From Nitrososphaeria archaeon (lineage in GTDB: Archaea > Thermoproteota > Nitrososphaeria > Geothermarchaeales > JDFR-13), in contig JALTTZ010000030.1 of the NCBI GenBank assembly GCA_027047855.1, positions 389 through 34,109 on the forward strand: DNA of 33,721 nucleotides. The letters run 5' to 3'. Position numbers and translations under genes: made by a program. The notes under the pieces were generated by a model, which did not search any database, was not told the DNA's origin, and worked only from the letters and a program-made list of their open reading frames with translations. Of this stretch, positions 1 through 33,721 are shown one piece after another; positions within the stretch are counted from its first letter, which is position 1, and each line of letters opens with the position of its first letter.

Positions 1-916
1 GTGGATCCTTTAGTGTCGAGAAGTGGAGGTACACATAATTGTTGTGTACTTCAAGTGAGCCGGGTGTTCCAGGTGGGTGATTAACTCTCTTTCCATCTAT
101 AAATGCGTAGCCCCTTGCATTTGATAGACCTATGAACCAGATCTCTCCATTATCGGTAACTCCATAATTGATATAGTCTGTTATCTCAATTTCCTCATGA
201 TCCCTGTATCTTAATTTTGGAGGAGCTAAGTCATCCTTCTTTAAATCATATAAATATAGTCTTTTGCTTCCTTCATAGTTCGAGGCAAAAAGTATTTTAT
301 ATTCACCATAAATCTTTGGCGTTTCATTGATGCTACCCTCTTTAGGGGTGTATATGATCTTCTCCTCGGATTCATGATTATATATCAGTATTTCTTGGGA
401 GCGTGGATTGCCACGTAGGTTTCCAAAGCCAACTGAGATCTTTCCATTGGTGTCGGTTATAAAGAATAATTCCTTGCCACTAAATAGCTTCTCGCTCTTC
501 CCGCCTTGTTTGGCTATGTAGAGTCCTATATCCTTTTCCGTGCTTCCAGAATATACTATTGTATCTTGTTTTGCAGCTAGGCCGAATATTCTTAAAGCCT
601 CCATCTCAAACGCTTCACTGACATTTCCCTCCTTTATATCGGCCACGAAAACATTGTGTTTTTCTAATCCCTTCATAACATCCTTTGTATAGTAAATATA
701 TCGGCTGTCCTTCTCAAGCTCCGCTACCTGAAATACACCACCGTGAGTTATTCTCTTTCTCTTGGAACCGTCTAAATCACTTATCCATAGGTCAAGTATA
801 TCTTTCTCGGTAGTAAGGTATACCAATTTTTCACTAGCTATGCCGACTAAATAATATAGAGGGTGTTTAACTACCCTTTCCAGAGTCTTCAAGGTTACAA
901 GATGCATACTTCGCAT
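1..916 (-). CDS. S9-family (acylaminoacyl-peptidase-like) serine peptidase, N-terminal part only
   Basis: This minus-strand reading frame is absent from the ORF track because it runs off the left edge; I translated it by hand. About 305 residues are visible and no stop interrupts them. The sequence is a string of short beta-blade units such as 'LWISDLDGSKRKRITHGG' and 'RLYLYDLKKDD', typical of the seven-bladed propeller that precedes the alpha/beta-hydrolase domain in prolyl oligopeptidase/acylaminoacyl peptidase (S9) enzymes. The catalytic domain with Ser-Asp-His would lie outside the window, so activity cannot be judged. Two in-frame starts exist, ATG at 916 and ATG at 907; a TTAAATTAAA stretch at about 951-960 could be the promoter. 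There is no signal peptide at the start, so a cytoplasmic peptidase acting on oligopeptides is likely. A propeller of another family (TolB-like) is the alternative. Confidence 0.7.
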   Translation of the reverse strand, partial: MRSMHLVTLKTLERVVKHPLYYLVGIASEKLVYLTTEKDILDLWISDLDGSKRKRITHGGVFQVAELEKDSRYIYYTKDVMKGLEKHNVFVADIKEGNVSEAFEMEALRIFGLAAKQDTIVYSGSTEKDIGLYIAKQGGKSEKLFSGKELFFITDTNGKISVGFGNLRGNPRSQEILIYNHESEEKIIYTPKEGSINETPKIYGEYKILFASNYEGSKRLYLYDLKKDDLAPPKLRYRDHEEIEITDYINYGVTDNGEIWFIGLSNARGYAFIDGKRVNHPPGTPGSLEVHNNYVYLHFSTLKDP

Positions 917-1072
917 ATAAATTATTTATTGAACCTCCAGAGAAAAAAGGGTTTAATTTAATGTTTTATATTTACCTTTATGGACAAATATTCTGCGTGA
1001 CCGTGTGGAACCCCCTAATCCATATTCAGGGCAATAATATCGAGGTTCAATATACAGAGAGGTTAGCTAACT

Positions 1073-1555
1073 TTATATCAGGATTACCTTCTCAAATCTC
1101 CCTGTTATATCCGAGTGCTGGACCGTTATGTATTTTTTGGTTACTTTATTTTTATCGATCTTGTTTAGCGCTTTTTGTAATCCTTCATGTATGTGGTTTA
1201 GGAAGTTTTTGAGTGCCTCAATATTGTTCGTTACGCATGATATTGTTATGTTGGTATCCTCGTTGTTGAGTGAGAATGCTACTGCTACCTTCGAACGTGT
1301 ATTTGAGATTATTTTGATTAATCGGTTTATTAGTTCGTTGTATTGTCTTGTTCTGGTAAATTGGAGGAATTTCTCGGGCTTGTATGGTAGTGATATTAGT
1401 AAGAGGGGAGGTAGGAAATATTCATCGTACCTATTCAGTCCATACGTTACTATTTGTTGATTCTTTGGGAATGCCTCCTTGAGTTCTGTTACTTCATCCT
1501 GTTTCAGCAGATAAAATGAATATTTTATTTCAATTGGTTTATTGTCAGGCCTCAT
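1073..1555 (-). CDS. hypothetical protein, 160 aa
   Basis: I do not recognise this protein. It is a soluble, Lys/Asn/Ile-rich chain without signal peptide or membrane segment. The first half is rich in aromatic and Pro residues ('DEYFLPPLLLISLPYKP'), the second half is predicted helical ('NNIEALKNFLNHIHEGLQKA'). The start ATG at 1555 is supported by an AT-rich TATA-like element (TATATTAAAT, about 1577-1590) roughly 27 nt upstream, suggesting a leaderless transcript. Plus-strand ORFs at 961 and 1128 over the same bases look like shadows, lacking any such signal. It stands alone between the peptidase and the next hypothetical gene, all on the minus strand, with no context for a function. Confidence 0.6.
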   Translation of the reverse strand: MRPDNKPIEIKYSFYLLKQDEVTELKEAFPKNQQIVTYGLNRYDEYFLPPLLLISLPYKPEKFLQFTRTRQYNELINRLIKIISNTRSKVAVAFSLNNEDTNITISCVTNNIEALKNFLNHIHEGLQKALNKIDKNKVTKKYITVQHSDITGRFEKVILI

Positions 1556-1650
1556 CCTACTAACAAGGGGGTCTATTTAATATATAATTATTATGTAATA
1601 CTGCGTTGTCACTTAGGAGTGAATAATAGTCCCACCAACTATTAGTACTA

Positions 1651-2052
1651 TTATTTTGTAAGTCTAGAAGCTAGTTTTTCCAATTTTGGTATATATTTCT
1701 TCTTGAACCCTATATAAATTCCATCTACTTTTGATCCTACCCATGTATATAGGCTTTCGTTTTCCGTCAAGATTTCATTCAGCAATCTGTGTCGGACAAC
1801 GATTTTTAACCCTTGCTCGATATGAATTACTATCCCATATGGTATCCCCTCAATTCTATAGTACCCGCCTTTGCCCTGTATTAGGTTGTTTAGGTCTCTA
1901 TGTTCTATGTCTAAGTGGGTTACTCTTGCATATGAATAGCCTTTCAAATGTATATAGACATTTGGATCACGTAATTCGTAGGTGTTGTTTTGCTTTGTTA
2001 CGAATACTTTTGCATCTGGTATCTTGATTTTTCCAAGGGCGTCTCCCGTCAT
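1651..2052 (-). CDS. hypothetical protein, 133 aa
   Basis: An unrecognised basic protein that looks mostly beta-stranded ('AKVFVTKQNNTYELRDPNVY'), ending in a Lys/Arg-rich helix ('KKKYIPKLEKLASRLTK'). It has no signal peptide, membrane segment or catalytic motif I can name. The start ATG at 2052 follows a 67-bp divergent spacer shared with the plus-strand gene at 2120. A short beta fold with a basic tail would suit a nucleic-acid-binding role, but that is only a guess. The opposite-strand ORF at 1731 is a shadow. Confidence 0.6.
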   Translation of the reverse strand: MTGDALGKIKIPDAKVFVTKQNNTYELRDPNVYIHLKGYSYARVTHLDIEHRDLNNLIQGKGGYYRIEGIPYGIVIHIEQGLKIVVRHRLLNEILTENESLYTWVGSKVDGIYIGFKKKYIPKLEKLASRLTK

Positions 2053-2119
2053 ACCTAAAGAAATTTTTCTTGATTGTTGTACTTAATCTATTTATTCCTA
2101 GTTTGCCAATATCCTTTCC
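2053..2119. promoter_or_regulatory. shared divergent promoter region
   Basis: The 67 bp between the divergent genes at 2052 (-) and 2120 (+) contain one AT block, TCTATTTATT at about 2086-2095. Read forward it lies about 27-30 nt ahead of the plus ATG at 2120, the distance expected for a leaderless archaeal start. Read in reverse (AATAAATAGA) it lies about 40 nt ahead of the minus ATG at 2052. One element may therefore serve both directions; this is inferred from spacing only. Confidence 0.4.
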
Positions 2120-2437
2120 ATGAGCAGGTGTGACTTGGAGATTTATAGGAATAGTGATATAGAGTTCATCCTTTTGGGGACGCCTAAGGGACACAGGCAC
2201 CTACGTCTCGTGGTTAAGGTTAAGGGGCGTTACATAGTTTTTCATGAGGCCACTGTAGCCGCGATTGTGAGGGCATACACAGTCATAAAAACCCATCCAA
2301 CTAAGACCGCGATTAAATTGGTCGGGAGTCATTTGATGGAGCGGAAGAAGGGTTATGCCGAGTTTCAACTGTTAGAGATTGATGCCGATGAAGCGGCCTT
2401 AGTCGAGGAGCTTGATAATATACTCGGTATTAAATGA
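2120..2437 (+). CDS. hypothetical protein, 105 aa
   Basis: I do not recognise the family. The protein is small and soluble, with an alternating beta/alpha pattern and conserved-looking patches 'GTPKGHRHLRLVVKVKGRY' and 'FHEATVAAIVRAY', then an acidic C-terminal helix ('DADEAALVEELDNILG'). The basic first half and acidic second half would suit a small RNA-binding or protein-protein adaptor, but nothing proves this. The start ATG at 2120 is favoured because a TATA-like ATTTATT sits about 27 nt upstream. It converges on the V4R gene, with a T-rich stretch (AAATTTTTGATTGTTT, 2503-2518) after its stop that could terminate transcription. Confidence 0.6.
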   Translation: MSRCDLEIYRNSDIEFILLGTPKGHRHLRLVVKVKGRYIVFHEATVAAIVRAYTVIKTHPTKTAIKLVGSHLMERKKGYAEFQLLEIDADEAALVEELDNILGIK

Positions 2438-2518
2438 ACCCCCTGCCCATTGACGGTAAAGAGGATAAACAAGAGTCTGTAGGTTGTTCATTATCTATTC
2501 TTATAAATTTTTGATTGT

Positions 2519-3382
2519 TTAGAGTATATTTACCTCGAATTCGCAGTATCTATCCCCTTTACTTATGCAGTTAATTTCTTTGACAACGACTCTTTTCTGA
2601 AGGAGCGTCTCGAAGAAACCTGCTAATATTCCTCTAACATAATTGCTTGCTGATTCACCTTTTTTGCCGTGCTCATTTACTGGTATCTCACATTCCCATA
2701 CCTTCTCCATCTTGATGTTTATTTTGTTGTCTGTGATCTCCTTGTCTACGACATCTAACCATCCCCCTCCCCGGGCTAAAGCGGTTAATAATGTGATTCC
2801 CCCCTCAACATCCTTGATACTATATGGCTCTGCATATATTTTGTAAAGCTCTCTTCCAACCCCGTAGCCTAGGTGGTAAAGAAATGAACTGCCCATTTCA
2901 GGACCCATATTCTTTTTAATTCCACTTATCAATCCCTTCATATTTCCTAAACCGAGCAATATTGCCCTCATTCCTCCTATATTCTTAACGCATAGTCTGG
3001 ATGGAAATACTATGTTGTGAATTGATGGGGCTATGTTTACATCAATTACGTATAACTTGGCTTTTTTATATTCATTCAAGATACTCTCCGGTGTTACACC
3101 CTCATCAGCATCGGTAAAATCGATTGCTATGAATAATCTATATATATCTTTTGCCTTGCTACATGTTTCTATATATTCAATATTTAATCTATATTTCTCG
3201 GGTATCGAAGAAACCGTTTTTAACGCTCCAGGTATATTCGCAAGCAATAACTCGTAGCCCACTAAGTTCCTTCCTTCTTTCAGCAAGAAGACCATGGGGA
3301 GGCACCAAAAAATAAAGATGGGAATAGTCCTTTTTATTACTTTTCTTATGAATATTGCTGACTTAGTTACAGTATTTGGCAT
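2519..3382 (-). CDS. ACT-like plus V4R (4-vinyl reductase) domain protein
   Basis: Residues about 35-120 resemble a small-molecule-binding ACT-like regulatory domain ('LVGYELLLANIPGALKTV', then 'YRLNIEYIE'), and residues about 150-287 match the V4R domain, ending in 'CISKGDRYCEFEV' with the two cysteines usual for this fold. V4R domains bind small hydrophobic ligands or metal and occur as sensors in archaeal regulators and in bacteriochlorophyll enzymes. No DNA-binding or catalytic domain is fused, so a ligand-sensing role is inferred. The start is uncertain: from ATG 3382 the first 29 residues include an odd hydrophobic run ('RTIPIFIFWCLPMVFLL'), while ATG at 3295 would begin just before the ACT-like part and may be the true start. 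A second, short V4R protein lies at 20361. Confidence 0.7.
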   Translation of the reverse strand: MPNTVTKSAIFIRKVIKRTIPIFIFWCLPMVFLLKEGRNLVGYELLLANIPGALKTVSSIPEKYRLNIEYIETCSKAKDIYRLFIAIDFTDADEGVTPESILNEYKKAKLYVIDVNIAPSIHNIVFPSRLCVKNIGGMRAILLGLGNMKGLISGIKKNMGPEMGSSFLYHLGYGVGRELYKIYAEPYSIKDVEGGITLLTALARGGGWLDVVDKEITDNKINIKMEKVWECEIPVNEHGKKGESASNYVRGILAGFFETLLQKRVVVKEINCISKGDRYCEFEVNIL

Positions 3383-3442
3383 TAACGGATTTAATTAGAC
3401 ATTTTTGATTAATCATGGTTTGTGTTAGGCGCTGGTGACCGG

Positions 3443-4012
3443 TCAAAGTATGTTTAGACGCGAGTATATGTAGAGATTGCCCATTCGCGTTATTTTTATG
3501 TAGGTATCGTGTCTTATCAGTTTGATCTTGCTGCATATCCTCCACCCGTTTTTTTCATGTTCATTGTATATTAGTAGTGGTTTGCCTAGTGGTAATGCCC
3601 GGTTGATCGCCATTATCATCTCGTTCATCAATGTTGTTGCGTATCCCAAGGCTTTCTCGGAAAGATATCTAAAGGGATTAATTAATGTAAGGATGTCGTA
3701 GTTCGCTTTTTCTTTAGGAAGTAGTTTAATGGCTTGAATTAGGTCCTCGTCTCTAAATATTCTTCTTATTGATATTGATTCTCCTCCTTCATATATGTAG
3801 CCTATCTTTATTGGTATCAAGTCAAATATTTGTCTATACAGAATATACACCTTCTTTCCTCCTCTTATTGTCTGTGTTGCTATGTGATTCAGAAACATGT
3901 CTAGAGTCGGTATGTGAGAGTCTATTAAAAGTACGTGTTCTCCATTGTTTAGGTCTAAATATTTTTTTAGTATGTATGGAAGAGTCTCTAGTTCCTTGTA
4001 TTCTATTGGCAT
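3443..4012 (-). CDS. hypothetical protein, 189 aa
   Basis: Not recognised. The chain shows alternating hydrophobic strands and helices like a Rossmann/RecA-type alpha/beta fold ('GEHVLLIDSHIPTLDMFLN', 'GKKVYILYRQIFDLIPI', 'NYDILTLINPF', 'GKPLLIYNEHE'), but no P-loop or other nucleotide motif is present, so it may be a degenerate KaiC/RecA-like core. The start ATG at 4012 has a good ribosome binding site (GGGAG, 4 nt before the ATG) and a TATA-like ATATATTAAATAA further upstream. It lies just upstream of the ACT/V4R gene on the same strand (60 bp gap), so the two may be co-transcribed. Confidence 0.6.
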   Translation of the reverse strand: MPIEYKELETLPYILKKYLDLNNGEHVLLIDSHIPTLDMFLNHIATQTIRGGKKVYILYRQIFDLIPIKIGYIYEGGESISIRRIFRDEDLIQAIKLLPKEKANYDILTLINPFRYLSEKALGYATTLMNEMIMAINRALPLGKPLLIYNEHEKNGWRICSKIKLIRHDTYIKITRMGNLYIYSRLNIL

Positions 4013-4198
4013 TATTCTCCCTTTACTTCTCGTTACTAAATAGATTATTTAATATATGCTTGATTGGGTGGGTGGTTATGTTTAGTGAAAGTATCTGTTG
4101 CATATTTATTTACATTAACAAAAAGGAGGAAAAATAATATATCAATTTCATCGTTGATATTTGATTTTAAGTCCAATACTTTTGTGGGCTGAGGGGAT

Positions 4199-5560
4199 AT
4201 GGACGAACTTTTTCATCAGATAGACCAATTTGTCTTGGATAGGCTGAGTGAAGGGAAACTGCCGGGCCTAAGTCTTGCTATCGTTAAAGACAATAAGGTT
4301 ATATATACTAGGGGATACGGGTTTAGCGATGTTTCAAACGCTCGTCAAGCCTTGAGTGATACTTTATATTGTATCGGGTCTATAACTAAGTCGTTTACGG
4401 CTTTGGCTATTATGCAGTTGGTTGAGGCTGGTAAATTGTCGCTTAAGGACCCAGTAGATAATTATCTTGACTATGTTCCAGACGTTTTCGAGAAAAATGT
4501 CACTATTCACCATCTGTTGACCCATTCATCGGGAGTGCCTGCTCTAGGTTATGCCGAGGCTTTTATTCGTGGGCTGGTGGGGCTTGATGATAAATGGCTA
4601 CCAGTTACCCAACCCATTGATGTTATGACTTTTATTGATGGAGCTAATGATTGGAGGGAGGCTGAACCCGGTGAGAAGTTCTTTTACTTGAACGAAGGGT
4701 ATGTTGCTTTGGGTATGATTATTAGCCGGGTTTCAGGAATGCCTTATGATGTGTACATCAAGAAGAATATCCTGGAGCCTCTCGGTATGAATAGAACCTA
4801 TATGGCTCCTGAAGATATAGAGCGAGATGGTGGTTTAGCTAAGCCGTATATACTGGGTGAGAATGGAGAGTTCCAGGAAGCAGGTTTTCCCTATGGTATA
4901 TATGCGGATGGAGGAATCGTTAGTAATGTTCTAGATATGGCCAAGTATCTCATGATGTATATTAACAAAGGAAGAACTAATGGTAAGAAAATAGTTGATG
5001 AGAAGAGTGTTGAGATGATGGAGACACCTTATATAGAGCTGCCCTATAAGGTGTTGGGGAAAGAAGCATATGGGTATGGACTGAAGGTCACTCAAGACTT
5101 TTACGGATTTAAGTTGGTTGATCACTCTGGCTCTATCTTGGTTCACACTGGGTATATGGGTTATGTTAGGGATAAAGGCGTTGGTGTTGTTTTATTAGCC
5201 AACGGGTCGGGGTATCCATTATCATTTATTGGGCAGTATATCCTAGCTATGTTGATCGATGAAGATCCAGAGGAGTTGCCGTTCATCTGGAAGGATAAGG
5301 TTCTTAGAAAGCTTGAAGGGACCTATCAATTGTATAAAGGTACGGTTAAGGCTGATGTTGAGAAGCGCGGGTCTCTCCTTTACCTTATTATGAAGGAAGG
5401 TGCGAGAAAGATTGAGACTCCCTTATTCCCACTCAAGCTGAGTTATGGTTATGCGATATTTAAGACCATAAGTTACTGGAGAGAATATACGGTGGAATTT
5501 AGAGTTAAGGAGGGATCTGTCGAATTTATATATGAGCGCTATAAGTTTAGGAAGATTTAG
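4199..5560 (+). CDS. beta-lactamase-fold serine hydrolase (class C/PBP4*-like)
   Basis: This 453-residue protein belongs to the serine beta-lactamase/penicillin-binding-protein-like family. The catalytic Ser61-x-x-Lys64 is in 'CIGSITKSFTALA', the Tyr163-x-Asn165 motif in 'FYLNEGYVALG', and the third motif is 'DHSGSILVHTG' (His309-Ser-Gly). The core fills residues 1 to about 345; the last 100 residues form a beta-rich tail domain often seen in this family. No signal peptide is visible, so it should act in the cytoplasm as an esterase, D-peptidase or amide hydrolase; the substrate cannot be read from sequence. Start ATG 4199 follows GAGGGGAT. It opens a plus-strand run that continues with two more hydrolase or transferase-like genes and then the glutamine-synthetase-like cluster, so a role on amides of that pathway is possible. 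Confidence 0.85.
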   Translation: MDELFHQIDQFVLDRLSEGKLPGLSLAIVKDNKVIYTRGYGFSDVSNARQALSDTLYCIGSITKSFTALAIMQLVEAGKLSLKDPVDNYLDYVPDVFEKNVTIHHLLTHSSGVPALGYAEAFIRGLVGLDDKWLPVTQPIDVMTFIDGANDWREAEPGEKFFYLNEGYVALGMIISRVSGMPYDVYIKKNILEPLGMNRTYMAPEDIERDGGLAKPYILGENGEFQEAGFPYGIYADGGIVSNVLDMAKYLMMYINKGRTNGKKIVDEKSVEMMETPYIELPYKVLGKEAYGYGLKVTQDFYGFKLVDHSGSILVHTGYMGYVRDKGVGVVLLANGSGYPLSFIGQYILAMLIDEDPEELPFIWKDKVLRKLEGTYQLYKGTVKADVEKRGSLLYLIMKEGARKIETPLFPLKLSYGYAIFKTISYWREYTVEFRVKEGSVEFIYERYKFRKI

Positions 5561-5650
5561 CCGAATAATAACTCTTCTTAGAAATATGTAGGCCGACGAA
5601 TTTTAGACTAAAATTTATGTTGAATTGTTGCTAAGGTTAATTTGGAGAGC

Positions 5651-6493
5651 ATGTGTAGATTGTTGATCTCGGTAGGGAGGGTTAGGGATATCAGTAAATA
5701 TTATGAGGACTTGGTTAACAGCCTAATAAGAGCCTCTGAGTATGATCCACATAGCATAGCACTATTTGGGCCTGAAGATTATAGTCACAGGGATGGTTGG
5801 GGCCGTCTATTTATAAAGGTAGCTGAGGGTAATGTGAATGTTTTGGTGAGGAGAAGTACGAAACCTATATTTGTTGAACGTCCCCTGTTAAATATTGATG
5901 GTGATCTTGATTCGCTTTATGTAGATATTGTTCATTCAAGGGCTAGCAGTATAGGTATGCCTATAAACTTCTTTTCTATTCACCCCTTCGAATCTGAGAC
6001 GAGATGTGGTTATAAGTTGTATCTAGTTCATAATGGAGCTATGCATAAGGATATATTGTTGAAGAAGTTGGGGGTAGAGAAGGATAGTAGCTATGCGAAA
6101 CTGTATACAGATTCCTATTTTCTAGCTCAATATATCGGGGTCAATATATGCGACTCCATAACCCCTGATATTATTAAGGAGGTAGCTGGCTACGTTGATA
6201 CCGGGCTTAATCTAGGCATCGTATTGGTCACAGATTCCTATGTCGAGGTTATGGTTGGTAGTTACTACAGATATCTGGATAAGCCCAAAGAGATGCATGA
6301 TTTCTATAAGGTGTATAAATCCATTCTAAACGAAACTGCTATTTATGTTTCATCTACACTCGTAGACTTTGATGACTATAAGCCTAAACTACCTGTTGAT
6401 TGGAATGAGATTGAGAACGGAAAATATGATGTTTATAGAATTTGGTTCAAGGAAAATAAGTTGGAGCATATTAACAGCTTCATGGTCCGTTGA
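5651..6493 (+). CDS. class II glutamine amidotransferase-like Ntn hydrolase (YafJ/EgtC type)
   Basis: The ORF track starts at TTG 5642, but ATG 5651 is preferred: it gives Met-Cys at the N-terminus, the cysteine that becomes the nucleophile of class II (Ntn) amidotransferases after Met removal, and GGAG lies a few nt upstream. Family signs are 'DGWGRLF', 'HSRASSIGMPINFFSIHPF' and 'LYLVHNGAMHKD', matching the glutaminase domain of YafJ/EgtC-like proteins. At 280 residues there is only this domain and no synthase partner, so it is likely a stand-alone amidohydrolase. The best-known relative with such architecture, EgtC, hydrolyses a gamma-glutamyl amide in ergothioneine synthesis. With a glutamine-synthetase-like ligase 1.1 kb downstream, gamma-glutamyl amide hydrolysis is a plausible but unproven job. 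A TATA-like AAATTTAT at 5611 gives about a 10-nt leader. Confidence 0.8.
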   Translation: MCRLLISVGRVRDISKYYEDLVNSLIRASEYDPHSIALFGPEDYSHRDGWGRLFIKVAEGNVNVLVRRSTKPIFVERPLLNIDGDLDSLYVDIVHSRASSIGMPINFFSIHPFESETRCGYKLYLVHNGAMHKDILLKKLGVEKDSSYAKLYTDSYFLAQYIGVNICDSITPDIIKEVAGYVDTGLNLGIVLVTDSYVEVMVGSYYRYLDKPKEMHDFYKVYKSILNETAIYVSSTLVDFDDYKPKLPVDWNEIENGKYDVYRIWFKENKLEHINSFMVR

Positions 6494-6607
6494 TTCCATA
6501 TGGTGTTGATTGATAATTCGTTTGAATAGGTGTAAATAATTTTGTTTAATAGTCTATACATACCCGAATTTTTATTCCTTTTTTCAAATAAACTTAAAAG
6601 TTAGCGA

Positions 6608-6615
6608 TTTAAATA
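6608..6615 (+). promoter_or_regulatory. TATA box of a leaderless transcript (nucleotidyltransferase gene)
   Basis: TTTAAATA is centred about 28 nt before the ATG at 6640, which puts the expected start of transcription at or within a few nt of the start codon. No Shine-Dalgarno-like sequence lies between them. Confidence 0.45.
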
Positions 6616-6639
6616 CATAGTTTTTATTAGGGATGCACT

Positions 6640-7515
6640 ATGGCTGATGAAGGTATTAAATTCACGCTTCCAACAGAGATTCCCCTAGATATCTATCCTA
6701 GTCCTGAGGAATTTATAGCTGAGGCTAAGAAACTGGTCTCTGAGCTTGAGGAGTTGGGTGTACATATACGTGTTATGGGTGGATTGGGCATTTACCTTCT
6801 AATCGAGGGAACTGATTTATTGGAGAAATGGAGGAGTCTAAAGAGATTGGGTGCCCGTGTATTCACGGATATTGATTTTGCGGCATATGGGAAGGATCGG
6901 GATAAAATCCTTAATTTCCTAACTATGGAGCGGGATAATCATCTATATCTTGTTTATGAGCCTTCTCTGTATTTCTATGGTGGGCGTCGATATATATTTT
7001 ATGGCTCGCCTAAAGGAGGTAAAGTTAAGGGGAGAGATATTGCACGTATACCGATGGTGGAGTTCTTCTTCGATGAACTCCGGATGAACCATATAATCCC
7101 ATTCAAGGGTAGGTTGGAGTTAGGTAAATATTCATTGTCGCCAACTGATCTGCTATTATCAAAGCTTCAGATAGTTAAGATTAATGAGAAGGATATAAAA
7201 GATGTCCTTACTCTCTTCCTCGGGTTTGAAGTTGGGGATGGCGATAAAGATATGATAAATGGTCGGTATATCAGTAAGTTATTTGCTAATGACTGGGGCT
7301 TCTATTATACGGCGGTCAACAATTTATCCAAAGTTAAGGAATCGCTTTTGAATAAGTATGCTTCGGTGTTCGATGAAGGTGAACGCATGACTATTATCAG
7401 TAATATTGATCGACTTTTGAGGATGATTGAGGAGGAACCCAAGAGCTTTAAGTGGAAGTTAAGGGCTAAAGTTGGTCCAAAAAGAAAATGGTATAGTGAT
7501 GTTGATGAGTGGTGA
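6640..7515 (+). CDS. nucleotidyltransferase-fold protein (MNT/AbiEii-like)
   Basis: The pattern 'RVMGGLGIYLL' followed by 'RVFTDIDFAAYGK' is the Gly-Gly ... Asp-x-Asp signature of the polymerase-beta-type nucleotidyltransferase fold (Asp77, Asp79). Further on, 'SPTDLLLSKLQIVKINEKD' matches the helical region that carries a conserved Lys in AbiEii-like members, and 'ANDWGFYYTAVNNL' resembles the C-terminal part of a widespread uncharacterised subfamily. At 291 residues it is a single-domain protein without antitoxin partner beside it. Such enzymes transfer nucleotides to proteins, RNA or small molecules, or act as toxins. It sits 88 bp ahead of the glutamine-synthetase-like gene on the same strand; because bacterial glutamine synthetase is adenylylated by an unrelated-subfamily member of this fold, a modifying role is tempting but unproven. 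Confidence 0.7.
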   Translation: MADEGIKFTLPTEIPLDIYPSPEEFIAEAKKLVSELEELGVHIRVMGGLGIYLLIEGTDLLEKWRSLKRLGARVFTDIDFAAYGKDRDKILNFLTMERDNHLYLVYEPSLYFYGGRRYIFYGSPKGGKVKGRDIARIPMVEFFFDELRMNHIIPFKGRLELGKYSLSPTDLLLSKLQIVKINEKDIKDVLTLFLGFEVGDGDKDMINGRYISKLFANDWGFYYTAVNNLSKVKESLLNKYASVFDEGERMTIISNIDRLLRMIEEEPKSFKWKLRAKVGPKRKWYSDVDEW

Positions 7516-7603
7516 TGGTTCATCGAGAGGTATTTGGAAACTATATATGTTGTTGAATTGAATTTTTTATTGTTGTCTTGTTTGGATTTGGTGGGTTGGG
7601 AGG

Positions 7604-8953
7604 ATGCCGAGTCTGAATGAGATTTTGAGTATGGCTAGAGAAGCGGGTGTTAATAAACTTAGGCTCTTATACATTGATCTGGATAACGTTATAAGGGGTC
7701 ATGAAGCGATAGTCGATGCAGAGAAGTTGGAGGATGAGCTCCTCTCGGGTATGACTTATGCAGCCATTATGCAGTCGGGTTTCACATTGTTTGATACAGT
7801 GACCCCGGGTACAAAATTTGGGGCTCAAGGGGAAGTTAGGCTGGTGCCGGATTTAGATACTTTCCGTATTCTCCCATACAGTAGGAATACAGCGCAAGTT
7901 ATTGGAGACTTTTATACCCCTGACATGAAGCCGTTTGAGGTTGATCCTCGGCCATTACTTAAGAAAATGCTTGAAGAGATTGACTATGAGATCTGGATTG
8001 GTGTGGAGCCCGAGTTATACTTCTTCAAGGCAGATACACTACCCAAACTTGAACCTCTAGATAGACACCTCTGCTTCTCCACGCTTGGAATGAATATGGC
8101 TGAGTATGTTGTTAATGAGATAATGTCATATGCCAAAGAGATGGGTATAGATCTTCACCATTATTACCCTGAATATGGTAAAGGTCAGCATGAATTTTCC
8201 CTAAAGCCTTACCACCCGGTCAAAGCTGGTGATGCGTTAATCATGTTTAGGGAGTTGGTTAGGGCGGTCAGTAGAAAATATAATCTAATTGCTTCATTTA
8301 TGCCCAAACCAGCTACAAATATTCCTGGGAGTGGCATGCATATACATATTAGTCTGTGGAAGGATGGAGTTAATGTGTTCTATGATGAGAAGGATAAGTA
8401 TCTGTTGAGTGATACTGCATACTATTTCATAGGTGGCTTGCTCCACCATCTTGAACCCTTGATGGCTATAACAGCTGCAAGCGTTAATTCATATAAACGG
8501 TTGATACCGCATAATTGGGCATCTGCATTCAAGTGTTGGGGGCCGCAAAATAGGGAGGCCGCCGTAAGGATCCCCTTACCTGATAATAGAAATCCAAGTA
8601 AGTCATTTAATCTTGAGTTGAAATTTGTGGATGCTACTGCCCAACCATATTTGATGATAGGCAGTATTATAGCGGCCGGGTTAGATGGAATCAGGAGAAA
8701 ACTGGATCCAAGTGAACCATGTCTAGAAGACCCCTTCACATATTCTGAGGATGAGAGGAAAGCTAAGGGCTGGACTAGGTATCCAGAATTCCTGATAGAC
8801 GCCGTTAGGGCATTGGAGAATGATCAGTTTTTCAGGAAGGTCTGGGGAGATGTCTTGATAGATGAATACATAAAGATTAAGAAATATCACTGGTACTTGT
8901 ATCATAGTGAGGTCACCGAGTTTGAGAGGCGGTATCTACTGGAGGCTTATTGA
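7604..8953 (+). CDS. glutamine-synthetase-family amide ligase (gamma-glutamyl-amine ligase candidate)
   Basis: At 449 residues this has full GS-family length. The N-terminal beta-grasp element is 'LLYIDLDNVIRGHEAIV'. Catalytic landmarks are Glu135/Glu137 ('VEPELYFF'), Glu190-Gln195-Glu197 ('YYPEYGKGQHEFSL'), His246 ('GSGMHIHISLW'), 'NSYKRL' at 295, Arg317/Arg322 ('NREAAVRIP') and Glu338 ('LELKF'). Metal-binding residues are therefore kept and ATP-dependent gamma-glutamyl transfer is expected. Substrate-side positions differ from true GS: the usual Arg after the Glu338 strand is Lys340, the 'NPYL' motif reads 'QPYL', and the segment after NSYKRL reads 'IPHNWAS' instead of the usual 'PGYEAP'. 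Together with its neighbours (permease, aminotransferases, hydrolase) this suggests a PuuA-like ligase acting on an amine or amino acid instead of ammonia. Start ATG 7604 follows GGTGGGTTGGGAGG. First gene of the catabolic cluster. Confidence 0.85.
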   Translation: MPSLNEILSMAREAGVNKLRLLYIDLDNVIRGHEAIVDAEKLEDELLSGMTYAAIMQSGFTLFDTVTPGTKFGAQGEVRLVPDLDTFRILPYSRNTAQVIGDFYTPDMKPFEVDPRPLLKKMLEEIDYEIWIGVEPELYFFKADTLPKLEPLDRHLCFSTLGMNMAEYVVNEIMSYAKEMGIDLHHYYPEYGKGQHEFSLKPYHPVKAGDALIMFRELVRAVSRKYNLIASFMPKPATNIPGSGMHIHISLWKDGVNVFYDEKDKYLLSDTAYYFIGGLLHHLEPLMAITAASVNSYKRLIPHNWASAFKCWGPQNREAAVRIPLPDNRNPSKSFNLELKFVDATAQPYLMIGSIIAAGLDGIRRKLDPSEPCLEDPFTYSEDERKAKGWTRYPEFLIDAVRALENDQFFRKVWGDVLIDEYIKIKKYHWYLYHSEVTEFERRYLLEAY

Positions 8954-9855
8954 ATATGGTGGGAATATCTCTAGTCTTACTTAAGAGGACTCGGGAGATC
9001 CATAAATACTACAAGGACATGCCGTCACAGAGATCGGAGAGCTGTGGCCCTTATTCCCTAGCGCCAATATTGCTTGCATATGGATTTAAGACACATAACG
9101 GATATGAAATTGATGAGGACTACTTATCTATGTTAGCTCGCACCAGGCTTATGAAATATGAAGCCGAGGAACGTGAAAGGGTTTTGAGGGCTGTGGAGGA
9201 GGGTAAATTATCGCTTGGGGAGGCCCAACAAAAATATCACAAGATTCTCTATAAATATGAGTTGCCATACACCGATAAGGAAGTGGAGAGTGGGACGTCG
9301 GTGCAAGGCCTTATACATGCAGTTAAGGAGGTGTGCCAAGGAAAGCTAAAAACTATACCTATAGCATCTAGAAAAGGAAGAAGAATATTTTTTAGTAAGA
9401 GGAGATTTAGTAGGCTAGTTAGAACCTTAATTAATTTGGCTCGGGATACTGACTTCCAGATAATACTTAATCTGAGAACAACGCATTTAATTGATCCAAC
9501 TTCTCCCGAATATGGGTTTATGCCTCTGTTGCTCAGTTGGGCGGAACCTGAGAGTTTTAGATTATGGAATTGGGCGGTTGGACACTTCACCGGAGTAGCC
9601 GGGTTCCTTATATTTATGGATGGAGGTAAACGTGCTATTTACTTTATATTAAGGGATACTTATAAGCACTATGGTTTCAACGGTTATCATTTGCAACCTA
9701 TGGAGCATGTGAGGAGGGCTTTGATTAGGGGGGATGGTAGGGAAGGCGGTATCCTATTGATAGTTCCAGAGGAGAATTACGAGAAAGTTCGTAATGCAAT
9801 AGAGTCTATTGATGGGCTGGTGATTAGCGATTGGGATAATGGCTCCCTATTCTAG
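8950..9855 (+). CDS. C39/papain-like cysteine hydrolase
   Basis: The TTG start overlaps the stop of the GS-like gene (TTGA), with GGAGG 4 nt upstream; an ATG at 8956 is the alternative. I see the order Gln27-Cys32 ('PSQRSESCGPYSLAPILLAYG'-type block), His212 ('WAVGHFTGVAGFL') and Asp236 ('YFILRDTYKHYGF'), which is the oxyanion Gln, Cys, His, Asp order of papain-fold C39-like peptidases, plus a 'GTSVQGLIHAVKEV' segment typical of that group. Residues about 60-110 form a charged helical insertion. No signal peptide or membrane segment is present, so it acts inside the cell. Strict translational coupling to the ligase suggests it hydrolyses the amide made by it, or a related isopeptide or gamma-glutamyl bond. 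A transglutaminase- or peptidase-like role is the alternative. Family assignment is by motif only. Confidence 0.65.
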   Translation: MNMVGISLVLLKRTREIHKYYKDMPSQRSESCGPYSLAPILLAYGFKTHNGYEIDEDYLSMLARTRLMKYEAEERERVLRAVEEGKLSLGEAQQKYHKILYKYELPYTDKEVESGTSVQGLIHAVKEVCQGKLKTIPIASRKGRRIFFSKRRFSRLVRTLINLARDTDFQIILNLRTTHLIDPTSPEYGFMPLLLSWAEPESFRLWNWAVGHFTGVAGFLIFMDGGKRAIYFILRDTYKHYGFNGYHLQPMEHVRRALIRGDGREGGILLIVPEENYEKVRNAIESIDGLVISDWDNGSLF

Positions 9856-9873
9856 AGGAAGTGGATGGAGGCA

Positions 9874-9894
9874 AGGTATTAAATTTAATTACCT
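9874..9894. promoter_or_regulatory. 21-bp imperfect palindrome over the TATA region of the first aminotransferase gene
   Basis: AGGTATTAAATTTAATTACCT is symmetric at 8 of 10 base pairs around its centre. Its AT core (TTAAATTTAA) could serve as the TATA box, about 38 nt before the ATG at 9922, so a protein bound here would block transcription. It lies within the cluster, after the cysteine hydrolase gene. A regulatory role is inferred from position and symmetry only. Confidence 0.35.
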
Positions 9895-9921
9895 AATTAA
9901 CCAATATTTTCACTTTTAGGC

Positions 9922-11268
9922 ATGAGCGGAGATTTTCCAGATCTATTCTCTCTTCTTGAGCGAGAAAGGAAAGTAACTGGTTCTACAGTGTATATACGTT
10001 TCTATCCAATGATTATCAAGAGGATGGAGGGAGTCTATGTCTGGGATGTTAAGGATAGGCGTTATCTAGATTTTAATGCCTCGTGGGCGGTGGCTAACGT
10101 TGGGCATTCTCATCCGAGGGTAATAGAAAAGGTTTCCGATCAGCTCAAGAAATTCATTTCCGCTTCTTATACAACATTTCCATATGTTGAGGCCATCGAG
10201 TATGTTGAGAGGATACGGGGGGTTTCGAGTGTGTCGGAAGGTAAAAAGGCTGTGTTCGGGCATTCTGGGTCTGATATTAATGATGGAGTCTATAAGTTGC
10301 TTTTGCTGGTTACTGGGAGGGAAAGAATGGTTTCATTTATAGGGGCTTATCATGGGCAGACGCTTGGCTCTTACTCAGTCTCTGGGCATAAGGCTCAAGC
10401 TATGCTGTCTCCATATAAGGAGGTAATTAAAGTTCCATATCCATATTGTTATCGGTGTCTCTGGGGACTTAGATATCCGGGATGTAACTTGAAGTGTGTT
10501 AAGTATATTGAATATTTGTTAGACACTGTTTATCCTGGCGACACATTCGCCGGGGTCTTTGTAGAGCCGGTACAGAGTGACGGTGGTGATGTTGTTCCCC
10601 CTCCAGATTTCCATAGAAAACTTTTCCAAGTTATCAAGAAATATGATTTGGCCTATGTGATGGATGAAGTTAAGGTTGGATTCGGTAGAACTGGGAAGTT
10701 CTTTGCATCAGATACTTTTGGGGTAAAGCCAGATATAATAACGATGGGTAAACCGATGGCTTCGGGATTCCCATTAAGTATGGCGTTAATGCGTGAAGAT
10801 ATAGCTGACAAGTATGAAGGGACTCATTTGTTTACATTATCCCCTAATCCAGTCAGTATAGCAGCAGCCCATGCAACACTCGATGTTATTTTGGATAATG
10901 ACTTAGCAGATAATGCAGCTTCAATGGGAGATTATCTGCTTAGATCCCTGAAAGAAGTTATGGCTAATCATGATTTAATTGGTGATGTTCGAGGAAAGGG
11001 CCTTATATTAGGAATTGAGTTGGTTATGGACAGGGAATCGAAGGCCCCAGCCTCAGCTGAGACTGCTAAGGCGGTGTATAGAATGTGGGAACTGGGTTTA
11101 TTAACTGCCTATACCGGGATGCATTCAAATGTCATTGAGTTAACCCCTCCCCTTATAATTAATAGAGAGCATGTGGATGAAGCAGTTAATCTGATAGATA
11201 AAGCGATTGATGATGTCGAACATGGTCGGGTACCAGATGAGAAGGTGAGAATGTTCGCGGGATGGTAG
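9922..11268 (+). CDS. class III PLP-dependent aminotransferase (or racemase), copy 1
   Basis: 448 residues, normal length for the class III (GABA/ornithine/acetylornithine) fold. The PLP lysine is Lys277 ('ITMGKPMASG') and the pyridine-nitrogen aspartate Asp248 is in 'MDEVKVGFGRTGKFF'. 'GAYHGQT' and 'FVEPVQSDGGDV' are further family blocks. Two departures stand out: the usual 'GSEAxE' phosphate-binding block reads 'GSDINDG', and the common Gln of 'DEVQ' is Lys251. A four-Cys cluster CX2CX8CX3C (Cys176-Cys192, 'CYRCLWGLRYPGCNLKC') is shared with copy 2. Archaeal members include 4-aminobutyrate aminotransferases and broad amino acid racemases, so the reaction is open. It would suit conversion of an amine or gamma-glutamyl-amine to an aldehyde within the cluster. 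Confidence 0.85.
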   Translation: MSGDFPDLFSLLERERKVTGSTVYIRFYPMIIKRMEGVYVWDVKDRRYLDFNASWAVANVGHSHPRVIEKVSDQLKKFISASYTTFPYVEAIEYVERIRGVSSVSEGKKAVFGHSGSDINDGVYKLLLLVTGRERMVSFIGAYHGQTLGSYSVSGHKAQAMLSPYKEVIKVPYPYCYRCLWGLRYPGCNLKCVKYIEYLLDTVYPGDTFAGVFVEPVQSDGGDVVPPPDFHRKLFQVIKKYDLAYVMDEVKVGFGRTGKFFASDTFGVKPDIITMGKPMASGFPLSMALMREDIADKYEGTHLFTLSPNPVSIAAAHATLDVILDNDLADNAASMGDYLLRSLKEVMANHDLIGDVRGKGLILGIELVMDRESKAPASAETAKAVYRMWELGLLTAYTGMHSNVIELTPPLIINREHVDEAVNLIDKAIDDVEHGRVPDEKVRMFAGW

Positions 11269-11411
11269 GTTCTCTTTTAATGCGGCTTCTCCTGAACATG
11301 TTCCAAGATCTTAGTCCTTTATTTACAAATTTGACATAAATTTAGGAAAATATTTATTTTCGTTATCCGAAATCTTATTATTGTTAAGTCAACTTCTCGT
11401 TTGGTGATTAT

Positions 11412-13052
11412 ATGGGCGAGGAGGAGGTTGTTTTCGTTAGGAGGGCCTCTGGACTTATCAAGGAAATCGGTCCTTGGACTGTTATGACTATAGGATTAGC
11501 GTACGTGATTGCCGACGGAATATATAACCTAACGGAGTGGCAGCTGTATGAGACGCCGGGTGCTAATTATCCCCTCTCATTGATCCTAGGCTTCGTGATG
11601 CTGGCGTTTGCAGCTTTCTCAGTAGTATTCCTAACGATAGCGATGCCGCGAACAGCCTCTGATTATGTGGCTATATCTAGGGTGTTACATCCGCTTCTTG
11701 GATATATAGAGGCTATCCTTTCATGGGGTTGTCATGTCTGGATCGTCGGTGCACTAGCCTATTTCCAGGGATGGTACTGGGGGAGCTTCCTCATCCAAGC
11801 TGGCTACGCACTTCACAATCAAGCATGGGTCTCTCTTGGAGAGTGGATGTCTAGCTCTGTAGAGGTTGGAATAGGCCTAGGAATCCTTATCATAGTGATA
11901 TTCACTATAACTAATCTGCTTGGTATTAGGGTGTTTAAATACTTGGTTAACTTCCTGGTGGCTGTAGCTATAATTGGTGGAGTAGTAACCATCGGAGTTG
12001 GGCTATGGGGACTATTGATGGGCCCGGGAGCGGTCAAAAATCTATGGGACGCCACCTACGGAGCGGGGGCATATGATGAGATAGTGCGTGTCGCTACGCA
12101 AAATGGATGGGCCGACTATATTGCTGGAGCTACTGGAAGTGCAGATGTTTGGGGTTGGCCTGGTGGTTGGAGTTGGAGTGCAACTCTGGCAGCCGTGGTT
12201 GCTGCTGCATATGCTTTCTGGGGAATGGAGTTCTCTAACTACTTGGCGGGAGAGGTATCTAGACCCAAGAAATCCTTCTTATATGGTGTAACTGGTGCAA
12301 TGATATTCATATTGATATACTACCTCTTAATTGCAGTGCCGACTCTCTTCGTATTCGGAAAATTCAATTCATTCTATAACTATGTAATGTATGGCGGTCA
12401 TGGAGCCGACCAATTGTCTATTAACCCTGTGCAGACTCCTACACTTGCAGTAATGCTGGCTTCTCTAGTCGGTGGAGTTGCACCGTGGGCAGCAGTTATA
12501 ATTACTTTTACCGTCGCAATATGGGTATTGAACGGCCTCCCTGTATACATGATAATTCCTTCAAGGATCACATTTGCATTAGCATTCGATAGATTCGCAC
12601 CCAAGTTCCTAGCAGACGTAAATAGGAGATTCAGCACTCCACACTGGTCTATATTACTGACCGCAGTAGCATCAGCACTTCTTGTATTCCTAGCTGCAGT
12701 TAATCCATGGATATATGCTATCAGTGTGGTCACCATGGTTATTGTTAGGTGGTTATTAGCTTCATGGGCTGCTATGCTACTGCCATACTTCAGGCCTAGG
12801 GCGTTCGAGAGCGGCTTCACAGGTAAAATAGGTGGAATACCCATAGTGACTATAGTCGGTTTTATAGGCGGTGTGGCAATGACTTGGTTATTAACCACTG
12901 CCATCGGTGAGGTTGCCAGCGATCCGATATCCTTCTGGTGGTTCGTTGGTTGGATTGTGTTCGCAATGCTTGCATTCATAGGTTACGCTGCATACAACAA
13001 GTCCAAGGGTGTTGATGTGGAGAAGATATTTAAGGAGGTTCCGCCTGCATAG
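11412..13052 (+). CDS. APC-superfamily amino acid/amine permease
   Basis: 546 residues with about 12 hydrophobic membrane spans. The N-terminal 'LIKEIGPWTVMTIGLAYVIA' and the central 'YAFWGMEFSNYLAGEVSRPK' are the TM1 and TM6-7 hallmarks of the amino acid-polyamine-organocation family, where the unwound helices bind substrate. It should import an amino acid or amine across the cytoplasmic membrane by cation symport or exchange; substrate cannot be told. The start ATG 11412 follows GGTGATTAT, and a TATA-like AAAATATTTATT at about 11345-11356 suggests its own promoter with a leader near 35 nt. It lies between the first aminotransferase and the metallophosphoesterase, just as PuuP-type permeases sit in bacterial polyamine clusters. 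An internal minus-strand ORF (12398-12979) is a shadow. Confidence 0.9.
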   Translation: MGEEEVVFVRRASGLIKEIGPWTVMTIGLAYVIADGIYNLTEWQLYETPGANYPLSLILGFVMLAFAAFSVVFLTIAMPRTASDYVAISRVLHPLLGYIEAILSWGCHVWIVGALAYFQGWYWGSFLIQAGYALHNQAWVSLGEWMSSSVEVGIGLGILIIVIFTITNLLGIRVFKYLVNFLVAVAIIGGVVTIGVGLWGLLMGPGAVKNLWDATYGAGAYDEIVRVATQNGWADYIAGATGSADVWGWPGGWSWSATLAAVVAAAYAFWGMEFSNYLAGEVSRPKKSFLYGVTGAMIFILIYYLLIAVPTLFVFGKFNSFYNYVMYGGHGADQLSINPVQTPTLAVMLASLVGGVAPWAAVIITFTVAIWVLNGLPVYMIIPSRITFALAFDRFAPKFLADVNRRFSTPHWSILLTAVASALLVFLAAVNPWIYAISVVTMVIVRWLLASWAAMLLPYFRPRAFESGFTGKIGGIPIVTIVGFIGGVAMTWLLTTAIGEVASDPISFWWFVGWIVFAMLAFIGYAAYNKSKGVDVEKIFKEVPPA

Positions 13053-13067
13053 CAGAGTGTAGGGAAG

Positions 13068-14012
13068 ATGGATACATTAAGATTGATGTACGTCGCTGAT
13101 GCTCATGGAAATGAGCTCATTATCAGAAAAGCTGTGGGAGCTTGCAGAGAACATAAAGTAGATGTACTTATCATAGGCGGCGATTTAACAGGAAAAGTCA
13201 TAGTGCCCATAATTGACAAAGGAGATAAGTATGAGGCTTCATTCCGCGGAAACAAGTTTACGGCTAAATCCAAGGAGGACTTAGAAAGGGTCATGAATGA
13301 GATTAGGTTTAGGGCTGCTTATCCAGTGGTACTCTCGCAAGATGAGGTTCAGGAAATTAAGGAGGACCCAGCTAAGTTGGATAGGCTGTTTAAGGATGTA
13401 ACTATAGAGGAAACTAGACACTTAATCGGTGTTTTGGAGGAAATTGTCGGGGATATAGTTACTATAATGACCCCAGGAAACGATGATATATTTGAGATTG
13501 ACGATGTTCTCAAACAGTCCAATAAAATTATTTATCCATTGGAGAGGGTCGTTGAGCTTCCATTGGGCTATCAAGTAATTAGCATGGATTATACGACGGA
13601 AACCCCTTGGAACACGCCTAGAGAGGTTAGTGACTCGAAGCTTTGGAAGAAGCTTGAGAAAGAGGCTAATAGAGTATCTGTCGCATGGAATAAGGTGATA
13701 TGTAATTTCCATGAGCCGCCATATGGAACAACTATAGATTTGGCTCCAAAGCTCGATGAAAATCTGCAGCCGGTCTATAAACTAGGTGAATTGGAGACTC
13801 AGCATGTTGGAAGTAAATCGGTATATAAGTTCATGGAGAAATATCAGCCATTATTGGGTCTTCATGGCCATATCCATGAATCGCCTGGATATGATCGGAT
13901 TAAGAGGACGCTTGTCTTCAATCCAGGGTCTGAATATCAGTACGGAGAGTTGAAGGCATTGATCATTGATCTTGATAGAGATGGCATATCTAATTGGTTT
14001 AAGATAGGTTAA
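13068..14012 (+). CDS. calcineurin-like metallophosphoesterase
   Basis: The metal-binding blocks of this superfamily appear in order: Asp11-x-His13 ('VADAHGNE'), 'IIGGDLTGK' (Asp39), 'MTPGNDDIFEI' (Asn, with Asp where many have His), 'NFHEPP' and 'LHGHIHESPG'. About 100 residues between the second and third blocks form a charged helical insertion. At 314 residues it is a stand-alone soluble enzyme that should cleave a phosphomonoester or phosphodiester using two metal ions; the substrate is unknown. It starts 15 nt after the permease stop with AGGGAAG before its ATG and is followed by aminotransferase 2, so it is part of the operon, although no phosphate step is obvious in the inferred pathway. 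Confidence 0.85.
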   Translation: MDTLRLMYVADAHGNELIIRKAVGACREHKVDVLIIGGDLTGKVIVPIIDKGDKYEASFRGNKFTAKSKEDLERVMNEIRFRAAYPVVLSQDEVQEIKEDPAKLDRLFKDVTIEETRHLIGVLEEIVGDIVTIMTPGNDDIFEIDDVLKQSNKIIYPLERVVELPLGYQVISMDYTTETPWNTPREVSDSKLWKKLEKEANRVSVAWNKVICNFHEPPYGTTIDLAPKLDENLQPVYKLGELETQHVGSKSVYKFMEKYQPLLGLHGHIHESPGYDRIKRTLVFNPGSEYQYGELKALIIDLDRDGISNWFKIG

Positions 14013-14067
14013 ATCCCCTATTTATCATCTTTCTTCCATCTTTCTTTTTCGACCAAGGTGATAATAA

Positions 14068-15456
14068 TTGAAAATTGATTTGAAAACACTGCATTTTGAT
14101 AATGCACCTAAGATCATTACTGATGTACCTGGTCCTAAATCTAGACAGATTTTAGGTCTCCAGAGAAGCTATGAGGGATCTGCCGTCACCTACTCTAGGG
14201 GTATCCCCGTCGCTATTGAGGAGGCTAAGGGGGCTACTCTGAGAGATGTTGATGGAAATGTGTATATAGATTTCTTTGGTGGCGCCGCTGTAGTATCTGC
14301 TGGGCATTCGAATCCATATATTCTAGAGGCTATTAGAAAGCAGGAAGCTAGGCTGATTCACACGCTTGACTTAGCGACCTCGGTAAGAGAGGAATTAGTT
14401 AGGAGGCTTGTTTCCCTTGCTCCAGGTGATTTGAAAGATAATGCTAAGGTTATTTTTGGAGGGCCTACCGGATCGGATGCTGTGGAAGCGGCAGTAAAGT
14501 TAGTTAAATACTATACTAAACGGCATATAATGATTTCGTTCGAGGGTGCTTATCACGGAATGACGGGGACTGCTCTTGCTTTAACTGGAGATACATTTTT
14601 CAAGGAGGCATATATGCCACTGGGTCAGCCTGTCCAATTTGTACCTTATGCTTATTGCTATAGATGTGCCTTCGGCCTTAACTATCCGGGGTGTGGGTTA
14701 GCGTGCTTAAAATATATTGATCATATTCTCGAGGACCCCGCTTCAGGTGTGTGTGACGTCGCTGGGGTTATTGTAGAGCCTATTCAAGGTGAGGGAGGGA
14801 GTATAGTTCCTCCTGAGGAGTTTATTAAAGGATTAAGGGAAGTTGCAGATAAGCATAGTGTCCCCTTGATCATAGATGAGGTTCAGTCTGGGTTAGGTAG
14901 GACCGGCAAACTTTTTGCTTGTGAACTTTATGGGGTTACCCCAGATGTTATGACAATGTCAAAGGCTTTAGGTGGCGGAATCGGGTTTCCTCTTTCAGGC
15001 ATTATGTATAAGAAGGAGATGGATGTATGGAGGCCGGGGGCTCATATTGGGACATTCAGGGGTTTTCTCCCTGCTATGGCTGGTGGATTGGCCTATCTCG
15101 AGTTCTTGGAGGAAAATAATATTCTTGAACATGTGTCTAATCTTGGGAAATACATGTTAAAACGTCTAGGTGAGATTGAGGATCAGAGTCGACTTGTGGG
15201 GGAAGTGAGGGGCCGCGGACTTATGTTGGGTGTGGAATTGGTTAAGGATAGGCGAAGTAGGGAGCCGGCGCCAGATTTGGCGAAGGAGCTCAGAAAAGAG
15301 TGTGTAAAACGGGGGCTTATTATAGAGATTGGTGGGCATTTCCATAATGTGGCTAGGTTTTTACCACCATTGGTATTGACTGTGGATTTGGCTGAGAAAG
15401 GTCTTAGTATTTTTAAGGAAGCTCTAAGAACTGTAGAGAAAAGATATTTTGATTAG
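14068..15456 (+). CDS. class III PLP-dependent aminotransferase (GABA-aminotransferase type), copy 2
   Basis: 462 residues with all canonical blocks: 'GPTGSDAVEAAVKLV' (phosphate binding), 'GAYHGMTGTALALTG', 'IVEPIQGEGG', Asp270 in 'IIDEVQSGLGRTGK' and the PLP lysine Lys299 in 'MTMSKALGGGIGFPL'. It closely resembles archaeal 4-aminobutyrate aminotransferases, although homologues include amino acid racemases. The same CX2CX8CX3C cluster as copy 1 occurs at Cys197-Cys213. The start is TTG 14068, supported by AGGTGAT seven nt upstream, the strongest ribosome binding site in this cluster. The presence of two paralogues suggests two successive transaminations, as SpuC-type plus GABA-type enzymes do in bacterial putrescine breakdown, but this is inference. 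It lies 10 bp before the alcohol dehydrogenase. Confidence 0.88.
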   Translation: MKIDLKTLHFDNAPKIITDVPGPKSRQILGLQRSYEGSAVTYSRGIPVAIEEAKGATLRDVDGNVYIDFFGGAAVVSAGHSNPYILEAIRKQEARLIHTLDLATSVREELVRRLVSLAPGDLKDNAKVIFGGPTGSDAVEAAVKLVKYYTKRHIMISFEGAYHGMTGTALALTGDTFFKEAYMPLGQPVQFVPYAYCYRCAFGLNYPGCGLACLKYIDHILEDPASGVCDVAGVIVEPIQGEGGSIVPPEEFIKGLREVADKHSVPLIIDEVQSGLGRTGKLFACELYGVTPDVMTMSKALGGGIGFPLSGIMYKKEMDVWRPGAHIGTFRGFLPAMAGGLAYLEFLEENNILEHVSNLGKYMLKRLGEIEDQSRLVGEVRGRGLMLGVELVKDRRSREPAPDLAKELRKECVKRGLIIEIGGHFHNVARFLPPLVLTVDLAEKGLSIFKEALRTVEKRYFD

Positions 15457-15465
15457 GGATCCATT

Positions 15466-16488
15466 ATGCCGATTAGAGCATTGTATAGTTACAAGAAGGG
15501 TTTATATATGGATGAATATTCCGTTCCTGAACCGGGTTCCGGGGAGGTGCTTGTTAGACTAAAATACGCTGGTTTATGTGCCTCGGATCTACATTATATG
15601 GATGGTCGGTTTAAATATGGTATAGAACCGATTGTCCCGGGTCATGAGGGAAGTGGTGTAGTGGAGGGTGTAGGAGATGGTGTAAAAAGTGTTTCGGAGG
15701 GTGATAATGTAGTAATAGACTATGTACGGAGTTGCGGTGTTTGTAGATACTGTGTAGCGGGCTATGAAAATCGGTGTGGGGAGGCTTTTTATCATGGATT
15801 TGAGGCCCATGGAACCTTCCAGGAATATATTATAGTTCCATAGAGGAGTGTAGTTAAGGTACCTAGTAATCTTTCATTGGTCGAGGCTTCTATTTTGGGT
15901 TGTGCTGTTGTGACTCCTTATCATGCCATTAGGGAGATTGGTGGTGTGTGGGGTAAGTCTGTGGCTATAGTGGGTCTGGGTGGAGTAGGGCTACATGCTG
16001 TGTTATTATCCAGAGTTTTGGGAGCCAAGTACATTGCAGGATTTGATATTGATGAGAGGAAGGAAGACATTGCATATGATTTTGGTGCGGATCTATTTCT
16101 TAATTTGAGTGATTTGGAGGCTATTAATAGGGTGGTCGGCGATTTAGGAGGTGGATTTGATATAGTTTTTGAGTATGTTGGTTTGCCTGATACCGTTGCC
16201 CTCGCTATTAATCTTGTGGGGAAGGGAGGAGCTATAGTTGTGGGTGGTTTGATAAATCAATCCTTTGAGATTGATTTCTCGGAGATAATGTCGGGTGAGA
16301 AGAGGATTTATGGGTTTGAGGATCATACGCATAGAGATCTAGTAGAACTGGTGGACCTTATCCAGCGAATGGGTATCTCCCTAGATAAATCAATATCCCA
16401 TAGATTTCCATTATCTAGATTGGAAGACGCTGTTAATTTACTTAGAAATAAAAGTGAATTGGTTAAGAGGATAGTTCTCGAGATATAG
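15466..16488 (+). pseudogene. zinc-dependent medium-chain alcohol dehydrogenase interrupted by one in-frame TAG
   Basis: Two track ORFs (15466-15843 and 15877-16488) are in the same frame and together give one full-length dehydrogenase of 340 codons. The first half has the catalytic-zinc ligands ('GLCASDLH', 'GHEGSGVV') and the structural-zinc cluster 'CGVCRYCVAGYENRC'. The second half has 'GCAVVTPYHA' and the NAD(P) loop 'GLGGVGLHAVLL'. They are split only by TAG at 15841-15843, where homologues usually read 'VP(E/A)R'; one G-to-T change (GAG to TAG) would make it. The rest of the frame is intact, so the mutation is recent, an assembly error, or read through. TAG is a common ordinary stop in this window, which argues against pyrrolysine. 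If active it would interconvert an alcohol and aldehyde at the end of the cluster. Confidence 0.85.
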
Positions 16489-16741
16489 GCGTTTATGCTG
16501 AGAGGGACTACTATACATGGCTTAATAAAAAGGGTGTAAGAAGAAGTCGGCCCTCTACAGAGTTTAACCAATGATTGAAACTAGAGATATGCTTCCTAAA
16601 AGTAGCGCAGATAAAGATTCTAGGAGGGAGTTAGGGAAAGGGAGAAGAAAGTGTTTCCAAAGTATTGAAAAGTTGGAGGGATATTTTAGAGTTTAATTAA
16701 TTTTCTATCGAAAATATAATAATTAATGTAGGGGTCTTGAG

Positions 16742-17068
16742 ATGTATCTATCCCCCGTTGAGCTAGAAATCATAAAAATCATTGGGGAATGGATGATTAT
16801 TTTGGTTCTTACTTCCTTCTTCAACATCTTTCTTATACTTCATGATTTAACTAGGGATGCTACAAGTTACATGGTTTCGAGGTCTATCGATATACTAAAT
16901 ATAGTGGTCTCCACCCTCTTTTTAGTCTCTATCTTTGTAATGTTGTTCATAGTATATTTGGCAAGCACGATTTATGGCTGGTTTCTATACATAATAATAC
17001 TTATTAATGTATTGTTAATAGTTATAGAATTTCTGTTTATATATAGATTTTATATAAAAGGTAGATAA
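16742..17068 (+). CDS. small membrane protein, 108 aa
   Basis: An unrecognised protein of three hydrophobic segments (residues about 12-32, 50-72 and 78-102) with a short polar loop 'HDLTRDATSYMVSRS' between the first two. It should sit in the cytoplasmic membrane. A TATA-like AAAATATAATAAT at about 16711-16723 and AGGGGTCTTG before ATG 16742 support the start. The 253 bp upstream of it (16489-16741) contain no gene I can support. It begins a run of three membrane-protein genes on the plus strand that look like a separate transcript from the catabolic cluster. Confidence 0.6.
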   Translation: MYLSPVELEIIKIIGEWMIILVLTSFFNIFLILHDLTRDATSYMVSRSIDILNIVVSTLFLVSIFVMLFIVYLASTIYGWFLYIIILINVLLIVIEFLFIYRFYIKGR

Positions 17069-17136
17069 ATTATACTAATCAAGTATGCGCTGTTATTTTT
17101 AATAAAAAGGGTTAATAAAGTATATTATTTGGTAAT

Positions 17137-17889
17137 ATGTCTGGGGATGCTGAGCTTTTGATTGAGGGTCTTAGGAGACTTAGGAGGGGGGCTTCATTAC
17201 AAATTATCTCATATGTACTTATAGTTTTTCTGTTTGTGGTCATGTTGTTTTCGATATATGTAAGACTCTTCTTTAATCTACCCCCTAATGTACATCCCCC
17301 TTCGGTTATTACCGACTTTTTCTCATTAATTACTATGTTATTCGTGGGTTTCATTATATCTGAATTGCTTATTGTTCTTGGTTACTATTTTTGGTTTTCG
17401 GCTACTAGTTATCTAAAAAGATACGATAGTAGTAGACTCGGTGTAGGGCGTGTAGGTGCAGTTCTAGCCACGGTGGGTTTTGTGCTTATCGTGTTATCTC
17501 TTTGTGTTATGTATATATATTTAATGTTTATATCATCGCCATCTACATGGGAGCAATCTTGGGCGCCTTTTGGAATGCCTCCTAACATTGCGCCAATGTT
17601 TATGTATATGATGAGTATGTTTGGATTGTTTTTTGCCTCTATGGTCATCGGTGTAATTTTGGCTTTTATTGGTTCTATATTGTTCTCCATTATGCTTATA
17701 AGACTGGGTGAGGTGGAGGGGGTATCTAAAAGCCTTAATACTGCCGGCATCCTATTATTGGTGGGCATAATTCTATTAGCTGTTCCTGGGGTTAATGTGG
17801 TTGCGGGTGTTTTACTGATTGTGGCAATTATATTAATTTATACTGGATGTGGTGAATCTATAGCTAGATTAAAGAAGGGTGTTTTCTGA
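17137..17889 (+). CDS. DUF973-like multi-pass membrane protein
   Basis: 250 residues with about five or six membrane spans. The soluble N-terminus 'LLIEGLRRLRRGASLQII' and the pattern 'YLKRYDSSRLGVGRVGAVLA' after the second span resemble archaeal DUF973 proteins, a family of unknown function known mostly from Thermoproteota. The stretch from about residue 205 ('AGILLLVGIILLAVPGVNVV') is the typical last hydrophobic hairpin. It ends in a basic tail. It is flanked by two other membrane-protein genes, both in the same direction with gaps below 70 bp, so the three may be co-transcribed and form one membrane complex; nothing in the sequence tells its task. Confidence 0.65.
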   Translation: MSGDAELLIEGLRRLRRGASLQIISYVLIVFLFVVMLFSIYVRLFFNLPPNVHPPSVITDFFSLITMLFVGFIISELLIVLGYYFWFSATSYLKRYDSSRLGVGRVGAVLATVGFVLIVLSLCVMYIYLMFISSPSTWEQSWAPFGMPPNIAPMFMYMMSMFGLFFASMVIGVILAFIGSILFSIMLIRLGEVEGVSKSLNTAGILLLVGIILLAVPGVNVVAGVLLIVAIILIYTGCGESIARLKKGVF

Positions 17890-17929
17890 AAGCTAATGAG
17901 TTTATTAGGCTATTTTACGGTGGTGGGTG

Positions 17930-18364
17930 ATGCGGTTTATTCCTGCTTTAATCGGGGTTTTACTGTTGCATTTTGTAGCTATCGTTTCATTTGTATTTAA
18001 TCTTATTCCTATATACTGGAGAATTATATGGGGTTCGGGTGTCGATCTGGCTTGGGCGTCGGTGCTATTAATAATAGCTTTTTTGCCCAGTTTTATTGTA
18101 GGCTTTTTAGTTAATTTTATATATAGGTTGAAATTTAGAAAGGTCTTAGGTGCGTGTTTCAGCAACTTGTTGATTGAGGTCGTTGGATTTACATTTACTG
18201 GGTTGGGGCTCGGCTTTCTTATAGATGCATTTACTGGTAATTCAACCTATGTATTGTTTGTTGCATGGGAAGCTTTGATGTTTCCATTGCATTTTTTGGT
18301 GGTATATCTAGGGGCGTTTTCTACATATCTCCTTCTTGGTCTGGTCTTATTGTTTGAAAAGTAG
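17930..18364 (+). CDS. membrane protein, about 144 aa
   Basis: The protein is almost entirely hydrophobic, with four predicted membrane spans ('MRFIPALIGVLLLHFVAIV' at the start, then about residues 40-62, 80-100 and 112-140). I do not recognise a family. The track starts at GTG 17927; the next codon, ATG 17930, is preferred, and both follow a GGTGG sequence. It is 40 bp downstream of the DUF973-like gene and converges on the GH1 gene, only 21 bp from its stop. The minus-strand ORF at 17905 is a shadow. Confidence 0.6.
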   Translation: MRFIPALIGVLLLHFVAIVSFVFNLIPIYWRIIWGSGVDLAWASVLLIIAFLPSFIVGFLVNFIYRLKFRKVLGACFSNLLIEVVGFTFTGLGLGFLIDAFTGNSTYVLFVAWEALMFPLHFLVVYLGAFSTYLLLGLVLLFEK

Positions 18365-18385
18365 GTGTGCGAATATAGTTATATT

Positions 18386-19960
18386 CTATTTTAATTTGTA
18401 CTTGAATAGTAGGTCTTCTGGGACGCCGTTTTTTAACACGATGGTTTTATAGACTTTTACACTAGGTCTAGGTATTCTTTCTTTTGTTTTTAAGTCCACT
18501 TCATATAGTCCAAATTTCATTTTGAATCCATGTGCCCATTCATAGTTGTCTGTTAGTGCCCAGTGTAGGTATCCTAAGATATTTATTTTTTCGCTTTCAA
18601 TTATTTCCTCCAACGTTTTTAGATGTGTAACTATAAATGCAGCTCTGTGTTTGTCTTGCTTATCTGCTAGGCCATTCTCGGTTATAAGTATCTGTTTAAT
18701 GTATTTGCTGGCAATGGATATGGCTTCCTTTAATCCTTCGGGATATATTTCCCACCCTATGTCTGTTATTGGATACCCATCTATAGACAAATTGGATTTT
18801 AGTTCCCCCGCCATAAATCCATATCCAGCAATTGGTTCAAGAAATGCTGGTAAGCCGGATACTATTCTTGCTAATAGTCTCAGTTTTCCCTTGACTACGA
18901 CTCTACAGTAATAATTTATTCCTAACCAATCTAAATGTCCTTTAATTCTGGGTATGTTTTCTCCTTTATCTTTATTCATGTTGAAGTTTTTGTCCAGCCA
19001 GCCATTGACTACTGCTTCTAATATATACTCGTTATGTATATGGCTCATGAAAGCTGCAGCTAGTCTGTCCGTCTCATTATCTTCTCTATACGGTTGGATA
19101 GGCATCATATTATGTATCAATCCAACATAACTGGGGGACTTGTTATCATCGTAGGCAATCTCCCTATCCCATCTTTTTATGGCTTCGTAAGCGTTAACAT
19201 GTGCATAAATTATATTTATCACTGCTTTGGCAAAGGCCGATTTTTCCAGTCTAGGAGGAAGTCCCATATCTCTATAGTAAGGTGGAAACCTTTCCATTTT
19301 GAGATATCCGGTTTCAGCGACTATCATGGGTTCATTGAACGTTGCCCAGTAATCGACTAAGTCCCCAAATTTATACGCTATATATGCCGCGTATTTCGTG
19401 AATTCGACTACTGTTTGTTTGTCGAGCCACCCTAGAGCTCCTTTCTTAAGCCTCGTTTTTCTAGCAATTATTGGGTCGTGTATCCATATAGGTAGAGTAA
19501 AGTGGTTTAAACATATTATTACTCGGAACCCCTTTTCTCTTAAGTCTTTAATTATCTCTCTATAGAGTTTCACGTATGCTGTGTTGGCTCGTTTATCGAG
19601 CTCCTCTATATCTCTATCATCTACCTTTACTTTATTTACATATCTATCATCTTTTACTTCTACATCTACTTCTATATCTTTGGTTGATATAGGAAATATT
19701 CTGCTCCATTCTATGCCTAACCTGTATGTGTTTAATCCCATCTCTTTCGCTAATTGATGATCTTGTCTGAACCTGGTTAAATAGTCTATACCATTCTCTG
19801 GGAAATCTCCACTCACGATCCCTTTTGCTATATTGTGTTGGTCGTGTACCCATTTAAACCAGTCCGTGTTAGGGTCTATATATCTACCTTCCTTATCACC
19901 CATTTCGAATTGGAATCCGCTCGAACTAACCCCCCACCAGAAATCTTCTGGGAATGTCAA
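18386..19960 (-). CDS. GH1 beta-glycosidase (Sulfolobus LacS type)
   Basis: 524 residues that follow the archaeal GH1 pattern throughout: 'FWWGVSSSGFQFEM' at the N-terminus, 'GLNTYRLGIEWSRIFP', the acid/base Glu210 in 'YWATFNEPMIVAETGY', the nucleophile Glu428 in 'ILITENGLADKQDKHR', and 'GYLHWALTDNYEWAHGF' near the end. It hydrolyses beta-glucosides/galactosides from the non-reducing end, inside the cell, as no signal peptide exists. It is slightly longer than Sulfolobus LacS (about 489 aa). The start is TTG 19960, because GAGGTGAT lies a few nt upstream and homologues begin at this point; the ATG just upstream is out of frame. A TATA-like AATTAAATACC lies at about 19989-19999. It stands alone on the minus strand, divergent from the V4R-deoC pair. 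Confidence 0.93.
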   Translation of the reverse strand: MTFPEDFWWGVSSSGFQFEMGDKEGRYIDPNTDWFKWVHDQHNIAKGIVSGDFPENGIDYLTRFRQDHQLAKEMGLNTYRLGIEWSRIFPISTKDIEVDVEVKDDRYVNKVKVDDRDIEELDKRANTAYVKLYREIIKDLREKGFRVIICLNHFTLPIWIHDPIIARKTRLKKGALGWLDKQTVVEFTKYAAYIAYKFGDLVDYWATFNEPMIVAETGYLKMERFPPYYRDMGLPPRLEKSAFAKAVINIIYAHVNAYEAIKRWDREIAYDDNKSPSYVGLIHNMMPIQPYREDNETDRLAAAFMSHIHNEYILEAVVNGWLDKNFNMNKDKGENIPRIKGHLDWLGINYYCRVVVKGKLRLLARIVSGLPAFLEPIAGYGFMAGELKSNLSIDGYPITDIGWEIYPEGLKEAISIASKYIKQILITENGLADKQDKHRAAFIVTHLKTLEEIIESEKINILGYLHWALTDNYEWAHGFKMKFGLYEVDLKTKERIPRPSVKVYKTIVLKNGVPEDLLFKYKLK

Positions 19961-20360
19961 CTCATAATCACCTCTATATCCTAATAAGGTATTTAATTGG
20001 TCTCAGTGGCATTGTTCCTCCACGGCCTCCTGATCAACTTTTCTTTATTGACTATTATTGGTGTGAAGGTGTGTAGTCTAGTCGTTCTTCATAGACAAAT
20101 ATTAGTAAATTAGGTTTAAATGCTCCTCCTCTCTTTATCATACATAAAATATTATTTGATTACGTGTTGTTTGTAAATATTTTTTGGAATACATACCTTA
20201 TGTTACATGGCAGCCAGTTAAGTTTCGGCTTCTCGTAGGCGTATTCTTAAAATCTTTCTCGATATTTACTAGTATTTACTTTTTATATAAATATGTATCA
20301 ATGGGGCATTTAATATTAAATATTGAGAAAAATATTTATATGTTTGGGGGTTAGTATAAA
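19961..20360. other. 400-bp intergenic region between divergent genes
   Basis: No gene can be supported here. It holds the promoter of the GH1 gene at its left end and, at the right end, an AT-rich inverted repeat (AAATATT/AATATTT, 20318-20324 and 20331-20337) that runs into a TATA-like ATTTATAT about 26 nt before the TTG start of the V4R gene. The middle (20040-20280) is unremarkable AT-rich sequence with only a 28-codon ORF. Confidence 0.5.
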
Positions 20361-20852
20361 TTGTCAAATAACGTGCATATACAGGGCATATTTCCATTAT
20401 ATTTTAAAAAAACTAGAGTTGCTATTATACCTGGCGATTTTCTTAGAATTTTAATTGAGGAGTCTAAGAAGGCATTGGGTGAGGGTGCTGCTGAATCGCT
20501 TGCTTATCATTTAGGTGTCATCACTGGTAGAAAATTCTATGAAATGATGCTGGAAGCGGTAGATGAATCGAATTTAAGCGAAGCCGCAGAGTATTTTAGC
20601 AAATTTATGATTGACTTTGGGTGGGGGAAGTTAACTAATATCGAGATAACAAATGATTACATAGACGTTTATATTAATGATCTGTTTGAGTGTTCTGTTC
20701 AAGCTTCCGATGAAGCGTCGTCGCGTTTTACCACAGGCTTCATTGAGGGATTAATTAGTCGTTTATTACATTCTCGGGTTGTGGTAAAGGAGCTTAAGTG
20801 TGTTGCTACTGGGGATAAATATTGCTTATTTAGAATATACCCCCTTAAGTAG
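20361..20852 (+). CDS. V4R-domain protein, 163 aa
   Basis: A single V4R domain: 'ESLAYHLGVITGRKFYEMM' (helical start), 'WGKLTNIEITNDYIDVYIND' and the closing 'LKCVATGDKYCLFRIYP' with the two family cysteines. It parallels the C-terminal half of the protein at 2519-3382 but lacks its ACT-like part. V4R domains bind small ligands or metal; a sensing role is inferred. Start TTG 20361 (GTG 20373 is also possible) has no ribosome binding site, but a TATA-like element lies about 26 nt upstream, so a leaderless message is likely. deoC starts 24 bp downstream, suggesting one transcript, although no functional link is evident. Confidence 0.8.
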   Translation: MSNNVHIQGIFPLYFKKTRVAIIPGDFLRILIEESKKALGEGAAESLAYHLGVITGRKFYEMMLEAVDESNLSEAAEYFSKFMIDFGWGKLTNIEITNDYIDVYINDLFECSVQASDEASSRFTTGFIEGLISRLLHSRVVVKELKCVATGDKYCLFRIYPLK

Positions 20853-20876
20853 GAAATCCAACTATAAATTATTCCT

Positions 20877-21557
20877 ATGAGTGATTTGGTTAGATTTATT
20901 GCTAGTAGATTGGATAATACCTTGCTGAAGCTGGATGTAAATAGGGATTCTCTCCTACATTTTGTTAGTAAGAGTACTTATTACAGGGTCAGAGCTGTTG
21001 TCATTCATCCATATTTTATAAAGGATGTGGTTGAGTGGGTGGGTGGGGTTTCGAGGGTTGTTTCGGTGGTTGCTTTTCCATATGGATATACATCTCCCGA
21101 AGTTAAGATAAGGGAGGCGGAATTTTGCATAAACAGTGGTGCTGACGAGTTAGATATCGTGATGAATGTATATTTGTTGAAGGCTGGTGATCTGAAAAGG
21201 TTTAAAGAGGAAGCCTATTTAATTAAAAAGAGGGTGGCTGAGGAGTATGGTGTGCCTATTAAGTTTATTGTTGAGATTACTGTTTTGAACAAGCAAGAGT
21301 TGGATGCGGCTATTGATATTGTTAATGAGGTTGGTCCTGATTTCTTTAAAACTTCCACTGGCCATGGGCCCAGGGGTACTACCATTGAGGATGTTCAATA
21401 TATTAGGAGTAGGTTATCTGGTGATATAAAATTGAAGGCTTCTGGTGGTATAAGGTCTTTGAAGCAATTTTTGGATGTTGTTGCTGCAGGGGCGGATGTT
21501 GTGGGTGCTAGCCGTGGAATTGATATTATAGAGGAGGCCCTAGGTAAGAAGGAATAA
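20877..21557 (+). CDS. deoC: deoxyribose-phosphate aldolase
   Basis: 226 residues, the usual size for archaeal DeoC. The Schiff-base lysine is Lys158 in 'DFFKTSTGHGPRG', the proton-relay pair is Asp93 ('ELDIVMN') and Lys187 ('IKLKASGGIRS'), and 'VVAFPYGYTSPEVKIREAE' is the phosphate-side family block. It cleaves 2-deoxyribose 5-phosphate to acetaldehyde and glyceraldehyde 3-phosphate in the cytoplasm, allowing use of deoxynucleosides. The adenine deaminase at 31.6 kb belongs to the same broad area of nucleoside salvage but is far away. Start ATG 20877 sits 24 bp after the V4R stop; the AT block in that gap (20861-20870) is too close to be its own promoter. Confidence 0.95.
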   Translation: MSDLVRFIASRLDNTLLKLDVNRDSLLHFVSKSTYYRVRAVVIHPYFIKDVVEWVGGVSRVVSVVAFPYGYTSPEVKIREAEFCINSGADELDIVMNVYLLKAGDLKRFKEEAYLIKKRVAEEYGVPIKFIVEITVLNKQELDAAIDIVNEVGPDFFKTSTGHGPRGTTIEDVQYIRSRLSGDIKLKASGGIRSLKQFLDVVAAGADVVGASRGIDIIEEALGKKE

Positions 21558-21564
21558 TTTTATA
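21558..21564 (+). promoter_or_regulatory. TATA box of the SPOUT methyltransferase gene
   Basis: TTTTATA directly after the deoC stop, centred about 40 nt before ATG 21601. Transcription would start near 21588, leaving a leader of about 13 nt that contains GGTGTGG. Confidence 0.4.
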
Positions 21565-21600
21565 CCCCTTTATTCTGTATTTTACTGTGGTGTGGTTGAT

Positions 21601-22437
21601 ATGAGGATAAGTATAGCAATTCCATCATCCTTTACTGCACATCTTGACTCCCTTATACAAAGAACATATGCTGTGGCTACTATAGCTCGGTTCTGCAGTA
21701 TCTACAAAGTTGATAATATTTATATTTATAGGGATCCCCTTTCTTCAGATTCTGAATCACTTAAGCAGGTAATTAAACTCTTTCGGTATATGGCTACGCC
21801 TCCTTATCTGAGGAAGCTTCTGTTTCCGATAGATAGGGACTTATCTTATGTAGGTATAGCGCCTCCAATTAACTTGGAGTTGTATAAGGAGTGGAAGCCC
21901 ATAAAGGATTTGGAGTTGCCTGAGGTTAGGTTGGGAACCCCAACTGGTTACTCACGTGAGGGGACGGTTTTAGATGTTGGTTTGGATAAGCCTGCCTTGG
22001 TTGAAGAGAAGCTTATTATGGGGAGGATATATGCGGTGAGGATTGATAAGGTGACTAGTAAATATTTAAGGGGAGAACTAGTTATTAATGGAGTTTACAC
22101 TGGTTATAAGGTTATCCGGGTTAGGGAGAAGCTTCCTGTTTTTCTGGAAAATATTAAGGCGCTAAAGATAGGTACATCAAAATATGGCGATTTATACTAT
22201 GAGATGAAGGATAAATTGTTTAAAGATATGGCTTCCAGTGATGATATATTAATAGTTTTTGGTAGTCACGGATATGGTTTAATTGAGATCCTAAATTATT
22301 ATGGTCTGAAACCAGAAGATGTCTTCGATTACTTTGTTAATCTTGTGACTGGGCAGGGAACCGAAACTATTCGTGTTGAGGAGGCAGTTGGTATAGCGTT
22401 ATCCACATTGAGGGCTGTGGTTGAATTGCTTAAATAG
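21601..22437 (+). CDS. SPOUT-class RNA methyltransferase (DUF171, MTH1-like)
   Basis: 278 residues. It resembles the archaeal DUF171/'Methyltrn_RNA_3' family: 'IAIPSSFTAHLDSLIQRT' at the start, 'TPPYLRKLLFPIDRDLSYVG' before an inserted OB-like region, and 'ILIVFGSHGYGLIEIL' and 'FVNLVTGQGTETIRVEEA' in the C-terminal knot that would bind S-adenosylmethionine. The founding structure, MTH1 of Methanothermobacter, is encoded next to uL3 just as here, which strengthens the call. An rRNA target is likely but not known. The track begins at GTG 21592; ATG 21601 is preferred because GGTGTGG is then well placed. uL3 follows 109 bp later with its own promoter. Confidence 0.85.
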   Translation: MRISIAIPSSFTAHLDSLIQRTYAVATIARFCSIYKVDNIYIYRDPLSSDSESLKQVIKLFRYMATPPYLRKLLFPIDRDLSYVGIAPPINLELYKEWKPIKDLELPEVRLGTPTGYSREGTVLDVGLDKPALVEEKLIMGRIYAVRIDKVTSKYLRGELVINGVYTGYKVIRVREKLPVFLENIKALKIGTSKYGDLYYEMKDKLFKDMASSDDILIVFGSHGYGLIEILNYYGLKPEDVFDYFVNLVTGQGTETIRVEEAVGIALSTLRAVVELLK

Positions 22438-22490
22438 TTGTTAGTGTTTATCTCAATTTAAATATTAAATTTGATTTAGTTAGATAACAG

Positions 22491-22497
22491 TTATATA
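22491..22497 (+). promoter_or_regulatory. TATA box of the ribosomal protein operon
   Basis: TTATATA lies about 53 nt ahead of the uL3 ATG. The expected transcription start near 22521 leaves a leader of about 26 nt carrying a strong GGAGGG (22533-22538) eight nt before the ATG. This contrasts with the leaderless look of several other first genes in the window. Confidence 0.45.
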
Positions 22498-22546
22498 CTA
22501 CCGTTTAATAGATTTATGAGAGTAGGGTGACTGGAGGGAAGTTTGG

Positions 22547-23557
22547 ATGGGTGCTAGAAAGAAGCATGCCCCGAAGCGTGGATCGTTGGCATTTAGTCCG
22601 AGAAAGAGAGCTAGGTCTCTAAATCCTACTATTAAATTCTGGCCGTCTATAACAAGTACTGAAGTGAAGCCTTTGGGCTTTGCTGGATATAAGGCTGGGA
22701 TGGCCCATATTTACTATGTTGAGGAGTATAAGTATAGTCCTTATGTTGGGCAGGAGGTTTTTGCCCCTGTAACGATTGTCGAGACGCCCCCTTTGTTTGT
22801 TATTGGGATTAATGCATATGTTATGGATGGGGTTCATAATAGGTTGAGGTTGTTTAAGACTGCGTATGCAGAGTCGGTGCCTGATTTTGTTAAACGTAGG
22901 ATAGTTACATTGTCTACTGCAACCGCTAAGATGAATTTGGAGGAGATAGAGAAGAACTTGGATATGGTTAAGATACTGCGTCTTTTAGTCTCGACACAGC
23001 CTGTTAAGGCCGGTATTCATAAGAAGACTCCTGAAGTCTTTGAGTTACAGCTCGGTGGTGGCAGCAGCATACAAGATCAATTTAATTATGCGGTCGGTAA
23101 GTTGGGTGGCGAGGTAGATGTTACTGAGGTCTTTAAGCCTGGTGATGTTATAGACGTCATTGCTGTAACTAAGGGTAAAGGATTCCAAGGGCCTGTGAAG
23201 AGGTGGGGTATCAAACTCTTATCCCATAAATCTAGGAAGTCACGTAGAAAACCCGGTGCGTTAGGTCCGTGGAAACCATCTGCTACTAAGTACACAGTTC
23301 CTCTTGGGGGTCAAACCGGATTCCATAGAAGGACGATCTATCATATTAAGATTATGGATATTAGGAATGCTGAGGAGGAAGAGGGTCAGTGGCCTTTCCG
23401 AAGATATGGTGTTTTGAGGTCTAAGTATCTGTTGTTGAAGGGGTCTGTGCCTGGACCTGCTAAGAGACTAATTAAGATGAGGTTTACTGTTAGGCCTGTC
23501 GATGAAGAGTTGATGAAGCCTGTAACTATCACATATATTTATAGGCCGCCTCATTAG
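22547..23557 (+). CDS. rpl3: large ribosomal subunit protein uL3
   Basis: 336 residues, the archaeal/eukaryotic length of L3. It begins 'MGARKKHAPKRGSLAFSPRK' and contains 'GFAGYKAGMAHIYYVEEY', 'AVTKGKGFQGPVKRWGIKLL' and 'GQTGFHRRTIYHIKIM', all hallmark segments. The long basic finger reaches the peptidyl-transferase centre in the 50S subunit and the protein is one of the two assembly initiators. It is the first gene of a five-gene S10-type operon, with a strong GGAGGG before the ATG and 12 bp to uL4. Confidence 0.97.
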   Translation: MGARKKHAPKRGSLAFSPRKRARSLNPTIKFWPSITSTEVKPLGFAGYKAGMAHIYYVEEYKYSPYVGQEVFAPVTIVETPPLFVIGINAYVMDGVHNRLRLFKTAYAESVPDFVKRRIVTLSTATAKMNLEEIEKNLDMVKILRLLVSTQPVKAGIHKKTPEVFELQLGGGSSIQDQFNYAVGKLGGEVDVTEVFKPGDVIDVIAVTKGKGFQGPVKRWGIKLLSHKSRKSRRKPGALGPWKPSATKYTVPLGGQTGFHRRTIYHIKIMDIRNAEEEEGQWPFRRYGVLRSKYLLLKGSVPGPAKRLIKMRFTVRPVDEELMKPVTITYIYRPPH

Positions 23558-23569
23558 TGGTGATCTGTC

Positions 23570-24385
23570 ATGGTAGATAAGATTCCTGTCTTCGATTTGG
23601 CTGGCTCAGTAGTTAAGGAGGTTGAGGCTCCACCTATATTTAAAATAGGTGTAAGGGAAGATATTGTGCGGAGGGTCTTCGTTTTCCAATTTACTCATAG
23701 GCTTCAGCCTAAGGGTAGGTATCCTAGGGCTGGTAGAGATAAGTCTGCGGAGTTCTTTGGAGTGGGTCTGGGTTTGGCTAGGGTGCCTAGAATTAAGCAT
23801 GGTCCTTTGAGGGGTACTGCTGCAATTGTTACGATGGCTAGGGGTGGAAGAAGACCTCATGTAACTACTCCTGAGAAGAAGATTTACAAAAGAATTAATC
23901 GTAAGGAGGTTAAGTTGGCTACTGCGTATGCGGTCGCCGCTACTGGTGTTAAGGAGTTGGTTGCTAAGCGTGGACACATTATTGATAATGTATTGAACAT
24001 CCCTCTTGTTGTTAGTGATGAGTTGGAGACGATTGGTAGGACCAGTGTCTTGATGGAGACGTTTAGAATATTAGGTTTAGAACCCGATATACTAAGGGTA
24101 AAGGAGAATGTTAAACGTAGGGGAGGTAAATCCTCTTGGCGTGGACGTGGTAAGCGGGTTAGGAGGGGACCCTTGATTGTATATTCACAGGATAGAGGGA
24201 TTTTTAAGGCGGCTAGGAATATTATAGGTGTGGATGTAGTTAGTGCTGATGATGTTTCGGTGATTCATCTGGCTCCTGGAGGGGTTCCGGGCCGGTTGAC
24301 GGTGTGGACTGAATCTGCTATTAATAAAGTCGTTGAGCGTCTTTATCCCCATGTTAAGGTATTAAGGGTGATTGGAAGTGGCTAG
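23570..24385 (+). CDS. rpl4: large ribosomal subunit protein uL4
   Basis: 271 residues of archaeal L4. 'RYPRAGRDKSAEFFGVGLGL' and 'PLRGTAAIVTMARGGRRPH' mark the loop that lines the exit tunnel, and 'WRGRGKRVRRGPLIVYSQD' is the conserved core. It binds 23S rRNA early in assembly. GGTGATC seven nt before ATG 23570 is a clear ribosome binding site. Its stop overlaps the start of uL23, so the two are translationally coupled. Confidence 0.97.
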   Translation: MVDKIPVFDLAGSVVKEVEAPPIFKIGVREDIVRRVFVFQFTHRLQPKGRYPRAGRDKSAEFFGVGLGLARVPRIKHGPLRGTAAIVTMARGGRRPHVTTPEKKIYKRINRKEVKLATAYAVAATGVKELVAKRGHIIDNVLNIPLVVSDELETIGRTSVLMETFRILGLEPDILRVKENVKRRGGKSSWRGRGKRVRRGPLIVYSQDRGIFKAARNIIGVDVVSADDVSVIHLAPGGVPGRLTVWTESAINKVVERLYPHVKVLRVIGSG

Positions 24386-24650
24386 GGTGGAAGAGTTCTA
24401 TAAGTATGTTAAATATCCCTTGATTACAGAGAAGAGTGTGTTGATGGTTGAGCGTGAAAATAAGATTACTTTAATTGTGGATAAAAAGGCTACTAAACCC
24501 ATACTTAAGAAAGTTATATCAGAGTATTTTGGTGTTAGGGTCAAGAAAGTGAATATAATGAATACGCATAAAGGTGAGAAGAAGGCTATAATTACATTTT
24601 ATACTTTGGATGATGCTATGAAGGTTGCTACATCCCTCGGCATCTTGTGA
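24378..24650 (+). CDS. rpl23: large ribosomal subunit protein uL23
   Basis: The C-terminal 'KPILKKVISEYFGVRVKKVN' and 'MNTHKGEKKAIITF', with 'YPLITEKSV' near the start, identify L23, which sits at the tunnel exit and docks the signal recognition particle and translocon. The track uses TTG 24372 (92 aa). GTG 24378 (90 aa) fits better because GGTGAT then lies 5 nt upstream, and it overlaps the uL4 stop by eight bases (GTGGCTAG). uL2 follows 11 bp later. Confidence 0.95.
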   Translation: MARVEEFYKYVKYPLITEKSVLMVERENKITLIVDKKATKPILKKVISEYFGVRVKKVNIMNTHKGEKKAIITFYTLDDAMKVATSLGIL

Positions 24651-24661
24651 GGTGGTGATGA

Positions 24662-25372
24662 ATGGGTAAGCGAATTTTGGCTCAAAGAAAGGGTAGGTCC
24701 CCGCTGTTTAGATCTAGTGGTAAGAGTGTTGCTCCTGCATTTATTCCGGAGTTTGAAGGTCCGACTACTGCTGTTGTTGTAGATATATTTCATAATCCGG
24801 GTAGGGGGACGCCCCTGGCTATGTTAAAGACTAAAGAGGGTCAAGTTTTCTATTTGAATGCAGTTGAAGGTATGTATGTCGGACAGGAAGTTAGCATTTA
24901 TGGTGAGGGTGAGGTTAGGCCTGGTGACATACGTAGGATAAAGGATATCCCCCCAGGTACTATTATATCCCATGTGGAGAAGAGACCGGGTGACGGTGGT
25001 AAGTTTGCCCGTGCATCGGGAACATATGCACAGATTATCGGGCCTTCGGCTGGTGGTATTGAGGTTTTGTTGCCCTCCGGTAAGAGTATAGTTGTTAATC
25101 CGAATGCTAGGGCTGTCGTTGGGAACGTTGCTGCTGGTGGTAGGGTGGATAAGCCTTTCTTAAAAGCTGGGAAGAAGTATCATTGGCTTAAGGCTAAGGC
25201 TCCTAAGCGTTTCCCGAGGGTTCGAGGCGTGGCTATGAACCCGGTTGATCATCCATTTGGTGGTGGGTCTCATCAGCATGTGGGTAAGCCGAAGACTGTG
25301 CCGAAGAATGCACCTCCTGGAGCTAAGGTCGGTAGCTTTGGTGCTAGAAGGACTGGTAGAAGGAAGAAGTAG
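24662..25372 (+). CDS. rpl2: large ribosomal subunit protein uL2
   Basis: 236 residues, the archaeal length. 'MGKRILAQRKGRSPLFRS' at the start, 'RASGTYAQIIGPSAGG' in the middle and 'RGVAMNPVDHPFGGGSHQH' near the end are diagnostic; the last holds the His-rich loop that contacts the peptidyl-transferase region. Needed for subunit joining and peptide bond formation. GAGGTGGTGATGA precedes the ATG. Confidence 0.98.
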   Translation: MGKRILAQRKGRSPLFRSSGKSVAPAFIPEFEGPTTAVVVDIFHNPGRGTPLAMLKTKEGQVFYLNAVEGMYVGQEVSIYGEGEVRPGDIRRIKDIPPGTIISHVEKRPGDGGKFARASGTYAQIIGPSAGGIEVLLPSGKSIVVNPNARAVVGNVAAGGRVDKPFLKAGKKYHWLKAKAPKRFPRVRGVAMNPVDHPFGGGSHQHVGKPKTVPKNAPPGAKVGSFGARRTGRRKK

Positions 25373-25414
25373 ATTTAAATATTTATGCTTATGTAGTTTT
25401 AATGGGGTTGGAGT

Positions 25415-25816
25415 ATGGTAAAGAAACAGTTTACGTATCGTGGATATACAATTGAGGAATTAAAGAAGATGAGTCTGGAGTCTTTTGCTAGGTTGGTTCC
25501 CGCTAAGGAGAGGAGATATTTATTGAGACGTAACTTTGGCCCTGAAGGTAAGAAGCTATTGGAGAAAGTTAAGAAGGCGGTTGAGGGTAAATATAATAAG
25601 CCCATAAGAACACATGTGAGGGAAATGGTTATATTGCCCATAATGGTTGGATTGACGATACATGTATATAATGGTAAAGAGTATGTGCCGGTTGAAATCA
25701 AGCCAGAGATGGTTGGCAGGAGGCTTGGTGAGTTTGCTAGTACCATTAAGGAAGTTAGGCATGGTCAGCCTGGTGTAGGTGCTACTAGATCGAGTGCATA
25801 CATCCCAACAAAGTAA
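25415..25816 (+). CDS. rps19: small ribosomal subunit protein uS19
   Basis: 133 residues with an archaeal N-terminal extension ('[20 protein letters not shown]'). The core blocks '[18 protein letters not shown]' and '[19 protein letters not shown]' are those of S19, which contacts 16S rRNA in the head of the 30S subunit beside the A-site tRNA. It is 42 bp from uL2, and TTTAAATATTTAT (25374-25386) may be an extra promoter. GGAG precedes ATG 25415. It is the last ribosomal gene here: uL22, uS3 and uL29, which usually follow, are absent. Confidence 0.97.
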
Positions 25817-25894
25817 TATCGTGTATATCATGCTGGTTTCATAATCTATTTCTATATAAATTATGACGTATTAAGTCAATGTTGGTTTATTATT

Positions 25895-27103
25895 ATGAGT
25901 ATGAGTGTTAACAGGATAATATTCTTTACTGGTAAAGGCGGTACGGGAAAGTCGGTAATATCTGCAGCAACTTCTCTATTACTATCGGAATTGGGATATG
26001 ATACGTTGATAATATCATCCGATCCCGCCCATTCTCTAAGTGATGCTTTTCAGGTGAGTGTGGATCGGGATATAACTAGAATTCGGGATAATTTATATGC
26101 TTTGAATGTGGATCCTGTTAAGGAGGCTGCCCAACATTATGGAGTGTTGATGGATTATATTGCATCTATATTTAGAAGTAGGGGGATAGATGAGATTATT
26201 GCCTATGAACTGGCTGCAATGCCAGGTATGACCGGCATCGCCACTATACTTAAGTTGGATGAGATTATTGAGAAGCATTCTTTTGATTGTATTGTCGTTG
26301 ACATGGTTCCTAGTGGTGAGGCTCTACGTTTCCTGTATATACCGGCTTTGATGGGTAAAATTAGTAGGAGGGTGCTTAAGCTTGTTTCACCCATTGCTAG
26401 TATGAGTAAGATCTTGGAGCCTGTTGTGGGTGTTCCTGCTCCCGACCGGGAGAGTATTGATAAAGGTCTGGAGATAGTTGATAGAATTGAGCGGATTAAA
26501 AATTATATCTTGAATCATGACGTTACTAGTGTTCGCTTGGTTACGAACCCCGATTCTTTCAGTATCAATAATACGAGAAGGACGTATATTCAAGCGGTTT
26601 TGTATGGTTTGAATCCGGATCTAATCGTAGTTAATAAGGTGTTTCCAAAGGTATTGAAAGACACTTATTTGTCTGAGTGGGTTGATGCACAGGCAAAATT
26701 GATAGTTGAGTTGGAAGATACATTTTATCCTTTGCCTATCCGGAGGTTAAAGTTGTTTGATAGGGAATTGAAGGGTATAGAGTTGCTTCTTGAAGCTGCT
26801 AAGGAAGTATATGGTGATGATGATCCTGCATCTGTATTTTATAAGGATGTGGGGATAGAGGTTCATCATAAGGATGGTGAGTTGGAGATAATTTTTCCAG
26901 TTCGATATGTTGGTAAGGAGGACCTTGATATAGAAAGGATAGGTGATGAATTGCTTGTAACTTTGTATACTGATATGGGACCGACTACGCTTGTAATACC
27001 GCTTCCAGCAATTACATACAAGATGCGTTTAATAAGGGCTAAGTTGATTAATGATCGACTACATCTTATATTTATGGAGGAGCGTGGGAACGATGAGCAA
27101 TAA
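25895..27103 (+). CDS. ArsA/Get3-type ATPase with C-terminal HSP20-like domain
   Basis: 402 residues. The deviant Walker A 'GKGGTGKS' (13-20), switch I 'SSDPAHSLSDAF' and switch II region 'VVDMVPSGEALRFLYIP' identify the ArsA/TRC40 family of SIMIBI ATPases. Residues about 315-402 ('EVHHKDGELEIIFPV' to 'RLHLIFMEE') form the small beta-sandwich called ArsA_HSP20. Archaeal single-copy members are thought to act as Get3-like chaperones for tail-anchored proteins or other clients; arsenite pumping is unlikely without ArsB or the metal cysteines nearby. A TATATAAA at 25853-25860 gives a leader near 11 nt before ATG 25895. The next small gene overlaps its 3' end. Confidence 0.9.
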   Translation: MSMSVNRIIFFTGKGGTGKSVISAATSLLLSELGYDTLIISSDPAHSLSDAFQVSVDRDITRIRDNLYALNVDPVKEAAQHYGVLMDYIASIFRSRGIDEIIAYELAAMPGMTGIATILKLDEIIEKHSFDCIVVDMVPSGEALRFLYIPALMGKISRRVLKLVSPIASMSKILEPVVGVPAPDRESIDKGLEIVDRIERIKNYILNHDVTSVRLVTNPDSFSINNTRRTYIQAVLYGLNPDLIVVNKVFPKVLKDTYLSEWVDAQAKLIVELEDTFYPLPIRRLKLFDRELKGIELLLEAAKEVYGDDDPASVFYKDVGIEVHHKDGELEIIFPVRYVGKEDLDIERIGDELLVTLYTDMGPTTLVIPLPAITYKMRLIRAKLINDRLHLIFMEERGNDEQ

Positions 27104-27323
27104 AGATGAGTTTGGCAGTCTATTAAAGCTTATCGATGAATTAGAGGATAGATTGATTGCCTTGACACCAGACAAATACAGAGGTGTTATTAAGCATTTC
27201 ATTAAGGCTAGGTTGGAAGTGCTTAGAGGTATTGAGGAGTTAATAAGGATTCGTCGGGAGGAATTGGAGAGGAAGCTTAGTGAGAGCCAAGGACCTAGGA
27301 AGGAGAAGGTGGATATAGAGTAA
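27093..27323 (+). CDS. small helical protein, 76 aa, overlapping the ArsA-like gene
   Basis: The track begins at TTG 27051, but ATG 27093 is the likely start: it follows GGAGG in the end of the ATPase gene and overlaps that gene by 11 bases, a typical coupled arrangement. The chain is highly charged and helical ('LLKLIDELEDRLIALTP', 'RLEVLRGIEELIRIRREELERK'), likely a short coiled coil with a disordered basic/acidic tail. I do not know a named family. Coupled translation suggests it works with the ATPase, perhaps as an adaptor or dimerisation partner. It ends 15 bp before the oppositely oriented tRNA gene. Confidence 0.7.
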   Translation: MSNKDEFGSLLKLIDELEDRLIALTPDKYRGVIKHFIKARLEVLRGIEELIRIRREELERKLSESQGPRKEKVDIE

Positions 27324-27338
27324 CTTCATTGATCTGCT

Positions 27339-27414
27339 TGGTGGGCCCGCCCGGACTCGAACCGGGGACCTCCCGCGCGTAAGGCGGGCGTCATAGCCAC
27401 TAGACCACGGGCCC
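27339..27414 (-). tRNA. tRNA-Val (anticodon UAC), CCA encoded
   Basis: Read on the minus strand the cloverleaf is complete. Acceptor stem GGGCCCG pairs with CGGGCCC, the D stem is GTC/GAC, the anticodon stem CCCGC/GCGGG encloses the loop CTTACGC, giving anticodon TAC (UAC, valine). The variable region is AGGTC, the T arm is CCGGG/CCCGG-type with loop TTCGAGT, and the discriminator A is followed by genomic CCA (27339-27341). There is no intron in the anticodon loop. All stems except the D stem are pure G·C, as in thermophiles. Confidence 0.96.
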
Positions 27415-27444
27415 CAACAATAATTTCTAATATTCCCTCAAAAG

Positions 27445-27452
27445 TTTATAAA
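27445..27452 (-). promoter_or_regulatory. TATA box of the tRNA-Val gene
   Basis: TTTATAAA is centred about 35 nt upstream of the mature tRNA 5' end, so transcription would begin about 9 nt before it. It lies between the tRNA and the 3' end of the GltD-like gene, both on the minus strand, and so provides separate expression. Confidence 0.55.
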
Positions 27453-27473
27453 GGCTATTAATTGGTTATAATA

Positions 27474-28499
27474 CTATTCTATCCACTTCCACTCCCCGGT
27501 TTCCAAATACTTGTGTACCGAGAGTGCCGCTTTCTTACCGCTTGCTAGTGCAGGTCCTATTAGTGATGGTCCAGATACGACGTCGCCGGCGGCGAAGACA
27601 CCCTTTCTTGTCGTTTTATACTCCTTATCTGTCTTTATGGTATTCCATTTTGTCGTTTCTATACCATACTTCTCGTTTGCGAATGGGGGTGTGGCTATTT
27701 CTCCGGCTGCTACTAAGACTGCTGAGACTTCTATTGTAAAATCTGAATTCTCTATGGGTACTGGTCGTGGTCTGCCTGAACTGTCTTTCTCTCCTAGTTT
27801 CATTCTTATAGCTTTAACGTATTTAAGTTTTCCTTCATCATCCCCTATGAATTCTATTGGTTGGGTTAGTTCGTATATCTTGAATCCATTTTCTTCTAGT
27901 TTATTAAATTCTCTGACTCCTGCTGGTGCGAATTCCCTAGTTCTCCTATATATTAAATATACCTCTTCGGCACCAGCGTCACGAGCTAAATAGCATGCGT
28001 CTACCGCGGTTAACCCCCCTCCAATTACCAAAACTCTGTCTTTTAGTTTTATGGCATGTTCGGAATATCCATATTTGTGTAGATGATAATCAACAATGAA
28101 TTCTAATGCGTGGTATACTCCTTCTAAATCTTCTCCCGGTATGTTGAGTCTTCTGCTTTTCCATGTACCAGTTGCTATAAGCACTGCATCGAAGTCATTC
28201 AATATTTTTTCAAACTCGACATCTTCTCCAACTTTTGTGTTTAAGTGGAAGACCACACCTAGTTCAATTAACTCCTTAACTCCTTTTCTAACTCCTTCTT
28301 TTGGTATTCTAAACTCTGGTATTCCAAAGATGAGTAGCCCTCCGGGTTCAGGTAGCATGTCATATACATGTACTTCATGTCCATAGCATATCAATTCGCC
28401 GGCTGCTCCTAGGCCGGCAGGCCCTGCCCCGATTATTGCTACTTTCTTTCCACTGCTGGGTATCTTATCCCCCGGTTTACATCTTCTAGCGAATTTCAT
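27474..28499 (-). CDS. GltD-like FAD/NAD(P)-dependent oxidoreductase
   Basis: 341 residues. An FAD-binding GAGPAG motif ('VAIIGAGPAGLGAAGEL', residues 20-36), the 'LPEPGGLLIFGIPEFRIPK' block typical of GltD/dihydropyrimidine-dehydrogenase-type flavoproteins, the NAD(P) motif 'VLVIGGGLTAVDACYLARD', and the closing 'GVFAAGDVVSGPSLIGPALA' identify the glutamate synthase small-subunit family. The N-terminal iron-sulfur region of bacterial GltD is mostly missing; only a short 'FARRCKPGD' remains. It may pass electrons from NADPH to a glutamate synthase or ferredoxin-dependent partner encoded elsewhere. AGGTG lies 8 nt before ATG 28499, with an AT-rich promoter at about 28530-28550. Confidence 0.85.
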   Translation of the reverse strand: MKFARRCKPGDKIPSSGKKVAIIGAGPAGLGAAGELICYGHEVHVYDMLPEPGGLLIFGIPEFRIPKEGVRKGVKELIELGVVFHLNTKVGEDVEFEKILNDFDAVLIATGTWKSRRLNIPGEDLEGVYHALEFIVDYHLHKYGYSEHAIKLKDRVLVIGGGLTAVDACYLARDAGAEEVYLIYRRTREFAPAGVREFNKLEENGFKIYELTQPIEFIGDDEGKLKYVKAIRMKLGEKDSSGRPRPVPIENSDFTIEVSAVLVAAGEIATPPFANEKYGIETTKWNTIKTDKEYKTTRKGVFAAGDVVSGPSLIGPALASGKKAALSVHKYLETGEWKWIE

Positions 28500-28622
28500 T
28501 ATTTATACACCTGGCTGTGTTTGCTAATTGTTAATATAAGTTTATATTAAATACCTTAAGAGCCTTTATTAAAAATATATATACCAACTTGGCGGGGAAG
28601 GCGTTGATCGATAGATATAATG

Positions 28623-28700
28623 TGTGTCAGACAGTCCTTAACGAGTTTTCATTGGCACTACTATTCTATGCCTCTAAATACCGGCCTGTCATCATCCACA
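28623..28700 (-). ncRNA. candidate C/D box guide sRNA
   Basis: On the minus strand an exact C box ATGATGA (28689-28695) and D box CTGA (28627-28630) are 58 nt apart and flanked by complementary TGTG (28697-28700) and CACA (28623-28626), as in a kink-turn terminal stem. A 12-nt spacer CAGGCCGGTATT follows the C box and precedes TAGA, a degenerate D' box. Its complement AATACCGGCCTG starts like the archaeal 16S 530-region (GGTAATACCGGC from memory), a 9-nt match. The internal C' box is weak (CAATGA) and the D'-C' and C'-D spacers (18 nt each) are longer than usual, so total length (69 nt from C to D) is at the high end. A TATA box places transcription start at the TGTG stem. Confidence 0.42.
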
Positions 28701-28721
28701 ATTAGCATAATTATTAGCTGG

Positions 28722-28730
28722 TTAATATAA
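28722..28730 (-). promoter_or_regulatory. TATA box for the candidate sRNA
   Basis: Minus-strand TTATATTAA is centred 26 nt before position 28700, exactly where the putative terminal stem of the C/D box RNA begins. No protein gene follows it on this strand until the GltD-like ORF more than 200 nt downstream. Confidence 0.4.
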
Positions 28731-28819
28731 GTAAAAATCCGTTTTCATGCCAATGTAAAGAATATTTATTTATAATTCTTGCTATTAGTTGTAAGGGCAT
28801 CACCCCTTCCTCTGATATT

Positions 28820-29782
28820 ATGGATGTAGGTAGGAGATTGCATGTCGCAAAGGTTGAAGCCGCGCTCCTTAAAGGATTTAGAGATTACATGAATTCTCAA
28901 GGCTTTATTGAAGTGCAAGTGCCTCATATAACGAAGGCAACTGGTGCCTGTGAGAACGTGGCCACGATGTTCTACCTAGATTACTTTGGTCGCCGCGCCT
29001 ATTTAACGCAGACTGCCCAGCTACACCTAGAGATTCTATCACAGCTGATAGATACTGGGAAGGTTTATACTCTAATCAGGAGTTTCAGAGCTGAACCAGA
29101 TGTTGACGATCGGCATCTAACAGAGTTTTCACTTTTTGAGTTCGAACATGTGGGGGGTTTTGATGAGCTGCTTAAGCATATTGAGTATACTGTGTATTGG
29201 GGAGTTCACCAAGTGGCTGAGGAGTTTCCAGATATTCTCACGAGCTTCGGTGTAAACGAAGCTTGGGTTGATCAGTTTAAACCACCATATAAGAAAATGA
29301 GGTATGATGAGGCTATCGATTTTCTAAACAAGAAGGGGTTTGATTTAAAGTATGGGGATGACCTCCGGCATGTTCATGAGAAGGTGATCGCCGAGGAGTT
29401 TGGACCTACCTTTGTAACACACTGGCCGAAACACTTAAAATTCTTTAATATGCGTGAGGATCCTGAGAATCCAAGCGAGGTTGTCAGTGCTGACTTAGAG
29501 CTACCTCTGGTGGGTGAGTCTGTGGGATCAGCGGAGAGGGAATACAGATATCAAAGGTTATATGATCGTCTTGTAGAGAGCGATATGTATAAGATGCTGG
29601 TGGAGTATGGTGGAGATGTGAGTGACTGGGACTGGTATCTAGAGTTCTGGAAGACTATAGAGAATCCGAGACTCCATTCAGGATGTGGCATCGGCGTGTC
29701 CAGGGTTGTTCAGTCGCTGTTAGGTCTAGATAGTGTAAAACATGCGGTGGTCTATCCCATGGATCGTTTATCAATATATTGA
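28820..29782 (+). CDS. AsnRS-like class II catalytic-domain protein (archaeal asparagine synthetase candidate)
   Basis: 320 residues made up only of a class II aminoacyl-tRNA synthetase core of the Asp/Asn group. Motif 2 is 'RSFRAEPDVDDRHLTEFSLF' (87-106), motif 3 is 'GCGIGVSRVVQSLLG' (288-302), and 'TGACENVATMFYLDYFG' and 'SADLELPLVGESVGSAERE' line the amino acid/ATP pocket. The N-terminal OB-fold anticodon-binding domain (about 100 residues) of real AsnRS/AspRS is missing, and no upstream frame supplies it. Known archaeal relatives of this build (AS-AR of Pyrococcus) make free asparagine from aspartate, ATP and ammonia/glutamine-derived nitrogen, so an asparagine synthetase role is likely. 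A TATA-like TTTATTTATA at about 28765 gives a leader near 20 nt. Confidence 0.8.
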   Translation: MDVGRRLHVAKVEAALLKGFRDYMNSQGFIEVQVPHITKATGACENVATMFYLDYFGRRAYLTQTAQLHLEILSQLIDTGKVYTLIRSFRAEPDVDDRHLTEFSLFEFEHVGGFDELLKHIEYTVYWGVHQVAEEFPDILTSFGVNEAWVDQFKPPYKKMRYDEAIDFLNKKGFDLKYGDDLRHVHEKVIAEEFGPTFVTHWPKHLKFFNMREDPENPSEVVSADLELPLVGESVGSAEREYRYQRLYDRLVESDMYKMLVEYGGDVSDWDWYLEFWKTIENPRLHSGCGIGVSRVVQSLLGLDSVKHAVVYPMDRLSIY

Positions 29783-29813
29783 TCGTCCCCCTCTTCTGTT
29801 CTTTATCCTCACT

Positions 29814-31592
29814 TTATTCAATAAATATAGATACAAACTTTTGGTTAACTGTGTCAATTAATCCTTTATCAGTAAGTCTTAGTTCAGGAAGCACTGGAAG
29901 TGCCAGTAAAGAGAGTGTCATAAATGGTGCTCTCCATTTACATCCAAGTTTGTTCCATAGTTTATACATTTCATCCAATTTTTCTGCTACAACTTCATAG
30001 GGCTGATTAGACATTAAACCAGCTATGGGAAGCTCGATAAAAGATAATATCTCTCCGTTTTTCACTGTTATTATCCCTCCGCCCGAGTCTATTAATTTAT
30101 TCGCTGCCGTGGCCATGTCCCTGTCATCTGTGCCTATAACGATGATGTTGTGGCTATCGTGGGCTACGGTGGATGCAACGGCTCCTAATTTGAAACCGAA
30201 TCCTTTTACAAAACCTAGGCCTATGTTTCCTGTTGCTTTATGCCGCTCTATAACCGCCAATTTGTAAATGTTTTCATCACCAATGGGATAGACTAGGTTG
30301 TTATGGACTGGCAGCTCATCAATTATTTCTTCTGTGAGTACACTTCCTTCCTTTGCCTTTATAATCCGTGCTTTTATATGTCCTTCTTTTTTCGTGACTC
30401 GGACCTTAAAATCATCAGCCTTTAATTTCTTGTTCACATTTATACTCTTGGTGGCCCATGTAGGATACTTATAGCTAGGAATATCTATTATCACCTCTCC
30501 GTCCTTAGCTACTAATTCTCCCTCTATGAAAACCATCTCCACATTTACTTTGGTTAATTTACCGATAATTAGTATGTCGGCTTTTCTCGATGGTGCTATG
30601 CTGCCTATTTCCCTATCAAGTCTATAATGTTCTGCAGGATTTAGTGTAGCCATCTGTATAGCTTTTACTGGATCCATCCCTTCCTCGATTGCTCTTCTAA
30701 CGACGTAATCCATGTGTCCTTCATGTTTAATGGAGTCTGCTTCCCTGTCATCTGTCACTAAACATACGTGTCTGGAGTCTAGTTTTTCTTCTGTGATGGC
30801 TTTTATTGTTTCCTCTACATCGAGCCAAGCAGACCCTTCTCTTAAATATGCATACATGCCCAATCTAATTCTGTTTATCGTATCAATTTTTGTTGTCAAT
30901 TCATGGGATGATGATATGCCGGCAGCCGCATATGCAATTAGATCATTTCCTCGTAATCCGGCGTCATGCCCCTCGACTAGTTTGTTTATTCTATGGGCTA
31001 TATTAATTTTTGAGATAACATCCTCTCTTAGTGATAGCACTCCGGGGAAATCCATCATCTCACCTAGAGCAATGACGCCATCCCACCTTAGTATCTCTTT
31101 TATTTCATGTGGTCCTAGAATGGCCCCGGGTGTTTCAAATTCAGGACTTGCTGGTACACATGAGGGTGCAGTTATATATACTCTAAGTGGAACCCTTTTA
31201 GACTCGTCAATCATTAGTTTTACTCCCTGTATTCCAAGGACATTGGCTATTTCGTGTGGGTCTGCAAATACTGTAGTTGTTCCATGGGGTATGACGGCGC
31301 GTGCGAATTGTGTTATGGTCAACATACTACTCTCGATATGTACATGAGCGTCTAGAAAACCGGGTGTAATATACTTTCCTTTTACATCTATTACCCTTGT
31401 GGAGTCTCCTATGCAGTGATCCGCTTTACCAATAAGGGCTATTCTACCTTTTTTTACGGCTACATCGATATTCTCAAGCACTTCTCCTGAGTTTACATTC
31501 ACAAGAGTACCATTTTTTATAACGAGATCTGCTTCGGCCTTCCCCAAAGCGGTTAGAACAAGATCTTTAGAAACCTCCCACATCATACTCAT
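29814..31592 (-). CDS. ade: adenine deaminase
   Basis: About 592 residues, the normal length for Ade. The amidohydrolase metal motif 'GFLDAHVHIESSMLTI', 'GTTTVFADPHEIANVLGI', 'LVEGHDAGLRGNDLIAYAAAG' and the late block 'VASTVAHDSHNIIVIGTDDRD' are all diagnostic. It converts adenine to hypoxanthine and ammonia in the cytoplasm for purine salvage, using a two-metal (Mn/Fe) centre. The track start at 31631 adds 13 unlikely residues; ATG 31592 ('MSMMWEVSKDLVLTALG') fits the family better and has AAGGGGTC upstream. It converges with the AsnRS-like gene across a 31-bp pyrimidine-rich gap. The plus-strand ORFs inside it (30712-31347 among others) are shadows. Confidence 0.94.
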   Translation of the reverse strand: MSMMWEVSKDLVLTALGKAEADLVIKNGTLVNVNSGEVLENIDVAVKKGRIALIGKADHCIGDSTRVIDVKGKYITPGFLDAHVHIESSMLTITQFARAVIPHGTTTVFADPHEIANVLGIQGVKLMIDESKRVPLRVYITAPSCVPASPEFETPGAILGPHEIKEILRWDGVIALGEMMDFPGVLSLREDVISKINIAHRINKLVEGHDAGLRGNDLIAYAAAGISSSHELTTKIDTINRIRLGMYAYLREGSAWLDVEETIKAITEEKLDSRHVCLVTDDREADSIKHEGHMDYVVRRAIEEGMDPVKAIQMATLNPAEHYRLDREIGSIAPSRKADILIIGKLTKVNVEMVFIEGELVAKDGEVIIDIPSYKYPTWATKSINVNKKLKADDFKVRVTKKEGHIKARIIKAKEGSVLTEEIIDELPVHNNLVYPIGDENIYKLAVIERHKATGNIGLGFVKGFGFKLGAVASTVAHDSHNIIVIGTDDRDMATAANKLIDSGGGIITVKNGEILSFIELPIAGLMSNQPYEVVAEKLDEMYKLWNKLGCKWRAPFMTLSLLALPVLPELRLTDKGLIDTVNQKFVSIFIE

Positions 31593-31784
31593 AGGAAAGA
31601 CCCCTTCTTTTTCATAAATAAGTAAAAACACACGTAATATTAAATCTATTTTTCACATAAACATGTAATATTTATACTAATAATTAAGGTTATTGTTTAT
31701 CTTATATGTTTCATGTTCATAATATTAATCATGGAATCTGTTGTTTTTGTTATATATGGTCTGGGGATATATGCTTATATATGA

Positions 31785-31793
31785 TTTATAAAA
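31785..31793 (+). promoter_or_regulatory. TATA box of the winged-helix membrane regulator gene
   Basis: TTTATAAAA is centred about 28 nt before ATG 31818, so the message is probably leaderless. No ribosome binding site is visible in between. Confidence 0.45.
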
Positions 31794-31817
31794 TATAACT
31801 GTGTTAAGTCGATTAAA

Positions 31818-32660
31818 ATGACGCGTGATAAATCAGATATTTACGATGCCTTAAGTAATCCAGTAAGACGAGAAATTATCATACTGCTGGGTGAGCATGG
31901 GGCGTTAAGAGCTAAGGATTTAAAGGATCTCCTTAAAATCGGCCCCGGCCAGCTCTATTATCATTTGAATTTATTACAGGATTTGGTGACTCAGAATGAG
32001 AATAAGGAATATGTGCTTACTGATCTAGGTAGGGAAGTCTATGTAGCTGTGACCAAGGGGGATGTGCCGTCTATTCCTGAGGCTACAGTCTCGGCAGGAA
32101 AGAATCCTGCATTGAGGTTACTTGGTTACTTGATGTTTCCCAAGCCCTTTTTCAAATATATATTTGAATCTCCAACTAGGCACTTAATTGAGGCTTTTTT
32201 GATAATTTTGGTTGGAGGTTATGTTAGTTACTTAAGTGGTTATGCAACTGTATTAATAATCCCTATTCGTTTTTCCTTGGTTTCTTCATTTTCGTATATA
32301 TATTTGTTGGGGAGCATCTTGTTGACATTCTTATTATCTGAGATTCTTTCTCTCGTGTTATTTAAAAGAAGTAAAGGTAGATTTGAGTTACTCTTGGGAA
32401 CTATTTTTTCTTATCTGCCGATTGTCTTGTCTTATGTTATCATTTACCTAGGGCAATTATATGGAATTAATATAGGTGGCTTGGTGGGCGGTTGGATAAT
32501 TAAAATAATTCTAATAGTATGCCAAGTTTATATGGTGACTTTACTAGCCTCCTCGATAAGTTCTGCTAAGGAGTTACGTATAGATAAAGCGGCATTGATA
32601 AGTTTATCTATAGCCTATCTCTCCATAGTTGTGTACATGACCCTATTTGCCAAATTCTAG
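31818..32660 (+). CDS. membrane-anchored ArsR-like winged-helix regulator
   Basis: 280 residues. Positions 5-80 are an ArsR-type winged helix: 'IYDALSNPVRREIIILLGEH' and 'KDLLKIGPGQLYYHLNLLQD' (recognition helix), then wing 'YVLTDLGREVYVAV'. After a linker, five hydrophobic spans from about residue 118 to 277 form a Yip1-like membrane domain. Such fusions in archaea tether a DNA-binding domain to the inner face of the membrane and may sense envelope state or a ligand. No metal-sensing Cys/His set is seen, so it is not a classical ArsR. Its own start looks leaderless. A perfect palindrome lies 12 bp after the stop and ahead of a secreted-protein gene, a likely target. Confidence 0.85.
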   Translation: MTRDKSDIYDALSNPVRREIIILLGEHGALRAKDLKDLLKIGPGQLYYHLNLLQDLVTQNENKEYVLTDLGREVYVAVTKGDVPSIPEATVSAGKNPALRLLGYLMFPKPFFKYIFESPTRHLIEAFLIILVGGYVSYLSGYATVLIIPIRFSLVSSFSYIYLLGSILLTFLLSEILSLVLFKRSKGRFELLLGTIFSYLPIVLSYVIIYLGQLYGINIGGLVGGWIIKIILIVCQVYMVTLLASSISSAKELRIDKAALISLSIAYLSIVVYMTLFAKF

Positions 32661-32672
32661 CTTTAGTCAAAA

Positions 32673-32690
32673 AGTCTAGATTTCTAGACT
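32673..32690. promoter_or_regulatory. perfect 18-bp palindrome, operator or terminator candidate
   Basis: AGTCTAGATTTCTAGACT has two 8-bp arms that match perfectly around TT. It begins 12 bp after the stop of the winged-helix regulator and ends about 24 bp before the TATA element of the secreted-protein gene. A dimeric winged-helix protein would suit such symmetry; the alternative is a hairpin that ends the upstream transcript, though it lacks a T tract directly after it. Confidence 0.45.
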
Positions 32691-32713
32691 CCCCTATATT
32701 CTATTTTATTAGA

Positions 32714-32727
32714 GTATATATTTAAAT
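32714..32727 (+). promoter_or_regulatory. promoter of the secreted EF-hand protein gene
   Basis: GTATATATTTAAAT is a long AT-rich TATA element. The expected start near 32748 leaves a leader of about 28 nt that contains AAGGTGGT just before ATG 32776, so this gene uses a ribosome binding site, unlike its regulator neighbour. Confidence 0.5.
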
Positions 32728-32775
32728 AGGACAATAAAAAAATAATTAATTAAGAAATTTAAAAAGGTGGTACTG

Positions 32776-33721
32776 ATGAATAAGTTGTTGGCTCTTTTCG
32801 TGTTGGTTATCTTGATGATGGGTTTGATGGGAACTGTGTACGCATCTTACGCCAGCTCAACTAAGTTCTCCGTATTCAGTGAGGATGACGATGACGATCA
32901 CGGATACGGTGGCGGTAGTAGCGACAGCAGTTCAGAGGAAGAACATCATGGGGATAGTGGCTACAGCGAGTTTATGGAGAAGTATCACGAAGCGATGAAA
33001 AAGTTAAGTTCACTTAGGAGCAAGCTAGACTCTTTCAATAGTTCGGGATATAATGTATCTCAATTATACGATCTATTGAGTCAAGCTAGTGACAATTTGA
33101 ACCTAGCGATTCAGGCTTACAACAATAGTGATTACTCTAGTGCATGGAGTTACCTGAATACAGCAAGAGGGCTGTTGAAGAGTGTCGAGAAGGCGATAAA
33201 AGAAATGGTCAAAGGAGGTAACATGGTGGTAAAGACAAGTGTTCATCATGATGATGATCACGACGAGGATGAAGACGATTATCTAGAGTATGTCATAACA
33301 AATGGAAATATAACTATATCTTCCAAGGACAACAAGGTTGACTTCGGTAGTTCCAGACCATGTGTTGAGTTTACATATACTCGAAATAATACCAAGGTTA
33401 AATTTGAGATAGAGGACTTCGTCTTTATAGAGTTCAAAGACCTTAATGGAAATGGGCAAATAGATAGTGATGAGGTTCTTCAGCAGATATCCTCTAAAGA
33501 CTTGTCGTGGATAAGTAATGTTTCTAAAAACACTTTCGATAATAATACTGAGATCGTGATTTCATATTATACTAATTCAAGCAACCTTGAACTTGAACTA
33601 ATTATGCACATATATAACTACAGCGTTCTTCAGAATGCTACGATAGGTAATAAGACAGTGACAATTAAGGTTGATGGCGGTGCAGACCAGATAAAATATG
33701 ATTTTATAGTGTATCGTTGGC
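32776..33721 (+). CDS. secreted acidic/His-rich protein with EF-hand-like loop, 3' end cut off
   Basis: Not in the ORF track because it runs off the right edge; translated by hand, 315 residues are visible. It begins with a signal peptide ('MNKLLALFVLVILMMGLMGT', cleavage likely after VYA or SYA). Then come an Asp/His run ('SEDDDDDHGYGGGSSDSSS'), a helical region about residues 60-140 ('YHEAMKKLSSLRSKLDSF'), a second metal-binding-looking cluster ('HHDDDHDEDEDDY'), and a beta-rich part with a canonical calcium loop 'DLNGNGQIDSDE'. At least eleven Asn-x-Ser/Thr sequons suggest it is glycosylated outside the cell. I do not know a named family. A role in binding calcium or transition metals at the cell surface is plausible. 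The regulator and palindrome just upstream probably control it. Confidence 0.8.
   Translation, partial: MNKLLALFVLVILMMGLMGTVYASYASSTKFSVFSEDDDDDHGYGGGSSDSSSEEEHHGDSGYSEFMEKYHEAMKKLSSLRSKLDSFNSSGYNVSQLYDLLSQASDNLNLAIQAYNNSDYSSAWSYLNTARGLLKSVEKAIKEMVKGGNMVVKTSVHHDDDHDEDEDDYLEYVITNGNITISSKDNKVDFGSSRPCVEFTYTRNNTKVKFEIEDFVFIEFKDLNGNGQIDSDEVLQQISSKDLSWISNVSKNTFDNNTEIVISYYTNSSNLELELIMHIYNYSVLQNATIGNKTVTIKVDGGADQIKYDFIVYRW

Follow-up and report, generated by a model that had tools for sequence, protein, structure and literature searches.

The DUF6885 family (Pfam PF21819), which has no assigned function, is predicted to comprise papain-fold proteins, and its genes accompany glutamine synthetase (GS)-family ligase genes in four archaeal lineages. 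Both the fold class and the pairing with GS are firm. The member analyzed here is encoded in a 33,721-nucleotide stretch of DNA from a Nitrososphaeria archaeon (the whole stretch is referred to as the window), and we propose that it may be a cysteine γ-glutamyl-amide hydrolase working with the GS ligase in amine use (probability roughly 0.5). A sequence-only reading of the window had suggested a make-and-break pair formed by a C39 or papain-like hydrolase and an amide ligase. The make-and-break idea was retained as the best reading and the outline of the proposal, fold and ligase pairing, held; the C39 label was dropped.

The open reading frame is real and, as had been claimed, overlaps the ligase stop by four bases: its TTG start lies in TTGA, which is shared with the end of the GS gene (Table 1). 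An in-frame ATG at position 8956 (residue 3 in the TTG-based numbering used here) is an alternative start. Since both candidates lie downstream of a possible ribosome-binding site, 4 nt (TTG) and 10 nt (ATG) from it, either codon may be the true start. The protein is soluble, again in agreement with the earlier claim.

Table 1. Features of the DUF6885 gene and its surroundings, in positions of the window
Feature	Position	Strand	Basis or remark
EgtC-like class II glutamine amidotransferase fold protein	5651..6493	+	Starts Met-Cys
Nucleotidyltransferase-like protein	6640..7515	+	No Pfam match; label read from sequence
GS-family ligase, predicted γ-glutamyl-amine ligase	7604..8953	+	Gln-synt_C E 2.8e-94, active-site alignment
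GGAGG, possible ribosome-binding site for DUF6885	8941..8945	+	Sequence
DUF6885 (PF21819) papain-fold protein, 301 aa	8950..9855	+	Pfam, AF2 models, 16-homologue alignment
Gln27 codon, predicted oxyanion-hole Gln	9028..9030	+	Invariant in 16 homologues
Cys32 codon, predicted nucleophile, start of helix 32-43	9043..9045	+	Invariant; model secondary structure
His212 codon, predicted general base, start of strand 211-224	9583..9585	+	Invariant in GH[FY] motif; model
Asp236 codon, predicted third residue of the triad, behind strand 227-235	9655..9657	+	R[DE][ST]Y motif; model
Class III aminotransferase	9922..11268	+	Kept in Aigarchaeota-type and most haloarchaeal clusters
APC-family amino acid/amine permease	11412..13052	+	Kept in most clusters
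Calcineurin-like metallophosphoesterase	13068..14012	+	49-55% identity to Aigarchaeota-type cluster copies
Second class III aminotransferase, diaminobutyrate transaminase-like	14068..15456	+	

The window protein matched PF21819 over the full length of the profile (3-251 of 251; E 5.5e-50; 170.3 bits against a 27-bit cut-off) and differs from the family in nothing. It had no NCBIfam match, no PHROG family of note and no significant relative in a PDB sequence search, and our literature search found no paper naming DUF6885. The family is rare. Profile searches detected it in none of 60 relatives of the window's genome and, at E <= 0.001, in 12 of the 398 genomes from the phylum (the window's own counted; one is a fragment below the cut-off); in one haloarchaeal class, 3 of the 294 genomes had a match above the cut-off. 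A contig scan, which was pattern-limited and was escaped by two haloarchaeal members found by other routes, detected carriers in Haladaptatus, Saliphagus, Wolframiiraptor, Geocrenenecus, related Aigarchaeota or Nitrososphaerales bins and Methanomethylicales. No bacterial member was met in the pattern-limited genome scan, which also overlooked haloarchaeal members, or in 14 control genomes; no viral or phage relatives were found, and plasmid members were limited to two Haladaptatus records. In Candidatus Geocrenenecus huangii, the GS-DUF6885 cluster is present in two copies (L020, L024).

AlphaFold2 was used to model the window protein (pLDDT 89.5, pTM 0.89) and a shorter Methanomethylicales homologue (pLDDT 88.3, pTM 0.89). 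In both models the Cys opens the central (first long) helix, and the His and the Asp/Glu lie on two consecutive strands, in papain order. In the window model, H212 begins one strand and D236 lies just after the next. The top Foldseek match of both was the Nostoc phytochelatin synthase Alr0975 (E 2.9e-5 and 6.1e-5, probability 1.00), with moderate TM-scores of about 0.4-0.6 for its chains. It was followed by cathepsins and bleomycin hydrolase for the window model, and by staphopain and ComA C39 domains for the Methanomethylicales model. Two confident models with papain-fold matches at probability 1.00 thus bore out the papain-like fold suggested earlier. A search of a viral fold library gave weak papain-like or lysin matches only. 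Phytochelatin synthase, staphopain, C39 and BtrH have been classified in one group (PMC10318531), and the models make it a safe statement that DUF6885 has a papain fold near this group.

Membership in C39 itself (PF03412/PF13529) was rejected: no C39 profile matched at E <= 1 in Pfam or NCBIfam, and phytochelatin synthase (C83) ranked higher in both models. A role as a C39-type peptidase, whether in peptide cleavage or in proteolytic control of the partner GS, is therefore very unlikely for DUF6885, although ComA C39 domains matched the Methanomethylicales model, and that model only (TMt 0.67-0.73, at ranks 6-8). The window protein is a single-domain protein with neither an ABC exporter nor a double-glycine precursor beside it; its neighbors are the GS, aminotransferases and a permease.

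The residues proposed to be catalytic, Gln27, Cys32, His212 and Asp236, are present in the protein at these positions and were followed in an alignment of 16 DUF6885 homologues from four lineages. The first three were unvarying (16/16), as the sequence-only reading required. Position 236 was not: it is D in six homologues (window and haloarchaea) and E in ten (Aigarchaeota-type archaea and Methanomethylicales), a conservative change flanked by invariant R235 and Y238 in the motif R-[DE]-[ST]-Y. In all 16, the Gln, Cys, His and Asp/Glu follow each other in the papain-like sequence order of clan CA. Chance does not explain this set, because the protein matches the Pfam family at E 5.5e-50 and the residues take papain-like places in two models. 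Gln27, which we take to be the counterpart of papain Gln19, would contribute the oxyanion hole, while His212 would act as the base, assisted by Asp/Glu236. Gln27 also corresponds to Gln64 of Alr0975, the role of which has been described (PMC3855540). An invariant Arg (R264) was considered as the match of Alr0975 Arg232 and dropped, the register being ambiguous by two residues.

The partner GS has a full catalytic domain (Gln-synt_C). Like all DUF6885-linked GS proteins, it is without the FDGSSI Asp of the ammonium site and without the flap Glu, and carries Trp at the flap; four GlnA rows of the alignment (L065, L066, L069, L070) retained the FDGSSI Asp and the GYEAP flap Glu. Loss of these ammonium-site acidic residues marks GS homologues that glutamylate amines (PMC6478659), and for one haloarchaeal GS homologue, Haloferax mediterranei GlnA-2, glutamate-putrescine ligase activity has been demonstrated (PMC8394153). 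The partner is thus predicted from its residues to be a PuuA-type γ-glutamyl-amine ligase, in line with the amide ligase originally proposed, and the pairing is tight. Its best NCBIfam model was GGputSyn (γ-glutamylputrescine synthetase) with 424.7 bits; this is well under the equivalog cut-off of 650, so the amine substrate is not fixed.

Of 17 DUF6885 loci, 16 have a GS gene immediately upstream, and the last one has it elsewhere in the cluster. DUF6885 was always found inside a GS cluster in the three other lineages (haloarchaea, Aigarchaeota-type archaea and Methanomethylicales), so the pair is not a single oddity. GS and DUF6885 trees concurred on the main split, window plus haloarchaea versus Aigarchaeota-type archaea plus Methanomethylicales, with the window DUF6885 on a long branch. 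Most DUF6885 loci contain an APC permease, and class III aminotransferases occur in the window, in the Aigarchaeota-type loci and in most haloarchaeal loci. Haloarchaeal clusters have additional M20 and, mostly, Amidohydro_2 genes; Aigarchaeota-type clusters have a γ-glutamyltranspeptidase (GGT)-family protein without obvious signal peptide and the metallophosphoesterase of the window; the Methanomethylicales loci have only permease, GS and DUF6885 in common with the other clusters. In genome G598, a four-gene PotABCD-like ABC transporter adjoins DUF6885-M20; its best NCBIfam models were spermidine/putrescine subunits, all under the equivalog cut-offs.

Several further genes were recorded around the pair. 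The EgtC-like protein, itself a candidate for another γ-glutamyl hydrolase, recurs beside non-ammonia GS genes (L067:57-959 and L084:11592-12278), and the nucleotidyltransferase-like protein recurs beside GS clusters in three lineages (L019-L024, L082:7751-8602). Upstream of the cluster, positions 4199-5560 encode a beta-lactamase-fold serine hydrolase with a Pab87 octamerisation domain. A zinc alcohol dehydrogenase gene (15466-16488) is intact except for one in-frame TAG at 15841-15843 (VP*RSVVK), which may reflect mutation, sequencing error or recoding. The sole aldehyde dehydrogenase (ALDH; PF00171) found in the window's genome, which is 75% complete, lies outside the cluster, so that the pathway is incomplete on paper.

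For comparison we took 17 GS genes that belong to the same two clades of the tree but lack DUF6885. Directly behind the GS, an Amidohydro_2 gene was found in 15 of these sister operons (thirteen from family f29, one from G254 and that of the second GS gene in Haladaptatus caseinilyticus). Of the remaining two, G369 has an EgtC-like gene, orthologous to that of the window, beside its GS, and the haloarchaeal siderophore cluster L029 has neither. Amidohydro_2 and DUF6885 were never seen together directly behind one GS, and four GlnA genes had neither; DUF6885 was not found in the eight sister-GS genomes searched. Fungal FluG combines an amidohydrolase and a γ-glutamyl ligase in one fusion protein (PMC6478659), and in Streptomyces the amidohydrolase SCO6961 and the polyamine ligase SCO6962 carry consecutive gene numbers (PMC9397018). 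With these precedents, the Amidohydro_2 genes of the sister operons indicate that DUF6885 occupies a slot otherwise held by amide hydrolases. Furthermore, 16 of the 17 genomes tested, among them 14 of the 15 DUF6885 carriers, gave no full-length PuuD match; other C26 matches covered about half of the PuuD profile or less, and many lay in frames of CTP or GMP synthase length. As separate observations, archaeal family f29 (L080-L085, L050-L064) always has Amidohydro_2 behind a non-ammonia GS, a split version of fungal FluG, and the non-ammonia GS of L029 (L029:6001-7341) lies within an IucA/IucC siderophore cluster.

In the reading we favor, the GS ligase would join glutamate through its γ-carboxyl group to an amine imported by the adjoining transporter, a polyamine-like compound being the best guess. 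Substrates of the class III aminotransferases would be the protected amine or a product formed from it. DUF6885 would cut the γ-glutamyl amide through a Cys32 thioester, returning glutamate, and would thus be functionally equivalent, without being orthologous, to PuuD and to the amidohydrolases beside other such ligases. The analysis establishes the fold class, the conservation of the catalytic set, the pairing with its place in the operon and, by residues, the type of ligase; that the substrate is a γ-glutamyl amide, that it is hydrolyzed and not transferred, and in which order the steps occur is what we infer. The broader view, that DUF6885 is a new class of papain-fold γ-glutamyl-amide hydrolase which forms with GS the core of an archaeal amine γ-glutamylation pathway and replaces PuuD- and FluG-type hydrolases, has in our judgment about even odds.

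Counting against a hydrolase role are the other candidate γ-glutamyl hydrolases in the clusters: GGT in the Aigarchaeota-type, M20 and Amidohydro_2 in the haloarchaeal and the EgtC-like protein in the window. Moreover, the activity of the slot-filling Amidohydro_2 is itself not known (PMC6478659). The gap in the pathway noted above, the lack of a significant profile link to phytochelatin synthase and the different bond which that enzyme cleaves also weigh against this role. With second cutting candidates in several clusters, DUF6885 might instead transfer an acyl group or free the amine before the ligase acts. If it were an acyltransferase (transpeptidase) like phytochelatin synthase or BtrH, DUF6885 would form a thioester from the γ-glutamyl compound made by GS and hand the acyl moiety on to a different amine or peptide, thereby building a γ-glutamyl product; in some clusters, the breaking step would then fall to the separate hydrolase candidates GGT and M20. 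The nearest fold, phytochelatin synthase, is indeed a dipeptidyl transferase with hydrolase activity (PMC3855540), and BtrH_N acyltransferases are near C39, in the group that also contains phytochelatin synthase (PMC10318531). However, the slot is taken by amidohydrolases elsewhere, and the permease and aminotransferase context looks catabolic, which makes transfer a rather doubtful alternative.

The other alternative places DUF6885 upstream of the ligase step, where it would hydrolyze an imported N-acyl amine or small peptide and leave the amine to be glutamylated by GS, comparable to the amidohydrolase half of FluG. The authors of the FluG study suggested the amidohydrolase product as a possible substrate of the ligase half (PMC6478659), and several clusters have a separate γ-glutamyl hydrolase candidate. 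In the Methanomethylicales loci, however, DUF6885 is the only γ-glutamyl-breaking candidate recognized, and we consider this order of steps unlikely.

If cleavage of γ-glutamyl amides is indeed its role, a Pfam family without function would gain a job, and archaeal amine utilization, of which the ligase step has been shown in H. mediterranei (PMC8394153), would gain a candidate for its γ-glutamyl-cleaving step. It would also add one more fold to the enzymes recruited beside γ-glutamyl-amine ligases, as part of a pair that is small and soluble.

Among known enzymes, Alr0975 (C83, PF05023) resembles DUF6885 in its papain fold, in the order of Gln, Cys, His and acid and in acting on γ-glutamyl compounds, as is proposed for DUF6885. 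Phytochelatin synthase cleaves a Cys-Gly bond, not the γ-glutamyl bond. Identity in the fold alignments was 7-13%, and the window protein had no PF05023 match in Pfam. With hhalign, the probability was 0.2-0.7%, not significant, for a two-sequence phytochelatin synthase alignment of Alr0975 and an Arabidopsis sequence; the latter matched PDB Alr0975 at 1.7e-33. DUF6885 has Q-x4-C where phytochelatin synthase has Q-x5-C, and differs further by Asp or Glu as third residue, by the GS partner and by no thiol or metal link being seen. Alr0975 forms a γ-Glu-Cys acyl-enzyme (2bu3 title; PMC3855540). C39 peptidases share the papain-like core, but DUF6885 has no exporter fusion or link, is larger and has inserted helices. 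PuuD, the γ-Glu-GABA hydrolase of the Puu pathway (PF07722), has the role proposed here, a Cys nucleophile and an adjoining PuuA-type ligase and APC permease, but its fold, that of a class I glutamine amidotransferase, is unrelated. Finally, FluG and SCO6961/SCO6962-type pairs likewise couple a hydrolase tightly to a non-ammonia GS; there the hydrolase is a metal-dependent TIM-barrel amidohydrolase, whereas DUF6885 is a predicted cysteine enzyme.
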